From assembly GCF_000429645.1 (NCBI RefSeq), contig NZ_KE386935.1, positions 120,946 to 184,945 on the forward strand: 64,000 bases of DNA, in the 5' to 3' direction. A model generated the notes under the pieces. That model searched no databases. It worked only from the letters and a program-made list of their open reading frames with translations, and was not told where the DNA came from. How positions within the stretch are numbered: position 1 is the first letter of the stretch; the number at the start of each line of letters is the position of its first letter. Position numbers and translations under genes: made by a program. The stretch comes from Niveispirillum irakense DSM 11586. GTDB taxonomy: Bacteria > Pseudomonadota > Alphaproteobacteria > Azospirillales > Azospirillaceae. This document shows, piece by piece, positions 1 to 64,000 of this stretch.

Positions 1-20
1 GCTGCCCAACGCATTCCATT

Positions 21-416
21 CTTTCCCCGGCTGAAACGCCGGGGCCTCATTGAAGCCCGTCATCGGCGGGGCGGGATCACCGTGGGATGCGTGCTTTCCC
101 CGGCTGAAACGCCGGGGCCTCATTGAAGCCTGATAGGGGTGCGCATGTAGAGCCCCCCACCGGTGCTTTCCCCGGCTGAAATGCCGGGGCCTCTTTGAAG
201 CGGGGGTACCACACCATGCACGAGCCCGACCTTACCCACCCTTTCCCCGGCTGAAATGCCGGGGCCTCATTGAAGCGTACGATGGGTGAATTTAACCATC
301 GCGGCACCCTGCGCTTTCCCCGGCTGAAACGCCGGGGCCTCATTGAAGCATTCTGATATCTGGGTCGCGATCACGATGCACTTTCCCCGGCTGAAATGCC
401 GGGGCCTCATTGAAAC
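21..416 (+). CRISPR. CRISPR array, distal end (6 repeats, 5 spacers)
   Basis: Six 36-bp repeats start at 21, 94, 166, 241, 314 and 381. Each has the palindromic core CCCCGGC-TGAAA(C/T)-GCCGGGG and ends in ATTGAAGC. Spacers are 37, 36, 39, 37 and 31 bp. Repeats 3, 4 and 6 carry T instead of C in the loop. Repeat 3 also has CTCTTTG for CTCATTG, and repeat 6 ends ATTGAAAC. The ATTGAARC end suggests transcription left to right. The variant last repeat and short last spacer then fit a leader-distal end, with leader and cas genes left of the window. No cas gene is visible, so I do not assign a type. Confidence 0.93.
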
Positions 417-635
417 CGTCATAAACCCCGCTTTAGCGGGCTGCGGAGGCGATAGCACGGGCTGGTCTTCGCGAAACGGGGATCAATCGGCACGCAGTTG
501 GGGATAGCGACCACGATACCGCCGGCAGACCGAAAGCCTGTGCGGGCCGGCTCGAAGACAGGATATGCCTATCCTCAATCCCGTTTCCGCACCCCTCCCG
601 GACGCGGCAAACTTATCAACCGTCCGCCTCCCACC
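417..635. other. Intergenic region between CRISPR array and helicase gene
   Basis: No gene is seen. It holds a short hairpin CCCGCT-TT-AGCGGG just after the array (about 427-440) and an imperfectly placed palindrome AGGATA-TGCC-TATCCT at 560-575. Neither is followed by a clear T-run in the direction of the helicase transcript, so a terminator call would be weak. Confidence 0.4.
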
Positions 636-2888
636 CTACCCCCGCTTCGGCCCATAGCGTTTGCGCGGTGCGCCACGGAATCCGGCAGGGGGTTTGGCGG
701 GTTTGCCGCCGCCCCCGCCACCGGGGCGCGGGCCTTTACCCTGCTGGCGGCGGCGCGCCGTGCTGGCCAGCAGTTCCGACAGGCGGCCCGCCACCTGGGC
801 GCGGCGTTCCTCCACCGCCTTGCGGTCGGGGAACAGGCGGGCGAATTTGCGGCTGGCCCAGTAATACAGGTCGCAGGACCGGGATAATTCCTCCAGCCCA
901 TAATCATCCAGCCGGTCCATGCGCAGCGGCACAACAAGGCCCAGCGGCACCGGCTCCCCGCTTTCCACCGCGCGCAGTATCTGCTGGAAGAAGCGGGCAT
1001 CCACCTCCTTTTCCAGATCGCACGGCATGAACAGCAGGGACAGTTTCTCCTCAAAGCCGATATCCCGCTCGTCCAGCTCCTGCGCCAGCCGGCGTAAGGA
1101 AGACAGGTCGGACACGCGATAGGGGCTGCCCGCCGTCTTGGCGGCAGCGAAGCAATCCACCAGCAACTGCATATTATGGGTGCCGATGCGCCCGGCCAGC
1201 CGCGCCACCATGGCGCGGGTGGGCCGTACGGTCAGCGCCGTCTTGGCACCAAAGGCATTGTCCGGCCGGTTCCACAGCGCCTGCAGCCGGGCCGCCGTGC
1301 CCTTGCCGACAATGCCGAACTCGCCGGCCTCATGATGGCCATAGCGACCGGCACGGCCGGCAATCTGCTTCAATTCGGTCGGCAGCAATTCCCGCTGCTC
1401 CACCCCGTCATATTTTTCCAGCGTCGTGAACAGCACGCGGCGGATGGGCAGGTTCAGCCCCATGCCGATGGCATCGGTCGCCACCACCACCTGCGCCTCG
1501 CCACTGGTAAAGCGCTCGGCCTCCCGCCGCCGCACCTCCGGCGCCAGGGCACCATAGATCACGGCGGCTGTCAGGCCCTTGGCCTGCACAATATCGCGGA
1601 CCAGATGCACATTGCGGCGGGAAAAGGCGATCAGCGCATCGCCCTTGCGCACATCCTCATATTCCAGCCGCTGTTCAATCATGTGCAGCGGCGATTTGCG
1701 TTCCAGCGTCACCACTTCCAGCGGTTCGTTCAGATGGTGCGCCACGCGCTTGATCAGGGGCAGCACCTCTGGTGCCCCCAGCAGATAGACGGTGCGCGCC
1801 GCCACGCCCATCAGCGCCGCCGTCCAGGCCCAGCCGCGATCCTTGTCGGCCAGCATCTGGATCTCGTCGATCACCGCCACATCGACGGGGATTTCCGGGT
1901 CCAGCATTTCGATGGTCGATGCCGTGTGCCGGGCGTCCGGCACACGGATTTCCTCCTCCCCCGTCAGCAGGGTGGTGGGCGTGCCCTCCCGGTTCAGCCG
2001 GTCCATCACTTCCAGCGCCAGCAGGCGCAGCGGTGCCAGATAGAACCCGGTTTCCGCCGCCCGCAAGGCCGCCATGGCCCGGTGCGTCTTGCCGGAATTG
2101 GTGGGGCCGATCACCAGCACCAGCTTGCGCCCCATGGTGCGGGCGCGCGGGAACAGCCGTTCAAACTTCGCGAAATCGAACTCGCTATTCACAAAATTGC
2201 GGCCGCGCGCCACGGCGCGTTCGCGCAGCCAGGTATCCGCCACCTCTTCCCAGCGGCGCAGAATATCGTTGGGCTGGTGGTTGTTGCGGCAGATGCGGTA
2301 CAGCCGCTCCCCCAGATTCTCGAACGTCCAGCTATCGTCCGCCTCGCCCACCAGTTCGCGCAACTGCCACAGGCGCTGCGCCACGTCGCTGAGCGCCTGT
2401 TCCAGCGCCTGGGCCAGTTGCGGGTCACCCACCAGCCGGTCGCGCAGCTCCGCATCTTCCAGCCCGGTCAGCTCGTCAATATCCAGCGTCCGGCTGACCT
2501 CCAGCTTGATCGGGCCGGGCAGGTCGGGGAAATTCAGCTCATCCGCCGTGCGGGCGCGCACCCGCGTCTTGGCTTCCGCCGCCACCAGGGCGACGGGGGC
2601 ACCATCCAGCGCGCGGCGGCCCTGTTCCAGCAATTCCCGCCGCCGGATCAGCCGGGCCACCTGGCCCTCAATCTCCAGCGCCACCGCCTCGCGCCGTTCC
2701 TCCATCACCACCAGATCGCGCTTGCCCTCTGGCAGCGGCAGGCCCAGCGGCACCATGCCATAGGCCAGCGCCTGCTCCACCCGGTCCAGCCCCAGCCGGC
2801 CGGCGGTGGTGATTTCAGGGTGATGGCGGGCAACAGCGAAAACCAGATCAGGGTCCAGAACATCCTGTTCCGGGGACGAAACATCCAT
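636..2888 (-). CDS. SUV3-type DExH helicase
   Basis: A 750-residue superfamily 2 RNA/DNA helicase of the SUV3 group, related to the mitochondrial degradosome helicase. Walker A GPTNSGKT is at about 261-268, the SUV3-style Walker B DEIQM at 341-345, the motif V region with TDAIGMGLNLP near 471, and motif VI QIAGRAGRYG at 508-517. A helical N-terminal extension of about 250 residues precedes the motor, and a basic glycine/proline-rich tail ends the protein. Family knowledge suggests RNA unwinding linked to RNA turnover, but alphaproteobacterial members are poorly characterised. The gene stands alone, divergent from the HD phosphohydrolase with a 172-bp gap that would hold both promoters. Confidence 0.88.
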   Translation of the reverse strand: MDVSSPEQDVLDPDLVFAVARHHPEITTAGRLGLDRVEQALAYGMVPLGLPLPEGKRDLVVMEERREAVALEIEGQVARLIRRRELLEQGRRALDGAPVALVAAEAKTRVRARTADELNFPDLPGPIKLEVSRTLDIDELTGLEDAELRDRLVGDPQLAQALEQALSDVAQRLWQLRELVGEADDSWTFENLGERLYRICRNNHQPNDILRRWEEVADTWLRERAVARGRNFVNSEFDFAKFERLFPRARTMGRKLVLVIGPTNSGKTHRAMAALRAAETGFYLAPLRLLALEVMDRLNREGTPTTLLTGEEEIRVPDARHTASTIEMLDPEIPVDVAVIDEIQMLADKDRGWAWTAALMGVAARTVYLLGAPEVLPLIKRVAHHLNEPLEVVTLERKSPLHMIEQRLEYEDVRKGDALIAFSRRNVHLVRDIVQAKGLTAAVIYGALAPEVRRREAERFTSGEAQVVVATDAIGMGLNLPIRRVLFTTLEKYDGVEQRELLPTELKQIAGRAGRYGHHEAGEFGIVGKGTAARLQALWNRPDNAFGAKTALTVRPTRAMVARLAGRIGTHNMQLLVDCFAAAKTAGSPYRVSDLSSLRRLAQELDERDIGFEEKLSLLFMPCDLEKEVDARFFQQILRAVESGEPVPLGLVVPLRMDRLDDYGLEELSRSCDLYYWASRKFARLFPDRKAVEERRAQVAGRLSELLASTARRRQQGKGPRPGGGGGGKPAKPPAGFRGAPRKRYGPKRG

Positions 2889-3060
2889 TGGGCACCGGGC
2901 AAAGCGAACGATAACGATTTAGCAGGCGCACAATATGCGGCAGAAAGGCCGCTTTTCCCAGGGGGTGCGTTGGCATGGCTTGCTTGAATTCGCCAGCCCG
3001 CCCATGCCAGCCTATGCTGGACATCCCTTCCCGCCCCCTTGCTGCCGGTCCTGACACGCC

Positions 3061-3681
3061 ATGGCGAAACCTGTCGTCCCCACCCATCTGGATGCGCCCC
3101 GCACCAACCTGCTGATGCGGTCGGGCCGCTGGGTGAACCTGTATGACCCCTCCCCCGCCGATATCATGCTGGAGGATTGGGTGACCGGCGCGTCGCGCGT
3201 GGCGCGCTGGGGCGGGCAGACGCGGGGCGACATCGCCTATAATGTGCTGCAACATTCGGTATTGGTGGAACAGGTGCTGGTCACCCTGCTGGCCCCCGAT
3301 GCCCCGCCCACCCTGCGGCTTGCCGCCCTGATGCATGATCTGCATGAAGGGGGCGGCCTGGGCGATGTCGTCACCCCCTATGGCAAGCTGTTCGCCACGG
3401 CGGGGTTGAAGGAGGTGAAGGCACGGCTGGACCGGGCCCTGTTCCTGGCCGCCGGCCTGCCCTGGCCCCTGCCCGCCGAGGCGGAAGCCCTGATCAAGAA
3501 GGCCGACCGCATCATCGCAGTGTCGGAAGCCATCCAGTTGATGGGCTGGCCAGAAAAACTGGCCCGCCGCGACATTGGCGGCAATTATCGCGGCCGGCTC
3601 TGGACCGATCCCATCATCGTGCAGGATGAGGCCACGGCGCGGGCGGCCTGGTGGGAAAGGTATCAGGTGGTGAAGGGATAA
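3061..3681 (+). CDS. HD-domain phosphohydrolase
   Basis: A 206-residue protein with HD-superfamily metal-site residues: His65 (in NVLQHS), His92-Asp93 (LMHDLHE) and Asp102 (GLGDVV). This arrangement resembles small YfbR-like nucleotide phosphohydrolases, so a 5'-nucleotidase or related phosphomonoesterase activity is plausible, but the substrate cannot be read from sequence. It is cytoplasmic, with no signal peptide or membrane segment. It lies alone between the divergent helicase gene and a paired palindrome just past its stop codon. The start is the ATG at 3061, which opens the conserved region well upstream of the first histidine. Confidence 0.75.
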   Translation: MAKPVVPTHLDAPRTNLLMRSGRWVNLYDPSPADIMLEDWVTGASRVARWGGQTRGDIAYNVLQHSVLVEQVLVTLLAPDAPPTLRLAALMHDLHEGGGLGDVVTPYGKLFATAGLKEVKARLDRALFLAAGLPWPLPAEAEALIKKADRIIAVSEAIQLMGWPEKLARRDIGGNYRGRLWTDPIIVQDEATARAAWWERYQVVKG

Positions 3682-3723
3682 GGTCCGTCGGGTTTAGACG
3701 GAATCGGGCATAGCTCTCATTCC

Positions 3724-3805
3724 CGTCACCCCGGCGAAGGCCGGGGTCCAGTTTCGTAGAGCAAACAGCCCGTGAGTCTGGACCCCGGCCTTCGCCGGGG
3801 TGACG
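3724..3805. repeat. Paired extragenic palindrome (REP-like), GTCACCCC type, copy 1
   Basis: Two inverted 28-bp arms (3724-3751 and 3778-3805) start CGTCACCCCGG and enclose a 26-bp centre. Each arm is itself palindromic (CCCCGGC-GAAG-GCCGGGG). It sits in the convergent gap between the HD-protein gene and the TonB receptor gene. Four relatives occur at 11851, 21499, 23319 and 25514. The structure could also act as a bidirectional transcription barrier. Confidence 0.9.
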
Positions 3806-3894
3806 GTACAGGTTGATCCAATCCAAACCTGAAAGACTCCAACCAAACGGGTGCGGGGGACCGCTGAAACCACAGCCCCGCCCGCCCCCTTGCA

Positions 3895-6120
3895 TCAGAA
3901 CCGCGACGTCACCTCGATGCCGTAGAACGGCGCTTCGGTGACAAAGCCGGTCAGGTTGTTGAAGTCGATGGCGCCTTCCAGTTCCTTGGCATTGGTGATG
4001 TTGCGGCCGAAAATGGCCACACCCAGCCGTTGATCCTCGGACTGATAGCCGATCTTCAACCCGCCCTCGATCTTCGGATCGCTGCGGAATTCCAGCGATT
4101 CATACAGGAAGAAATTCACCTTGGAGCGATAGTTCCAGTCGGTGAAGACATAGAATTCCCCCCCTTCCACCGGGATGCCATAGCGCGCCGTGGCGGTCAT
4201 GATCCATTTCGGCGCGTTGGGGAACGGGTTACCGTTGATATCGGCCAGCCCGCCCGACACAGTGTCCGTCACGGTGCAGCCCCCGCCGCAGGGCGCGATG
4301 CGCAGGTTGGGATCTTTGATCTCGGTATGGTTATAGCTGCCGCCGGCGGTCAGCATCAGGTTCTCGGTCGCCAGCAATTCGGCTTCCACTTCAAACCCAT
4401 AGCCTTCGCCCGCCTTGGCATTGACCAGGGTATTGTTGTTGCTGGCCCCGCCCACGGCGGTGAATTGCTGGTCCTCGATATCGGTGTAATAGGCGGTCAC
4501 GTTCAACCGGGCACGCCGGTCCCACAGGTCGGACTTGATGCCCGCCTCGTAAGACATCAGCGTTTCCGCCGTGGCGATGGACAGGGCGTCGCGGTTGATA
4601 TTATCGCCGAAATAGAACAGAGGCCGGCTTTGGATCGACGGCGCGCGATAGCCATTGGCCACACGGGCGAACAGGTTCACGTCCGGGGTGGCCTTGTAGG
4701 TCAGGCTGGCATCCCAGGTCACTTGCCCGTCCGACAGGTCGGCATCGCCATTGGTGGTGCCGGGCACGCTGGTCATCCAGCGCACCACGGTGAAATCCTT
4801 CTTCTCGTGGTTATAGCGGATGCCGCCGGTCAGGGTCAGTTGCTCGGTCAGGTCATAATTGGCCTGGCCGAAAAAGGCCCAGGTCTTGGTTTCCTGGTCG
4901 GTATCGGTCTGGATGGCGATGCCGCGCGGCTCCGTCGGGTCGCCATAGGAATAGCCCTGGGCGCTGACATCCTCGTTGAAATAGAACAGGCCGGTCTGCC
5001 AGCGGAAGCGGCTGTCGCCATTGCTGGACAGGCGGATTTCCTGCGTCCATTGCGAATGGCCGTCCAGCTCGTCCGCCGTTTCGCTGTCAAACGGCACAAA
5101 GCCGGGGCCCACGCCGGCCACCCCGCCATCAATATCGCCGCGCGTATAGACATAAACCGTCTCATAGCCGGTGATGGAGGTCAGCAGCACGCCGCCAAAA
5201 TCATATTCCAGCTTCAGGCTGCCGCCCTTGCTGGTCAGGTCCAGCGCGTTGCGGCCATTATGGAAGATCTCGTTGCGGGAGAAATCCGGCGACAGATCAT
5301 TGCCGCCGACCAGGATGGCATTGGCATGGTTCACCCGCGCCGTGCCGTTCAGGTCGCGGACATGGCCATTCAGCAGCGCCGTCAGCGGCCCGCCCTTATC
5401 ATAAAGGAACTGTAGCCGCGCCGCAGTTTCATTATGCCCGCCCAGGGCGTCCTTCTCCCCAGTATAGGCATTGTCGATAAAATCATCCTTGCGGTCATGC
5501 ATCAGCGACAGCCGCGCCGACAAGGCCCCTTCCACAACCGCCCCGCCCACAGCCCCTTCGGCCCGGATGGTATTCTTGCTGCCATAGGAGGCCTGGAGAT
5601 AACCGTCGGTCTCTTCCGACGGTTTGACGGACACGAAGCTGATCGTGCCGGCCGGCGTATTGCGGCCGAACAGCGTGCCCTGCGGCCCGCGCAGCACCTC
5701 CACCCGCTCCATATCAAACACGGGGAAGCCACGCAGCAGCGGGTTTTCCTGCACCACCTCATCATAGACCAGCCCCACCGGCTGGGTGGAGGTCAGGTCG
5801 AAATCGCTATTGCCCAGGCCGCGAATGTAAAAGCGCGGGAAGGTGCGGGCAAAGGTGCTTTCGGCATAAAGGCTGGGCACCTGGCCGGACAAAGCCAGCA
5901 GATCAACCCCGCCCGACATGGCGACATCCAGCTTGTCACCGCTGATCGTGCCGACGGAGACCGGCACCTGCTGCTGGTTTTCCGCCCGCTTGGTGGCGGT
6001 AACGATAATCTCCTCCAGCATGGGCCCGGACTGGGCCAGGGCCGGCACGGCCCCCAACAAGGCCAGCGCACTGACGGCACCAGCCAGCATCCGCGATAAG
6101 GACGGATTGCTTACCTTCAT
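3895..6120 (-). CDS. TonB-dependent outer-membrane receptor
   Basis: A 741-residue precursor. Residues 1-29 form a signal peptide ending ALA-Q, followed by a TonB box (EEIIVTATKR, about 36-45), a plug domain with the RGxxGTLFGRNTPAG region near 134-150, and a beta-barrel ending in the outer-membrane signature Phe (VTSRF). It imports a scarce ligand using ExbBD-TonB energy. The sequence type resembles the large receptor group common in sphingomonads and related bacteria, whose ligands are often organic compounds, but no specific ligand can be named. No partner transporter or regulator lies beside it. A GGAG ribosome site precedes the ATG at 6120. Confidence 0.92.
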   Translation of the reverse strand: MKVSNPSLSRMLAGAVSALALLGAVPALAQSGPMLEEIIVTATKRAENQQQVPVSVGTISGDKLDVAMSGGVDLLALSGQVPSLYAESTFARTFPRFYIRGLGNSDFDLTSTQPVGLVYDEVVQENPLLRGFPVFDMERVEVLRGPQGTLFGRNTPAGTISFVSVKPSEETDGYLQASYGSKNTIRAEGAVGGAVVEGALSARLSLMHDRKDDFIDNAYTGEKDALGGHNETAARLQFLYDKGGPLTALLNGHVRDLNGTARVNHANAILVGGNDLSPDFSRNEIFHNGRNALDLTSKGGSLKLEYDFGGVLLTSITGYETVYVYTRGDIDGGVAGVGPGFVPFDSETADELDGHSQWTQEIRLSSNGDSRFRWQTGLFYFNEDVSAQGYSYGDPTEPRGIAIQTDTDQETKTWAFFGQANYDLTEQLTLTGGIRYNHEKKDFTVVRWMTSVPGTTNGDADLSDGQVTWDASLTYKATPDVNLFARVANGYRAPSIQSRPLFYFGDNINRDALSIATAETLMSYEAGIKSDLWDRRARLNVTAYYTDIEDQQFTAVGGASNNNTLVNAKAGEGYGFEVEAELLATENLMLTAGGSYNHTEIKDPNLRIAPCGGGCTVTDTVSGGLADINGNPFPNAPKWIMTATARYGIPVEGGEFYVFTDWNYRSKVNFFLYESLEFRSDPKIEGGLKIGYQSEDQRLGVAIFGRNITNAKELEGAIDFNNLTGFVTEAPFYGIEVTSRF

Positions 6121-6603
6121 TCTTTTTGCTCCTTCGGCCAGGGCGATTGATCGCTGTACCGCCGGGTGCTGATTCCCTGTTCACCGGCAGCCCCTCTTGA
6201 CCGGGGGCCATCCGCACGTCACGCAACAAACGGCACCGGGTGGCGCGAAAGCCGCCCGGTGCCGTTCGTGCTGATGGGGTGGAGCATGGAAGAGGTGGGT
6301 GCGGCTGGCAAGATGGGGCGACAGCGGGCAGATGGGTTCCGGCGCGGTGGTGCAGTTTGGGCACAGGGGGCCTGAACGCTTTGTGTCTATCCGGTAAGCC
6401 TGCGTTTGCTGGACAGGGGCGGGAGAAAGAGACTTTCGGTGTGCGCCCGTCCCCAGCTTGTAAAAACTACTTATATCGCCTGAAGCGGACTCGGGCGGCT
6501 TTCTACCAGCTGATTGACATAAATTTCGGTCGTAGATTAAGGTGTATTACCTTTGAATATAATTAAGTCGCAATCACACCCAATAAGAAAAAAGGCGCTG
6601 GCA
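6121..6603. promoter_or_regulatory. Divergent intergenic region with candidate promoter for the SF1 helicase
   Basis: About 480 bp with no gene. The part near 6120 is GC-rich and should contain the TonB receptor promoter. The part from about 6460 to 6600 is much richer in A/T. It contains a perfect -35 box TTGACA at 6514-6519, but only a poor -10 (TTAAGG) 17 bp downstream, so the promoter call is tentative. The base-composition change suggests the helicase gene arrived with its own leader. Confidence 0.4.
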
Positions 6604-9600
6604 ATGAACAACAAAAATGGACGCCAATACTTGAGCAAATCCGTAGAGCAATTAGAAATTTTATTTAGAGAAAACACCAGCAACATTGCCGTATTAAAAT
6701 CTTTATATGACGAGTTAAATCACCGGACAACTGATAGGTCTGCGCGATTGCGTGTCCGTGTAGAAGAGGTGCTTGGACGAATTTCAGAAACACCGAAGAA
6801 GCCGGAACACAAATCAGCAGCGTCCCCCACGACGCCGAGACGGACAAATGAATCTGGCCATACCAGAGATTCTTTTGCAAGATGCACTCCCGCTTCCGGC
6901 CCCGCTCAGAAAGCTGCCGTCCCCTCAGCTATCGATCTGAATCGACTACAAACTGCGCAGCCACCTAACGGCACGAATCAGCCGACAGGAATTCTAGCCG
7001 CATGGATCGCCCTCGAAGCCCTCTCGCCACAGACCTACCGACGGCCTGAGGATCTGTCAGCAGGCGACAGGAGTTGCGTGGTAAGCCTGACTTCGGCCCC
7101 GTTACCCTGGGAGAAGGGGGAAAAATCCCGACCGAAGCGCCAACTCTACTATCAGGTCATCCTGGGCGCGATCCGTATGGATCAAGCGACCAATGAACTT
7201 GTGAAGGCATTTGGAGAAGATGAGGAGCGCGGTAGCCGCGCACGGGAGAAAGCTGCCATTGCCGCCATCCTTGTCGACAAGCATGGCGTGCCGGTGGAAG
7301 AGAACGGCATCGCCGTCTCCAGCTTCGCCTGGGCATTGCCGCTTGCACTTCAGCGCAAGCTGGAAGCGCTTGGGTCCTGGCCGAAGGTCGAGCCGAGAAT
7401 CATCGAGAAACTGGACGAGATCGTGCGCCGACTGGACGATCAAGGCCAGCCGCTGCCGCTTGATCTGTCAACAATCCATAGGGCCCATTCATGGCTTATC
7501 AGCCAGTTCGGCCTACCTCCCCAACTGGTCGAGCCACCTGCGTTTGGCTTGCGCGTGTATCATTATTTCAAGGCACGGAATCCACCCGAAGCCACCCTCC
7601 TGAATTCGTTCTTCCTTGGGGACTTGGTTCTGGCGAATTCCATGATCGTTCAGGGAAAGGCACCTGTCGGTCTGCGGCGATATTTGGGCGCGGGAGGGCT
7701 TTCGCAAACCACCGACCTGTTTGCCGATCAGCAAGCCCTAGAGAAGGCAGTCGCGCCGGCCATGATGCCGGGGTCCAAATGGCCCAGCCCCGGCGGTCAT
7801 CCATTGGTCCTGCTCCAGCAAGCGGCGGTCAACATCGCAAGATCGGAACTTGCTGGGGCCGAAGGCGTCGTGGCGGTGAACGGCCCTCCCGGTACCGGCA
7901 AAACAACCCTGTTACGCGATCTGGTCGCATCCTGTGTACTCGACCGTGCGATGGCGATGACCAGATACGACGATCCTGAAACGGCGTTCCGTCCTTCTGG
8001 GGAAAAGGTATCAGCCGGGGAGAAGGCGTTCTTCCATCTTTACTCCCTGGCACCGGAATTGAAGGGCCATGAAATTCTGGTCGCTTCCAGCAACAACAAG
8101 GCCGTGGAGAATGTGAGCCGTGAGTTGCCTGCCATGAAGGCGGTAGGCAGGGCCCCCTCGGAACTTAGCTACTTCAAATCCCTCGCCGATTTAGTTCATG
8201 GGCCGCGCGATGCTGACAACGAGGAACGGACGAAAGTCGAGCCATTGGAAACGTGGGGGCTGATCGCCGCCGTCCTCGGCAACGCGCGCAACCGGGCCGC
8301 GTTTCAGCAATCCTTTTGGTGGCATGATGATCGCGGCTTCCGGCTCTACCTCAAGGCAGCGAAGGGAGACCCGGTGGTTAGGGAGATAACGGACCCCGAC
8401 ACCGGAAAGATCATCGAGCGCCGGACGCCGGCGATTGTGCAGCTTGAACGTCCGCCCTCGCCAGCAGCCGCGAAGACCCAATGGAAGAAGGCCAGGGCAC
8501 GCCTCATATTGCTGAAGCAGGAGATTGATGCCGAGCTGAAGGGATTGGAAGAGGTTCGACAACTCTGCTTCAGCCTGACGGACGCGAAGCGCGCTCTATC
8601 CGAAACGCAGGTCGCCCTTGAGCGGTTATATGCAAAGCGATTCGAGCCTGAGCAGCGCGTGTCCGAGTGCCAGTCCACCCTGGCGGGCGCAAGGGAAAGC
8701 CATGAACGAAGTGCTCGTGCGATGGCTGGTCACCGGGCCCTTCGTCCTGGGCTCTTCTCACGTCTCTTTCGGACACGCAGGTGGAAGGAATGGGCATCCT
8801 CGAATACACCGCTCGAAGTAGCGGCAAGGCGCGCACGGGAAGCAATGGGTTCAGCCGACCGCCAGTTGGCTGACGCTACCAAGGCCTTTGAGGCGCTGCT
8901 GTCGGCGATCCGAATGGCTGAACGGGACGCTGCTTCTGCATCCCGCAAGGTGGCTGACCTTTCCGGCCTTATTGAAAAGCATCGTGCGGTCATTGGTGGT
9001 GGCCTCATTGATGAGGCCTTTTTTAGTGCCGCACATGGGACACGCCACCTGACAGCGCCGTGGATTCCGGCGAGCCTGCATCGCAAGCGGGAGGACCTAT
9101 TCATTGCCGCGCTTGCGGTGCATCGGGCCTTCATCGATGCGTCGGCACAGAAGGTGCTCCATAATCTAAGCATCCTCATGGATGTTTTCTCGGGGGGAGC
9201 GCCTCAGGATGAAGCCAAGCGCAAGCTGCTTGGCGACTTGTGGTCCACGCTCTTCATGGTCGTCCCGGTGCTATCCACGACGTTCGCATCGGTCGAGCGT
9301 ATGCTGGGCGACCTACCGGAAGGCAGTATTGGCTGGCTTCTGGTGGACGAAGCCGGGCAGGCGTTACCGCAGGCCGCGGTGGGCGCGGTAATGCGGGCCA
9401 AGCGGTCGATCATTGTTGGGGACCCGCTCCAGATCCCGCCGGTGGTGACGTTGCCGGAACGGCTGAACACAGAAATCTGCCGATACTTCCGGGTTGAGAA
9501 ATCCATTTGGGCAGCTCCCGAGGCCTCCTCGCAGTCTTTGGCGGATCGTGCCTCGGTATTCCAGGCTTCCTTCCGCTCTGACACCGGCCCGCGCCGCGTG

Positions 9601-10200
9601 GGCATTCCGCTTCTCGTTCACAGGCGGTGTCAGGACCCGATGTTCGGGATTTCCAACCGTATCGCTTATGACAGCCAGATGGTCCACGCCCCAGGCCCAC
9701 GGAATCCTGGCGGGGTCGGTAAGGTCCTGGGACCCTCAGCCTGGTTCAATATCGATGGCGAGGCAAATTCCAAATGGAGCCCGGCCGAAGGCGAACTGGT
9801 GGTATCGATGCTAAGGAAGATTGCTGCATCCGGTGTCATCGAACCGGATGTCTTCATTATCACGCCATTTCGCATTGTTGCCCAGGAACTGCGGCGACGG
9901 CTGGAAGCCGAGGCTGCCCTTTTCGCCACGTTAAAGGTTGACCTCAATGAATGGATTGAGGATCGGGTCGGAACCATTCACACGGTCCAGGGTAGGGAAG
10001 CAGATACGGTTATCTTGGTCCTTGGGGCGCCAAAGGCCGCCCAGAATGGGGCCAGAAGCTGGGCAGCCGGGACTCCGAATATCTTCAATGTCGCGGTATC
10101 GCGGGCCAAGCAGAATCTCTACGTTGTCGGCTCACACGGCGCTTGGTCCGAAGTAGGAAATGGGCGGGAATTGGCGGTGATACCAAGACAATCTATTTAA
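6604..10200 (+). CDS. Large Upf1/DNA2-like SF1 helicase, possible defence gene
   Basis: A 1198-residue superfamily 1 helicase of the AAA_11/AAA_12 (Upf1-like) kind. Walker A GPPGTGKT is at 427-434, Walker B VDEAG near 914-918, motif V-like VQGREADTVIL near 1128, and motif VI NVAVSRAKQNLYVVG near 1162-1176. About 250 residues rich in Glu/Arg helices lie between the Walker motifs (coiled-coil-like insert near 650-800), and about 420 residues of unknown fold lie at the N-terminus. I chose the ATG at 6604; an in-frame TTG at 6553 would add 17 residues. The gene is less GC-rich than its neighbours and single. No nuclease domain is recognised. Lone helicases of this size often sit in defence islands, but this role is an inference. 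Confidence 0.8.
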   Translation: MNNKNGRQYLSKSVEQLEILFRENTSNIAVLKSLYDELNHRTTDRSARLRVRVEEVLGRISETPKKPEHKSAASPTTPRRTNESGHTRDSFARCTPASGPAQKAAVPSAIDLNRLQTAQPPNGTNQPTGILAAWIALEALSPQTYRRPEDLSAGDRSCVVSLTSAPLPWEKGEKSRPKRQLYYQVILGAIRMDQATNELVKAFGEDEERGSRAREKAAIAAILVDKHGVPVEENGIAVSSFAWALPLALQRKLEALGSWPKVEPRIIEKLDEIVRRLDDQGQPLPLDLSTIHRAHSWLISQFGLPPQLVEPPAFGLRVYHYFKARNPPEATLLNSFFLGDLVLANSMIVQGKAPVGLRRYLGAGGLSQTTDLFADQQALEKAVAPAMMPGSKWPSPGGHPLVLLQQAAVNIARSELAGAEGVVAVNGPPGTGKTTLLRDLVASCVLDRAMAMTRYDDPETAFRPSGEKVSAGEKAFFHLYSLAPELKGHEILVASSNNKAVENVSRELPAMKAVGRAPSELSYFKSLADLVHGPRDADNEERTKVEPLETWGLIAAVLGNARNRAAFQQSFWWHDDRGFRLYLKAAKGDPVVREITDPDTGKIIERRTPAIVQLERPPSPAAAKTQWKKARARLILLKQEIDAELKGLEEVRQLCFSLTDAKRALSETQVALERLYAKRFEPEQRVSECQSTLAGARESHERSARAMAGHRALRPGLFSRLFRTRRWKEWASSNTPLEVAARRAREAMGSADRQLADATKAFEALLSAIRMAERDAASASRKVADLSGLIEKHRAVIGGGLIDEAFFSAAHGTRHLTAPWIPASLHRKREDLFIAALAVHRAFIDASAQKVLHNLSILMDVFSGGAPQDEAKRKLLGDLWSTLFMVVPVLSTTFASVERMLGDLPEGSIGWLLVDEAGQALPQAAVGAVMRAKRSIIVGDPLQIPPVVTLPERLNTEICRYFRVEKSIWAAPEASSQSLADRASVFQASFRSDTGPRRVGIPLLVHRRCQDPMFGISNRIAYDSQMVHAPGPRNPGGVGKVLGPSAWFNIDGEANSKWSPAEGELVVSMLRKIAASGVIEPDVFIITPFRIVAQELRRRLEAEAALFATLKVDLNEWIEDRVGTIHTVQGREADTVILVLGAPKAAQNGARSWAAGTPNIFNVAVSRAKQNLYVVGSHGAWSEVGNGRELAVIPRQSI

Positions 10201-10273
10201 AGATGTTCCGCTCTATGAGTAATTGATCGCTTAGCAAGCAGCTAAGCACAGTCTTCAGACAAAGTGAATGATT

Positions 10274-10305
10274 GCTAAAAGCCGCTGCTGCTAAAAGCCG
10301 CTGCT
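10274..10305. repeat. Perfect 16-bp tandem duplication
   Basis: The unit GCTAAAAGCCGCTGCT occurs twice head to tail, 74 bp after the helicase stop. The surrounding stretch 10201-10506 contains no gene, only this repeat and a pyrimidine-rich run of CCTATCCCC units near 10393-10430 just before the antiporter gene. Confidence 0.85.
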
Positions 10306-10506
10306 ATTGATGACAGAAGCCATTATGTCGCTAGCGGCGACTAAAGCCGCGCCCCTGAGGGCGCTCACTGGATATGAGGTTGCCCCTTGCCCACCTATCC
10401 CCCTCCCCCTATCCCCCTCCCCCCACCTCTGCTATCCTCCGCCACCAAGGCCGGGCACTGATGACCCGCCAATAGACAACGTTGTCTGATCCGGGGGGAT
10501 GGCTTT

Positions 10507-11817
10507 ATGAGTGCGGCGCAGCTCAGCATCGTTTTCTTTCTGCAAATGGCCGTCATCATCGCGGCCTGCCGGCTGGTCGGCTGGGTGGCGAAGCGCTATC
10601 TGGGCCAGCCGCAGGTGGTGGGGGAGATGATTGCCGGGGTCATTCTCGGCCCCTCCCTGCTGGGCGCGCTGGCACCAGGGGTGCAGGGGATGTTGTTTCC
10701 GCCGGACAGTAAGAATGTGCTGTTCGTCGGGGCGCAGTTCGGGGTCGGGCTTTACATGTTCCTGGTCGGGCTGGGCTTTCAGGCAGGCCATTTCCGCGCC
10801 AATGCCGGCAGTGCGGCGGCGGTGTCCATCTCTGGCATGGCGGCCCCCTTCCTACTGGCCATCCTGGTCACCCCCTGGCTGATGGGCATGCCGGGCCTGT
10901 TCAACCCCGATCTGTCGCCCTATCAGGCCACCTTGTTCATGGGCGCCTGCATCGCCATCACCGCCTTTCCCATGCTGGCCCGCATCATCCATGAACGGGG
11001 GTTGAGCGGCACGCCGCTGGGCACCCTGTCACTGTCGGCCGGGGCCATTGATGATGCCGGGGCCTGGGTGGTGCTGGCCATCGTGCTGGCCACCTTTGGC
11101 GATGGGCCGATGGTGGCGGTGAAGGCGATTGTCGGCGGTGCGGCCTTCGCCCTGTTCATGCTGACCCTGGGGCCCCGGCTGCTGGCACCCTTGGGGCGGA
11201 TGGCGGAACGTCAGGGCGGGGTGGGGCATGGGCTGCTGGCCATCACGCTGATCCTGTTCCTGCTCTCGGCCTTCGCCATGGACGCCATCGGCATCCATGC
11301 CGTGTTCGGCGGCTTCATCCTGGGCACGGTCATGCCGCGCGGCCTGTTCGCAACAGAGATCAAACGGCAGGTGGAACCGTTCGCCACCGTTATCCTGCTG
11401 CCCATGTTCTTCACCTATTCCGGCCTGCATACCCAACTGACGCTGGTGGATAATACCGGCCTGCTGCTGGCCACGCTGGTGATCCTGGCGGCTTCCATCC
11501 TCGCCAAAGGCGGGGCCTGCTGGGCCGCCGCCCGCCTGACGGGGCAGGATAATGCCACCGCCCTGGGGATCGGCGCGCTGATGAATGCGCGCGGGCTGAT
11601 GGAGCTGATCATCATCAATATCGGGCTGCAGCGCGGCATTATCGGCCCGGCCTTGTTCGCCATGCTGGTGCTGATGGCGATCATCACCACGCTGATGGCC
11701 TCGCCCTTGTTTGAGCTTGTCCATGGCCGCAAGGCGCGGGCGCGGGGGGAACTGGGCGGGCTGACGGAGGCCGGCGACGATGCCGATACCGGGCTGAAAC
11801 GGGCAACGTCGCCATAG
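10507..11817 (+). CDS. CPA2-family cation:proton antiporter
   Basis: A 436-residue polytopic inner-membrane protein of the Kef/NapA-type monovalent cation:proton antiporter-2 family. It has about a dozen hydrophobic segments, the early conserved region QPQVVGEMIAGVILGPSLLG (about 38-57), and the central SAGAIDDAGAWVVLA motif (about 178-192) whose paired aspartates are the ion-binding centre in this family. It lacks a C-terminal TrkA-N/RCK domain, so it resembles the short antiporter type rather than KefB/C. It should exchange Na+ or K+ for protons; the ion is not determinable here. The gene stands alone, and a paired palindrome follows it. Confidence 0.87.
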   Translation: MSAAQLSIVFFLQMAVIIAACRLVGWVAKRYLGQPQVVGEMIAGVILGPSLLGALAPGVQGMLFPPDSKNVLFVGAQFGVGLYMFLVGLGFQAGHFRANAGSAAAVSISGMAAPFLLAILVTPWLMGMPGLFNPDLSPYQATLFMGACIAITAFPMLARIIHERGLSGTPLGTLSLSAGAIDDAGAWVVLAIVLATFGDGPMVAVKAIVGGAAFALFMLTLGPRLLAPLGRMAERQGGVGHGLLAITLILFLLSAFAMDAIGIHAVFGGFILGTVMPRGLFATEIKRQVEPFATVILLPMFFTYSGLHTQLTLVDNTGLLLATLVILAASILAKGGACWAAARLTGQDNATALGIGALMNARGLMELIIINIGLQRGIIGPALFAMLVLMAIITTLMASPLFELVHGRKARARGELGGLTEAGDDADTGLKRATSP

Positions 11818-11850
11818 AGATTATCGAGGTTACACTGAACCTTTCTTTCA

Positions 11851-11921
11851 CGTCATTCCCGCGAAGGCGGGAATCCAAGCAATATAACGGATTATGGATT
11901 CCCGCCTTCGCGGGAATGACG
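11851..11921. repeat. Paired extragenic palindrome, GTCATTCCC type, copy 2
   Basis: Inverted arms CGTCATTCCCGCGAAGGCGG... (11851-11877) and its complement (11895-11921) enclose a 17-bp centre. It lies in the convergent gap between the antiporter gene and devC. It is a sister sequence type of the GTCACCCC palindromes, with GGGAATCCA replacing GGGGTCCAG. Confidence 0.9.
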
Positions 11922-11991
11922 GTAGGAAAACACCCCTGACTTTATCTCAGTCTGCCAAACTCTGAATGCACACCGCCCGGCGGCAGGCCCG

Positions 11992-13173
11992 TCAGGTGAA
12001 CAGGTCCAGCGGGTTGCTGCGCCGCAATTTGCGCAAGGCCAGGACCACGGCAATGATGCTCATGATCAAGGTGGCCAGGAAGACGGTCAGGATCAGGCCG
12101 GGATTGAGGGCAAGGGTCAGGCCGGTGGCCGTGCTGGCCCATTGATATAACAGCATGGTCAGCAGCACAGAGGGTAGAAAGGCCATCACGGCCAGAACGG
12201 TTGCCACCTGCACCACCAACGCCAGGAAGAAATTGTCGCCATAGCCCATGGCGCGCAGCACGGCATATTCGGACAGGTTCGCCTCGATAATGCCGTGCAG
12301 CACCTGCAGCACGAACACGGCCCCGATCAACACCCCCACGCCAACGCCGAACATGAAGATGATGCCGATGGGCGTGCTGTGGGTGAAATAATCCCGCTCC
12401 GCCTGCATAAAAGCTTCCAGGGTGCGGACCTGCACTGCCTCGCCCAGCCGCGCCTGCAGCGCCGCCACCGCGCCCGCCTTGTCCACCCCCGGCGCCAGCG
12501 TCACCAGCCCCAGCGCCACCCGGTCCAGCGGCACGCCGAAGAACCGGTAATAATTCAGGTCGCTGGTGACAAAGGTGCCGGGCAGGGTGAAATCCGGCCC
12601 CAAGGCAAAGGTGCCGCGCACATCAAAGGCGGGCGCCAGATCGGCATTGGGGGTTTGCAGATAAACCCGCTGCATGCCGTCGCGCTGGTACAGCGCCAGC
12701 AATTGCTCAAAGCCCTGGCGGGACCGGCTGTCCATCAGCACGGCATCGGGCAGGCGCAATTCCGGCGTCTGGCGTTCAATCTCGGGGATGTTCAGGATGG
12801 GATATGCTGGATCAAACGCGATGAAGCGCGCTACCAGCGGGCGGCTATCGCTCACATCGCGGGTCTGCGCGATATAGATATAGGCCGGCAGGGCATCGCG
12901 CACCCCCTCCACCTCGCGCGCCGCATACAGGATATCGCGGGCAAACCAGGGTGGGGAATAGGCGATGGTTTCAAATTGCGGGCCGGTCAGCACGATATCG
13001 GCCTTCAGCGCGCGGCACAGGTTCAGCACACTGTTCACCAGCGCACCCTGAAAGCCCAGTTGCGCGAAGATCAGCACCACCGCCACGGCAATGCCGGCAC
13101 AGGCGCCAATCAGGCCCCAGCCCTTGTACCGGATCTGCCGCAGGGCCAGACGGGTGGAAAAGGGCAGGTTCAT
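11992..13173 (-). CDS. devC: DevC-like ABC exporter permease
   Basis: A 393-residue MacB/FtsX-type permease of the DevC family. The N-terminal membrane segment is at about 20-40, followed by a long periplasmic domain (about 45-260), then three C-terminal membrane segments (about 270-385) and a short tail. It is the last gene of a three-gene operon and overlaps the membrane-fusion gene by 4 bp (ATGA). Together with DevB and DevA it should form a tripartite exporter that pushes a substrate through an outer-membrane channel; in cyanobacteria the homologue exports glycolipids. The substrate here is unknown. Confidence 0.88.
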   Translation of the reverse strand: MNLPFSTRLALRQIRYKGWGLIGACAGIAVAVVLIFAQLGFQGALVNSVLNLCRALKADIVLTGPQFETIAYSPPWFARDILYAAREVEGVRDALPAYIYIAQTRDVSDSRPLVARFIAFDPAYPILNIPEIERQTPELRLPDAVLMDSRSRQGFEQLLALYQRDGMQRVYLQTPNADLAPAFDVRGTFALGPDFTLPGTFVTSDLNYYRFFGVPLDRVALGLVTLAPGVDKAGAVAALQARLGEAVQVRTLEAFMQAERDYFTHSTPIGIIFMFGVGVGVLIGAVFVLQVLHGIIEANLSEYAVLRAMGYGDNFFLALVVQVATVLAVMAFLPSVLLTMLLYQWASTATGLTLALNPGLILTVFLATLIMSIIAVVLALRKLRRSNPLDLFT

Positions 13174-14243
13174 GTGGCGGGCCGGGCCGCTTCGCGCACC
13201 AGCACCGTGGCTTCCGCCCCGATCAGCGGCGGCACGGACTGGCCGGGATCAAAGGCGATCTCCGCCTCCACAATCCGCGCATCCCGACCGTTCAGCACGT
13301 CCGATGTCGGGCGCCCTGCGCGGTTGATGCTGTTATAGATCTTGGTGACCTTGCCCGACAGGCTCTGGCCGTCGCTGCGCAGCGTCACCTCCACCGCCTG
13401 CCCCACCCGCACGCGCGGGGCCACCTGCTCATCAAACTCCCCGATCACGATCAGATTGTCCAGATTGCCCAACGCCAGCAGCCCTTCCCCGCCCAGCGTC
13501 TCGCCGGGGCGGGCATGGACGGCCAGCACCGTGCCCGCAACGGGGGCGGTGATGATCATCCGGTCGCGCTCCGCCCGGGCCTGATCCAGCCGGGCCTGGG
13601 CCTGGGCGATGCGCGCCTCGGCCACGGCGATGTCCGCGGGGCGGATTTCGGTCAAGGCCGCCAGCCGGGCGCGGGCTTCCAACAGGCTTTCCCGGCTACG
13701 GGCGGCCGCCAGTTCCTGCTCCTCCAGCGCGTCGGGGGACACAAACTTCCGGTCGCCCAACGTGCGGGCGCGGGCAAGCTGGCTTTCCGCGCGTTCCAGT
13801 TCGGCCTCACGGGTGGCGACGGCGGCGCGCTGGGCTTCAATCTCCGCCAGTTTGGCGCCGGCCTTCACCTGGCTCAGTTCCAGCCCCGCCAGTTCCAGGT
13901 CGCGCTCGGCCACCTGTACCGCCGCTTCCGCCTCCGGCAAGCGGTCCAGCACGGCCAGCCGGTCGCCTGCCGCCACGCGCGATCCTTCCCGGACCGCCAG
14001 CGTGGCGATGGTGCCGCCGCCGGTGGGGCCGCTGATGATATGCACCCGTTCCGCCGGCTCAATCCGGCCGCGCGCCAGGATGCGGTCGGTCCCGTCGGCC
14101 AGCACCGGTGCGGCCTCTGGCGCCGGCCATGCCCAGACCGCCAGCAGGGCCAACAAGCCCAGCAGCCCCACGGCACCGGCCGCCACCTGCCAGCCCCGGC
14201 CCGGCCCCGCCCATCCGTCGCGCAGCATGCCCATCGCCCTCAC
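13170..14243 (-). CDS. devB: DevB/HlyD-type membrane fusion protein
   Basis: A 357-residue periplasmic adaptor. It has one N-terminal membrane anchor (about 20-40), a lipoyl-like half near 55-100, a long alpha-helical hairpin rich in Ala/Glu/Arg/Leu (about 100-225), and the returning lipoyl and beta-barrel region (APVAGTVLAVHARPGE, near 230-245). It links the DevAC inner-membrane complex to an outer-membrane channel. It overlaps devA upstream and devC downstream by 4 bp each, so translation is probably coupled. No TolC gene is in the window. Confidence 0.88.
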   Translation of the reverse strand: MRAMGMLRDGWAGPGRGWQVAAGAVGLLGLLALLAVWAWPAPEAAPVLADGTDRILARGRIEPAERVHIISGPTGGGTIATLAVREGSRVAAGDRLAVLDRLPEAEAAVQVAERDLELAGLELSQVKAGAKLAEIEAQRAAVATREAELERAESQLARARTLGDRKFVSPDALEEQELAAARSRESLLEARARLAALTEIRPADIAVAEARIAQAQARLDQARAERDRMIITAPVAGTVLAVHARPGETLGGEGLLALGNLDNLIVIGEFDEQVAPRVRVGQAVEVTLRSDGQSLSGKVTKIYNSINRAGRPTSDVLNGRDARIVEAEIAFDPGQSVPPLIGAEATVLVREAARPAT

Positions 14244-14914
14244 CCCACCTGCTCCAGCCGCCCGTCATTCATGTGCAACCGCCGGTCTGCGATATCGAAC
14301 ACGCGCTCATCATGGGTCGCGATCATCACCACGCAGCCCAGCTTGGTTGCCAGGTCGCGCATCGCCGCCATCACCAGCCGGCCCGATGCCGCGTCCAGGG
14401 ACGCGGTCGGCTCATCCGCGATGATCAGGTCGGGCAGCCGGACCAGGGCGCGGGCCACGGCCACGCGCTGCTGTTCCCCGCCGGACATGGCGTCCGGATA
14501 GCCATGGCCGCGCCCTTCCAGCCCCACCGCCCGCAGCATGGCATGGGCACGGGGCCGGTTGGTTTCCTCAGAGGATTCCGGCAGCCCATGCAGGCTCGCC
14601 TCGACATTTTCGTAAACGGTCAGGGATTTCAGCAGGTTGTGTTTCTGGAACACAAAGCCGATCCGCTTGCGGATATCCAGCAGCCCCCTTGTGTCCAGCC
14701 CTTTCAGGTCAACGCCATGGATCTCCACCCGCCCCTGCGCGAAGGGGCGCAGCGCGCCGATGATGGTCAGCATGGTCGTCTTGCCCGACCCGGACGGGCC
14801 GGTGATGATCAGGACCTCCCCATCATTTGCCTGGAAGGAAACGCCTTTCAGCACCTGCCGGGACAGCGTGCCCTTGCCATAGGTATAGGTCAGATTATCA
14901 ACAATTACAGGCAT
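14240..14914 (-). CDS. devA: DevA-like ABC transporter ATPase
   Basis: A 224-residue nucleotide-binding subunit. Walker A is GPSGSGKTT (about 39-47), followed by a Q-loop (GFVFQKHNLL), signature MSGGEQQRVAVARAL (about 142-156), Walker B LIIADEPTASLD (about 162-173) and the switch His in MIATHDERV. It is the MacB/LolD-like ATPase group that energises mechanotransmission exporters. It is the first gene of the devA-devB-devC operon. Upstream, 14915-15128 holds no gene and no clear motif. Confidence 0.92.
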   Translation of the reverse strand: MPVIVDNLTYTYGKGTLSRQVLKGVSFQANDGEVLIITGPSGSGKTTMLTIIGALRPFAQGRVEIHGVDLKGLDTRGLLDIRKRIGFVFQKHNLLKSLTVYENVEASLHGLPESSEETNRPRAHAMLRAVGLEGRGHGYPDAMSGGEQQRVAVARALVRLPDLIIADEPTASLDAASGRLVMAAMRDLATKLGCVVMIATHDERVFDIADRRLHMNDGRLEQVG

Positions 14915-15128
14915 CAGCGGGAACCACCGCCCAGCGGCGCGCCCCGAAGGATGTCGCGATAACCGTCACCCATCATCAACGCCGTTGTTATGCGGTTTCA
15001 GGATGCGGGCCTGTAAGACCGCCTGGCGTCCCCAGTATCCTTGTAAGCTGATACCGAAGAATGGTCGTACTATTGCCATTAGATATTAAACAGGTAAAGA
15101 AGAAAGTCCGGCATATTTTAATCCCTCC

Positions 15129-16055
15129 TTAACCCTGCCACGGATGTAACTGCCGCCAATGGCGGGCAATATCCACCCGGCGGCATATCCATACCCTTTC
15201 ATGCGCCATGACATGGTCCAGGAACCGTTCCAGCCCGCGCACCCGCCCCGGTCGGCCGATCAGTCTTGTATGCAGCCCGACCGACATCATTTTCGGTGCC
15301 GTTTCCCCTTCGGCGTAAAGCGCATCAAACGCATCGCGGGCATAGGTAAAAAAATCATCCCCCTGGTTGAAGCCCTGGGCCGTGCCGAACTTCATATCAT
15401 TGACGTCCAGCGTATAGGGGATCACCAGATGCGGCGCTGATTGGCCCGGATAGGCACCGGGCGCGATCCAGTAGGGCAGGTCGTCATTATAAGCGTCGGC
15501 ATCATAGAGGAAGCCGCCTTCCTCCACCACCAGCCGCCGCGTGTTGGGGCCTAAGCGTCCGGTGTACCAGCCCAGCGGCCGTTCCCCCGTCAGGTCGCGG
15601 ATCGTGTCGATGGCGAGGCGCATATGCGCCCGCTCCACCTCTTCCGGCACGTTCTGGTAATCAATCCAGCGCCAGCCATGGGACGCCACCTCATGCCCCG
15701 CCGCCGCCAGCGCCTTGGCCGCATCGGGGTGGCGGGCCAGCGCCATGGCCACGGCATAGCAGGTGACCTTGATGCCATAGCGGTCGAACAGCCGCATCAG
15801 CCGCCAGAACCCGGCCCGGCTGCCATATTCATAAACGGATTCCACCGACAGGTTGCGCTGCCCCGCCAAAGGCTGGGTGCCCACCACCTCCTGCAGATAG
15901 GCTTCCGACTGGCCATCGCCATGCAGCAGGCAATTCTCGCCCCCCTCCTCATAGTTCATCACGATCTGCACCGCGATGCGGGCATCGCCCGGCCAGTGGG
16001 GATGTGGCGGGTGCGCGCCATAGCCGATCAGGTCGCGGGGATAGGGGGTATCCAT
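15129..16055 (-). CDS. puuE: Allantoinase PuuE (polysaccharide-deacetylase fold)
   Basis: A 308-residue NodB-homology protein of the PuuE type, the cofactor-independent allantoinase that opens allantoin to allantoate. The recognisable blocks are MNYEEGGEN (about 33-41), YEYGSRAGFWR (about 75-85), EVASHGWRWIDYQ (about 121-133) and the C-terminal VGLHTRLIGRPGR. Length matches the family. It is transcribed divergently from uraD across a 115-bp gap containing four TGACA-type half-sites, so both arms are probably controlled together. Confidence 0.92.
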   Translation of the reverse strand: MDTPYPRDLIGYGAHPPHPHWPGDARIAVQIVMNYEEGGENCLLHGDGQSEAYLQEVVGTQPLAGQRNLSVESVYEYGSRAGFWRLMRLFDRYGIKVTCYAVAMALARHPDAAKALAAAGHEVASHGWRWIDYQNVPEEVERAHMRLAIDTIRDLTGERPLGWYTGRLGPNTRRLVVEEGGFLYDADAYNDDLPYWIAPGAYPGQSAPHLVIPYTLDVNDMKFGTAQGFNQGDDFFTYARDAFDALYAEGETAPKMMSVGLHTRLIGRPGRVRGLERFLDHVMAHERVWICRRVDIARHWRQLHPWQG

Positions 16056-16079
16056 GCCATCGCTCCAGCCGTGATAAAC

Positions 16080-16165
16080 ATGACAAGACAGCTTATGTCA
16101 TTCATCCTTTCGCTTGCGCACAAAAAATTCCGTGACACACTGATTGCTGGTCGAACCTGTCACGG
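16080..16165. promoter_or_regulatory. Divergent purine promoter region with TGACA inverted repeats
   Basis: Two inverted repeats lie between puuE and uraD: ATGACA-N10-TGTCAT at 16080-16101 and CCGTGACA-N20-TGTCACGG at 16130-16165. The second ends five bases before the chosen uraD start and overlaps its ribosome-binding region, which would suit a repressor. The sites are seen directly; their function is inference, and no cognate regulator gene lies beside them. Confidence 0.5.
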
Positions 16166-16170
16166 ATGAG

Positions 16171-16686
16171 ATGGAGAAACCGAGCCTCCCCCTGCTGAAC
16201 GCCATGGATCGTGCCGCTTTCACAGCGGCGCTGGGCATGGTGTTCGAGGATAGTTCCTGGGTCGCCGATGGCGCCTGGGCCGCCCGCCCCTTCGCCAGCG
16301 TCACCGCACTGCACAATGCGATGGTGGCTGTGGTGGCACAGGCCGGGGAGGATCGGCAGCGGGCTTTGCTGTGCGCCCATCCCGATCTGGCGGGCAAGCT
16401 GGCCCGGGCCGGCACCCTGACCGCCCATTCCACGGCGGAACAGGCGGGCCTGGGGCTGGACCGGCTGGACGAAGGGGAATTCGCCTTTTTCGACCATCAT
16501 AACCGCGCCTATCGGGAGCGGTTCGGCTTTCCCTTCATCATCGCGGTGAAGGAAAATACCAAGGCCTCCATCAAGGAAGCCATGACAAGAAGGCTGGCCC
16601 AGGATGCCGGCCAGGAAAGGGAAACCGCGCTGGGAGAAGTCGCCAAGATCGCCAAATACCGGTTGGAGGCCATGCTGGGATCATGA
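16171..16686 (+). CDS. uraD: OHCU decarboxylase
   Basis: A 171-residue 2-oxo-4-hydroxy-4-carboxy-5-ureidoimidazoline decarboxylase, which produces S-allantoin. Family blocks are visible: LNAMDRAAFTAALGMVFEDSSWVA at the N-terminus, the catalytic-region CAHPDLAGK (about 68-76), and STAEQAGLGLD. The ATG at 16171, preceded by GGATGAG, gives the family-typical N-terminus; an upstream TTG at 16144 seems less likely. It is the first gene of uraD-flavoprotein-uraH and overlaps the next gene by 4 bp. Confidence 0.93.
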   Translation: MEKPSLPLLNAMDRAAFTAALGMVFEDSSWVADGAWAARPFASVTALHNAMVAVVAQAGEDRQRALLCAHPDLAGKLARAGTLTAHSTAEQAGLGLDRLDEGEFAFFDHHNRAYRERFGFPFIIAVKENTKASIKEAMTRRLAQDAGQERETALGEVAKIAKYRLEAMLGS

Positions 16687-18206
16687 AACAGGATCGGCTT
16701 GCCGCATTGGAGGCATTGGAAGCCCAGGTCGCCCGCGATCTGGCCTATCTGGATTATCCGGCCCGCCCCTGGGTGCCGCCGCGTGCCCATCCCGACGCGC
16801 CCGTCTATGATGTGGTGATTGTTGGCGGCGGGCAGGCCGGCCTTGCCACCGCCTTCGGCCTGCTGCGGGAGAAGGTGGATAATATCCTGGTGGTGGACCG
16901 CAACCCCGCCGGCCAGGAAGGGCCCTGGACCACCTTTGCCCGCATGGTCACCCTGCGCACGCCCAAGCATCTGACCGGCCCGGATCTGGGCATCCCCTCC
17001 CTGACCCCCCGCGCCTGGTTTGAGGCACGGTTTGGCGAGGATGCCTGGATGGAGCTGGGCAAATGGCCCAAGGAGGTCTGGCAGGATTATCTGATCTGGT
17101 ATCGCCGGGTGCTGGATATCCCGGTGCGCAATGAATGGGATCTGGTGGAGGTGCTGCCCGAAGGGCCGCTTCTGCGCCTGGCCATCGACACGCCCGCCGG
17201 CCCCCGCACCCTGATGGCGCGCAAGCTGGTGCTGGCCACCGGCATCGATGGCGCCGGCCGCTGGCATATACCGGATTTCATCCGCGGCGTGGTGCCGGAA
17301 AGCCGCTATGCCCACACGTCAGAATCCATTGATTTCAATCGGCTGCGCGGCAAGCGTATCGGCGTGCTGGGGGCTGGTGCCTCGGCGTTTGACAATGCCG
17401 GCACGGCGCTGGAAGCCGGCGTGGCCTCGGTTGATCTCTGCCTGCGCCGGGCGGATATCCCGCGCGTGAACCCCTATCGCTGGATGGAGTTCAGCGGCTT
17501 TCTCGGCCATTTCGCGGCGATGCCGGATATCGACCGCTGGCGTTTCATGAAACATATCCTGGACATGAACCAGCCGCCACCGCAGGACACGTTCCATCGC
17601 TGCGCCCGGCACCCCAATTTCGCCTTCCACACCGCCTGCCCGTGGGAATGGGTGCGGATGGAAGGGGACGGTATCCATGTCGCCACGCCGAAGGGCGTGA
17701 TGATCTTTGACTTTCTGGTGGTCGGCACCGGCTTCCTGGTGGAAGCAGCCTATCGTCCGGAAGTGGCCGCCTTCGCCAATGTCATTGCGACCTGGGAGGA
17801 TAAGTTCACCCCCCCACCGGGGGAGGCCAGCGCGGTGCTGGCCCGCTATCCCTATCTGGGCGATGCCTTCCAGTTCACGGAACGGCAGGCGGGCACGGCC
17901 CCCTACCTTGCCAACATCCATAATTTCACCTTCGGCGCCACGCTGTCCATGGGCCTGTCCGGTGCCTCGATCAGCGGCATGAAATATGGCGTGTCGCGGC
18001 TGGTCCAGGGCGTCGTGCGTGATCTCTGGATGGCGGATCGCCAGCATTTCCTGGATGATCTGCGCTGCTATGACCAGCCCGAGCTTGTGAGTACAGAATG
18101 GCCCGCCTCTCCACCCATATCCTCGACACCTGCCATGGCGGCCCCGCTGCCGGCGTCCATATCCAGCTTTTCCGCCTCCACCCCGATGGCACGCGCACGC
18201 CGCTGA
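16683..18206 (+). CDS. FAD/NAD(P)-binding monooxygenase-like protein, candidate urate-oxidising enzyme
   Basis: A 507-residue flavoprotein of the class B monooxygenase-like fold. The FAD-binding GGGQAG motif is at 48-53 and the second dinucleotide-binding GAGASA at 230-235; GTGF lies near 350. It is not of the PHBH-like HpxO type, which has a single Rossmann motif. Its place between uraD and uraH, with a 4-bp overlap to uraD, makes a purine-pathway role very likely. Urate hydroxylation is the missing step in the window, so that is the leading guess, compared in spirit with the non-homologous HpyO urate hydroxylase. The last 36 residues run out of frame through the start of uraH and have low-complexity Ser/Pro/Ala composition, suggesting loss of an earlier stop. 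Confidence 0.72.
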   Translation: MKQDRLAALEALEAQVARDLAYLDYPARPWVPPRAHPDAPVYDVVIVGGGQAGLATAFGLLREKVDNILVVDRNPAGQEGPWTTFARMVTLRTPKHLTGPDLGIPSLTPRAWFEARFGEDAWMELGKWPKEVWQDYLIWYRRVLDIPVRNEWDLVEVLPEGPLLRLAIDTPAGPRTLMARKLVLATGIDGAGRWHIPDFIRGVVPESRYAHTSESIDFNRLRGKRIGVLGAGASAFDNAGTALEAGVASVDLCLRRADIPRVNPYRWMEFSGFLGHFAAMPDIDRWRFMKHILDMNQPPPQDTFHRCARHPNFAFHTACPWEWVRMEGDGIHVATPKGVMIFDFLVVGTGFLVEAAYRPEVAAFANVIATWEDKFTPPPGEASAVLARYPYLGDAFQFTERQAGTAPYLANIHNFTFGATLSMGLSGASISGMKYGVSRLVQGVVRDLWMADRQHFLDDLRCYDQPELVSTEWPASPPISSTPAMAAPLPASISSFSASTPMARARR

Positions 18207-18454
18207 CGGAGCGGGTGAGCAACGCGGATGGCCGCACCGACCAGCCGCTTCTATCGGGGGCGGAGATGGCGGCCGGCCGGTACGAGCTTGTCTTCCATAT
18301 CGGTGATTATTTCGCCGGCAGGGACGCCACCTTGGCCGAGCCCGCCTTTCTGACCGATGTGCCGGTGCGGTTCACGATCAGTGACCCCACCGGCCATTAC
18401 CACATCCCCCTTCTGGCAACCCCCTGGTCCTACTCGACATATCGCGGCAGTTAG
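18098..18454 (+). CDS. uraH: 5-hydroxyisourate hydrolase
   Basis: A 118-residue transthyretin-related protein that hydrolyses 5-hydroxyisourate to OHCU. Hallmarks are the N-terminal LSTHILDTCHGGPA block (about 4-17), the VSNADGRTDQPLL region (about 40-52), and the C-terminal signature HYHIPLLATPWSYSTYRGS with the YRGS ending. It lies inside the 3' end of the flavoprotein gene, overlapping it by 109 bp in another frame; the family-typical N-terminus supports the ATG at 18098. It converges with pccR downstream, 40 bp away. Confidence 0.94.
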   Translation: MARLSTHILDTCHGGPAAGVHIQLFRLHPDGTRTPLTERVSNADGRTDQPLLSGAEMAAGRYELVFHIGDYFAGRDATLAEPAFLTDVPVRFTISDPTGHYHIPLLATPWSYSTYRGS

Positions 18455-18494
18455 AAAGACGGCCAGTGACGGCAAAGGTTGCGGGCCGCCACCC

Positions 18495-19913
18495 TCACGT
18501 CACATTATACGGCACCGTCCGCCGTTCATGCGCATCCACGCGCAGCGCCTTGCCGATGGGCGGGAAGGCGCGGTGGCGGCAATCTTCCCGGTCGCAGACC
18601 TTGCAGTTGGACCCGATGGGCACCGCCGCATCGGCATCTTTCAAATCCAGCCCGGCGGAATAGACCAACTGGTCGGCAAAGCTGATCTCACAGCCCAATC
18701 CAACCGCCGCTTCCCGTGGACGCGACAGATAACCGCTGCCACCCGCCACCACCGTGCGGGCGATGCACAGATATGTGGCCCCATCCGGCATGCGCGCCTG
18801 CTGCACCAGAATGCGCCCCGGCTGGGCAAAGGCCTGATGCACATTCCACAAGGGGCAGGCCCCGCCGAACCGGGCGAACTGAAACCGGGTGGCGCTGGAC
18901 CGTTTGGCGATATTGCCCGCCATATCCACCTTCATGAAGTAAAACGGCACGCCCGGCATCCCCGGCCGCTGCATGGTGGACAGCCGGTGACAGACCTGTT
19001 CGAAGCTGACCCCGAAATAGGCGCTCAACCGGTCAATATCATAGCGCATCCGTTGCGCCTCGGTCAGAAACCGGCGGTAAGGCAGGATCAATGCGCCTGC
19101 GAAATAATTGGCCAGCCCCACCCGGGCGATGGACCGTGCCTCCACACTGGAAAGGTTGGCCTCCGCCACCAGCCGCTCAATCTCCACCCCATAGGAGAGC
19201 AGGCCAATCTGGTGGGCGGCATAGAAAGTCCGGCTCTCCCGCGGGGCTGTTTCGGATACGAAAAGAATCCGTTCTTCCGGTTCATACCGCCACAGCACAT
19301 CATGCCGGGCAAATCCCTGCGCCACCCGGATGGTCACGCCATGCCGGTCGGCCAGAAACTGCGCCAGATGTTCCAGCAGCCGGTCTTTTGAAAAGCCGGA
19401 CGCCTCAAACAAATCCTCTGCCGCGTGATCCAGCCCTTCAAAATGGTTGCGCCGCGACTGCACGAAGTCGCGCACCTCATCATAGGGGAAGGCGGGGCCG
19501 TTCACCGTCTCCTCCCCCCCCACCCGATCCACCAGCGCCTGCTGTTCTTCCTCCAGCGAGCGATAGGCGCGGTAGAGTTTCAGGAAAGCGCCCATGATCT
19601 CCGGTGCCGCCCGCACCGCATCGCGGATGCCGGCAAACTTCACCTCCTGTTCGGCAAACAGCGGATCGCCCAGCGCCTCCCGCATCTCCGACGCCAGCCG
19701 CATATCCGCATCATCGGCGAAATGGCTGGGTTCAACGGAAAAGTATGACGACAGCCGGATCACCGCCGCCGCCGACAGCGGGCGCTGGTTATTCTCAATC
19801 TGGTTCAGATATGAGGTGGAAAGCCCCACCGCCGCCGCCAAGGCCGCCTGACTGATTCCGCGCACTTCCCGCAGGCGGCGGATACGTTCACCGGCGTAGA
19901 TTTTGGTGCTCAT
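18495..19913 (-). CDS. pccR: PccR-type short-chain fatty acyl-CoA regulator (ScfR family)
   Basis: A 472-residue XRE-family regulator. An N-terminal helix-turn-helix (about 12-67, with SQAALAAAVGLSTSYLNQIENNQRP) is followed by an IrrE-like (DUF955) domain whose metalloprotease motif has decayed to HQIGLL, and a C-terminal ScfR domain ending in a cysteine cluster (CKVCDREDC). ScfR proteins include RamB, MccR and PccR. PccR of Rhodobacter sphaeroides controls propionyl-CoA carboxylase through TTTGCAAA sites. The neighbouring pccB gene, with three such boxes upstream, makes the PccR assignment strong. Its start overlaps the AbrB-like gene by 4 bp. Confidence 0.88.
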   Translation of the reverse strand: MSTKIYAGERIRRLREVRGISQAALAAAVGLSTSYLNQIENNQRPLSAAAVIRLSSYFSVEPSHFADDADMRLASEMREALGDPLFAEQEVKFAGIRDAVRAAPEIMGAFLKLYRAYRSLEEEQQALVDRVGGEETVNGPAFPYDEVRDFVQSRRNHFEGLDHAAEDLFEASGFSKDRLLEHLAQFLADRHGVTIRVAQGFARHDVLWRYEPEERILFVSETAPRESRTFYAAHQIGLLSYGVEIERLVAEANLSSVEARSIARVGLANYFAGALILPYRRFLTEAQRMRYDIDRLSAYFGVSFEQVCHRLSTMQRPGMPGVPFYFMKVDMAGNIAKRSSATRFQFARFGGACPLWNVHQAFAQPGRILVQQARMPDGATYLCIARTVVAGGSGYLSRPREAAVGLGCEISFADQLVYSAGLDLKDADAAVPIGSNCKVCDREDCRHRAFPPIGKALRVDAHERRTVPYNVT

Positions 19914-20092
19914 GGGGGATTTTGCTCCGGCGTCACGTCGGGGGGTGTTGCCCTGAAATGCAGAATGCCGTTTGGGCGTTTTTCAATCCAAACAACACCG
20001 CCCTCTTCCAAGCCCAAATGGGCCAGCAGCTCGGCGGGCAAGGTTATTTCGCAATCGTCGGTCAGTGTCAGGCAATACCCCATGTTCGTCAC
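19910..20092 (-). CDS. Small AbrB/MazE-like swapped-hairpin protein
   Basis: A 60-residue protein with the looped-hinge pattern CLTLTDDCEITLPAELLAHLGLEEGG, followed by WIEKRPNGILHFRA, like SpoVT/AbrB antitoxin or regulator domains. A second in-frame ATG gives MGYCLTL three codons later. No toxin gene accompanies it; instead its stop codon overlaps the start of pccR (ATGA). It could be a DNA-binding partner or an autoregulator of the pccR operon. Only 7 bp separate it from the repeat protein gene upstream, so all three are probably one transcript. Confidence 0.7.
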   Translation of the reverse strand: MTNMGYCLTLTDDCEITLPAELLAHLGLEEGGVVWIEKRPNGILHFRATPPDVTPEQNPP

Positions 20093-20099
20093 CTGCGCC

Positions 20100-21329
20100 C
20101 TATTTCATCCGAAACCGGTTACGCAAACCCAAACCAATCAGAAATAACAGGATCAAACCGGCAACAGTCTGCGCCCCCGACACGATCAGGGCACCGGGGC
20201 CCAGATTGTCCAGAACCTTGCCCATCAATTCCTTGCGCATCCCCAACCCGGCCAGACAATTCACCGCACTCAACCCCACCGCCTTGCCCCACCCCAAATC
20301 GGGCTGCAGCAGCCACAGCGCCGGAACACCGATATCAAACAAGGCAACCATCCAGATCAGCGGCTTCACATAACTGCGCCCATAGCCGCAGAAACAGCCA
20401 TAGGCTGCGATCGGCAACCCCTTGAACCATCCCGCCGCCACCCGGCGACATTCCAACTCCTTGGCAAAAAACATGAGCTCATCCTCATGCTTCTTCAACC
20501 GATCCATCTCCTGCTTCAACCGCTCATAGGCATCGGTGAACCGCCCGGCCTTACGTCGGTCCGCCGGTGCCGTTGGCCATTCCACCCCGCGCCACACCGT
20601 ATCCTCATGCAGCTTGCCCCCATGAAAACGGGGCGGTTCCCCCTTAAACCGGCTACCCTCAAATTCGGTCGGGGCTTTTAACTCGCTGTTGGTAAAGCGT
20701 GCGGCCCCGTGGAACGTGGCGCTGCTGAAATTGGCGGACCCGGAGAACGTGGCGCGGCTGAAATCGGCGTACTCGGAGAACGTGACGCGTGGAAAAAGGA
20801 CGACCCCGGAGAACGTGGCGCGGCTGAAATCGGCGAACCCGGAGAACGTGGCGCTAGGGAAAAGGGCGACCCCGGAGAACGTAGCACTGTTGAAAGAGGC
20901 GTACCCGGAGAACGTGGCACTGCTGAAATTGGTGCCCCCGGAGAAAGTGGCGCTCCTGAAATCGGCGTTCCCTAAAACATACTCAGAAAAGTGAACAGTT
21001 TGATCAAAGCGGCATTCGCTGAAGTCAACCCGCCGATAGGCCTCCGGCATCGCCGCCTGAACGTCCTTCGCCCTATCCTGGAACAGACGGCGTATTTCTA
21101 TCAGCTCCGCATCATCAAACGGCACCAGCTCTGCCGCATCAACCCGCCCTTTCAGCGTCTCCCGCTGTTCATCCGTCCATGTCGACGCATAATACCGGTT
21201 CCACGCCACCCGGTTATTTGCCTGAAGCTCCTCATCACCCCACCCCGGCTCCCCATACAGCGTCGCCAGCAGATACCACGGGTTTTGCGCGGCTTGTTTC
21301 AGGGCGGGGGTGGCATTGCTGTCGGTCAT
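20100..21329 (-). CDS. Repeat-rich (pentapeptide-like) membrane protein
   Basis: A 409-residue protein taken from the ATG at 21329 (MTDSNATPALK). The N-terminal 110 residues are soluble and unrecognised. Then follow eight tandem 11-residue units of the form ATFSGxAxFxx, a charged helical stretch (ERLKQEMDRLKKHEDELMFFAKELECRR), and two or three hydrophobic segments near the C-terminus, ending LRNRFRMK. Pentapeptide-repeat proteins form right-handed beta-helices; this 5+6 period is a variant. The layout recalls ion-channel-like membrane proteins carrying pentapeptide arrays, but function is unknown. It probably heads the pccR operon. Confidence 0.75.
   Translation of the reverse strand: MTDSNATPALKQAAQNPWYLLATLYGEPGWGDEELQANNRVAWNRYYASTWTDEQRETLKGRVDAAELVPFDDAELIEIRRLFQDRAKDVQAAMPEAYRRVDFSECRFDQTVHFSEYVLGNADFRSATFSGGTNFSSATFSGYASFNSATFSGVALFPSATFSGFADFSRATFSGVVLFPRVTFSEYADFSRATFSGSANFSSATFHGAARFTNSELKAPTEFEGSRFKGEPPRFHGGKLHEDTVWRGVEWPTAPADRRKAGRFTDAYERLKQEMDRLKKHEDELMFFAKELECRRVAAGWFKGLPIAAYGCFCGYGRSYVKPLIWMVALFDIGVPALWLLQPDLGWGKAVGLSAVNCLAGLGMRKELMGKVLDNLGPGALIVSGAQTVAGLILLFLIGLGLRNRFRMK
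20688..20951. repeat. Eight tandem 33-bp coding repeats
   Basis: In-frame units of 33 bp, each encoding an 11-residue block of the ATFSG-type, lie back to back within the repeat-protein gene. The nucleotide units themselves are highly alike (recurring GGAGAACGTGGCG anchors), which implies recent expansion or gene conversion and probable copy-number variation between strains. Confidence 0.9.
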
Positions 21330-21498
21330 GGGGTGGTTGCGTTTGGTTGTGGAACTAGCGGATGGTACGGAATAATGGGTCGTTGCGACAGAGTTGGTGT
21401 TGAGCGGCGGGGTCAAGATTGTGAACAGGTCCGAACATGGGCCTGAAAAGGCCGCTTGCTTCTGGGCTGCACCAATCCCAACCACGATGGCATCTCCC

Positions 21499-21580
21499 CG
21501 TCACCCCGGCGAAGGCCGGGGTCCAGGTTCGTAGAGCAAAGCGCCTGTGATTCTGGACCCCGGCCTTCGCCGGGGTGACG
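21499..21580. repeat. Paired extragenic palindrome, GTCACCCC type, copy 3
   Basis: Inverted arms with CGTCACCCCGGCGAAGG at the left and its complement at the right. It lies in the divergent gap between the repeat-protein gene and pccB, upstream of the TTTGCAAA boxes. The centre (TTCGTAGAGCAAA) is nearly identical to copy 1, so the two copies spread as complete units rather than as single arms. Confidence 0.9.
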
Positions 21581-21608
21581 GTAGCAGGATACAGTATCAA
21601 GCCACCCT

Positions 21609-21700
21609 CTTGCAAATTTGCAAAATTTGCAATCCGCACCGATCCCCTTCGCATTTATGCACCTTTCCACGCCTGTTCACCACCCCGCATAATTTGCATA
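21609..21700. promoter_or_regulatory. Candidate PccR operator: clustered TTTGCAAA boxes upstream of pccB
   Basis: Three near-contiguous boxes are seen: CTTGCAAA (21609-21616), TTTGCAAA (21617-21624, perfect) and TTTGCAAT (21626-21633). A weaker TTTGCATA lies at 21693-21700, 38 bp before the pccB start. The ScfR regulators RamB and PccR are known to bind TTTGCAAA; in R. sphaeroides two boxes 4 bp apart are reported. Here the spacing is 0 and 1 bp. Because the gap is divergent, the sites may control both pccB and the operon containing pccR. Confidence 0.75.
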
Positions 21701-21737
21701 AACAACCCAACGAAACCGATCAGGGCGGGAACTTCCC

Positions 21738-23270
21738 ATGCAGGATGTGCTGTTGAAGCTGGAACAGATGCGTGCCGGCGCCCGGCTGGGCGGCGGTGAA
21801 AAGCGGATCGCGGGCCAGCATGCCAAGGGCAAGCTGACAGCGCGGGAGCGCATCGACATTCTGCTGGACGAAGGTTCCTTCGAAGAATGGGACATGTTCG
21901 TCGAACATCGCTGCAGCGATTTCGGAATGGAAGGCCAGAAGGTGCCGGGTGACGGTGTGGTCACCGGCCATGGCACCATCAATGGCCGTCTGGTCTTCGT
22001 CTTCTCCCAGGATTTCACCGTCTTCGGCGGTTCGCTGTCAGAGGCGCATGCAGAGAAAATCTGCAAGATCATGGATCAGGCGATGAAGGTGGGTGCCCCC
22101 GTCATCGGCCTGAATGACAGCGGCGGGGCGCGCATCCAGGAAGGTGTCGCCAGCCTGGGCGGCTATGCCGAAGTGTTCCAGCGCAATGTGCTGGCATCCG
22201 GCGTGGTGCCGCAGATCAGCCTGATCATGGGGCCATGCGCCGGTGGGGCCGTCTATTCCCCCGCCATGACCGACTTCATCTTCATGGTGAAGGACTCATC
22301 TTACATGTTCGTCACCGGCCCCGATGTGGTGAAGACGGTGACGCATGAGGTGGTGACGGCGGAGGAACTGGGCGGGGCCGTGACCCATACGGCCAAATCC
22401 GGCGTGGCCGATCTGGCCTTTGAAAATGACGTGCAGGCCCTGCTGGAAACCCGCCGCTTCGTGGATTTCCTGCCTTTGTCGAACCGGGAAAAGCCGCCCG
22501 TGCGCCCCACGGCGGATGAGGCCGACCGCCCGGAAATGAGCCTGGATACCCTGATCCCGGCCAATCCCAATAAACCTTATGATATGAAGGAACTGATCTC
22601 GAAGATCGTCGATGAGGGCGATTTCTTCGAAATCCAGCCGGATTATGCGAAGAACATCATCACCGGCTTCGGCCGGATGCAGGGATCGACGGTTGGCTTT
22701 GTCGCCAACCAGCCGATGGTGCTGGCCGGGTGTCTGGATATTGACAGCGCCATCAAGGCCGCCCGCTTCGTGCGGTTCTGCGACGCCTTCAACATCCCCA
22801 TCGTCACCCTGGTGGATGTGCCGGGCTTCCTGCCGGGCACCAGCCAGGAATTTAACGGCATCATCAAGCATGGCGCCAAGCTGCTGTTCGCCTATGCCGA
22901 GGCGACGGTGCCCAAGGTGACGCTGATCACCCGCAAGGCCTATGGCGGTGCCTATGACGTGATGGCGTCCAAGCATCTGCGTGGCGATGTGAACTATGCC
23001 TGGCCCTCGGCGGAAATCGCCGTGATGGGGCCGAAGGGGGCGGTGGAGATCATTTTCCGCGGCGATATCGGCGACCCGGCCAAGATTGAGGCGCGGACGG
23101 AAGAATATCGCCAGAAATTCGCCAACCCCTTCGTGGCGGCAGGCCGTGGCTATATCGACGACGTGATCATGCCCCACAACACCCGCCGCCGCCTGTGCAA
23201 GGCTCTGGCGATGCTGAAGAACAAGCAGCTCCAGAACCCCTGGAAGAAGCACGATAATCTGCCGTTGTGA
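21738..23270 (+). CDS. pccB: Propionyl-CoA carboxylase beta subunit
   Basis: A 510-residue carboxyltransferase that moves CO2 from carboxybiotin to propionyl-CoA, giving (S)-methylmalonyl-CoA. It has the two crotonase-like halves of the family. Recognisable blocks are [20 protein letters not shown] (about 31-50), the oxyanion region GGARIQEGV (about 129-137) and the second-half acyl-CoA site [14 protein letters not shown] followed by [10 protein letters not shown]. Length is normal. It is followed after a paired palindrome by pccA and then the mutase gene. TTTGCAAA boxes upstream indicate regulation by the ScfR protein encoded nearby. Confidence 0.96.
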
Positions 23271-23318
23271 GGGAAGGCGCTCACGGTTCCGATACCCCCC
23301 TGTCTCTCCCAATCCAAC

Positions 23319-23399
23319 CGTCACCCCGGCGCAGGCCGGGGTCCAGGATCGTAGGGCGAGGCGCTGGTGAACTGGACCCCGGCCTGCGCCGGGGTGACG
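23319..23399. repeat. Paired extragenic palindrome, GTCACCCC type, copy 4
   Basis: Inverted arms around CGTCACCCCGGCGCAGG, with GCGCAGGC in place of GCGAAGGC on both arms (compensating change). It sits between pccB and pccA and may modulate the ratio of the two subunits by pausing transcription or stabilising mRNA. Confidence 0.9.
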
Positions 23400-23463
23400 G
23401 TTGATGAAACGGAACCCTTGGCTCTCCCCCCCGTCTCGAACACGCCCCCAAGAGGCAGCACCC

Positions 23464-25464
23464 ATGTTCAAGAAGATCCTCATCGCCAACCGTGGTGAAA
23501 TCGCCTGCCGCGTCATCAAGACTGCCCGGCGCATGGGCATCAAGACGGTGGCGGTTTATTCCGATGCCGATGCCGGTGCCCTGCATGTGGAAATGGCGGA
23601 TGAGGCGGTGCATATCGGCCCCGCCCCGTCCGCCCAATCCTATCTGCTGGCCGACAAGATCATTGAGGCCTGCCAGAAAACCGGGGCCGAGGCCGTCCAC
23701 CCCGGCTATGGCTTCCTGTCGGAAAAGGCCGCCTTCTGCGAGGCGCTGAAGGCGGCGGGCATCACCTTCATCGGCCCCGACGTCCACGCCATCGGCGCGA
23801 TGGGCGACAAGATCGAGAGCAAGAAGCTGGCCAAGGCTGCCGGCGTTTCCACCGTGCCGGGCTATCTGGGCGTCATCAAGGATGATGAGGAAGCCATCCG
23901 CATTGCGCGGGAAATCGGCTTCCCGGTGATGATCAAGGCATCGGCCGGCGGCGGCGGCAAGGGAATGCGCGTGGCCTGGAACGAAGGGGAGGTGGCCGAC
24001 GGCTTCCGCTCCGCCACCAATGAGGCGCGTTCCAGCTTTGCCGATGACCGCGTGTTCATCGAAAAATACATTACCGAGCCGCGCCACATCGAAATCCAGT
24101 TGCTGGCCGACAGCCATGGCAACGCCGTCTACCTGAACGAACGTGAATGCTCCATCCAGCGTCGTCACCAGAAGGTGATCGAGGAAGCCCCCAGCCCCTT
24201 CCTGGATGAGGCCACCCGCCGCGCCATGGGCGAACAGTCGGTGGCGCTGGCCAAGGCGGTGCAATATCGCTCCGCCGGCACGGTGGAATTCATCGTCGAC
24301 AAGGACCGGAATTTCTATTTCCTGGAGATGAACACCCGCCTTCAGGTGGAACATCCCGTTACCGAAATGATTACCGGCCTGGATCTGGTGGAACTGATGA
24401 TCCGCGTGGCGGCTGGCGAAAAGCTGCCGCTGACCCAGGCGGATATCGGCATCCATGGCTGGTCGCTGGAAGCCCGTGTCTACGCCGAAGAACCCACCCG
24501 TGGCTTCCTGCCCTCCACCGGTCGCGTCACCCGCTACCGTCCCCCGGTGGAAGGCAAGCGTGATGATGGTGCCATCGTCCGCGTCGATACTGGCGTGTAT
24601 GAGGGCGGTGAGATCAGCATGTATTACGATCCGATGATCGCCAAGCTGATCACCTGGGCCCCCACCCGTGACGCCGCCACCGACGCCATGTCGGATGCGC
24701 TGGACGGGTTCCAGATCCGGGGTGTCGGGCACAATATCTCCTTCCTCGCCTCCCTGATGCAGAAGCAGCGCTTCCGCGACGGTCGCCTGACCACCAACTT
24801 CATCGCGGAGGAGTATCCTGACGGCTTCCACGGCCTCACCCCGGATGAAGGTGCCCGGGACCGCCTGCTGGCGTTGGCCACCCTGTTCCAGCAGCGGGTG
24901 GCGGCCCGTGATGGCATGGTCTCCGGCCAGGTGCCCGCCCATGGCCGCCGCACCGCCCGCGATTGGGTGGCCCGTGCCGACCGCACCAACCACCCGGCCC
25001 ATGTAACGCTGACCGATGACGGTGCCACCGTCACCCTGGGTGGCCGCGACCTTACCGTTATCGGCCCGTGGGAGATCGGCCAGTCCCTCTGGCAGGGCAG
25101 CATCGACGGCGTGGCGATGAGCGTGCAGGTCGATCGCAAGGGCCTGTCCTGGGTGCTGACCCATGGCGGGGCCGCCCTGGTGGTGGATGTGCTGACCGCG
25201 CGTGCGGCGGAACTGGCTGACCTGATGCCGGTGAAACTGCCGCCCGACATGTCCAAATACCTGCTGTCGCCCATGCCCGGCCTGCTGGTATCGGTGGCCG
25301 TGAAGGAAGGCGAGGCGGTGAAGGCCGGCCAGGAACTGGCCGTGGTGGAAGCGATGAAGATGGAAAACATCCTGCGCGCCGAAGCCGACGGCACAGTGAA
25401 GAAAATCCACGCCGCCAAGGGCGCCAGCCTCTCGGTGGATGAGAAGATTATTGAGTTTGATTGA
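23464..25464 (+). CDS. pccA: Propionyl-CoA carboxylase alpha subunit (biotin carboxylase + BCCP)
   Basis: A 666-residue biotin-dependent carboxylase subunit. It begins with biotin carboxylase (FKKILIANRGEIACRV; ATP-grasp region KASAGGGGKGMR near 159-170; EMNTRLQVEHPVTE near 283-296), then the BT domain, and ends with a biotinyl domain with VVEAMKMEN, biotin lysine at residue 632. I start at the ATG at 23464; the longer open frame from 23401 runs out of the palindrome and is not family-like. It needs biotin, whose complete synthesis genes lie at 46-52 kb. Confidence 0.96.
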   Translation: MFKKILIANRGEIACRVIKTARRMGIKTVAVYSDADAGALHVEMADEAVHIGPAPSAQSYLLADKIIEACQKTGAEAVHPGYGFLSEKAAFCEALKAAGITFIGPDVHAIGAMGDKIESKKLAKAAGVSTVPGYLGVIKDDEEAIRIAREIGFPVMIKASAGGGGKGMRVAWNEGEVADGFRSATNEARSSFADDRVFIEKYITEPRHIEIQLLADSHGNAVYLNERECSIQRRHQKVIEEAPSPFLDEATRRAMGEQSVALAKAVQYRSAGTVEFIVDKDRNFYFLEMNTRLQVEHPVTEMITGLDLVELMIRVAAGEKLPLTQADIGIHGWSLEARVYAEEPTRGFLPSTGRVTRYRPPVEGKRDDGAIVRVDTGVYEGGEISMYYDPMIAKLITWAPTRDAATDAMSDALDGFQIRGVGHNISFLASLMQKQRFRDGRLTTNFIAEEYPDGFHGLTPDEGARDRLLALATLFQQRVAARDGMVSGQVPAHGRRTARDWVARADRTNHPAHVTLTDDGATVTLGGRDLTVIGPWEIGQSLWQGSIDGVAMSVQVDRKGLSWVLTHGGAALVVDVLTARAAELADLMPVKLPPDMSKYLLSPMPGLLVSVAVKEGEAVKAGQELAVVEAMKMENILRAEADGTVKKIHAAKGASLSVDEKIIEFD

Positions 25465-25513
25465 GGGTTGTTTTCCTTTCCAGACTGATTCAACCCGCGC
25501 CCACCCCTTCCAC

Positions 25514-25612
25514 CGTCATTCCCGCGCAGGCGGGAATCCAGACAACAGCGAAGCCTTCACTGACTTTCGAAGTTGAAGCGTTTCATGGATTCCCGCCTGC
25601 GCGGGAATGACG
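25514..25612. repeat. Paired extragenic palindrome, GTCATTCCC type, copy 5
   Basis: Inverted arms CGTCATTCCCGCGCAGGCGG and complement around a centre of about 45 bp, the longest of the five. It lies between pccA and the methylmalonyl-CoA mutase gene. As in copy 4, GCGCAGGC replaces GCGAAGGC on both sides. Confidence 0.88.
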
Positions 25613-25683
25613 GTAGGGTGGGTAAGGCCGGGTGCCCATAATTGACCCAGTAAAAGCGTCCCCCCCTCCCCCGGAGACCCCCC

Positions 25684-27837
25684 ATGACCCAGTTCCCCAC
25701 CAAATCCCTCGCCGACTGGGAAGCCCTTGCCGCCAAGGATGTGGGGGCCGGTGCCTCTCTCTCCGACCTCACCCGCACCACGGCGGAGGGCCTGTCGGTC
25801 AAGCCGCTCTACACCGCCGAAGACCTCGAAGGCCTGGAAACCACCGGCACCCTGCCGGGTTTCGCACCCTTCACCCGTGGCCCCCGCGCCACCATGTATG
25901 CGGTGAAGCCCTGGACCATCCGCCAGTATGCCGGCTTCTCCACGGCGGAAGAGAGCAACCGCTTCTACCGCGCCAACCTCGCCGCCGGCCAGATGGGCCT
26001 GTCGGTGGCCTTCGATCTGGCCACCCATCGCGGCTATGACAGTGACCATCCCCGCGTGGTGGGCGATGTCGGCAAGGCCGGCGTGGCGATTGACAGCGTG
26101 GAGGATATGAAAATCCTCTTCGACGGCATCCCGCTGGATAAGATGTCCGTCTCCATGACCATGAACGGGGCCGTGCTGCCCATCCTGGCCATGTATATCG
26201 TGGCCGGTGAGGAACAGGGTGTGCCGACGGAGAAGCTCTCCGGCACCATTCAGAATGATATTCTGAAGGAGTTCATGGTCCGCAACACCTATATCTACCC
26301 GCCCGAACCCAGTATGCGGATCATCGCCGATATTATCGAATACACATCGGGCCACATGCCCAAGTTCAATTCCATCTCCATTTCCGGCTATCACATGCAG
26401 GAGGCGGGGGCCACGGCGGTGCAGGAACTGGCCTTCACCCTGGCCGATGGGCTGGAATATGTCCGCGCAGCGCTCGCCAAGGGCCTGAACGTGGACAAGT
26501 TCGCCCCGCGCCTGTCCTTCTTCTTCGCCATCGGCATGGATTTCTTTATGGAGGTGGCGAAGCTGCGCGCCGCCCGCCTGCTCTGGGCCAAGCTGATGGA
26601 CAAGCATTTCCAGCCAAAGGACGCCCGCTCCCTGGCGCTGCGCACCCATTGCCAGACGTCGGGCGTCTCACTGACCGAGCAAGACCCCTATAACAACGTC
26701 ATCCGCACAACGATTGAGGCGATGGCCGCCATCATGGGCGGCACCCAGTCCCTGCACACCAACAGCTTTGACGAGGCGTTGGGCCTGCCCACCCCGTTCA
26801 GCGCCCGCATCGCCCGCAACACCCAGTTGATCATCGCGGAGGAAACCCGCATCCCCCATGTGGTGGACCCGCTGGGCGGTTCCTATTACGTGGAACACCT
26901 GACCGCCTCCCTGGCCGAAGCGGCGGAAAAGCTGATCGATCAGGTTGAAGAAATGGGCGGCATGACCAAGGCCGTGGAAAGCGGCCTGCCCAAACTGATG
27001 ATTGAGGAAGCCGCCGCAAGGCGTCAGGCCCGCATCGACCGGGGGGAGGAAGTCATTGTCGGCGTCAACAAGTACCGCCCGCAGAACCCGGAAAAGGTTG
27101 ACGTTCTCGACATCGACAATACCGCCGTGCGCGAGGCCCAGGTCGCCCTGCTGCAGCGCATCCGCTCCACCCGCGACGATGCCAAGGTCCGCGAAACCCT
27201 GGCTGCCTTGACCAAGGCCGCGGCCGAGAAATCCGGCAACCTGCTGGCGCTGGCCGTGGATGCCGCCCGCGCCCGCGCCACCGTGGGGGAGATTTCCGAC
27301 GCCATGGAAGAGGTTTTCACCCGTCACCGCGCCGTGATCCGCTCCGTCTCCGGCGTCTATGGTGCCGCTTACGAGGGGGACGAGGGCTTCAAACGCATCC
27401 AGCAGGATGTAGAAGCCTTCGCCGAGGCCGAAGGCCGCCGCCCGCGTATGCTGGTGGTAAAAATGGGCCAGGACGGGCACGACCGGGGTGCGAAGGTCAT
27501 CGCCACCGCCTTTGCCGATATCGGCTTTGACGTCGATGTCGGCGCCCTGTTCCAAACACCGGAGGAAGCCGCCCGCCAGGCCATTGAAAACGACGTGCAT
27601 GTCGTTGGCGTCTCCAGCCTCGCCGCCGGTCACAAGACCCTGGTGCCGCAACTGGCCGCCGCCCTGAAGGAACAGGGTGCCGGCGACATCCTGATCGTCT
27701 GCGGCGGCGTCATCCCGCCCCAGGATTATGATTTCCTGCTGAACGCGGGGGCATCGGCCATCTACGGGCCGGGCACCAACATCCCCAAGGCGGCGGCGGA
27801 GATCATGGAGATGATCAAGACGAAACGGGGGGCGTAA
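25684..27837 (+). CDS. scpA: Methylmalonyl-CoA mutase
   Basis: A 717-residue single-chain cobalamin-dependent mutase converting (R)-methylmalonyl-CoA to succinyl-CoA. The N-terminal TIM-barrel half contains the substrate-channel block [22 protein letters not shown] (about 62-83) and [14 protein letters not shown]. The C-terminal B12-binding domain has [11 protein letters not shown] with the cobalt-ligand His599. It completes the propionyl-CoA route started by PccAB; no epimerase gene is in the window. Its last 207 bp are duplicated at 28928-29131. Confidence 0.96.
27631..27837 (+). repeat. Direct repeat A: 3' end of the mutase gene
   Basis: These 207 bp (encoding [15 protein letters not shown] to the stop) recur at 28928-29131 in the same orientation with about a dozen to twenty substitutions and a 3-bp length difference. 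The two copies flank the Fic/VbhA module. Confidence 0.92.
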
Positions 27838-27898
27838 CCGCCCCGTCCGGCGGGCGGATGGGGCAACGCCACCATCCGCATCCCCGCGTCGTCCCGGT

Positions 27899-28474
27899 TC
27901 AGCTGATATAGGCGAGGATAAGCGCCGCCAGCCTATCCTCCCGCCCGCCGAAGCTCTCGATCATGGCGGACAGAACCTCGGCGGGATCAAGCACCCCGTC
28001 ATTGACCGCATAGCCCGCGTTGGCCGCGAGCAGCGTCAGAAAAGTCAGTTGGGTCCGCCCGTTCCCTTCACGGAAGGGGTGAACGGCATTGATCTCGGCC
28101 AGCAGATGCGCCGTGTGCCGCGCAAATTCGTCGGGCGGCAGTTCTGCAACCTTGTCCGGATCGCCATATTCCCGGAAGGCCCGCGCCAATTCGCCCGGTA
28201 TATATTCCGGATAGCAAAACCAGTTGCCCGCCTTGCCCACGCGGATAGACCGGATTTCGCCCGCCCACGCATACACATCCTGGAACAGGTGGCGGTGGAT
28301 ACTCAGATAGTGCGCAACATCAAACTTGCCGGCTGGAAGCGGCTCATCGGCACGAATAAGGAACAGTGCCAGTTCCACCTCATCCAGCGTGTCCTGATCG
28401 GTGATCCCCAGCCGATTGCGAAGAACGGTCGTTCCCGGCAGCCAGAGCGGATCATCATCAGCGCTATAGAGCAA
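27899..28474 (-). CDS. Fic-domain protein (putative AMP-transferase toxin)
   Basis: A 191-residue single-domain Fic protein. The N-terminal block LWLPGTTVLRNRLGITDQDTLDEVE and YAWAGEIRSIRVGKAGNWF are typical of the VbhT-like class. The catalytic loop reads HPFREGNGRTQLTF at 132-145: the catalytic His132, the Glu/Asn/Arg phosphate-binding residues and the first Arg (140) are present. The second Arg of HxFx(D/E)GNGRxxR is Leu143, which may weaken AMP transfer. The start appears to be TTG at 28474, 4 bp after the antitoxin stop, implying translational coupling. Confidence 0.85.
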   Translation of the reverse strand: MLYSADDDPLWLPGTTVLRNRLGITDQDTLDEVELALFLIRADEPLPAGKFDVAHYLSIHRHLFQDVYAWAGEIRSIRVGKAGNWFCYPEYIPGELARAFREYGDPDKVAELPPDEFARHTAHLLAEINAVHPFREGNGRTQLTFLTLLAANAGYAVNDGVLDPAEVLSAMIESFGGREDRLAALILAYIS

Positions 28475-28478
28475 CGCC

Positions 28479-28682
28479 CTACTTCCGTCGCAAAGTTTCC
28501 AGTACCATGGCCCGGCGCTGATCCCCGGAAAGCCCTTGTGCTGTTCCCTTGCTCAACAATGCCGCCATCCGGCCCGACAGGGTCAAGCCTTCGACAGCAC
28601 TGATCTTCTCCCCCAGCGCGCTGGTGAGGATGAACTGGCCAGTCCGGGCCGCCCGGCGAAGGTCGGTGCGATGATCTTTCAT
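28479..28682 (-). CDS. VbhA-like antitoxin for the Fic protein
   Basis: A 67-residue protein directly upstream of fic on the same strand. Its second half, KISAVEGLTLSGRMAALLSK followed by a Gly and a helical tail, lines up with the VbhA antitoxin pattern in which an inhibitory helix with (S/T)xxxE(G/N) blocks the Fic active site. Here the Ser sits three rather than four residues before the Glu, so the motif is shifted by one. Position and size support an antitoxin role. Confidence 0.7.
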   Translation of the reverse strand: MKDHRTDLRRAARTGQFILTSALGEKISAVEGLTLSGRMAALLSKGTAQGLSGDQRRAMVLETLRRK

Positions 28683-28846
28683 GATGGGAAACTATCATAG
28701 TTGCTAGGTGGCCGCCATCCGTTCACCTCCGCCAGATGCCGATGCGCCGCCGCCGCCTTCAAAATGGCGACCGTGTCGACATTGGTCACGGATGGCAGGT
28801 CAGGCAGGGTGTAGGGCGGTTTTAATATGTCGCGCCCAATATGTTC
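28679..28846 (-). pseudogene. Fic N-terminal domain remnant
   Basis: Reading the minus strand from 28846 gives EHIGRDILKPPYTLPDLPS, then VTNVDTVAILKAAAAHRHL and AEVNGW before a stop. This matches the N-terminal helical domain of larger Fic proteins (LPP.L-type opening, then two helices with AHR.LAE). It has no start codon of its own and no Fic catalytic part. Its stop overlaps the start of the VbhA-like gene. It looks like the leftover front of a second Fic gene. Confidence 0.6.
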
Positions 28847-28927
28847 GGAAACCCCGAATTTTTTAACACGTTTTCCCGGTCATGTTCGAGCTTTGAACGA
28901 GAGGCGAACATGTGGGATGGAAGCAGC

Positions 28928-29131
28928 CACAAGACCCTGGTGCCGCAACTGGCCGCCGCCTTGAAGGAACAGGGTGCCGGCGACATCCTGATCGTCTGCG
29001 GCGGCATCATCTCGCCCCAAGATTATGATTTCCTGCTGAACGCGGGAACGGCGGCCATCTACGGGCCGGGAACCAACATCCCCAAGGCGGCGGCGGAGAT
29101 CATGGAGATGATCACGGCCAAGCGGGCGTAG
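28928..29131 (+). pseudogene. Duplicated C-terminal fragment of methylmalonyl-CoA mutase
   Basis: Encodes [15 protein letters not shown] through [16 protein letters not shown], almost identical to the last 69 residues of the mutase. The catalytic barrel and the cobalt-ligand His are absent, so it cannot be functional. An open frame extends upstream to an ATG at 28841, but those residues are unrelated. It probably marks the far boundary of an insertion or an unequal recombination event. A short hairpin CGCGGAT-AAA-ATCCGCG follows its stop (29132-29148). Confidence 0.88.
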
Positions 29132-29258
29132 CGCGGATAAAATCCGCGGGCGTCGCCCCCATCCGCCTCCCTGTCCCCCTTCCGCTGTCCCTTCACCTCG
29201 ACGGAACGCGCAACCCGCCCTTATATGGTCCGTCCCTCAACGGGTGACCACGATACCC

Positions 29259-29603
29259 TCACGCCGCCGCTAGCATCTTACCCCGGTACAGCGGCCGCAT
29301 CACCCGGTCGACATGCGCGCACAGCGGCGTGCCCACCAACTGGTCATAAAGGCAGACATCCACCCGTATCGGCAGATCGCTCTCCATGAACAAGGTGCGG
29401 ATACGGTCGATATCGGCTTGCGTCAACGGTCCGTAGAGCACCAGATCGACATCCTATTCCGGCCGCCACGTCCCCGTCGCACGCGATCCGAACAGGCTGA
29501 TCCGCCCGGCAAAGGGCATCAGCCCCCCCCGGATTACCACCACCTGCGCCGCGCTCAACCCATGGGGTGTCGGCGTGCGTAAGGCGCTTGGCTTGTCATC
29601 CAT
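29259..29603 (-). pseudogene. MNT-type nucleotidyltransferase, nonsense mutation
   Basis: From ATG at 29603 the minus strand reads MDDKPSALRTPTPHGLSAAQ, then IRGGLMPFAGRISLFGSRATGTWRPE, a TAG at 29454-29456, and continues in frame DVDLVLYGPLTQADIDRIRTLF to a normal stop. The GSRATGTWRPExDVDL block is the catalytic signature of minimal nucleotidyltransferases, antitoxins of HEPN toxins. A single TCG-to-TAG change would explain the stop. A restart after the stop would lack the Gly-Ser of the active site. Confidence 0.85.
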
Positions 29604-29640
29604 GTCCGGCCTCCAGCCCCGCCGCCACCCCCGTCATGCG

Positions 29641-29945
29641 CTAGCAAAACGCCTCCAGCACCGGGAAATAAAGCTCGGCGAGCTCTACCACCACCAGATC
29701 GAATTTGGACCGATCATAGGTATGGGCCATGTGGTTGCGCGCATCCAATGCCAGCATCCACAACCTCCCCATTCCCAATGATCCGTGCCGCGAAGCCCGC
29801 GCGGATGGTGGCCGCCGGTGTCACCGTGTCCAACACCAAGCCCGACTGTTACAGATAATCCTTCACCAACTTCCGGCTTAGCTCCCAGGTAAACGAGAAC
29901 CGCTGGACCGCCTCCTTCTTCTCCAAGCCAACACTGGCACGCTAA
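29641..29945 (-). pseudogene. HEPN (HI0074-like) partner, frameshifted
   Basis: The minus strand contains fragments of a nucleotidyltransferase-associated HEPN protein: LEKKEAVQRFSFTWELSRKL and VKDYL followed by an in-frame stop, then TIRAGFAARIIGNGEVVDA, then in another frame DARNHMAHTYDRSKFDLVV to a stop at 29641. RNHMAH is the HEPN RNase motif R-x4-H. So the toxin half of the MNT/HEPN pair is also broken, by one stop and at least one frameshift. The remaining stretch 29946-30163 shows nothing recognisable. Confidence 0.75.
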
Positions 29946-30163
29946 ACAGCAGCAGCCGCTTTTAAAGCCATAGCATCGGTCTATCATTCCCCCCCCAGCT
30001 CCTGCTGTAAGTAGCTCCTCCAGCCTGCTGGATTTCAATCCTGATCCATACTGTTTTATTCAAGATACAATATTCTCTGGCATGTGATTAGCAGTTCCTT
30101 GATCGACCAAAATTTATGCTAAGCTATCTTAAAATCTGATAAGCCGACGATCGGATATAAGAG

Positions 30164-31609
30164 ATGAAAATCTTCTCAACAGAATTTCCCTTAGAAGCCA
30201 AGCCGAGCAACGCAGAAATTGTTAGTCGAGTGGTTGCGTGGCTTCGTGGCATGAGACGTAGCGTCGTACTAAGTGGTGATAATGAAGTTGACTTGGATAG
30301 CGACGCCCCGCTCTTAAAATCACCAAACGGTGAGGAGTTGCGATTCAGATTTCTGACTCTTGAGAATGGGGATCAAGCTATTGGATTTCGCCACGACATT
30401 CCAGATGATGATTCAAGGCTTTGGAGAACTGAAATGGTTCTCAAGAGAAAGCATGGCGACCAAGACATAGTTCGTCTACGAACACAATGCATTGCGCTGA
30501 ATAGTGCCGCCAAGATAGAGACTCCAAAGAAGCCGTATTTAATTAAGTCAATACTACAGTCTAATTGGGGTGGAGATGATATTTTATTCAAAGTATCGGA
30601 TGCGCCATTTTGGGCCAACGATACCAGCAAGGATCTTGAAATTGCGGAAGCAATTATAAATGGCAAATCTAGCAGTAAACTACCCGTTATTTATGTTTCT
30701 GCCGCTGGCAATAGAGCGTGGGATATTAAAGAAGACAGAATCGAAGACATGGCGTATCAGCTTGGAGGAATATCTCATGTATTTATAGAGCCGAGCCGAT
30801 CATTTTCATATTTATTACGAGACAAAACATTCGGCAGAAATGTGTATGGCGGCGCCGTAGGTATATATCTACCGAATATAGGCCAATCGCGTCGATTTTA
30901 TATTGGCGGATACATTAGAAATCAAGAAGAACTGATCGAGTCTGTTATAAATTATGCTGTTTTTATCAAAGGTCAGTTGCCGGCAGACGGCTGGGACTGG
31001 GCTGAACTCCAAGAACAGGCTCTTCGTCAGCAGCGAGAACATTCGAAAAGAAAACTTAAATTAAAAGAAATGCAATCTTTATACGAAGAAGAAATTTTTC
31101 ATTTAAAAGAACAAATAGCGCAACTTAAAGACAAAGCATTTACCTCCACTTCTGCCGATGCACTTAATGACGATAAGTTGCATATCGATAGTGTTTTATT
31201 AAATTTCGCTGGGCCGGAGATATATCCAGGAGAGTTCATTGATCGCATTAGATTGGCATCACACCTAGCGATGAAACATAGTGAACACGAAGGACTTGAC
31301 GCACGATCAATAGCAGTACTTGGATGTATTTCTAAAATAAACCCCACAACTGGTCTCAATGAGCTTTTACAAGATTTGGAAAGGTCAACAAAAGATCCGA
31401 ATAGAATGGCTGGGCAACTGGTTAGCCTATTAAGCCGGCATGGATACCGCGAGAAGGATCAAAATAAACATATACGCTTAGAGTCTAAAACTGGATTTAA
31501 GGGGCTCCAAGCAATAACAATTGCGACTACCCCAAGCGACAATAGGGGTATAAAAAATGCAAGAAAGCAAATAGAACGAACCCTAGGGCTAACAAAACTT
31601 AAGGAATAA
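30164..31609 (+). CDS. AT-rich orphan protein, candidate accessory or defence gene
   Basis: A 481-residue protein I do not recognise. The gene uses many A/T-ending codons and is far less GC-rich than anything else here, a clear sign of transfer. Visible features are an N-terminal mixed domain (about 1-130, with LWRTEMVLKRKHGDQDIVRLRTQC), a conserved-looking middle (LPVIYVSAAGNRAWDI, then HVFIEPSRSFSYLL, then YGGAVGIYLP, about 183-250), a coiled coil rich in Lys/Glu/Gln (about 283-332), and a C-terminal helical region (about 340-480). No membrane segment or nuclease motif is seen. It is intact while all its neighbours are decayed, which argues that it is maintained. Confidence 0.75.
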   Translation: MKIFSTEFPLEAKPSNAEIVSRVVAWLRGMRRSVVLSGDNEVDLDSDAPLLKSPNGEELRFRFLTLENGDQAIGFRHDIPDDDSRLWRTEMVLKRKHGDQDIVRLRTQCIALNSAAKIETPKKPYLIKSILQSNWGGDDILFKVSDAPFWANDTSKDLEIAEAIINGKSSSKLPVIYVSAAGNRAWDIKEDRIEDMAYQLGGISHVFIEPSRSFSYLLRDKTFGRNVYGGAVGIYLPNIGQSRRFYIGGYIRNQEELIESVINYAVFIKGQLPADGWDWAELQEQALRQQREHSKRKLKLKEMQSLYEEEIFHLKEQIAQLKDKAFTSTSADALNDDKLHIDSVLLNFAGPEIYPGEFIDRIRLASHLAMKHSEHEGLDARSIAVLGCISKINPTTGLNELLQDLERSTKDPNRMAGQLVSLLSRHGYREKDQNKHIRLESKTGFKGLQAITIATTPSDNRGIKNARKQIERTLGLTKLKE

Positions 31610-31614
31610 ATAGG

Positions 31615-32032
31615 TCACCCCAGAACCTCCCACCACGGGCACACCTCCGGAAACCGTCCCTTCGACAGTCCGGTTTCCGCCACCGCCAGTAATACCGCCT
31701 TGCGATAGGCATCCCCCAACGCCGCCTCCAGCCCCACCCGCAGGCTGGGATTGTCCGCCAACAGATAGGCCAGATCGTCACGCTGGACGGCAATGGTAGC
31801 CTCCCAGTTTGCCCTCGCCGTTCCGGCTGATATTCCCATTTCAGCAAATGCATCAGCAGGACGGAGAGGCGGCTGATCAATTCCCGCTTTTCACGCCGCC
31901 CATGCTTTCAACTTCCTCGGTGAAATGGATTATATAGGCCTCGTCCAGTTTGCCGGCGCGCAGCAAGGCCACCTTTTACTGCGTCCAGGCGTAGAAGTCC
32001 CTCTCGTAGAGATCATGGAGCTTGCCATCCAC
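31615..32032 (-). pseudogene. DUF29-family gene, nonsense and frameshifts
   Basis: The minus strand from a GTG at 32032 reads VDGKLHDLYERDFYAWTQ, then TAA at 31976-31978, then KVALLRAGKLDEAYIIHFTE and EVESMGG, a frame change, MISRLSVLLMHLLKWEYQPERR, another frame change, and ANWEATIAVQRDDLAYLLAD onward to ETGLSKGRFPEVCPW. This order of blocks is the DUF29 family (YxxDFYAWTQEQAxLLR ... LLxHLLKWxYQPE ... FPExCPW). At least three lesions make it non-functional. Confidence 0.85.
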
Positions 32033-32159
32033 GGCATCGCCCTCCGCTGGCTCGCCGATACCGCCAATCTGGCGCGAAAACCCGTTCCGTCCACCCCAGG
32101 TCGGGCCGATCTCGCCGCGCCTGCACCCTGACCAACACCTCTTTCACATCAAACAAGGC

Positions 32160-32333
32160 CCGTCCGCCACTCTCCTTACCCTCATTCCAGGCATCCTGGC
32201 GGTGGGCGCGTTTAAGCTACCAGTCGCGCACGATCTCGCTGGTGGTGGCGTAATCGCCGGTGGCCACGGCGTCGCGCATGGCCGAAAGCTGGTCACCCGT
32301 CACAGCGGTGCTGATCTTATGGATGTCCCGCAT
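32160..32333 (-). pseudogene. ParD/RHH-like antitoxin remnant
   Basis: From ATG at 32333 the minus strand reads MRDIHKISTAVTGDQLSAMR, then DAVATGDYATTSEIVRDW and a TAG at 32217-32219, with the frame reopening as LKRAHRQDAWNEGKESGGRA. The pattern (hydroxyl-rich strand, then AVxxGxYATxSEIVRDWxLKR) is that of ribbon-helix-helix ParD-type antitoxins. The partner toxin is not visible. The remaining bases to 32491 contain no gene. Confidence 0.65.
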
Positions 32334-32491
32334 CGCCAGGGATTCTATGGTAGCAACAGGTAGTAAAATCTACGCCCACAAAGCACCTCCGTCGATCCCC
32401 AGCTTCAAAGCTCCTGCCCCACCCCGTCCTTGCCCTCCCCCACACACCATGATAGGATTAAATACCCCAAACCCAATCGCTGGAGCCTATC

Positions 32492-33610
32492 ATGTCCTAT
32501 AACCCCAACCTCCCGCCTCACCCGCTGGACCCTGCCACCATTGACCCCGCCTTTGCCGCCCTGTCGGAGCGGGAGAAGCGGGATGCGTGGTGGAAGGGGA
32601 CGGGCGATCCGGAGGCGGAGCGGGCGGGGGATGATGTTAATTATGCTTATGACGATATGTTCATCGAAGGGCTGAACAGCCGCAACCGCACCGACCAGCA
32701 ATGGGCGGAAGTGGCCTATTATCTGGCAACGGGCGCCACATTGACCGATGTGGCGCATTATTTCGGTATGGCGCGCAGCACCATCTGGCGGGCAATTCAG
32801 CGCTCCCCCGGCCTGCGTCGGCGCATCGTGGCGGAACGGGAAATGCTGCGGCGGGAAACGGACAGCCGCTTTGTCGCCCTGCGTCAGTCTGTGGTGGAAG
32901 GGCTGTATCAGGCCGTCAATGCCGGCAATATCCGCGCCATTCTCTGGGCCGCGAACCGGCTGGAACTGGGCGGCCCGCTGCTGCGGGGGGAAGAAGCGCC
33001 TGTTGAGAAGGAATTTCGGCCTATCCGCCGTCCCATCCCCCGCCCGGCACGCATCGCCCGGTGCCAGAAAAAGGCCACCCCGCCGGACGCCATCCCGGCC
33101 CCCCTGCCCGGCGAGGGCCTGCCGCCAATGCCGGCCTTCCTGTCGGACACGGTCATGCAACCCATGGCCACCGTGATGGCATCACCAATGGCCGAGACCT
33201 TGGCCCAAACCATGGCCCCGCCGGCCACCCCGCCCCATCCCGCGCATGCGCCCTCCCGCAGCATGGTGGATGGCGTGGGGAATGATCCGACCGAAGGTGC
33301 CGCCCCCGTACCCCCAACCGCCTCCTCCGCGGCTGACCCCTGCCCGCTTTCAGCCCCGGCGGCCCCTGCAGCACAGGGGGCGGATGAGGTCTCGGATCAG
33401 CCGCCCCCTCCCCCGGCCGGCGGGAAACCCCGGATGCCCGTCCGCCAGCTCTGTTTGCGGATACGCTGCCCGCTGGTGCTGGCGGATAAGCTGGCCGGCA
33501 CATTAAACCCCTTCCCCAGCGCGGCCCATGTCCGCCTCACCCCGCCTTTGAAGCGGGATGGTGGGGAGGAATTGAATGTCTGGCGCCCCGCCACCCGCCG
33601 GTTCCGCTAA
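32492..33610 (+). CDS. Helix-turn-helix protein with long proline-rich tail
   Basis: A 372-residue protein of unknown role. The N-terminal third is ordered, with a clear helix-turn-helix at about 82-101 (GATLTDVAHYFGMARSTIWR) and a following helical stretch (VAEREMLRRETDSRFVALRQ) that reads like a small DNA-binding or terminase-small-like module. Residues about 170-320 are low-complexity Pro/Ala/Met-rich, and the last 45 regain order (RQLCLRIRCPLVLADKLAG). A ribosome site and partner genes are not obvious. It borders the decayed toxin-antitoxin patch on one side and the sigma-54 promoter region on the other. Confidence 0.7.
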   Translation: MSYNPNLPPHPLDPATIDPAFAALSEREKRDAWWKGTGDPEAERAGDDVNYAYDDMFIEGLNSRNRTDQQWAEVAYYLATGATLTDVAHYFGMARSTIWRAIQRSPGLRRRIVAEREMLRRETDSRFVALRQSVVEGLYQAVNAGNIRAILWAANRLELGGPLLRGEEAPVEKEFRPIRRPIPRPARIARCQKKATPPDAIPAPLPGEGLPPMPAFLSDTVMQPMATVMASPMAETLAQTMAPPATPPHPAHAPSRSMVDGVGNDPTEGAAPVPPTASSAADPCPLSAPAAPAAQGADEVSDQPPPPPAGGKPRMPVRQLCLRIRCPLVLADKLAGTLNPFPSAAHVRLTPPLKRDGGEELNVWRPATRRFR

Positions 33611-33617
33611 GGCGCAT

Positions 33618-33645
33618 ACGCAACAGAAACGAAAATCTGTTGCGT
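33618..33645. other. Stem-loop after the HTH gene
   Basis: Perfect 10-bp inverted repeat ACGCAACAGA-N8-TCTGTTGCGT eight bases after the stop codon, followed by AGCGTTGCGTAAGC but no T-run. It may be a factor-dependent terminator or an mRNA 3' stabiliser. The rest of 33646-33873 shows no gene. Confidence 0.7.
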
Positions 33646-33873
33646 AGCGTTGCGTAAGCAGCGGAGGCCAGCCCGCCGCCCTTATGCCCCCTTGACCTTA
33701 CACATCCCGTCAGATCGCCACCGCCTGCCCGGACCGGGAAAGGACGGGCGCTCCCCTGCGCCGCTGCTGGAAAATCAATTTTCCGACCACTCAAATCGCA
33801 AAATTCACCACACCCATATCCATTTTCACCACAGGACCGCCTGATATTTTCCAGAATATAGCAAAAATCCAGT

Positions 33874-33889
33874 TGGCACGCCCTTTGCT
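33874..33889 (+). promoter_or_regulatory. Sigma-54 (RpoN) promoter
   Basis: TGGCACG-CCCT-TTGCT matches the -24/-12 consensus at every conserved base, with exactly 10 bp between the invariant GG (33875-33876) and GC (33887-33888). It is correctly oriented and 56 bp upstream of the start of the first small membrane protein. Such promoters need an enhancer-binding activator; none is encoded nearby. The AT-rich stretch 33780-33870 upstream could hold the enhancer or an IHF site. Confidence 0.85.
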
Positions 33890-33945
33890 CTAATGGGTTC
33901 ATCGGCGGATCACCCGCCAGCGACATTCCAAAGATGGAGATCACG

Positions 33946-34113
33946 ATGACCCGCATGACCAGCACCGCCGCCGCCGACCGCTTCGCCGCTGAAGAAGGTT
34001 TCATGGGCCTGACCGCCGGCCTGATCCCGGCCAGCACGATGGAGCGGGTGGAAATGGCCCTGGTCCTGGGCTGCGGCATCATGATGACCCTGCTGCTGCA
34101 CGCCTTCCTCTGA
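33946..34113 (+). CDS. Tiny single-pass membrane protein 1 (sigma-54 driven)
   Basis: A 55-residue protein, MTRMTSTAAADRFAAEE at the start and one hydrophobic helix at the end. The C-terminal half IPAS-TMERVEMALVLGC-GIMMTLLLHAFL contains a conserved ERVEMA-x-VLGC-x3-MTLLL block shared with the next gene. A GGAG sits about 9 bases before the ATG. Composition predicts an N-terminus outside the bilayer and a C-terminal membrane helix with a Cys near its start. No family is recognised. The promoter type points to an inducible stress or nutrient response. Confidence 0.8.
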   Translation: MTRMTSTAAADRFAAEEGFMGLTAGLIPASTMERVEMALVLGCGIMMTLLLHAFL

Positions 34114-34192
34114 TCCGACGGCCTGTGCCGGCGCTGCGCCGCCGCCCCTCGCCCCGGCCTTCCCCCCTCACCCCGACCCGACGGAACCTGCC

Positions 34193-34408
34193 ATGTCCAC
34201 CCTGTCCGCCCCGATGAACATCCCCACCGCCGCTGCCCGCACTGGGACCACCGGGACCACTGGCCTGTTCGCCAGCGGCTTCAGCTTCAATGGCCGCGCC
34301 CGCCTGCTGCGCACCATCATGCCGGCAGATGCGGTGGAGCGGGTGGAAATGGCGATGGTTCTGGGCTGCGCGCTGGCCATGACCTTGCTGTTGAACGCCC
34401 TGCTCTGA
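34193..34408 (+). CDS. Tiny single-pass membrane protein 2 (paralogue of protein 1)
   Basis: A 71-residue protein. A Ser/Thr/Gly-rich N-terminus (TGTTGTTGLFASGFSF) and basic RARLLRT precede MPADAVERVEMAMVLGC and ALAMTLLLNALL. Over the last 27 residues roughly two thirds are identical to protein 1, so the pair arose by duplication. Both end directly after the hydrophobic helix. They are 79 bp apart and presumably co-transcribed from the sigma-54 promoter. A role in membrane-stress signalling or as protein-complex anchors is possible but unproven. Confidence 0.8.
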   Translation: MSTLSAPMNIPTAAARTGTTGTTGLFASGFSFNGRARLLRTIMPADAVERVEMAMVLGCALAMTLLLNALL

Positions 34409-34554
34409 TCCCAGCCTTCTATTCTCCCGCCAGCCAAGCCTGGAAAGACCACAGCACATCCCCATATCCGTTCGGCCCGGCTGCATTGGCTGTCCGTGCA
34501 TGATATCAAGGCCCCCAGACTTTAAGGGCCTGTCACAATACGGACACGTGGTGG

Positions 34555-35835
34555 ATGCAAAAGATTTATCTGCTGGATGAGGAAGCAGGTTCGGCAGAAT
34601 CGCTTGCTGGCTATCTCCACCCCTATGGCTATGCGCTGCACCATTTCAGCCACCCGGTCGCCCTGCTGGAAGCCGTTGCCGCCGCCCCGCCGGATGCAGT
34701 GCTGATTGATCTGGAACTGGGCGGCAATGCCGATGGTGGTTTGGCGGTCGCGACCGCCCTGCCGCGGGGTGATGATGGCCGCCGGGCCTTCCCGCTGCTG
34801 TTCCTTTCCACCCGGCAGGATTTCGATGCCCGCCTGTTATCCGTGCGCGCCGGTGCCGACGCCTTCGTTGCGCGGCCGGTTGATGTGGCAAACCTGGTCG
34901 ACCGGCTGGATCTTTTGACCCAGGTGAACCCGCCCGAGCCATTCCGCATCGTGTTGATCGAAGATGATCCGCTGATGGGGCAGCTTTATGAACATGTCCT
35001 GCACCGGGCGGGGATGGCGGTGTTCCGGCTGGCCGATCCCACCCGCGCCCTGGCCGCCATCCATGACCATGCGCCTGACCTGCTGATCACCGATCTCAAC
35101 ATGCCGCAATGCAGCGGGCTGGAACTGGCCGCCGTGCTGCGCGGGCATGAGGCGATGACGGCCCTGCCCATCGTCTTCCTGACCGCCGATGACCGTATCA
35201 GCAACCAGCGCAGCGCGATGAATGTCGGCGGCGATGCCTTTCTGATCAAGCCCGTCGCGCTGGCCGATCTGGTGGAAACCGTCCGGGCGCGGGCGCGGCG
35301 GGCCCGTCAACTCCGCTCCCTCATGGTGCGCGACAGCCTGACCGGTGCCTTGAACCACGCCATGATCAAGGAATTGCTGGCCTCGGAACTGGCGCGTTCC
35401 CAGCGCTCTACCCTGCCCGTCTCCTTCATCATGGTCGATATCGACCATTTCAAGCAGATCAATGATCGCTACGGCCATCCCGTGGGGGATCAGGTGATCA
35501 AGTCGCTGGCCCGGCTGCTGCAACAGCAGTTGCGCCGGACCGATTATATCGGCCGCTATGGCGGGGAGGAGTTCGCCGTCATCATGCCCCGCACATCGGC
35601 CGACGATGCCTATGAAAGGATGGAGGCGCTGCGCCAGGGCTTTGCCGCCCTCATCCATCATCATGAAGGCAAGGGCTTCAGCGCCACCTTCTCCTGCGGT
35701 ATCGCCGACAGCGCCGGTGGCGCGGCGGAAGCCTTGTCCCAGGCCGCCGATCAGGCGCTTTATGCCGCCAAACATGGCGGCCGCAACCAGGTCCGCCTCT
35801 TTCTGTCGGAACAGCAGACCGGCAGCCTTTCCTGA
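34555..35835 (+). CDS. PleD-like diguanylate cyclase (REC-REC-GGDEF)
   Basis: A 426-residue response regulator that makes cyclic-di-GMP. The first receiver (1-125) has Asp52 but lacks the usual C-terminal Lys (ARPVD instead of KP), so it may be an adaptor as in PleD. The second receiver (130-250) has phosphoacceptor Asp180 and Lys232. The GGDEF domain (about 255-420) has the active GGEEF at 336-340 and an intact RxxD inhibitory site (327-330). Its stop overlaps the next start by one base (TGATG). No histidine kinase is adjacent. Confidence 0.92.
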   Translation: MQKIYLLDEEAGSAESLAGYLHPYGYALHHFSHPVALLEAVAAAPPDAVLIDLELGGNADGGLAVATALPRGDDGRRAFPLLFLSTRQDFDARLLSVRAGADAFVARPVDVANLVDRLDLLTQVNPPEPFRIVLIEDDPLMGQLYEHVLHRAGMAVFRLADPTRALAAIHDHAPDLLITDLNMPQCSGLELAAVLRGHEAMTALPIVFLTADDRISNQRSAMNVGGDAFLIKPVALADLVETVRARARRARQLRSLMVRDSLTGALNHAMIKELLASELARSQRSTLPVSFIMVDIDHFKQINDRYGHPVGDQVIKSLARLLQQQLRRTDYIGRYGGEEFAVIMPRTSADDAYERMEALRQGFAALIHHHEGKGFSATFSCGIADSAGGAAEALSQAADQALYAAKHGGRNQVRLFLSEQQTGSLS

Positions 35836-36674
35836 TGCGTCTGCTCGCCATCAGCGACCTGCACCTTGCCGCGGCGGAAAACCGTGCCGCGCTGGAACGG
35901 CTGCCCGCCGCCTCACCGGACTGGTTGATCCTGGCTGGTGATATCGCTGAACAGCCGGCGCATCTGGCACAGGCCTTCGCCTTTCTGGGCCAGCGCTTCG
36001 CCAAGCTGATATGGGTGCCGGGCAATCATGAATTATGGACCGTGCCCGGCGAGGAGGGCGCCTTGCGCGGGGGGGCGAAATATCAGGCGATGGTGGATGT
36101 CGCCCGGCGCCTGGGCGTCGTCACGCCGGAAGACCCGTTTCCCCTCTGGCCCGGTCCTGGCGGGCCTTTGGCCATCGTACCGCTGTTCCTGCTTTATGAT
36201 TACAGTTTCCGCCCGGCGGATGTAGCGCTGGAACAGGTGCTGGGCTGGGCCTGGGAACACCGGCTGCGCTCAGCGGACGAGGTGCGCCTGTCGCCCACCC
36301 CGCATCGCTCCAGACAGGATTGGTGTGCTGCACGGCTGGCGGAAAGTGCAGCCCGCATGGAACGGGAATTGCCGCCCGGCCTGCCCACGGTACTGGTCAA
36401 CCATTTCCCCTTGCGGGCCGATTTGCTGACCCTGCGCCGCATCCCCCGTTTCAGCCCCTGGTGCGGAACGACCGCAACGGAAGACTGGCACCGCCGTTTC
36501 AATGCCAGGGTCTGCGTGCATGGTCATCTGCATGTTCCCGGCACCTATTGGCGGGACGGGGTTCGGTTCGAGGAAGTGTCGCTGGGCTATCCAAGGCAAT
36601 GGCAGCCTTTTGACCGCGGGCCGGAACGGGCCTTGCGCCAGATCTGGCCACCCCCGATGGTGGCGGAAGATTGA
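35835..36674 (+). CDS. Calcineurin-like metallophosphoesterase
   Basis: A 279-residue metallophosphoesterase with the family's metal ligands in order: ISDLHL (Asp8, His10), LAGDIAE (Asp36), GNHELW (Asn-His, about 60-61), VNHFPLR (His about 191) and HGHLH (about 225-229). The activity is phosphodiester or phosphomonoester hydrolysis; the substrate is unknown. Translational coupling to the diguanylate cyclase raises the idea of a shared signalling role, but this fold is not a known c-di-GMP phosphodiesterase. Confidence 0.85.
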   Translation: MRLLAISDLHLAAAENRAALERLPAASPDWLILAGDIAEQPAHLAQAFAFLGQRFAKLIWVPGNHELWTVPGEEGALRGGAKYQAMVDVARRLGVVTPEDPFPLWPGPGGPLAIVPLFLLYDYSFRPADVALEQVLGWAWEHRLRSADEVRLSPTPHRSRQDWCAARLAESAARMERELPPGLPTVLVNHFPLRADLLTLRRIPRFSPWCGTTATEDWHRRFNARVCVHGHLHVPGTYWRDGVRFEEVSLGYPRQWQPFDRGPERALRQIWPPPMVAED

Positions 36675-36749
36675 TCGGACGCCGATCCTTATCCTATATC
36701 GGAAGGGACCGGGCCCCGCCCCGTCCGCCCCGCGACCGGAAAGCATGCC

Positions 36750-36971
36750 ATGCGCGCGCCCCTTCTCATTGTGATCATCGCCGGCCTGCTGCTGTCGATC
36801 CTGGCCTATGCCACGTTCGGCCTGACCAGCGGGCTGGACCCGCTGCCTCTGGCGGCACGCGGGGCGATTGGCGCGGCAATTTTCGGCGCGTTCGGTCTTT
36901 TCGCCTTCTTCCTGTTCTTGCAGCACCGGCAGCGGCAACGCGACCGGCAGCACGATAGCAAGGACAGATAG
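36750..36971 (+). CDS. Small two-helix membrane protein
   Basis: A 73-residue protein with two hydrophobic helices (about 4-24 and 35-58) joined by a short loop, ending in a highly charged Arg/Gln/Asp tail (HRQRQRDRQHDSKDR). No family is recognised. It follows the metallophosphoesterase by 75 bp and converges with the MarR-family gene, 5 bp away. Confidence 0.6.
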   Translation: MRAPLLIVIIAGLLLSILAYATFGLTSGLDPLPLAARGAIGAAIFGAFGLFAFFLFLQHRQRQRDRQHDSKDR

Positions 36972-36976
36972 TCCCC

Positions 36977-37459
36977 TCAGGACACCCGGTCGATCCGGCC
37001 CGTATCCAGCAGCGGCGCCGCGTCAATCTTTTCCGCATCCAGCAGGCTGCCCAACCGTTCCAGCATTGCGACAATCATGGCCTGTTCCCAATCCGGCAGG
37101 TTCTGAAACCGGCCAGAGAACTGGGCCTGCAGCATGTCAGGCGCCGTCTCCAGTATCTGTCGCCCCTTGGGTGTAATCGATACCCAGATCTGCCGCCGGT
37201 CCTGATCCCCGCGCCGCCGGGCGACCAGCCCCAGCGCCTCCAGCCGGTCCGCCAGATTGGTGACTGTGGCCTGACTGAACTGAACGGCGGCGGCCAGACT
37301 GCTGGGCGTCGCCTCCCCACGCCGCGCGACTTCCTGCAGCAAAAGTAATTGTGACGGGGTCAGCCCGGTTTCCGATGCCAGCCGGCGTTCCGCCATCTCT
37401 GCGGCGCGCATGATACGGCGAAGGCCGCGCAGGGCGGCGTCGGTACGCGGCTCAACCAT
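36977..37459 (-). CDS. ectR: MarR-family regulator, likely EctR
   Basis: A 160-residue winged-helix regulator. The MarR core is visible: TPSQLLLLQEVARRGEATPS, the recognition region QFSQATVTNLADRLEALGLV (about 64-83) and the wing RRGDQDRRQIWVSITPKG (about 86-103). It is divergent from ectA, the position of EctR, the MarR-type repressor of ectoine genes known in methylotrophic halophiles. The 263-bp gap between them would hold its operator. The regulator name rests on context. Confidence 0.75.
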   Translation of the reverse strand: MVEPRTDAALRGLRRIMRAAEMAERRLASETGLTPSQLLLLQEVARRGEATPSSLAAAVQFSQATVTNLADRLEALGLVARRRGDQDRRQIWVSITPKGRQILETAPDMLQAQFSGRFQNLPDWEQAMIVAMLERLGSLLDAEKIDAAPLLDTGRIDRVS

Positions 37460-37528
37460 GGACCTACCCTTACGGAATCCGGACTAGACGGTTGCTTTAG
37501 CCTGCTTCAGACAATGGTCGCAAGCTGG

Positions 37529-37544
37529 TTTATATTTTCATAAA
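37529..37544. promoter_or_regulatory. Inverted repeat in the ectR-ectA gap, candidate operator
   Basis: TTTAT-attttc-ATAAA, an AT-rich palindrome of MarR-site size in an otherwise GC-rich region, 179 bp upstream of ectA. The surrounding stretch 37500-37610 is AT-rich and probably contains the ectA promoter. Function is inferred from position only. Confidence 0.35.
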
Positions 37545-37722
37545 TAAAGTAATTTTGCGTCCCACCAGACAGGACGCTGCCCTGCAAATGCGTATTTTTT
37601 AGGCCGATAAGGTTGACTTATGAAGCATTTCTCACCAACCTTGAGCACCCAACCCGGCAGAGACCCGTCATGGATGCCTGCCATATGATTCGAGAGATAA
37701 AATATAAAGAGGGGGTGAAGAC

Positions 37723-38286
37723 ATGGTTCAACCAGACCACCGACCCGAAAGCGCCACCAGCGATGCCACCTCTTCCAAGGAGGATGCGACTACCATCACC
37801 CTTCGTCCGCCGGTGGCTGGCGATGGGACCGACATCCACCGGCTGATTGCCGCCTGCCCACCGCTGGACACCAATTCGCTGTACTGCAACCTGCTGCAGG
37901 CCACCCATTTCGCCCAGACCTGCATCCTGGCGGAACGGAATGGACAGCCCGTCGGCTGGATTTCCGGCTATGTGCCGCCAAACGATCCGCACACCCTGTT
38001 TGTCTGGCAGGTTGCCGTGCATGAGGTCGCGCGCGGCCAGGGGTTGGGACGGCGGATGCTGCAAGGTCTGCTGGACCGCCCGGCACTGGCGCGCGTGCGA
38101 CATATCCAGACCACCATCACCCCCTCCAACCAGGCAAGCTGGGCCCTGTTCCAGGGCTTTGCCAAGGCGCGCGGCGCCAGCCTGAGCCACGAGGCCCATT
38201 TCCATCGCGACCGGCATTTCGATGGCGCGCACGAGACGGAACACATGGTCAGCATCACGCTGCCCAAAGCTGCCGTCGCCGCCTGA
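37723..38286 (+). CDS. ectA: L-2,4-diaminobutyrate N-acetyltransferase
   Basis: A 187-residue GNAT acetyltransferase, second step of ectoine synthesis. After a variable N-terminus of about 25 residues come LRPPVAGDGTDIHRLIAACPPLDTNSLYCNLL (family signature), VWQVAVHEVARGQGLGRRML (acetyl-CoA loop RGQGLG about 106-111) and TTITPSNQASWALFQ. GGGGTG lies 8-13 bases before the ATG. It is the first gene of the ect cluster, 43 bp before ectB. Confidence 0.95.
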   Translation: MVQPDHRPESATSDATSSKEDATTITLRPPVAGDGTDIHRLIAACPPLDTNSLYCNLLQATHFAQTCILAERNGQPVGWISGYVPPNDPHTLFVWQVAVHEVARGQGLGRRMLQGLLDRPALARVRHIQTTITPSNQASWALFQGFAKARGASLSHEAHFHRDRHFDGAHETEHMVSITLPKAAVAA

Positions 38287-38329
38287 TCCGGCCCCGCACC
38301 CTATCTGTAAATTTCCTTAGAGGAATCTC

Positions 38330-39640
38330 ATGTCCATCATGCCGATGCCGACGGCCACCCCGCCGGACGTCTCCACTTTTGACCGTCTGGAATCACGGGT
38401 TCGCAGCTATTCCCGCTCCATGCCGCGCCTGTTCACCAAGGCAGAAGGTTCCTGGATGGAAGATGCCCAAGGCGGTCGCTATCTGGATTTCCTGTCCGGC
38501 TGTTCCAGCCTGAATTATGGTCATAATCACCCGGTCCTGAAGCAGGCACTGCTGGATTACATCGCCGCCGATGGCGTCACCCACAGCCTGGACCTGCACA
38601 CCGAAGCCAAGGAAGAATTCCTGGCGGAGTTGGACAAGACCATCCTGAAGCCGCGTGGCCTTTCCTATCGCGCCATGTTCACGGGCCCCACCGGCACGAA
38701 TGCTGTGGAAGCAGCCCTGAAGCTGGCACGCAAGGTGACCGGTCGGCAGAATGTCATCGCCTTCACCAATGGCTTCCATGGCATGACGCTGGGGGCACTG
38801 GCCTGCACCGGCAATGCCGGCAAGCGCGGCGGTGCCGGCGTGCCGCTGTCCCATGTCAGCCACGAACCGTTCGACGGCTATTTCGGCCCGGATGTCGATA
38901 CGGCCGACCTGCTGGAACAGCGCCTGTCCGACCCATCCAGCGGGTTGGACAAGCCGGCCGCCATCCTGATTGAATCCGTGCAGGGTGAAGGCGGGTTGAA
39001 CGTCGCCTCCACCCCCTGGCTGCGCAAGATCGCCGATCTGGCCAAGCGCCACGGCGCGCTGCTGATCCTGGATGATATCCAGGCCGGCTGTGGCCGGACG
39101 GGCAATTTCTTCAGCTTCGAGGAAGCCGGCATCAAGCCCGATATCGTCACCCTGGCAAAGTCCCTGTCCGGCATGGGGCTGCCTTTCGCGCTTACCCTGA
39201 TCAAGCCGGAATTGGATCAATGGAAGCCCGGCGAACATAACGGCACGTTCCGGGGCAATAACCATGCCTTCATCACCGCTGCTGCCGCCATCCGCCATTT
39301 CTGGCGTGATGACAAGTTCGCCTCGGAAGTGAAGGCGAAGGGTGATTTCCTGGCTGAACGCCTGGCGGAAATCGCCGCCCCGTATGGCGATGAATTCCGG
39401 CTGAAAGGCAGGGGCATGATGCGCGGCATTGATGTCGGGTCCGGCGATCTGGCCGACCGCATCACCAGTGCCGCCTTCGCCCGCGGCCTGATCGTGGAAA
39501 CCAGCGGCCCGCATGACGAGGTGGTGAAAATCCTGGCCCCGCTGACCATCAGCAGGGAAGAACTGGCCACCGGTCTGGACCTGCTGGAACAGTGCGTGAC
39601 GGCGGCCATGTCGCGCCCCTATAGCGCCGCCGCTGAATAA
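38330..39640 (+). CDS. ectB: Diaminobutyrate-2-oxoglutarate aminotransferase
   Basis: A 436-residue class III PLP aminotransferase that makes L-2,4-diaminobutyrate from aspartate semialdehyde. The family blocks are FLSGCSSLNYGHNHP (about 52-66), TGPTGTNAVEAALKLARK (about 121-138), the PLP-binding ILDDIQAGCGRTG (about 246-258) and Lys in VTLAKSLSGMG (about 275). A consensus AGAGGAA ribosome site precedes the ATG. A terminator-like hairpin follows its stop. Confidence 0.96.
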   Translation: MSIMPMPTATPPDVSTFDRLESRVRSYSRSMPRLFTKAEGSWMEDAQGGRYLDFLSGCSSLNYGHNHPVLKQALLDYIAADGVTHSLDLHTEAKEEFLAELDKTILKPRGLSYRAMFTGPTGTNAVEAALKLARKVTGRQNVIAFTNGFHGMTLGALACTGNAGKRGGAGVPLSHVSHEPFDGYFGPDVDTADLLEQRLSDPSSGLDKPAAILIESVQGEGGLNVASTPWLRKIADLAKRHGALLILDDIQAGCGRTGNFFSFEEAGIKPDIVTLAKSLSGMGLPFALTLIKPELDQWKPGEHNGTFRGNNHAFITAAAAIRHFWRDDKFASEVKAKGDFLAERLAEIAAPYGDEFRLKGRGMMRGIDVGSGDLADRITSAAFARGLIVETSGPHDEVVKILAPLTISREELATGLDLLEQCVTAAMSRPYSAAAE

Positions 39641-39649
39641 ACAAATCTC

Positions 39650-39677
39650 AAAGGGCGGAATGATCCGCCGCCCTTTT
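39650..39677 (+). terminator. Rho-independent terminator-like hairpin between ectB and ectC
   Basis: Stem AAAGGGCGG (39650-39658) pairs with CCGCCCTTT (39668-39676) and runs into TTTTCAT. A second 9-bp GC hairpin, GCCCCGCCC-N5-GGGCGGGGC, follows at 39700-39722 without a T-run. Together they should reduce read-through from ectAB into ectCD-ask. Confidence 0.72.
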
Positions 39678-39781
39678 CATCCCATGCCCCAATGGCAGCG
39701 CCCCGCCCTTCTGGGGCGGGGCGGCAGACCGCCTCATGCGCTCATGGGGCCACTATCAAGAGCAATATCAGGAGATTTCAC

Positions 39782-40171
39782 ATGATCGTCCGCACGCTGG
39801 CCGACATTAAGGCTTCCGACAAGAACGTAGTTTCCAAAGGCTGGGAAAGCGCCCGCCTGCTGCTGAAGGATGATGGGGTCGGCTATTCCTTCCATATCAC
39901 CACCATCTATGCCGGCGCCGAACTGCCGATGCATTACAAGAACCATCTGGAAACGGTCTACTGCATCAGCGGTGAAGGCAGCATTGAGGATCTGGCCACC
40001 GGTGAGATCCACGAGATCAAGCCCGGCACCATGTATTCCCTGAATAACCATGACCGCCACATCCTGCGCGGCAAGACCGAAATGATCATGGCCTGTGTCT
40101 TCAACCCGCCCGTGACGGGCCGCGAAGTCCATGACGATACCGGTGCCTATCCGGCCGACAAGGCGGCCTGA
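39782..40171 (+). CDS. ectC: Ectoine synthase
   Basis: A 129-residue cupin that cyclises N-acetyl-diaminobutyrate to ectoine. Cupin motifs are [20 protein letters not shown] (His/Glu/Tyr iron region, about 51-70) and [17 protein letters not shown] (His about 92). The ATG at 39782 follows AGGAGATTTCAC; an upstream in-frame start is not family-like. The 110-bp leader after the hairpins could carry its own promoter. Confidence 0.96.
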
Positions 40172-40257
40172 TGCGCCGGCATGGCGGGGGAAAACTCCGC
40201 CATGCCCTGGCTGCTCTCCCCCCTTTTCTCCGAATGGCAACCCGATAGGAATGACCG

Positions 40258-41175
40258 ATGACCGATCTATACCCGTCCCGATGTGAAGACCGCGCCCGGC
40301 TGCTGCCGCGCCAGGACCCCGTTGTGCATGGGCAGTGGGACGAAACGGCGCCGCTGTCCCGTGAACAGGCGGACCATTTCGACCAGAAAGGCTATCTGGT
40401 TCTGGAGGGCCTGTTCGGGGCCGACGAGATGGAAATCCTGCAATCGGAGGCGGCCTCGCTCCTGGCCCATCCGCAGGGTTTGAAGGATGAAACCGTCATA
40501 ACCGAGCGTGGCAGCAACGAGGTGCGCTCCATCTTTGAAATCCACCGCCAGAACGCGATGATGGAACGGCTGGTGGCCGATGAAAGGCTGGCCGGCGTCG
40601 CCCGTTTCCTGCTGGGTGATGATGTCTATATCCACCAATCACGGCTGAATTATAAGCCCGGCTTCAAGGGCAAGGAATTCTACTGGCATTCCGATTTCGA
40701 AACCTGGCACGTGGAAGATGGCATGCCGCGCATGCGCGCCCTGTCCATGTCCATTCTGCTGGCCCGCAACACAGCCCATAATGGTCCGCTGATGCTGATC
40801 CCCGGCTCCCACAAGGAGTATCTGACCTGCGTTGGGGAAACGCCGGACAACCATTATAAAACCTCGCTGAAGAAGCAGGAATATGGCGTGCCGGATGATG
40901 ACAGTCTGGCCGATCTGGCCAACCGCCATGGTATCGATGCCCCCACGGGTGAACCGGGCACAGTGGTGATCTTCGACTGCAACACCATGCACGGGTCGAA
41001 CAGCAACATCACGCCCTTCCCGCGTGCCAACGCCTTTTTCGTGTTCAACGCCCTGTCCAACCGGCTGCAAAAGCCGTTCGGACCCGCCACACCGCGCCCG
41101 GAATTCATCGCCGCGCGGCAGGATATCCAGGCCATCCGGCCCGTATCCGGCCGTCTGACGCGGAGGGCGGCATGA
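40258..41175 (+). CDS. ectD: Ectoine 5-hydroxylase
   Basis: A 305-residue Fe(II)/2-oxoglutarate dioxygenase that converts ectoine to 5-hydroxyectoine. The diagnostic strand FYWHSDFETWHVEDGMPRMR (about 141-160) provides the His144 and Asp146 iron ligands, and His245 in NTMHGSNSN is the third. Presence of ectD means the organism can make the heat- and desiccation-protective form. Its stop overlaps the aspartokinase start (ATGA). Confidence 0.96.
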   Translation: MTDLYPSRCEDRARLLPRQDPVVHGQWDETAPLSREQADHFDQKGYLVLEGLFGADEMEILQSEAASLLAHPQGLKDETVITERGSNEVRSIFEIHRQNAMMERLVADERLAGVARFLLGDDVYIHQSRLNYKPGFKGKEFYWHSDFETWHVEDGMPRMRALSMSILLARNTAHNGPLMLIPGSHKEYLTCVGETPDNHYKTSLKKQEYGVPDDDSLADLANRHGIDAPTGEPGTVVIFDCNTMHGSNSNITPFPRANAFFVFNALSNRLQKPFGPATPRPEFIAARQDIQAIRPVSGRLTRRAA

Positions 41176-42632
41176 GCACGGACATGACCAGCGCCAAGCC
41201 CTCCCATACGGTGGAAAAGATCGGCGGCACCTCCATCACCGCCACCAATACGGTGTTCGACAATGTGCTGATCGGTGGCCGCAGCGGCGCCGACCTTTAT
41301 GGCCGCCTCTTCGTCGTCTCCGCCTATGCCGGCATCACCAACCTGTTGCTGGAACATAAGAAGACGGGCGAGCCCGGCGTCTATGCCAGCTTCATCGACG
41401 ATACCGATGGCGAAGGCTGGATGGCCGCCCTGGCACGGGTGGAAGCGGCGATGTGCGAGCGCAATGGCACTGTCTTCGGGGACAGCCTGTCGCGCCGCAT
41501 CGCAGATGCTTTCGTGGCCGAGCGCATCCAGGATGTGCGGGACTGCCTGTCCGACCTGCACCGGTTGCGTGGCCATGGCCATTTCCGGCTGGCGGAACCG
41601 CTGGCCGCCGTGCGGGAAATGCTGGCCGGGCTGGGGGAAGCGCACAGCGCCCATAATACCGCCCTGTTGCTGCGCGACAGGGGTGTGAATGGCCGCTTTG
41701 TCGACCTGACCGGCTGGCGTGATACCACCCAGCGCAGCCTGGATGAACGTATCCTGTCCGGGCTGGAAGGGATCGACCTTGCCACCTGCCTGCCCATCGT
41801 CACCGGCTATGCCCAATGCCGGGAAGGGATGGTCGCGCGTTATGATCGCGGCTATTCGGAGATGACCTTCTCCCGCGCTGCTGTGCTGACCGGTGCCGCC
41901 GAGGCCATCATCCACAAGGAATTCCACCTTTCCAGCGCCGATCCGCGCGTGGTGGGGGAGGAACAGGCCCGCAAGATCGGCCGCACCAATTATGACGTGG
42001 CCGACCAGCTCGCCAATCTGGGGATGGAGGCCATCCACCCCCGTGCCGGGCGCGGCCTGCGCCAGTCAAAAATCCCGCTGCGGGTGAAGAACACGTTCGA
42101 TCCCGCCGATGATGGTACGCTGATCTGCGGTGATTATGTGTCCGACCGGCCAAAGGTGGAGATCGTCACCGGCCTGCGGAACTGCACGGCGCTGGAATTC
42201 TTTGAACAGGATATGGTGGGGGAAAAGGGCTACGATGCTGCCATCCTGGAAGCGCTGACCCGGCACAAGGTCTGGATCATCGCCAAATCCAGCAATGCCA
42301 ATACCATCACCCATTATCTCTGGTCCGGCGGCACGCCGGTGCGCCGGGTGGTGGAGGAATTGGAAACCCGCTTCCCCAATGCGGATATCGCCACCCATGA
42401 TGTCTCCATCGCGTCCATCATCGGCAGCGACCTGAACGAACCGGGGCTCGCGGCACAGGCCCTGTCCGCCCTTGGCGGGGCCGGCATCAATGTGCTGGGC
42501 ATGCAGCATCAGGTCCGCACGGTTGATATCCAGTTCGTAGTCGCCCGCGACCAGTTCGACCGCGCCATCAAGGCCCTTCACCAGTCGCTGGTGGAACCGG
42601 CTGTCGATCAGCCGGCGGTGATGGCGGCATAA
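41172..42632 (+). CDS. ask: Ectoine-cluster aspartokinase
   Basis: A 486-residue aspartate kinase of the Ask_Ect type, dedicated to feeding aspartyl phosphate into ectoine. The N-terminal kinase half starts EKIGGTSI and contains RGYSEMTFSRAA; the C-terminal half has two ACT-like regulatory domains (about 320-480). These specialised enzymes are less inhibited by lysine/threonine than housekeeping ones, so flux is kept up during osmotic stress. It is translationally coupled to ectD and is the last gene. An 8-bp stem CCGGTCCC/GGGACCGG at 42673-42701 follows without a T-run. Confidence 0.92.
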   Translation: MSTDMTSAKPSHTVEKIGGTSITATNTVFDNVLIGGRSGADLYGRLFVVSAYAGITNLLLEHKKTGEPGVYASFIDDTDGEGWMAALARVEAAMCERNGTVFGDSLSRRIADAFVAERIQDVRDCLSDLHRLRGHGHFRLAEPLAAVREMLAGLGEAHSAHNTALLLRDRGVNGRFVDLTGWRDTTQRSLDERILSGLEGIDLATCLPIVTGYAQCREGMVARYDRGYSEMTFSRAAVLTGAAEAIIHKEFHLSSADPRVVGEEQARKIGRTNYDVADQLANLGMEAIHPRAGRGLRQSKIPLRVKNTFDPADDGTLICGDYVSDRPKVEIVTGLRNCTALEFFEQDMVGEKGYDAAILEALTRHKVWIIAKSSNANTITHYLWSGGTPVRRVVEELETRFPNADIATHDVSIASIIGSDLNEPGLAAQALSALGGAGINVLGMQHQVRTVDIQFVVARDQFDRAIKALHQSLVEPAVDQPAVMAA

Positions 42633-42773
42633 AGTCGGGGCCGGGCTAACCCGATCGAGGCCCGCAACCCGCCCGGTCCCGCCCTGGCCGGGTGGGACCG
42701 GCTTGCCTATGCTGGCCAGCCACCCCCCCGCCCGGCACCGCCGGGGTTCGGAGAAAGAAGGGAGTATATCCGC

Positions 42774-44018
42774 GTGATCATGGCATTGCGCCCGGTCCGC
42801 GCCCTGCTGGCCGCCATTTTCCTGGCCATGGCCGGCAGCGGCTTTGTCGCCACTTTACTGGCTTTGCGCCTGCAGGAGCAGGGTGCCAGTCCATCGCTGA
42901 TCGGCATGATGGGCACGGCCTATTTTGTCGGGCTGGGGCTGGGCTCCGTTCTTTCCTTCCGGATTGTGCGGCGGGTGGGCCATATCAGGGGCTTTGCCGC
43001 CTTCGTGTCGCTGTTCTCAGCCACCATGCTTTCCTACGCGCTGGTGGAACAGCCGGCCCTATGGGCCGTGCTGCGCCTGCTGGACGGGCTGTGCATGGCC
43101 GGGATTTTTGTCTGTCTGGAAAGCTGGCTGAATGAACGTGCCCCGCCGGAAGGGCGCGGCAGCGTGCTGGCCTTTTATATGATCGCCCTTTATGTCGGCC
43201 AGGCGGTGGGCCAGCCGATCCTGACCCTTTCGGGCGAACAGGCGCTGCTGCCGCTGGCCGCCGGTTCCATCCTGATGTCGCTGGCCGTGCTGCCGGTGGC
43301 ACTGACCCGAATGCCCCCGCCCGGCCTGCCGGAAGGCGGGGCGATGAAGCTGCGCGCCCTGTATGAAGCCTCACCGCTGGGCGTGATCGGGGCGCTTTCC
43401 ACCGGCATCATGCTGGGGGCGTTCTATTCGCTGGGCGGGCTGTTCGCGGCCGGGATCGGCTTTGATCTCGCCCGCACCTCGGGCTTCATGAGTGCGGCGA
43501 TTTTGGGCGGCGTCCTGCTGCAATGGCCTTTGGGCTGGATGTCCGACCGGTTTGACCGGCGGCAGATCATTGTCGGCTCGCTGGCCGCCGCCCTGGGCCT
43601 GTCGCTGTTGATCATCCTGGCGGCCCTGGCCCTGCCAGATTTGTTATTACCGGCAGTGGCGCTGTTCGGTGGGGTGGCCTTTGCGCTGTATCCGTTGTGC
43701 GTGGCCCATGCCAATGACCGGCTGCCATCGGAAAAGCGCGTCGGCGCCACTGGCGGGTTGGTACTGGTCTATTCCGGCGGGGCAATCCTGGGACCGCTGG
43801 CCGGGGCGGCAACCATGGAATTGCTGGGTGCCACCGGCCTGTTCGCCCTGATCGGAATGGTCGCCATCCTGACGCTGGGCTTTGCCTTGCGCCGTGTCCG
43901 CATCACCGATCCGGTGCCCGCCGACCAGCAGATGCCCTATCAGGTTCTGCCGCGCACCACACCCATGGCCGCCACCGTGCTGGAACCCGGCGACGGCCCG
44001 GTGGAGGAGCCAGTTTAG
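42774..44018 (+). CDS. MFS transporter (YcaD-like)
   Basis: A 414-residue 12-helix major facilitator. Visible features are the first-half motif GSVLSFRIVRRVGHIRG (loop 2-3, about 62-78) and the related GWMSDRFDRRQIIVGS in the second half (about 255-270). The start is probably GTG at 42774, 9 bases after GGGAG, with ATG two codons later. The substrate is unknown; relatives are usually annotated as YcaD-like exporters. It is beside the ectoine cluster, but nothing ties it to ectoine export. It converges with the holin-like gene, overlapping by 4 bp. Confidence 0.87.
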   Translation: MIMALRPVRALLAAIFLAMAGSGFVATLLALRLQEQGASPSLIGMMGTAYFVGLGLGSVLSFRIVRRVGHIRGFAAFVSLFSATMLSYALVEQPALWAVLRLLDGLCMAGIFVCLESWLNERAPPEGRGSVLAFYMIALYVGQAVGQPILTLSGEQALLPLAAGSILMSLAVLPVALTRMPPPGLPEGGAMKLRALYEASPLGVIGALSTGIMLGAFYSLGGLFAAGIGFDLARTSGFMSAAILGGVLLQWPLGWMSDRFDRRQIIVGSLAAALGLSLLIILAALALPDLLLPAVALFGGVAFALYPLCVAHANDRLPSEKRVGATGGLVLVYSGGAILGPLAGAATMELLGATGLFALIGMVAILTLGFALRRVRITDPVPADQQMPYQVLPRTTPMAATVLEPGDGPVEEPV

Positions 44019-44281
44019 TCGGTTGGTGTCGCCCCCTTCCCCTGCCCCCGCAGGCTGAACCAGCCGCCAATCCGTTCCCCCGACGCGCCCAGGACGAAAA
44101 CACCGGCCCCGGTCCAGATCAGGTCGGTGCCATGGCCGATCAACAAGGAAGCCCGGCCATCGGACAGCCACGGCGCCGTGGCGCACAGCACCATCAAGGC
44201 CCCGATGATCACCACCATCATCGGGGCCGCCCGGCGCAGGGGCGACCAGGCCGGCGTATCGGGAAGCGTGCCCATCATCAT
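44015..44281 (-). CDS. Small membrane protein, holin-like
   Basis: An 88-residue protein with two hydrophobic segments (about 20-38 and 50-66) and a charged C-terminus. It overlaps the upstream muramidase gene by 4 bp (ATGA), so the two are translated together. A two-helix protein next to an endolysin is the classic layout of a phage lysis cassette, hence the holin suggestion. Sequence alone does not show a holin family. Confidence 0.55.
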   Translation of the reverse strand: MMMGTLPDTPAWSPLRRAAPMMVVIIGALMVLCATAPWLSDGRASLLIGHGTDLIWTGAGVFVLGASGERIGGWFSLRGQGKGATPTD

Positions 44282-45081
44282 GCCTCCGCCAATGCCGTTA
44301 TGGCCGCCTTGTCCAGATAATCGGACGCGGGCAAGCCGACCCGTTGGCGGAAGGACTGCACCGCGCGGGCCGTCATGCCGCCATAAACCCCATCCATCTG
44401 AATGGGGAACCCCGCCCGGACCAGATCCCGCTGCGCCCGCCGGACCATACTGCCCCGGTCCCCCGGCCCCAGCAGCCCATCATCGAAAGCCCGGATATTG
44501 CGCTGATATTCATCAGCCAACCGCTCGGCATACCGGTTCAACCGATAGGCCGAGCCGTTGTATCCACGGGCAAACCGGTCCCAGTCGCGGGCACGCAGCG
44601 GCACCATCAGACGGCTATGACGGATGAAAGCCAGGAACGCATCCAGGTGCCGTTCCTCACTTTCACACAAGGCCGCCACCATGGCATCCACGGTCTTGAA
44701 CCCCGCCTGCCGGTGATTGCAGCCCAAAATCTGGCATCCGCCCCAACTGGCGGCCATCAGCGCTGCCGTGCGGTCCAGCGCCATGGCAGCCCCCAGCCGC
44801 TCATATTCCCCGGCCCGGCTGCCGCTATAAAGCGCGCGGTTCCAGGCATCGGCTGACAGGGTGGGATGGGAGCGGTTGAAGCGGCCATCGGTCAGGCGGC
44901 TGAAAATATGGGCCTCGAACAAAAGGGCCGGGCGCCCATCGGCCAGAAAAGGCTCACCACCACATTCGACATACCACACGGCCAGCAAGGCCTCCGGTTC
45001 AAGCCCGTTCAACAATCCGGCCACATCAAACCCACCCAAGGGCAGGCGCGCGGCACGGCCACGGAAATTTTCCGGGATCAT
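44278..45081 (-). CDS. Endolysin: N-acetylmuramidase with peptidoglycan-binding domain
   Basis: A 267-residue lysozyme-like enzyme. The N-terminal catalytic domain (about 20-190) has YVECGG and LFEAHIFSRLT typical of the DUF3380/N-acetylmuramidase endolysins, with SWGGCQILGCNHRQAGF. The C-terminal PG-binding_1 domain (about 200-267) has VRRAQRDLVRAGFPIQMDGVYGG. I chose the ATG at 45081 because GGAGGT lies just upstream; the longer frame to 45426 is spurious. No signal peptide is present, so release would need a holin. Confidence 0.85.
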   Translation of the reverse strand: MIPENFRGRAARLPLGGFDVAGLLNGLEPEALLAVWYVECGGEPFLADGRPALLFEAHIFSRLTDGRFNRSHPTLSADAWNRALYSGSRAGEYERLGAAMALDRTAALMAASWGGCQILGCNHRQAGFKTVDAMVAALCESEERHLDAFLAFIRHSRLMVPLRARDWDRFARGYNGSAYRLNRYAERLADEYQRNIRAFDDGLLGPGDRGSMVRRAQRDLVRAGFPIQMDGVYGGMTARAVQSFRQRVGLPASDYLDKAAITALAEA

Positions 45082-45103
45082 GATCAACCTCCATCCAGGC
45101 AAT

Positions 45104-45129
45104 AAAAAAGCCCGCCGGGAGGGCGGGCT
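45104..45129 (-). terminator. Rho-independent terminator for the EAL gene
   Basis: On the minus strand AGCCCGCC-loop-GGCGGGCT is followed by a run of six T. It lies 86 bp past the stop of the degenerate EAL gene and just before the ribosome site of the endolysin, so it separates the two units. Confidence 0.85.
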
Positions 45130-45214
45130 GGGGGAGAGAGCGGAAGGGGGGAAGACACGTGCGGTCACACCCCTGGCTCTGACAGGCACAGGATGGAAGC
45201 TGTCTGGATCAAAA

Positions 45215-46363
45215 TCAAGGATAATAATCCTTGTATGCGGAATTTTCTCCCCGCCCGATCGGCAGGGGACGCTCCTGCCGTTCCACAAGCTGGAAGCCCA
45301 AGGAGAGACAGGCCCGAAGCTGGTGCGGCGCTTCCGGACACAATGCCACCAGCTTGCCCAGGCCAAACCGGGCCATCCAGTCCGGCACACGCGGCAGGTC
45401 GGTGCCTTCCGCGCCCAGCCCGCCAATATCGATTTTCAGATAGTCAATCTCGTCCAGTGGCAGGAAGCCGGGATCGGCATGGCGCAGTGACAGATGGTCA
45501 ATCGCCACCCGGCAATCCCACAGGCGCAGGGTTTCCAGCGCATCGTTCAGGCCCGCTTCCGTCAGGTCGGGGTCGGTGGCGGACAGTTCCACGATCAGGT
45601 TGCGGCGCTGGTCATAGGTCAGCTCGCGCACAAACTCATAAAAGGCCGGGTCCTGCACCGAGGCCGGCAGCAGGTTCATGCTGCGGGGGGAGGAAAGGCG
45701 CGACGGTTCATACTGGAAATGGCGGATGATCCGCCGATCCAGAATGGGGGTGATCTGCTGCAACAGCCAAGGGTCACGCCGCAGCGGCGTGCCAACGGCG
45801 CGTTCCAGATTATCCAGAGCGACGGTCACTTCACTGAATGCCGTTTGCCAGTGCCCGTCCTGCAACTGCCAGACCGGTGATTCACGCACCAGGGCGGAGA
45901 CATCGGCGGTCAGCAGCACCCGTTCATATGTCGCCAGCTTGTGCAGGGAAGCCAGTTGCTGCATCTCCTCCGGCGAGAGCGTCGCCACAGGCGCAGGCGG
46001 TTCCGGCTCCGCCCCGGCATTGCGCAGCAATACCGCCAGCCGCCCACTTTCTGCCGGCAGGCGGAAGATGCTGACGCGCGGGGCTGTCACATGCTGTTCA
46101 GCGAAATTGGCGGCAACAGCCTGCAATTTCGCGACAAACCCCTCTGCCTTGTCACTTGAGAACAAAAACACCTGGGCATAGCGGCCGACATCCACCACCT
46201 CCGGCTCAAACTGCGCGGCGAACCGGTCAATCAGGTGGATGATGGATTGGCGGAACAGCGGGTTTTCGGCATGCGGCACGGCGCGCAGATCGACCAGCAC
46301 GGCCACGCCGCTGATATCACCGGCATTCAGAAGCTGGATAAGACCCGTCGCACCCGTCAGCAT
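45215..46363 (-). CDS. Degenerate EAL-domain protein
   Basis: A 382-residue protein. The last 190 residues follow the EAL fold: MNLLPASVQDPAFYEFV (the NxSp region), LIVELSATD (Glu of the E-x-T-E strand), DHLSLRHADPGFLPL (where catalytic DDFG is expected) and DYLKID. The EAL tripeptide itself is missing and the DD motif has become DH, so c-di-GMP hydrolysis is unlikely and a binding or scaffold role more probable. The N-terminal half is unrecognised. It has its own terminator and stands alone. Confidence 0.75.
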   Translation of the reverse strand: MLTGATGLIQLLNAGDISGVAVLVDLRAVPHAENPLFRQSIIHLIDRFAAQFEPEVVDVGRYAQVFLFSSDKAEGFVAKLQAVAANFAEQHVTAPRVSIFRLPAESGRLAVLLRNAGAEPEPPAPVATLSPEEMQQLASLHKLATYERVLLTADVSALVRESPVWQLQDGHWQTAFSEVTVALDNLERAVGTPLRRDPWLLQQITPILDRRIIRHFQYEPSRLSSPRSMNLLPASVQDPAFYEFVRELTYDQRRNLIVELSATDPDLTEAGLNDALETLRLWDCRVAIDHLSLRHADPGFLPLDEIDYLKIDIGGLGAEGTDLPRVPDWMARFGLGKLVALCPEAPHQLRACLSLGFQLVERQERPLPIGRGENSAYKDYYP

Positions 46364-46420
46364 CTGGAAATGTCCCGCCTTTCCACACCCGGCGTCCGCT
46401 GGTGGCGGTACCGCCCTCCC

Positions 46421-47191
46421 CTACGCATTATCAATAGCATCGGCGGCGGCATGAAGCCACGCCACCTGATAGGTGACTGCCACCGGTCCTGCCGCTTCCA
46501 GCGCGCGCATGGCCCGGCGCAACGTGCCGGCACCGGCATGGCGGGGGCTGTAATCAGCGCCGATCCGGCGCAACCCGTCCAGGAAGGCGCGGGCACTGGC
46601 ATGACGTTCCCGCAAAGCCATCGGCTCCACCGACAGGCCGGGCAGCCAGCCGCGCATGGTTTCCACCGCCGCATAATCCGGGCCGACGGGCGTACCACCC
46701 GCCTGCCGCTGGGCATCATGCCATTCGGCAAAGGTGCCATCGGCCAGGGTGGCGACCAGCAACCGCCCGCCCGGCCGTAACAGGCGACGCCATGCCGCCA
46801 GGGCCGCCGCCGGATCGGGGAACCATTGCAGTGCCAGGCTGGAGCAAACAAGGTCGAACCCGCCGGCAAGCGCCGGCCGCTCCCCATCCATGGCCAGTAC
46901 CAACAGCCGCGCATCGTCCGGCAGATGGCCCCGCGTGGCGGCCACCATGGAGGGCGAGAGGTCCGTCGCCAGCCACTGGCCGATATCCAGGGATGCCAGC
47001 GCCCCCCGCGTTACCAGCCCTGTACCACAGCCAATTTCCAGCACCCGCGCCGCTGGCGGCAGGCCAAGGGTCGCCAGCCGGGCGACCATCTGGGCGGCGA
47101 CCTGTGCCTGGATATGGGCCGATCCATCATAAAGGGCGGCGGCCCGGCCAAATTGCCGGGCAATGGCCTGCTTGTCCAAGGGGCTCAGCAC
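46421..47191 (-). CDS. bioC: Malonyl-ACP O-methyltransferase
   Basis: A 256-residue class I SAM methyltransferase that methylates malonyl-ACP to start pimelate synthesis. SAM motif I is VLEIGCGTGLVTRG, followed by ATDLSPSMV and SSLALQWFPDP (the BioC-typical LQW). The start is probably GTG at 47191, overlapping the bioH-like stop by 7 bp. It is the last gene of bioB-bioA-bioF-bioH-bioC. Confidence 0.9.
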   Translation of the reverse strand: MLSPLDKQAIARQFGRAAALYDGSAHIQAQVAAQMVARLATLGLPPAARVLEIGCGTGLVTRGALASLDIGQWLATDLSPSMVAATRGHLPDDARLLVLAMDGERPALAGGFDLVCSSLALQWFPDPAAALAAWRRLLRPGGRLLVATLADGTFAEWHDAQRQAGGTPVGPDYAAVETMRGWLPGLSVEPMALRERHASARAFLDGLRRIGADYSPRHAGAGTLRRAMRALEAAGPVAVTYQVAWLHAAADAIDNA

Positions 47192-47823
47192 GATGACGCC
47201 GCTTCCAGTACCAGATCGGCGCAAAGGTCCGGGGCCGTCACGGGCAGGGCATGGCCACCGGGAACCAACCGCAGGGCCGGGCCGAAACAGGCAACCCCAT
47301 GGGCGGGCGGGACAATCGCATCCTCCTGACCCGCCAGCGTCAGCAGCACAGGCGGGGCGGGATATGCCCGCACATCCACCCCATCCAACATCTCAAGCCC
47401 CGCTGCCAGCCGATCGGCCTGGATCGGCCCGTCAGGCAAAGGCAATCCTGCCCGCGTCGTAAAATCCGCCAGCACTGCTGCCGGCGTGACGGCGAAGCGG
47501 CGGCGCATCTGCGCCAGCAGGCGGGGGGGCGTCCCGGTCGGGCAATCCGCCGTTGCCGTGAAGCGGGTAAAGCCATTGATGGCAACCAGGGCCGCCAGAT
47601 CGCCCCGCGGCCACAGCAACGGCACCCCTAGCGAATGGCCGATACCGATCACAGGCCGCCCCACTGGCAGGGCGGGCAGGGTGGCGGGGCCGAAATAGCC
47701 CTGGTCCCAGAAATAACAATCCGCCGGATCAACACCGCGCCCCGCCAGCACCACCACCAGCCCGGACCAGATGGAAGGACTGCCCGCCCAGCCATGGGCG
47801 AACAGAAAGACAGGGGCTGCCAT
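47185..47823 (-). CDS. bioH: BioH-like pimeloyl-ACP methyl ester esterase
   Basis: A 212-residue alpha/beta hydrolase. It has HGWAGSPSIW near the N-terminus, nucleophile elbow GHSLG (Ser about 64), the acid in LAGQEDAIV and the His in GGHALP. Its place between bioF and bioC indicates it removes the methyl group from pimeloyl-ACP, the BioH step. It is shorter than E. coli BioH, so it could be a BioG/BioK-type analogue. Its start overlaps the bioF stop (TGATG). Confidence 0.8.
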   Translation of the reverse strand: MAAPVFLFAHGWAGSPSIWSGLVVVLAGRGVDPADCYFWDQGYFGPATLPALPVGRPVIGIGHSLGVPLLWPRGDLAALVAINGFTRFTATADCPTGTPPRLLAQMRRRFAVTPAAVLADFTTRAGLPLPDGPIQADRLAAGLEMLDGVDVRAYPAPPVLLTLAGQEDAIVPPAHGVACFGPALRLVPGGHALPVTAPDLCADLVLEAASSC

Positions 47824-49016
47824 CACGCCCCCCGCTGGGCAAGGGGGCCGGGCGGCAAGGTGGCAATGGCCGCCACCAGCCCTGCCACCTGGTCCGCCGA
47901 CAGGGCGGAAGACAGGCTGATCCGCAGCCGCGCCGTGCCCGGCGGCACCGTCGGCGGCCGGATGGCAACCACCAGAAAGCCCGCTGCTTCCAGGCGCGCC
48001 GCCAGGGCCAGCGCATCGGCATCGGTCCCGGCGACCAACGGGATGATCTGGGTCGTGCTGTCCAGCACATCATACCCGGCAGCGGTAACAGCCGCGCGCA
48101 CCTGATCGCCATAGGCGGACAGGCGGTCGCGGTCACTCTCCAGCGCCGGCATCAGGTCCAAAGCCGCATCCAGCGCCCCCACCACCGCCGGCGGCGGGGC
48201 GGTGGTATAGATGAAGCCGCCGCAGCGATTGACCAGATAATCAATCAACAGGCGCGATCCGGCGACATAGGCACCAAACCCACCAAAAGCCTTGCCCAGC
48301 GTGCCCATGGTCAGTGCCACACGACCGGGTGTGCCTGCTGCCAACCCCCGCCCACCCGGCCCCAGCGCGCCAATGGCGTGTGCCTCGTCCAAATAAAGCG
48401 GGGCGTTGAACCGGTCGCATAAATCCAGCAAGGCCGGCAGGTCGCAGCGGTCGCCATCCATTGAGAAAACCGTTTCCGTCACCACCAGTGACCGGTCACC
48501 CCGCCGTAGCAATTCTTCCAGATGGTTCAGGTCATTGTGGCGGAAGCGCCGTGCCTTGATGCCCTGGCCGAAACTGCCCTGCAGCAGGCTGGCATGGGCC
48601 AACCGGTCCACCAGCAATTCCGCCCCCGGCCCCATCAGTTCAGCCAATGCTGGCAGCAGCGTGGCATTGGCCTGGAAGCCCGTGCCCAGCAGCAGGGCCG
48701 CTTCCGTCCCCAGGAAAGCAGCCAACTTTTCTTCCACCGCACGGTGGATGGGCAGGGTACCGCAGACCAGCCGGGACGCACCGGAACCAGCCCCGTACCG
48801 GGCGGCGAAATCAGCCGCCCTGGCCATCACGCGCGGATCATGCGCCAGCCCCAGATAATCATTGGATGCCATATCCACCAGCACGCGGCCATCCGGCAAG
48901 GTCAGCATCACGCCATCGCGGGCCAGGGCGCGGGCGGCGCGGCGGCGATGGGCTGCCTCCAGCCCGGCCAGCGCCGCCGCCGCCATGCCATCCAGCATGG
49001 TCACCGGCCCGGTCAT
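47823..49016 (-). CDS. bioF: 8-amino-7-oxononanoate synthase
   Basis: A 397-residue PLP alpha-oxoamine synthase that condenses pimeloyl-ACP with alanine. It has VDMASNDYLGLAHDPRV (about 48-64), SGASRLVCGT, the PLP Asp in LDEAHAIGALGPGGRG and the Schiff-base Lys in GTLGKAFGGFGA. The ATG at 49016 gives a family-length protein and overlaps the bioA stop by 4 bp; the longer frame to 49247 lies within bioA and is rejected. Confidence 0.95.
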   Translation of the reverse strand: MTGPVTMLDGMAAAALAGLEAAHRRRAARALARDGVMLTLPDGRVLVDMASNDYLGLAHDPRVMARAADFAARYGAGSGASRLVCGTLPIHRAVEEKLAAFLGTEAALLLGTGFQANATLLPALAELMGPGAELLVDRLAHASLLQGSFGQGIKARRFRHNDLNHLEELLRRGDRSLVVTETVFSMDGDRCDLPALLDLCDRFNAPLYLDEAHAIGALGPGGRGLAAGTPGRVALTMGTLGKAFGGFGAYVAGSRLLIDYLVNRCGGFIYTTAPPPAVVGALDAALDLMPALESDRDRLSAYGDQVRAAVTAAGYDVLDSTTQIIPLVAGTDADALALAARLEAAGFLVVAIRPPTVPPGTARLRISLSSALSADQVAGLVAAIATLPPGPLAQRGA

Positions 49017-50284
49017 CCCGGCAGCCCCGGTACCACGGTGCGGATGGCGGCCATCAACCGTTCCAGATCCTCCTCCCCGATGGTGAAGGAAGGGGTCAGG
49101 TATAGGACACGGCCAAAGGGGCGCACCCACACACCCTGCGCGACCAGCTTTTCCTTCAAGGTCCGCAGGTCGGGTGCCTGTTTCAACTCCACCACACCGA
49201 TGGCGCCCAGCACCCGCACATCGGCCACTGCCGGCATGTCGCGGCACGGCTCCAGCCCCCGATGCAGGGCGGCCGAAATGGCGGCCACCTGTTCCAGGCG
49301 CGGTTCCGTCTCAAACAGATCCAGCGAGGCATTGGCCACCGCACAGCCCAGCGCATGGCCCATATAGGTGGGGCCGTGCATCAGGGCGGCATTGGCATCT
49401 TCAGACCAGAAGGCATCAAATACGCGGGCACTGGCAATGGCGGCGGATAGCGGCAGCATGCCACCGGTCAGCGCCTTGGACAGGGTGACGATATCCGGCA
49501 CAACGCCGGCAGCCTCGCACGCGAACATCGTGCCGGTGCGACCGAAACCGGTGAAAATCTCGTCAAAGATCAACAGAATGCCGTACCGGTCCGCCAGTTC
49601 CCGCAGCCGCCGCAGCACGGCGGCATCATGGAACAGCATGCCGCCAGCACCCTGGACCAGCGGTTCCACCAGCATGGCCGCCAGTTTGTGCCCATGCTGA
49701 TCCAGGAACAGGTCCAGCGCCTCCAGGCTCTCCTCATCCCGCGGCAGGGGCAGCACCGGATGTTCAGGCAGCAGGCCGCGGAACTTGGCATGCATCCCTT
49801 CTTCCGGGTCGCAAACGGCCATGGTGGCGATGGTGTCGCCATGATAGCCGCCGGTGAAGGCCAGGATCTTGGACCGGCCCCGCTCCCCTTTGTTCAGCCA
49901 GTATTGCACCGCCATCTTCATGGCGACTTCCACGGAAACCGAACCGGATTCGGCCAGGAACACCCGTGTCAGGTCACCCGGCAGCAATGCTGCCAGCCTT
50001 GTTGCCAGCCGGTATGCCGGTTCATGCCCCAACCCGCCGAACATGACATGCGGCATGGCTTGGGCTTGGGCCTGCAGGGCCGCCAGCAGATGGGGGTGGT
50101 TATAGCCGTGGCAGGCCGTCCACCAGGAGGCAATGCCATCCACCAGTTCCCGCCCGTCGGCCAGACGGAGACGAGTGCCACTGGTGGAGACCACCGGCAA
50201 GGGGGTGCCGGCTGTGCGCATCTGGGTATAGGGCAACCAGATATGCCCCAACCCCTCCGTCAGCCAGCCGGGCTGACCGCTCAT
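49013..50284 (-). CDS. bioA: Adenosylmethionine-8-amino-7-oxononanoate aminotransferase
   Basis: A 423-residue class III aminotransferase making 7,8-diaminopelargonate. Seen are IWLPYTQM at the N-terminus (BioA hallmark), [56 protein letters not shown] and the PLP Lys in TLSKALTGG. It overlaps bioB and bioF by 4 bp on either side. Confidence 0.95.
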
Positions 50285-51291
50285 TCGCTGACTTCCACCT
50301 GCATCGGACGCAGGCCCAGCCGGCTGAACAGCTTCATGTCGCGTTCCTGCGCCGGGTTCACCGTGGTCAGCAGCCGCTCACCATAGAAAATGGAATTGGC
50401 ACCGGCCAGGAAGCAGAGCGCCTGCATCTCATCGCTCATATCCTCGCGGCCCGCCGACAGGCGGACGGCGCTGGACGGCATGGTGATGCGGGCAACCGCG
50501 ATGGTGCGGACGAACTCGATCGGATCGACCTCTTCCGCCTTGTCCAGCGAGGTGCCCTTGACCTTGACCAGCAGGTTGATCGGCACGCTTTCCGGATGCT
50601 TGGGCAGGCTGGCCAGGGTCTGGATCAGGCCCACCCGATCCTCCCGGTCTTCGCCCAGCCCCAGGATGCCGCCACAGCAGACATTGATGCCGGCATTGCG
50701 GACATTATCCAGCGTGTTCAGCCGCTCCTGGTAGGTGCGGGTGGTGATGATGTTGTTGTAATGCTCGGGCGAGGTGTCGAGGTTGTGATTGTAGTAATCC
50801 AGCCCCGCATCCTTCAGCTTTGTCGCCTGATCCGGGCGCAGCATGCCGAGCGTGACACAGCTTTCCATGCCCAGCGACTTCACGCCCTCAATCATGGCGC
50901 AAACCGTATCCAGGTCGTGATCCTTGGGCGAGCGCCAGGCGGCGCCCATGCAGAAGCGGCTGGCCCCGCGCTCCTTGGCGGCGCGCGCTTCTTCCAGCAC
51001 CTTCTCCACTTCCATCAGCTTCGACGCCTTCAGGCCGGTATCGAAGCTGCTGCTCTGCGGGCAATAGCCGCAATCCTCCGGGCAGCCGCCCGTCTTGATC
51101 GACAGCAATGTAGAAATCTGCACTTCATTGGCGTCGAAATATTGGCGATGCAGCGTCTGCGCCTTGAACAACAGGTCCATGAAGGGCATGGCGAAAAGGG
51201 CCGCCACCTCTTCCCGGGTCCAGTCATTGCGGATGGCCGCCGGGGCGGATGCGGTGGTGATCGTATCCCCCAACAGAGCGGTATCGGGCAT
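50281..51291 (-). CDS. bioB: Biotin synthase
   Basis: A 336-residue radical SAM enzyme that inserts sulfur into dethiobiotin. The [4Fe-4S] cysteines are C70, C74 and C77 in [16 protein letters not shown], with the second-cluster region further on ([27 protein letters not shown]). It is the first gene of the operon, divergent from bioD across 99 bp. I see neither the alphaproteobacterial BioR box TTATCTATAA nor a BirA operator there. Confidence 0.97.
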
Positions 51292-51390
51292 GGCGGTTCC
51301 TCACATGACGACTTAATGAACGTTGCTGTATGACTGGCCCTTACCACATAGCGGGTCAAGCGAAACTGCTTGGCATGCAAGGGATGGAAG

Positions 51391-52062
51391 ATGACCGGCT
51401 TTTTCATAACCGCCACCGGCACCGATATCGGCAAGACCTTCGTCACCACCTCGCTGCTGCGGCACTGGCGAAATCAAGGGCTTGCGGCGGAAGCCTTCAA
51501 GCCGCTGGCCAGCGGGCTGGACCCCGGTAATCCCGCCGGGTCCGATCCGGCGGAAATCCTGGCCGCCCTGGGACAGGATGTCACGCCCGCCAGTCTGGAC
51601 CAGATATCGCCCTGGCGATTCCGCGCACCCCTGGCCCCCAACATGGCCGCAGCATTGGAAGGCAAGGCGGTGGATTACGCCGCCATCATCGATGCCTGCC
51701 AGCAGAAGCTGGCCCAGGCGCCGGGACCGATGCTGGTGGAAGGGGTGGGCGGCCTGATGGCCCCGGTCGATGATGATCGCACGGTGCTGGACTGGCTGAC
51801 GGCGCTCGACCTGCCATCCATCGTGGTTGCCGGCTCCTATCTTGGCAGCATCAGCCATACGCTGACGGCCTTGACGGTGCTGAAGGATCGGGGCCGTCCC
51901 ATTGCGGCGTTGGCGGTCAGCGAAACGCCGGGGGCCACCGTGGCGCTGGAGGCGGTGGAAATGGCCGTGAAGCGGCATTTCCCCGACCTGCCCGTGGTCA
52001 ACCTGCCCCGCGCAGACAGCCGGGCCGGGGTGGCGGCCCTAGCCGCTTTGTTGCTGGGTTAA
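51391..52062 (+). CDS. bioD: Dethiobiotin synthetase
   Basis: A 223-residue ATP-dependent carboxylase closing the ureido ring. The P-loop ITATGTDIGKTFVTTSLL is at about 6-23, VEGVGGLMAPV near 114 and VAGSYLGSISHT near 148. I chose the ATG at 51391, preceded by GGGATGGAAG; the frame also reaches a TTG at 51370. It is divergent from bioBAFHC. Confidence 0.95.
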   Translation: MTGFFITATGTDIGKTFVTTSLLRHWRNQGLAAEAFKPLASGLDPGNPAGSDPAEILAALGQDVTPASLDQISPWRFRAPLAPNMAAALEGKAVDYAAIIDACQQKLAQAPGPMLVEGVGGLMAPVDDDRTVLDWLTALDLPSIVVAGSYLGSISHTLTALTVLKDRGRPIAALAVSETPGATVALEAVEMAVKRHFPDLPVVNLPRADSRAGVAALAALLLG

Positions 52063-52077
52063 ACCGGGAAGCGGCGA

Positions 52078-52728
52078 TCAGGCATCCGCCGTATCGCCAC
52101 CATTGGACAGGGCCAGGCGGCTGGCGACAATGGCCGCCTGGGTCCGGCTGACCACGCCCAGCCGGCGCAGGATCACCGTGACATGGGCCTTCACCGTCGT
52201 CTCCACCACGCCCATTTCATAGGCGATCTGCTTGTTCAGCTTGCCTTCCGCGATGCCAGCCAGAACGCGCAATTGCTGCGGCGTCAGCCCGGCAACGCGG
52301 GACGCCATGTCAGCATCACCATCGGCCGCTGGCCCCTCGGTCGGGGGCAGCCAGATATGACCATCCATCACCGCCTGGATGGCTTCACCGATATGGGTGA
52401 TGGGGGCGGATTTGGGCACAAAACCGGACGCGCCATAATCCATGGCACGCTGGATGGTGGTCGCATCCTCCATCGCAGAGACGACGATGACGGGGATGGC
52501 CGGGTGTTCGTTGCGCAGCAATGCCAACCCGATCAGCCCATTCATGCCCGGCATATGCAGGTCCAGCAGGATGGTGTCGATGGCGCCTTCCCGCTTCAAC
52601 GCCGCCTCCACCTCCCCGAAATTGGAGGCTTCCACCGTGGTCAGGCCCGGCAAGGCGCCGGCGACGGACTGGCAGAGCGCCGCGCGCATCAGCGGATGGT
52701 CATCAGCGACCAGAATGCGAAACGCCAT
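52078..52728 (-). CDS. NarL/FixJ-type response regulator
   Basis: A 216-residue two-component regulator. The receiver domain (1-120) has acidic pocket DD (9-10), phosphoacceptor Asp56 in LLDLHMPG and Lys in GFVPKSA. The LuxR-type helix-turn-helix (about 150-205) has LTPQQLRVLAGIAEGKLNKQIAYEM and VKAHVTVILRRLGV. It is encoded between bioD and the MHS transporter with no kinase nearby; convergent with bioD, 15 bp apart. Its target genes are unknown. Confidence 0.9.
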   Translation of the reverse strand: MAFRILVADDHPLMRAALCQSVAGALPGLTTVEASNFGEVEAALKREGAIDTILLDLHMPGMNGLIGLALLRNEHPAIPVIVVSAMEDATTIQRAMDYGASGFVPKSAPITHIGEAIQAVMDGHIWLPPTEGPAADGDADMASRVAGLTPQQLRVLAGIAEGKLNKQIAYEMGVVETTVKAHVTVILRRLGVVSRTQAAIVASRLALSNGGDTADA

Positions 52729-52840
52729 GCCCGTTCTAGCTCCCCGTCTGATCGATTTTTATTACCGGTGGCTGGAAAGGTGCCGCCGGGTTCGCCAGGA
52801 TTGATGCGCAAAGCCGGCCCCGACGCAAGCATCCTGTTGC

Positions 52841-52875
52841 GAAAAAAGAAAGGGCGGGTCCACGCGGACCCGCCC
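52841..52875 (-). terminator. Rho-independent terminator of the MHS transporter gene
   Basis: On the minus strand GGGCGGGTCC-GCGT-GGACCCGCCC, a perfect 10-bp stem, is followed by TTTCTTTTTT. It lies 31 bp after the transporter stop. The rest of 52729-52906 contains only the presumed promoter of the response regulator, downstream on the same strand. Confidence 0.95.
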
Positions 52876-52906
52876 GAGAGAGGCTTCAGGGGTTACTCAG
52901 AACCGG

Positions 52907-54625
52907 TCAATCATGCTCGTAAATGTCCACATCCTTGGTTTCGCGGACAAAGAGCAGGCCGATGACCAAGGTCACAGCGGCCACAATGATCGGGTACCAG
53001 AGGCCGGAATAGATGTCGCCGGTGGCTGCCACGATCGCCAGGCTGGTGGCCGGCAGGAACCCGCCGAACCAGCCATTACCGATATGGTAGGGCAACGACA
53101 TGGAGGTATAGCGGATACGGGTGGGGAACATTTCCACCAGCATCGCGGCGATGGGGCCATAGACCAGGGTCACATAGACGACCAGGATCCAGAGCAGCAC
53201 CACAACCATCACATGGTTGATCTTTTCCGGGTTGGCCTTGGCCGGGTAGCCGGCCTCGTTCAACGCCTGGCTCAACGACTTGTCGAAGGCAGCAGCGGCA
53301 GACGCCGGATCAGCCGGGGCGGCACTGCTATGGGCCGGGCCATGCAGCGACACTTCCGTCTTGGCCACCTGACCGGAGCCGTCATAGCTGGTGATGACCG
53401 TGCTACCGACCCGGATCTGGGCGACCGTACCGGCAGGGGCTTCCTCGTTGCTGTAGGGGATACCCTTCTTCACCAGCGCCGACTTCGCGATATCGCAGGA
53501 AGAGGTGAATTTAGAGGTACCGACCGGGTTGAACTGGAAGGAACATTCTTTGGGATCGGCGCTCACCACCACCGGGGAAGAGGCGACCGCCTGTTCCAAT
53601 TCCGGATTGGCGAAGTGGGTGATGCCCTTGAAGATCGGGAAGTAGGTGATGATCGCCAGGATCAGGCCGGCCATGATGATCGGCTTGCGACCGATCTTAT
53701 CCGACAGGGTACCGAAGATGACGAAGAAGGGGGTGCCCAGCAGCAGGGCCGCGGCAATCAGCAGGTTGGCGGTATAGGCGTCAACCTTCAGTGTCGTGGT
53801 CAGGAAGAACAGGGCATAGAACTGACCCGTGTACCAGACCACTGCCTGACCGGCGACCAGACCCAGCAGCGCCAGGATCACGATCTTCAGGTTTTTCCAG
53901 TTGCCGAAGGCTTCCGTCAGCGGGGCCTTGGAGTGCTTGCCCTCCTCCTTCATCTTCTTGAAGGCCGGGCTTTCGCTCAGCATCAAGCGAATCCAGACCG
54001 AAATGCCCAGCAGCACAATGGACAGCAGGAACGGGATACGCCAGCCCCAGGTATCGAACTGTTCCGGGGTCATGGACATGCGGCAGGCCAGGATGACCAG
54101 CAGGGACAGGAACAGACCCAGCGTCGCCGTGGTCTGGATCCAGGAGGTATAGTTGCCACGGCGGCCGTGCGGGGCATGTTCCGCCACATAAGTGGCAGCA
54201 CCGCCATATTCACCACCCAGCGCCAGACCTTGCAGCATGCGCAGGCAGATCAGGATGATCGGGGCGGCAATACCGATGGTGGCGTAGTTGGGCAGAATAC
54301 CGACGATGAAGGTCGATGCGCCCATGATCAGGATAGTGACAAGGAAGGTATATTTGCGGCCGATCATGTCGCCCAGCCGGCCAAACACAAGGGCGCCGAA
54401 GGGACGGACGAAGAAGCCGGCCGCGAATGCCAGCAGGGCGAAGATCATCGCCGCCGTCTCATTGACGCCGGAGAAGAACTGCTTGGCGATCACCGCCGCC
54501 AGCGAGCCGTATAGGTAGAAGTCGTACCATTCAAAGACGGTCCCAAGCGAAGAAGCGAAAATCACCTTCCGCTCTTCCTTGGTCATCGGCGGTGGATTCG
54601 CCGCGCCTGCTGCTACATTGGCCAT
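52907..54625 (-). CDS. MHS-type MFS symporter with large loop insertion
   Basis: A 572-residue metabolite:H+ symporter. Helices 1-9 include FEWYDFYLYGSLAAVIAKQFF (about 30-50, MHS signature), the FGRLGDMIGRK loop and FGTLSDKIGRKP in the second half. Between about residues 340 and 465 lies a hydrophilic insertion containing CSFQFNP and SCDIAKSALVKKG, two Cys that could pair, and an Ala/Ser-rich stretch; then the last membrane helices resume at INHVMVVVLLWILVVY. The insertion probably faces the periplasm. Dicarboxylates or similar metabolites are plausible substrates. Confidence 0.85.
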   Translation of the reverse strand: MANVAAGAANPPPMTKEERKVIFASSLGTVFEWYDFYLYGSLAAVIAKQFFSGVNETAAMIFALLAFAAGFFVRPFGALVFGRLGDMIGRKYTFLVTILIMGASTFIVGILPNYATIGIAAPIILICLRMLQGLALGGEYGGAATYVAEHAPHGRRGNYTSWIQTTATLGLFLSLLVILACRMSMTPEQFDTWGWRIPFLLSIVLLGISVWIRLMLSESPAFKKMKEEGKHSKAPLTEAFGNWKNLKIVILALLGLVAGQAVVWYTGQFYALFFLTTTLKVDAYTANLLIAAALLLGTPFFVIFGTLSDKIGRKPIIMAGLILAIITYFPIFKGITHFANPELEQAVASSPVVVSADPKECSFQFNPVGTSKFTSSCDIAKSALVKKGIPYSNEEAPAGTVAQIRVGSTVITSYDGSGQVAKTEVSLHGPAHSSAAPADPASAAAAFDKSLSQALNEAGYPAKANPEKINHVMVVVLLWILVVYVTLVYGPIAAMLVEMFPTRIRYTSMSLPYHIGNGWFGGFLPATSLAIVAATGDIYSGLWYPIIVAAVTLVIGLLFVRETKDVDIYEHD

Positions 54626-55097
54626 ATGCCCTCCCAGATTGGCGATAGGTCACCGATATGAGTCGCGTCGGCATCTTGATGGTGCCGTTCAAACGGCGGC
54701 GGAAACACCGTCGCCACGCCGCTCGATGCTCAACGATGGTCCAGCACAGCCCGGGAGGCAGCCCCGACCTTGGTAGCGGCAAGCCTTCTACATGTCATTG
54801 AGATGACAGGATTTTTTGATGCGCCGCAATAGAACACGGGGAAAAGGTGGCCCGGCGCCATGTCAAAGACCCGTATCGCGCGCAGGCCATAGCCGGACAA
54901 AACCGGGTATATCAACAAGATAGACCCATTGATGAATGGTGACGCCGGACCAGTTTGCAAGCCGCCGGGTATCAGGCTGCGCGAACGCCGGCTCTCCTTT
55001 ATGTTGCAATGCAGCACAAGAAAGGTGCCTTCACAGGCATCACCGGTGGAGGTGCGACCGACGCTCAGCCCGAAAAGCAGGAAATCCCGTAACCTGA
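54626..55097. other. Intergenic region upstream of the MHS transporter
   Basis: No gene is supported; the open frames here overlap each other on both strands and resemble nothing. It should contain the transporter promoter. I see no clear operator or repeat. Confidence 0.5.
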
Positions 55098-55126
55098 AAA
55101 CAGAAAAGCCAGCCGCAATGGCTGGC
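55098..55126 (-). terminator. Rho-independent terminator after the secreted small protein
   Basis: On the minus strand GCCAGCC-ATTGC-GGCTGGC is followed by TTTTCTGTTTT. It lies about 87 bp beyond the stop of the gene at 55213, after a second strong hairpin. Confidence 0.85.
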
Positions 55127-55161
55127 CTGGGCCGGCTGATTCGCCGGGACCTGCGCCATGA

Positions 55162-55196
55162 CGCATGCGGGTACCCGGTAAGGTCACCCGCATGCG
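55162..55196. other. Long perfect hairpin 3' of the secreted-protein gene
   Basis: An 11-bp perfect inverted repeat CGCATGCGGGT-N13-ACCCGCATGCG, 16 bp after the stop codon and before the terminator. It is probably an mRNA stabiliser or part of a small RNA 3' end. Confidence 0.7.
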
Positions 55197-55212
55197 ATGG
55201 CGGCATCTGTCA

Positions 55213-55599
55213 TCAGTTCGTGGCAGCAACCTGGGACTGCTGCGCCTTGAAAGCACGCAGTTCAGCATTGTAGCTGTTCACGGTGATTTCCAGGCGATCG
55301 GCAGCCTGGTCACGCATGGCGGCCATGGAAGCGCGATAAGCCGGCTGCGACAGGTAGCTGGAGGAAACCGGATGGCTGTCCAGGCAGGTCAGGTAGCCAA
55401 TGGATTCCTTGGCGAAGCCACGGACCGAAGCAGCGGTGGAGCGCATGGCCTGCTCGCTGGCGGACTTGCCTTCGATCAGGGCCGGGGCCTGCGGAGCCTT
55501 ACCGCAAGCGCGGTTGACAGCGGCCGGATTGGCCTGGGACTGACCAGCGGCGAGCAGGGCCAGGGCGGAAATGAACAGAGCGGAATAGAGCTTCTTCAT
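55213..55599 (-). CDS. Small secreted protein of unknown function
   Basis: A 128-residue precursor from the ATG at 55599 (MKKLYSALFISALALLAAGQ). A signal peptide ends near residue 23 (SQA-NPA). The mature part is helical, Ala/Ser/Gln-rich, with two Cys (ACGKAP and TCLDSHP) that could form a disulfide in the periplasm. It has its own terminator and an upstream gap of 185 bp, so it is an independent unit. No family is recognised. Confidence 0.7.
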   Translation of the reverse strand: MKKLYSALFISALALLAAGQSQANPAAVNRACGKAPQAPALIEGKSASEQAMRSTAASVRGFAKESIGYLTCLDSHPVSSSYLSQPAYRASMAAMRDQAADRLEITVNSYNAELRAFKAQQSQVAATN

Positions 55600-55766
55600 A
55601 GCGATACTCACAAAGCTGAACGGGGCGGGATTGCCACCGATTTCGGGCCTTGTACGTTCGCTCCCCATGTAAATTCGGAACCGGCTTTAAGATGCGTCCC
55701 GTTGTTGTGCTTTGCACTATAGGGATGTTGCGTCGCAGCGAAAAGCAGATTCTGCATGTATAAACT

Positions 55767-55783
55767 CGGTAACCATATTACCG
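55767..55783. other. Inverted repeat at the xdhC 3' end
   Basis: CGGTAA-CCATA-TTACCG lies immediately after the xdhC stop codon (xdhC runs leftward). No T-run follows, so it could be a regulator site for the gene at 55599 or a weak processing site. A second small palindrome GCAGA-T-TCTGC is at 55745-55755. Confidence 0.5.
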
Positions 55784-55784
55784 A

Positions 55785-56636
55785 CTATGCACTATCTGCA
55801 TGACAAGAATTAGAGTTACCGCAAGAATCACAGGCAGTTTTGTTTGTAACAATACTACTTTTCGCAGTCGCGGTAACTTCGAGAGGTCGGGTGACGATCT
55901 GGGCCGCAACCGCCAGCGCAATTTCACCCGGATGTTTGCCCTTTATCGCCGGCAATCCGATCGGGCAGATCAGCCGGCTGGTGTCGATTTTCTCCGCCGT
56001 CAGGCGACGGACAAAGCGCGCACGTTTGGTGGCCGATCCGATCAAGCCGACAAAAGCCGGACCAGGCCCCGCCAGCGCCGTTCGCACCAGCCGGTAATCC
56101 AGCGCATGATCATGGGTCATGACCAGGACATGGGTGAACCGGGCTTGCAATGTCACCTGCTCCTCCGGCTGGTCGCTGGCAAGGGCGGTTACATTGTCCG
56201 GCAGGGTGGTCGGGAACATGTCCGGGCGGTTATCCACCCAGACCACGCGGGCCGGCAGCGTGCCCAGGATGGTAACCAGCGCGCGGCCGACATGGCCGGC
56301 GCCGAACAGCAGCACCCGCAGCGGCGGCGGCAGGATCGGCTCCAGCATGACGCTGACCCGCCCGCCGCAACATTGCCCCAACGCGGGACCCAACGGCAGG
56401 GAATGTGTCTGCATCTCCCCCTCCCGCCGGTCCAGCATGGCGCGCGCCATCTCAATCGCGGTGAATTCCAACGCCCCGCCGCCGATGGTGCCATGCACGC
56501 TGTCCGCCCCCACCAGCATCTTGGTCCCCGCCGCACGGGGGGTGGAGCCTGCCGCCTCTGTCACCGTAACCAGCACGCACGCCTCCCCCCGCCGGTCGAA
56601 GCCGGCCAGGGCCTGTATCCAATCGCCGCCGCTCAC
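55785..56636 (-). CDS. xdhC: XdhC, molybdenum cofactor chaperone for xanthine dehydrogenase
   Basis: A 283-residue XdhC/CoxI-family protein that binds sulfurated molybdenum cofactor and inserts it into XdhB. The blocks are EAAGSTPRAAGTKMLV, GTIGGGALE (about 51-59), GPALGQCCGGRV (Cys pair about 89-90) and the Rossmann-like LLFGAGHVGRAL (about 110-121). The C-terminal tail carries extra cysteines (CDSCGNSNSCHADSA). It overlaps xdhB by 4 bp. Confidence 0.93.
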   Translation of the reverse strand: MSGGDWIQALAGFDRRGEACVLVTVTEAAGSTPRAAGTKMLVGADSVHGTIGGGALEFTAIEMARAMLDRREGEMQTHSLPLGPALGQCCGGRVSVMLEPILPPPLRVLLFGAGHVGRALVTILGTLPARVVWVDNRPDMFPTTLPDNVTALASDQPEEQVTLQARFTHVLVMTHDHALDYRLVRTALAGPGPAFVGLIGSATKRARFVRRLTAEKIDTSRLICPIGLPAIKGKHPGEIALAVAAQIVTRPLEVTATAKSSIVTNKTACDSCGNSNSCHADSA

Positions 56637-58981
56637 GCCGTTCCCTCCGCCAAGGGGCCGGTTGCCTGCCGTTCCATCACCGCCATCAGCACCCGTTCCG
56701 GTGTCGCCGGCGCATCCAGTTGCACCGGCCCGCTGCCACCGGCAGCAGCCACCGCATCCTTCAATGCGTGCAGGACAGAAATTGCCAGCATCAGCGGCGG
56801 TTCCCCCACCGCCTTGGACCGATGGATCGTCTCCTCCCCATTGGGTTGGTCATAGAGCGTGACATTGAAATGGTCCGGCACGTCCCCGCAGCCGGGTATC
56901 TTATACGTAGAAGGGGCATGGGTGCGCAGATGACCCTGATCATCAAAGACCAGCTCTTCCATGGTCAGCCAGCCCATGCCCTGGATGAAACCACCCTCAA
57001 TCTGGCCCTTGTCCAGGGCTGGGTTCAGCGAACGACCGCAATCATGCAGGATATCCACCGCCAGCAGCTTATGTTCCCCCGTCAGCGTGTCGATCACCAC
57101 TTCTGACAAGGCCGCGCCATAGGCGAAGTAATAGAAGGGGCGACCGATCAGCGTCTCCTTATCCACGTCGATCTTGGGCGTGGCATAGAAACCGGTGGCA
57201 GACAGGGATATCCGCGCCAGATAGGCCTGACGGGCCAGATCGTCGAACGAAACCGTCTGCCCACCCGCCATGGCCATCCCGTCCACGAAACGGATATCCT
57301 TCGCCGCCACATCCCAGCGGTTGGCCAGGAAGGCGGCCAGCCGGTCCCGGATCGTGATGGCGGCATTATAGGCGGCCATGCCGTTAAGGTCGGTGCCGGC
57401 AGATGCCGCGGTGGCGGAGGTGTTGGGCACTTTATCCGTGCGCGTGGCGCTGATCCGCACCCGGTCCAGCCCAATGCCGAACGCATCGGCCACCACCTGC
57501 GCCACCTTGGTGTAAAGCCCCTGCCCCATCTCCGTACCGCCATGGTTCAGCAGCACAGACCCATCGGCATAAAGATGTACCAGCGCCCCACCCTGGTTCA
57601 GAAAAGACGTGGTGAAGGAGATACCGAATTTCACCGGTGTCAGTGCCAGCCCGCGCTTCAGCACCGGCGATGTGGCATTGAAGGCGGCGATGGCGGCCCG
57701 CCGCTCCGCATAGCGCGCTTCCGCCGCCAGCTTTTCAATGAGGGCGGGGGCGAGATTATCTTCCACCCGCATGCCATAAGGGGTCAGGTCACGCCCCGGC
57801 CCGCCATAAAGATTGACGCGCCGCACCGCCAGCGGGTCCAACCCCCGATGGCGGGCAATATCATCCATCACCTGTTCAATCCCCACCATCCCCTGCGGCC
57901 CGCCAAACCCCCGGAAGGCGGTGTTGGACACGGTATGGGTCTTGTAGCGGTAGGAAGTGATGCGGACGGAAGGAAGGAAATAGCAATTATCACTATGAAA
58001 GACGGCACGGTCATTGATGGCACCGGATAAATCCGTGGACATGCCACAGCGCGATTCCAGCGTGATGTCCAGCCCCAGGATATGGCCCTGATCATCGAAA
58101 CCGACGCTGTAGCCGGTTTCGAAATCATGTCGCTTGCCGGTCATCACCATATCGTCATCGCGGTCCAGCCGCAGCTTGACTGGCCGACCCGTGCGGTCGG
58201 CCAGCAAGGCGGCGGCGGCGGCCACCAGACTGGCCTGGGTTTCCTTGCCGCCGAAGCCGCCACCCATGCGCCGCACCTCCACCACCACCGCATTGTCAGG
58301 GCGGCCCAGGGCGCGGGCGACCAGATGCTGCACTTCCGATGGATGCTGCGTGGAACAGAGCAGGTGCATATCCCCGCCCTCCCCCGGTATGGCCAGGCTG
58401 ATCTGCCCTTCCAGATAGAAATGGTCCTGTCCGCCCATGGCGATATGGCCGGACAGGCGATAAGGGGCAGCGGCAATGGCAGCATCCGGGTCGCCCCGTT
58501 CCACCCGCTTGGGCGGCAGGATGTGGCTTTGCGCCGCCCGCGCTGCCGCGATGGTCACCAGGGGCGGCAACGGATCATATTTCACCTTGGCCAGCCGTGC
58601 CGCCGCCCGCGCCGCCTGCCGGCTGGTCGCCGCCACGGCGAACAGGCATTGGCCGGCATATTCCACCAGACTTTCGGCAAAGATCGGATCATCCGGTACC
58701 ACGGGGCCGACATCATTCACCCCCGGCACATCCCCCGCCGCGATCACCGCCACCACGCCGGGATATGAGGCCACGGCAGACAGGTCCATGGACAGGATGC
58801 GGGCATGGGCATGGGCACTTTGCCCCAATGCCGCATGCAGGGTGCCAGCCGGTTCCGGCACATCATCAACATAGCGCGCCGTGCCCGTCACATGGGCCGC
58901 ACCGCTTTCATGGCGGATATCGCGATGGGTGGCGGGAAAGGGCACCGGGTCGGGTGCGCGCAGGGGGCGGGCTGCACTCAT
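56633..58981 (-). CDS. xdhB: Xanthine dehydrogenase molybdopterin-binding subunit
   Basis: A 782-residue large subunit. The domain order is typical: SGAAHVTGTARYVDD at the N-terminus, MGGGFGGKETQ (about 240-250), the FRGFGGPQGM region binding cofactor (about 359-368) and the active-site Glu in KAVGEPPLMLA (about 730). It hydroxylates hypoxanthine to xanthine to urate, giving electrons to XdhA. Length fits the bacterial XdhAB form. It is coupled to xdhA and xdhC by 4-bp overlaps. Confidence 0.95.
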   Translation of the reverse strand: MSAARPLRAPDPVPFPATHRDIRHESGAAHVTGTARYVDDVPEPAGTLHAALGQSAHAHARILSMDLSAVASYPGVVAVIAAGDVPGVNDVGPVVPDDPIFAESLVEYAGQCLFAVAATSRQAARAAARLAKVKYDPLPPLVTIAAARAAQSHILPPKRVERGDPDAAIAAAPYRLSGHIAMGGQDHFYLEGQISLAIPGEGGDMHLLCSTQHPSEVQHLVARALGRPDNAVVVEVRRMGGGFGGKETQASLVAAAAALLADRTGRPVKLRLDRDDDMVMTGKRHDFETGYSVGFDDQGHILGLDITLESRCGMSTDLSGAINDRAVFHSDNCYFLPSVRITSYRYKTHTVSNTAFRGFGGPQGMVGIEQVMDDIARHRGLDPLAVRRVNLYGGPGRDLTPYGMRVEDNLAPALIEKLAAEARYAERRAAIAAFNATSPVLKRGLALTPVKFGISFTTSFLNQGGALVHLYADGSVLLNHGGTEMGQGLYTKVAQVVADAFGIGLDRVRISATRTDKVPNTSATAASAGTDLNGMAAYNAAITIRDRLAAFLANRWDVAAKDIRFVDGMAMAGGQTVSFDDLARQAYLARISLSATGFYATPKIDVDKETLIGRPFYYFAYGAALSEVVIDTLTGEHKLLAVDILHDCGRSLNPALDKGQIEGGFIQGMGWLTMEELVFDDQGHLRTHAPSTYKIPGCGDVPDHFNVTLYDQPNGEETIHRSKAVGEPPLMLAISVLHALKDAVAAAGGSGPVQLDAPATPERVLMAVMERQATGPLAEGTA

Positions 58982-60429
58982 ACCTCACCTCCCGGCGCGA
59001 AATTTGTCACGCGCACCGCGCCCAGCGGCATCGTCTGCGCCAACTGGAATTTCACAATCAGGTTGCCGGCGACCGCCAGCCGATAGGCGGCACTGGCCCG
59101 CATATCGCTAAGCGGCTGGAAATCCTGTGCCAAAGCCGCCGCCGCATCGCGGGCGGTCTCCGCATCGAAGGGCCGGCCCGTCAAGGCTGCTTCCGCCGCC
59201 CGCGCCCGCTGCGGCGTGCCCGCCATGCCGCCAAAGGCCAGCCGGGCCGCCACCACCTTCCCCCCTGCCATATCCAGGCAGAAGCCGGCCATGACGGCGG
59301 AAATATCCTGATCGAAGCGTTTGGAAATCTTGTAGCAGGCAAACAGCCTGTCTGGCCGGGGCAAGGGCACACGGATCGCCTCGATAAACTCCCCCGCCGT
59401 CAGGGCCGTGCGCCGATAGGCCAGGAAAAAATCCTCCAGCGGCATTTCCCGCCTGTCATCGCCCCGGCGCAGGACAAGGCGGCTGCCCAGCGCGATCAGC
59501 ACCGGCATGCTGTCCCCGATGGGGGAGCCATTGGCGATATTGCCCCCCAGCGTGGCCGAGTTGCGCACCTGGGCCGAGCCGTACCGCCGAAACAGTTCGG
59601 CCATTTCAGGATAAAGGCCCCCCAGCCTTTCAGCGGCGCGGGCCACGGTGACGGCGCTGCCAATGGTCAGCCGGCCATCGGCAGCATCCATCCGCTGTAG
59701 ATCGGCAATACCGCCCACATGGATCAATAAACCCAGATCACGGAACTGCTTGGTCACCCACAGCCCGACATCGGTTCCCCCTGCCACCAGCCTTGCCTCA
59801 GGATGGCGCAGCAGAAGGGCCGCCAGATCATCGGCACTGGCTGGCAGCAGAACCTTCCCGTCCTTGATTTGGCCGGTTTCCCGCCGCTGAATGCTGCGCA
59901 GCAATTCTTCCGTTGCAGCCCCCTTTCCCACCGGTGCCGGATCAGCCCCCATACGGCAGGCCGCCTCAATGATGGGCCGGTAACCGGTACAGCGACAGAG
60001 ATTACCGGCCAGGGCCGTGTCCACCCGCTGCCGCTCCACGGCCCCGCCTTCCGCCTGAAGTGCGAAAAGCGACATCACGATTCCCGGTGTGCAGAAGCCG
60101 CATTGGCTGCCATGGCAATCCACCATCGCCTGCTGCACCGGGTGCAGCGCGCCATCCGGCCCCGCCAGATCCTCCACCGTCACCAGTTCCTTCCCGTCCA
60201 GCGCGGACAGGAACAGGATGCAGGCATTAACGGCGCGATAGCGCAGCCGTCCCTCTTCCAGACCGCCCAGCACCACGGTGCAGGCACCGCAATCACCTTC
60301 GTTGCAGCCCTCCTTGGTGCCGCACAGGCCCCGATCCTCCCGCAGATGGTCAAGCAGGGTGCGTGTGGGCGGGAAGTCACCCAGATGCTGCACCTGCCCG
60401 CGATGGAGAAAACGGATCTGATCGGCCAT
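58978..60429 (-). CDS. xdhA: Xanthine dehydrogenase FeS/FAD subunit
   Basis: A 483-residue small subunit from the ATG at 60429 (MADQIRFLHRG). The plant-type [2Fe-2S] cysteines are C36, C42, C47 and C50 (CGTKEGCNEGDCGAC), the second cluster is in SQCGFCTPG and LCRCTGYRPI (about 113-150), and the FAD domain follows, with LVAGGTDVGLW and ATLGGNIANGSPIGD. The longer frame to 60531 is not family-like. It is first in xdhA-xdhB-xdhC and divergent from the M20 hydrolases. Confidence 0.95.
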   Translation of the reverse strand: MADQIRFLHRGQVQHLGDFPPTRTLLDHLREDRGLCGTKEGCNEGDCGACTVVLGGLEEGRLRYRAVNACILFLSALDGKELVTVEDLAGPDGALHPVQQAMVDCHGSQCGFCTPGIVMSLFALQAEGGAVERQRVDTALAGNLCRCTGYRPIIEAACRMGADPAPVGKGAATEELLRSIQRRETGQIKDGKVLLPASADDLAALLLRHPEARLVAGGTDVGLWVTKQFRDLGLLIHVGGIADLQRMDAADGRLTIGSAVTVARAAERLGGLYPEMAELFRRYGSAQVRNSATLGGNIANGSPIGDSMPVLIALGSRLVLRRGDDRREMPLEDFFLAYRRTALTAGEFIEAIRVPLPRPDRLFACYKISKRFDQDISAVMAGFCLDMAGGKVVAARLAFGGMAGTPQRARAAEAALTGRPFDAETARDAAAALAQDFQPLSDMRASAAYRLAVAGNLIVKFQLAQTMPLGAVRVTNFAPGGEV

Positions 60430-60495
60430 GGGCGTCCGTATGTTCCAAAAGAAAGCATGGCAGAACAGGAAACGATCGCTGTCAAGCCGCTTTAC

Positions 60496-60527
60496 AGAAC
60501 AATGATGCAATGCAACATTTTTGTTCT
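60496..60527. promoter_or_regulatory. Inverted repeat in the xdhA/hydrolase divergent promoter
   Basis: AGAACAA-N18-TTGTTCT, with ATGCAATGCAACA inside the loop, in the 124-bp gap between two divergent purine-pathway units. It differs from the TGACA repeats of the puuE-uraD gap, so a different regulator may act here. Confidence 0.45.
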
Positions 60528-60553
60528 CCATCCATCAGCGCAGGAATGACCGC

Positions 60554-61813
60554 ATGGCCCTGTCCCCCGCCCCCGCCGGAACCGTCTCCCGTTTCGTCAA
60601 TCAGGCGCGCCTGGCGCAAAGGCTGGCCGACATGGCCCGCATCGGGGCGACGGCCAAAGGTGGGGTCAACCGACAGGCTTTATCGGTGGAAGATGGGCAG
60701 GCCCGTGCCCTGCTGACCGGCTGGGCCGTGGCGCGGGGTTTTGATGTGGCAACCGATGGCATCGGCAATCTGTTCGTGCGCCGCGCCGGCAGCAACCCCG
60801 ATGCCGCACCGGTCATGACCGGCAGCCATCTGGACAGCCAGCCGACCGGCGGGCGCTATGATGGGGTCTATGGCGTGCTGGCCGGGTTTGAGGTGCTGGA
60901 GGCGCTGGAGGATGCCGGCATCACCACCCGCCACCCGGTGGAGGTGGTGGCCTGGACGAATGAGGAAGGCTCCCGTTTCCAGCCCTATTGCATGGGGTCG
61001 GCCCTGTTCGCTGGCAAGATGGACCTGGAAATGGTGCTGGCCTGCACCGACCCCAAAGGGATCAGCGTGCGCGACGCGCTGGCTGAAACCCTGGCCCTGG
61101 CCCCGCCCATGCCGTCGCGCCCCTTCGGCACGCCAGCCGCCGCCTATGTGGAAGCCCATATTGAACAAGGCCCCCGCCTGGAAGCCGAAGGGCTGACCAT
61201 CGGTGTGGTGCAGGGTATCCAGGGCAGCCGCTGGTTCCAGGTGGAGGTGACAGGTCAGGAAGCCCATGCCGGCACCACACCGCACGGCGCGCGCAAGGAT
61301 GCGTTCCAGACGGCGCTGCGCATGGTCACTGCGCTGAACGATCTGATGCACGATCCGGACGATATTATCCGCTGCACTTTCGGCCGGTTCGAGGTTCTGC
61401 CCGGTTCCCCCAACACGGTGCCGGGCAAGGTGATCTTCACCATTGATTTCCGCCACCCCGATGCCGGCGTGGTGAAGGAGAAGGGCGACGCCATTGCCCC
61501 GCTGCTCCACTCCCTGGCCGCCCCCTGCACCGTGATGGTGAAGGAAACCTCCACCACCGCCCCGGTGGATTTCGATCCCCTGGTTGTGGAAGCGGTGCGC
61601 GATGCCGCCGGCTTGCTGGGATTGAGCCATCGGGACATGCCGTCGGGTGCCAATCACGACGCCAAATTCATGGCACCGCGCTGCCCCACCGGCATGATCT
61701 TCATCCCCTGCAAGGACGGGATCAGCCACAATGAGGTGGAATATGCCAGCCCCGAACATTGCCATGCCGGTGCCGCCGTGCTGGCGGAAACGCTGGTAAG
61801 GCTGGCGGTGTGA
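60554..61813 (+). CDS. Zn-dependent allantoate/ureidoglycolate amidohydrolase-like protein
   Basis: A 419-residue M20-family hydrolase of the allantoate amidohydrolase/carbamoylase group. The metal-site motifs are GSHLDSQPTGGRYDG (His/Asp, about 93-107), WTNEEGSRF (Glu-Glu, about 134-142), AHIEQGPRLE, and the C-terminal HNEVEYASPEHC. The SQPTGGRYDG form is also found in ureidopropionase-like relatives, so the exact ureido substrate is open. It is divergent from xdhA. The ATG at 60554 follows AGGAA. Confidence 0.82.
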   Translation: MALSPAPAGTVSRFVNQARLAQRLADMARIGATAKGGVNRQALSVEDGQARALLTGWAVARGFDVATDGIGNLFVRRAGSNPDAAPVMTGSHLDSQPTGGRYDGVYGVLAGFEVLEALEDAGITTRHPVEVVAWTNEEGSRFQPYCMGSALFAGKMDLEMVLACTDPKGISVRDALAETLALAPPMPSRPFGTPAAAYVEAHIEQGPRLEAEGLTIGVVQGIQGSRWFQVEVTGQEAHAGTTPHGARKDAFQTALRMVTALNDLMHDPDDIIRCTFGRFEVLPGSPNTVPGKVIFTIDFRHPDAGVVKEKGDAIAPLLHSLAAPCTVMVKETSTTAPVDFDPLVVEAVRDAAGLLGLSHRDMPSGANHDAKFMAPRCPTGMIFIPCKDGISHNEVEYASPEHCHAGAAVLAETLVRLAV

Positions 61814-61836
61814 CGGGTAGAGGCGGAGCAAAATCC

Positions 61837-63000
61837 ATGACCCACAAAGACCACCCCGTCCTCGACATCCTGTCCGACCTGATCGCCATCCCCAGCACCT
61901 TCCCGCCGGGGGATACCAGTGCGATTGCCGATTATGCCGCCCACCGGCTGCGCGCCGCCGGCTATCAGGTGGAGGTGCTGGACCGCAACCGGCCGGAAAT
62001 CGCCAATGTCGTGGCCCGGATGGGCCATGGCTCCCCCTCGCTGGTCTTCAACGCCCATGCCGATACGGTGGGCATTGGGGAGCGGGCCTTGTGGGAAACC
62101 GACCCGCTGGTCGCCACCCTGATTGACAACCGCGTCCATGGGCTGGGGGCCGGTAATTGCAAAGGCTCCATGGCGGCCCAGCTCTGGCTGGCGGAACAGG
62201 TGGCCCGGCGCGGCGGCCCCGTGAAAGGGGAAATCACCTTCACCTTTTGCGGGGACGAGGAAAATCTGGGGCCAGACGGTGCCTCTTTCCTGCGGGAGAT
62301 CGGGGCCGTAAAGCCCGACATGCTGGTGGTCGGCACCCAGACGGAAAACCAGTTGATCACCGCCGAGCGCGGCGTGATGTGGGTGGAACTGACAGCGCGC
62401 GGCCAATCCGCCCATGCCGGCAACCCGGATGCGGGCGATAATGCCATCCTGCGCCTGATGCGTCTGGTCACGGTCCTGGATGCGGAAATGCGCACCCGGC
62501 TGGCGACCCGCAAGGTGGGGGAGCAGCAATCAACCCTGAATGTCGGCCTGTTCCGGGGCGGCGAGAACACCAATGTCGTCCCCAGCTTCGCGCGGGTGGA
62601 AATCGACCGCCGCCTGCTGCCGGAAGAAAAGGTGGAGGATGCGTTCAGGGAGATCGACGCCATCGTGCAGGCCCATCCGGAGGCGGAACATCTCTCCTGC
62701 CGTCTGTTGACGGGCACCAACGGCTTCCGCGCCCCGCATGACGGGCCGCTGGTCAGCGCCCTGGCCGCTGCCATCCAGCAGGTTACCGGCGCACCGGCCC
62801 GCTTCCTGAAGGATACCGGGGCCAGCGACGGGCGCTATTTCGCCGATGACGGAATCGAAATCGTCAATTTCGGCCCCGGTGCCGGCTGGCAAGGCCACCG
62901 CGCCAATGAATTCGTGCCGCTGGATGAACTTGTCGCCGCGACGGCCATCCTGGAAGGGCTGGTGGAGCGGGTGCTGGGGCTGGAGGGGGGCCTATGGTGA
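61837..63000 (+). CDS. M20 peptidase-family amidohydrolase
   Basis: A 387-residue ArgE/DapE-like metallohydrolase. It has FNAHADTVGIG (about 65-75), the bridging Asp/Glu region GNCKGSMAA and CGDEENLG (about 140-147), the dimerisation domain (about 170-290) and the final GHRANE His. The ATG at 61837 lies 24 bp after the preceding gene, so the two form an operon. Its substrate is unknown; by context it may hydrolyse a ureido or amide product of purine breakdown. Confidence 0.8.
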   Translation: MTHKDHPVLDILSDLIAIPSTFPPGDTSAIADYAAHRLRAAGYQVEVLDRNRPEIANVVARMGHGSPSLVFNAHADTVGIGERALWETDPLVATLIDNRVHGLGAGNCKGSMAAQLWLAEQVARRGGPVKGEITFTFCGDEENLGPDGASFLREIGAVKPDMLVVGTQTENQLITAERGVMWVELTARGQSAHAGNPDAGDNAILRLMRLVTVLDAEMRTRLATRKVGEQQSTLNVGLFRGGENTNVVPSFARVEIDRRLLPEEKVEDAFREIDAIVQAHPEAEHLSCRLLTGTNGFRAPHDGPLVSALAAAIQQVTGAPARFLKDTGASDGRYFADDGIEIVNFGPGAGWQGHRANEFVPLDELVAATAILEGLVERVLGLEGGLW

Positions 63001-63044
63001 CGGGGCATTGCCGCTACCGCTGGGCTAGAAACATCGTCTCGTGT

Positions 63045-63332
63045 TCACGTCAGCGTCTCTTCCACGATCCGCGGATTTCGGTCGAGCAGGGCCAGAAGGA
63101 CGCGTGCGGGGCCCTCGGGCGTTCGGCGACCCTGCTCCCAGTTCCTCAACGTTCCCAACGACACCCCGATACGGCGGGAGAACATATCCTGGGACATGCC
63201 CGTCCGCCGGCGGACCGAGGCCACATCCACCGTGGCGGGCACATGTACCACCAGGCCAGGGACATCCTCCCCTCTGGCATGTGCAATCGCCTCCTGGAGT
63301 CCCTGCATGATACGGTCGGCGCTGCTGCTCAT
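63045..63332 (-). CDS. HigA/NadS-like HTH antitoxin
   Basis: A 95-residue protein. The C-terminal helix-turn-helix reads VDVASVRRRTGMSQDMFSRR followed by IGVSLGTLRNWEQGRR, typical of antitoxins encoded downstream of their RelE-like toxin. I chose ATG 63332, which overlaps the toxin stop (ATGA) and has AGGA upstream; ATG 63353 is the alternative. It should bind and neutralise the toxin and repress the operon. Confidence 0.85.
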   Translation of the reverse strand: MSSSADRIMQGLQEAIAHARGEDVPGLVVHVPATVDVASVRRRTGMSQDMFSRRIGVSLGTLRNWEQGRRTPEGPARVLLALLDRNPRIVEETLT

Positions 63333-63691
63333 TTTCCATTCCTTTCGCGCCATTGTCTGGCGATAAGCGTCGTCAGGGACTTGAAGGCGGCGATCTCTGC
63401 GTCAGAGAAATTGGCCCTGTCCCCTTTCGACAAAAGAGCCAGGAGATAGACCGGCACATCAGGCCCGAAATAGGCGGCAATCGCCCGGTAACCACCGCTC
63501 CTGCCTTTGCCACGACCGGCTATGCGTATCTTCCTGACACCACCCGATCCCTGGATCTCGACACCTTGTTGCGGAGATGCGGCAACAAGATCAACGAAGC
63601 TCTTTCGCTCCACCTCGGGCATTCCAGCACTTGCGGCATCCCGGACAAATTGCGCTGTCTCGACGACAGTGTGGAGAGGGCTATACGTCAT
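63329..63691 (-). CDS. RelE/HigB-like toxin
   Basis: A 120-residue type II toxin. The fold signature is IQGSGGVRKIRIAGRGKGRSGGYRAIAAYF, with the RelE-like strand GYRAIAAYF then VYLLALLSKGDRANFSDAEI, the pattern of the higB-type/COG4737 family. It is probably a ribosome-dependent mRNA interferase. The start may be ATG 63691 or GTG 63703. Toxin-first gene order matches HigBA. Confidence 0.85.
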   Translation of the reverse strand: MTYSPLHTVVETAQFVRDAASAGMPEVERKSFVDLVAASPQQGVEIQGSGGVRKIRIAGRGKGRSGGYRAIAAYFGPDVPVYLLALLSKGDRANFSDAEIAAFKSLTTLIARQWRERNGK

Positions 63692-63803
63692 TGGCGCATG
63701 CACATCAATGACGTAGTTAGAGATGATCGACCGGTTTCATGTGCGTCCTATGATGACAGACGCGGAGGATGATCTTCTGGAGGCAGAAACTATCGATGTT
63801 CGT

Positions 63804-63998
63804 TCAATCAACCCGGCCCTGTGCAGCTCCGCGCCCTACGGCGGTAAGTGCATACTTTGTCGGGCCGCTGAGAGGCCGGAGAGCAATCCTCACGAAGCCA
63901 CGACGCTCGAGGCTGGACATGACCTCACCGGCACAACCACAATCCGCGGCGCTACGGACCCGGTTTGGGATCAAGGCTTTCAATACCGTAAGTTCTTC
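63804..63998 (-). CDS. Partial protein running off the window, winged-helix-like
   Basis: A 64-codon open frame reaches the right edge on the minus strand and stops at 63804. The C-terminal part SLERRGFVRIALRPLSGPTKYALTAVGRGAA has the wing and end-helix look of a small transcriptional regulator. Another frame on the plus strand, from an ATG at 63723, is also open to the edge, so the strand choice is uncertain. Confidence 0.4.
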   Translation of the reverse strand, partial: EELTVLKALIPNRVRSAADCGCAGEVMSSLERRGFVRIALRPLSGPTKYALTAVGRGAAQGRVD

Positions 63999-64000
63999 AT

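Follow-up and report, generated by a model that had tools for sequence, protein, structure and literature searches.

What a pair of very small hydrophobic proteins encoded directly behind a sigma-54 promoter does in Niveispirillum irakense DSM 11586, and which genes act with it, is the question raised by this locus. The original prediction, made from a window of 64,000 nucleotides (the whole stretch of DNA analysed), proposed that the pair, next to a diguanylate cyclase, could be an undescribed envelope or signalling module. Family searches, promoter comparisons and gene neighbourhoods were used to follow up this proposal. Most copies have a control sequence in common with the genes of a two-component regulator and of a peptide-type exporter, and this sharing points to a possible dedicated response of the cell envelope.

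The promoter and gene pair of the window

The consensus -24/-12 element, TGGCACG-N4-TTGCT, is located exactly as originally claimed, at 33874-33889, with a GG-to-GC gap of 10 bp and 56 bp separating it from the ATG at 33946 (Table 1), and it contains the sigma-54 core GG-N10-GC with TGGCAC and TTGCW. When two mismatches are tolerated, sigma-54 motifs in the window are not above chance, with 11 seen vs 8.2 expected. Exact TGGCACRNNNNTTGCW sites number 13 in the 5.45-Mb genome vs 1 for the reversed control pattern, and the genes behind the others, named by eye, include nifH (nitrogenase iron-protein), flagellar genes, a GGDEF gene, the region of pspA and a cluster of iron-sulphur/nif type. Because exact matches are rare and several precede recognisable sigma-54-type targets, the exact motif is a good predictor in this genome.

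Both open reading frames translate as predicted, into 55 and 71 amino acids, and share the ending ERVEMA-x-VLGC-x3-MTLLL followed by four residues. The ATG of the first gene is preceded by GGAG at 6 bp, and AlphaFold models its product with a predicted C-terminal helix at residues 29-54, a pLDDT of 89-96 in the block, and a low-confidence N-terminus. The claimed paralogy is borne out by the tree, in which the two genes are mutual closest relatives outside the main Niveispirillum groups, their deeper placement being weak; by this topology the pair is a lineage-specific duplication. Since the two genes are each other's closest relatives outside those groups, pairing seems to have arisen separately in this lineage and in two large genera. 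The pair is therefore not the basic unit that the original prediction took it to be, as pairing originated more than once and several species carry single genes.

The response regulator-GGDEF neighbour, which had been offered as context for the module, adjoins the family in this window only; among the loci inspected it stands beside no other family member, and it probably lies outside the module. Elsewhere in the window, positions 37723-41175 read as an ectoine/hydroxyectoine cluster in the order ectA, ectB, ectC, ectD, and a MarR-like gene occupies 36977-37459, all names being assigned by eye. A second micro-protein pair of the same genome is found at C1:769473-769812, adjoining a mobA-like gene that stands between this pair and an exporter operon starting near C1:761182.

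Table 1. Coordinates of the features described in the window.
Feature	Position	Strand	Remarks
Sigma-54 (-24/-12) promoter element TTGGCACGCCCTTTGCT	33873..33889	+	Exact match; same element before nearly all homologues
Proximal element TATTTTCCAGAATAT, imperfect palindrome immediately 5' of -24	33845..33859	+	GGAAW/WTTCC core conserved in family promoters
Possible decayed remnant of the distal enhancer palindrome, TGCCCGGACCGGGAAA	33726..33741	+	9/12 matches; not counted as functional
55-aa single-pass micro-protein (predicted), first gene	33946..34113	+	Family profile match E 1.5e-16; alternative in-frame start 33934
71-aa paralogue, second gene	34193..34408	+	Family profile match E 2.2e-13; sister of first gene, support 100/99
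Response regulator-GGDEF (diguanylate cyclase) neighbour	34555..35835	+	Pfam Response_reg and GGDEF

A family of C-terminally hydrophobic micro-proteins

Searching with a single protein returned its own genome and weak matches only, and the family was found with a profile built from the first homologues, gene calls being made with a simple codon-usage script. After iteration, it comprises 92 open reading frames, 84 of them distinct. By profile search it is present in 21 of the 82 genomes of the same taxonomic family, namely all 11 Niveispirillum, all 7 genomes of a second genus (g11) and one genome each of three others (G054, G055 and G076); three further matches, with E of 0.03-0.04 in long frames, were discounted from this count. 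The same search found no convincing member in the 45 genomes of genus g3, and wider sampling, of 385 genomes from the Alphaproteobacteria and 398 at phylum level, yielded no further one. The sole match outside the taxonomic family (G328) was treated as chance because it is weak and its reading frame was unsupported on inspection, and a plasmid search for the family gave no match.

Some genomes have single genes (G054, G055, G066 and G067), whereas others have pairs or arrays with as many as eight genes. Their products have a median length of 50 amino acids, and the last 19-20 residues form a hydrophobic segment that reaches the C-terminus. Among the 84 distinct members, E occupies position -20 in 80 and N or H position -4 in 79, the final residue is mostly L, and no charge follows the hydrophobic segment, while the net charge of the N-terminal part varies between -6 and +5 across the family. 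Hydropathy points to a single-pass inner-membrane location. Synonymous change exceeds non-synonymous change (0.198 vs 0.097 over 111 non-independent pairs), and by this measure the family is under purifying selection.

The original statement that no known family is recognised agrees with database searches, in which 12 members had no significant match in Pfam, NCBIfam or PHROGs. Nothing on these micro-proteins was found in the open-access literature, and the family is apparently undescribed. Light-harvesting-like pairs and Flp pilins were considered and set aside, as the helix has no fixed histidine and the C-terminal domain is absent.

Several other genes accompany the arrays. Those of genus g11 are flanked by a 307-amino-acid protein without a Pfam match and contain a DUF4265 gene (L087:8701-9159 and L090:9014-9472, the domain having been tested in L087). 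At two separate sites in the genomes, genes close to micro-protein arrays and adjoining a TPR-GAF histidine kinase encode proteins that have a tetrapyrrole-methylase domain and, at the C-terminus, long tandem repeats (ELNDAA..., EEHxA...; L076:4226-5884 and L082:14479-16179); we take these proteins to resemble borosin-type methyltransferases.

Promoter architecture across the family

Whether homologues carry a conserved, correctly spaced sigma-54 site had been proposed as a check, and in the 21 genomes almost all first genes do, with a perfect or near-perfect element whose distance to the start is 43-75 bp. The fetched loci, 400 kb in total, contain 35 perfect elements, of which 34 precede family genes; since these loci were chosen for containing the family, the ratio shows association, not genome-wide specificity. 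The 35th (L088, 9180) is also array-borne, with two transposase-like open reading frames (in L088:9180-10235) before the next micro-protein pair, an arrangement that looks like promoter and genes separated by an insertion. Right after the -12 element, GGG-N-CATC is conserved in most family promoters (CATC in 33 of 44), for example at 33895-33902 in the window.

Upstream of the core promoter, 38 of the 44 promoters have the proximal GGAAW/WTTCC core between -45 and -8 relative to the -24 element, vs a mean of 4.8 and a maximum of 11 after shuffling. In Niveispirillum it mostly takes the form TATTTTCCAGAAT, and TATTTTCCNGAATAT, with at most one mismatch, occurs at two places only in the genome of the window, each before micro-protein genes. 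A candidate third element (CCACT...TCG / ATCGCCA) is too variable to define.

Further upstream, the palindrome TGTCCG-N4-CGGACA precedes most arrays at about -130 to -166, often in 2 or 3 copies. In species that have the regulator, the palindromes before the arrays match at 10-12 of 12 positions, with the exception of the window copy and one G066 copy. In the window, the best match within 300 bp scores 9/12 at -147, near the usual position, a score that about one in eight shuffles reaches.

A palindrome shared with a regulator, an exporter and a peptidase

The palindrome and a sigma-54-like site also precede an exporter operon encoding an NPD-x-WL micro-ORF, an HlyD-type adaptor, an ATPase and MacB/FtsX permeases. 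Each of the 16 full-length adaptor genes examined has this combination upstream, and the operon of G068 has the MacB_PCD and FtsX domains and HlyD-type adaptor of a broadly defined MacB-type exporter; in the genome of the window, the adaptor orthologue is at G000:C1:761479. The NPD-x-WL micro-ORF (L212-L228), recognised by pattern at the head of 15 of the 16 operons, represents a second, apparently unrelated family with a hydrophobic C-terminal segment, and the one tested had no Pfam or NCBIfam match. In four species, S41 peptidase genes likewise stand behind the palindrome and a sigma-54-like site (G068, G069, G070 and G074; loci L204, L205, L207 and L209). An IRBP-like N-domain was detected in the two peptidases tested.

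Just 5' of the gene for the response-regulator sigma-54 activator, a palindrome scoring 11-12 of 12 is found in the majority of the species examined (G054, G055, G060, G064, G065, G066, G067 and G068); the regulator gene in the genome of the window, at G000:C3:154655-156058, has no such palindrome just upstream. The regulator adjoins the exporter in G054, G055, G066 and G067, and the arrays usually do not adjoin the exporter. The kinase, as read from its sequence, has two transmembrane segments joined by a loop of about 8 residues. Two other activators were set aside. The sequence TGTTCA-N4-CGGACA agrees with TGT-N10-ACA and so made NifA a candidate, yet a better fit is given by the wider palindrome TGTCCG-N4-CGGACA and by how another regulator is distributed; for PspF, no such palindrome is found at the pspA promoter.

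Regulator orthologues with 75-85% identity occur in 17 of the 82 genomes, all of them family-bearing, the other matches listed being paralogues at about 45% identity or less. The exporter adaptor is likewise present in 17 of 82, all family-bearing and 16 of them in common with the regulator. The family occurs without the regulator in four genomes: G071, G075 and G076 also lack the exporter and the palindrome, and G072, a draft with 93% completeness in about 860 contigs, has the palindrome and the exporter with no regulator found. In G063, a fragmented draft of about 730 contigs, the regulator is present and no adaptor was found. Apart from these two fragmented drafts, a genome has either all three of regulator, exporter and palindrome or none of them. 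Fisher's test gives p < 1e-13 for this co-occurrence, a value that ignores phylogeny and overstates the evidence. Because co-occurrence follows phylogeny, the independent events are few, and the informative ones are G076 and the apparent sister pair G071/G075.

Proposed function and alternative explanations

The gene family, its promoters, the shared palindrome and the co-occurrence are observed in the sequences. Built on these, a reading in which the micro-proteins are membrane-resident effectors or partners of a regulator-driven sigma-54 envelope or peptide-export response can be held with moderate confidence. In most species, a dedicated two-component system would turn the family on: a histidine kinase whose two transmembrane segments lie close together, possibly sensing the membrane itself, would phosphorylate an AtoC/NtrC-type response regulator, which would bind the TGTCCG-N4-CGGACA sites about 130-165 bp upstream and activate transcription by RNA polymerase with sigma-54. 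The same signal would raise the MacAB/Dar-like ABC exporter, its NPD-x-WL micro-ORF and the S41 peptidase. Made in quantity, the micro-proteins would then be inserted into the membrane via the C-terminal helix, where they might act as effectors with a protective role, or as small partners, when the cell responds to envelope stress or to membrane-active peptides. The window copy would have kept the core promoter and the proximal element, with the regulator's distal site lost or never present; another activator may therefore control the window pair. The original idea of an undescribed envelope or signalling module thus stays plausible, with the regulator, the histidine kinase, the MacAB/Dar-like exporter and the S41 peptidase as candidate partners, whereas the diguanylate cyclase and the pair as a unit drop out of it.

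In the main alternative, the same exporter and peptidase are read as carrier and trimmer of exported hydrophobic peptides, bacteriocin- or signal-like, of which the micro-proteins would be the precursors. The control element common to the S41 peptidase, the tandem gene amplification and the variable N-termini are compatible with this, and the exporter subunits score well against darobactin-export models and a putative bacteriocin-export ATPase, although below cut-off, so that the curated Dar subunit thresholds are not reached. The micro-proteins themselves, however, show no double-glycine or other leader, their conservation lies in the C-terminal helix and not in a leader, and their N-terminal charge varies over the wide range given above. 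Furthermore, the persistence of the family without regulator or exporter in G071, G075 and G076 argues against strict dependence on that exporter, and peptide precursors are a possible but doubtful explanation. Its more specific version, in which the tandem-amplified micro-proteins are cargo of the Dar-like exporter, are trimmed by the S41 peptidase under the same control and serve to attack neighbouring cells or to act between them, is unlikely; if true, it would represent a new class of sigma-54-controlled peptide system.

The micro-proteins could instead be small membrane regulators of the AcrZ, MgrB or YknW kind, binding and tuning the kinase, the exporter permease or another membrane protein. 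A separate micro-ORF does head nearly every exporter operon, and such pumps have known accessory membrane proteins, for example YknW and AcrZ (PMC5985334). Many copies per genome would nevertheless be unusual for a regulator, and the three genomes just named keep the family without the regulator or exporter, which makes this role rather improbable. Short, hydrophobic and tandem as they are, the micro-proteins also resemble membrane-damaging toxins of type I toxin-antitoxin systems, but to our knowledge neither sigma-54 promoter architecture nor co-control with an exporter is typical of these, and a toxin function appears very unlikely. GC-rich DNA easily yields short open reading frames, and the genes could in principle be such frames over chance promoter-like sites. 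The sequences themselves refute this: the family has 84 distinct members, the geometry of their C-termini is fixed, selection is purifying and promoters are almost universal, leaving a negligible probability of artefact.

These results add an unannotated micro-protein family, in arrays or as single genes nearly all behind a sigma-54 promoter. With a proposed regulator and its DNA site, the regulon is directly testable by deleting two genes. A further link joins sigma-54 to a MacAB/Dar-like exporter that has a fixed micro-ORF, and this is relevant to the role of small membrane proteins with such pumps.

Comparison with known systems

In the PrsK-PrsR/RpoN system, a Fis-type sigma-54 response regulator and its kinase act through a TGGCAC-type promoter and an upstream enhancer before genes for PEP-CTERM proteins (PMC9850573). 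The system described here has a similar combination of candidate sigma-54 regulator with kinase, TGGCAC promoter and putative upstream enhancer, and its proposed target proteins likewise have a C-terminal hydrophobic segment. PrsR (TIGR02915) is the best NCBIfam model for the regulator, but at 366 bits against a cut-off of 502.6 the match falls short. Unlike PEP-CTERM proteins, the micro-proteins have neither a PEP motif before the helix nor a basic tail and end within or just after the helix, and no exosortase was noticed beside them.

The exporter resembles MacAB, DarBCD and YknXYZ in combining an adaptor, an ATPase and MacB/FtsX permeases, with DarC, DarD, ADOP and DarB as best or near-best equivalogs, although the Dar scores stay under the NCBIfam cut-offs (DarC 218/450, DarD 277/375, DarB 148/700). 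YknXYZ protects against a membrane-active peptide, with YknW as its membrane accessory protein (PMC5985334). As described, however, these exporters have neither sigma-54 control nor separate micro-protein arrays.

The Psp system also joins sigma-54 and small membrane proteins to membrane stress, and pspA in the genome of the window has the same exact promoter; at G000:C16:23479-23494, the element precedes a 66-amino-acid open reading frame and a pspA-like gene, and a pspF-like gene points away from these in the divergent orientation. It differs in that no such palindrome lies upstream of the pspA promoter and that the micro-proteins have no similarity to Psp families. Additionally, the sequences show a likeness to intramembrane-sensing kinase modules of the Bce/Lia type, which extends to a two-transmembrane kinase with a very short loop, an FtsX-type permease and, putatively, induced membrane proteins; the regulator here differs in being a sigma-54 activator and not of the OmpR or NarL type.
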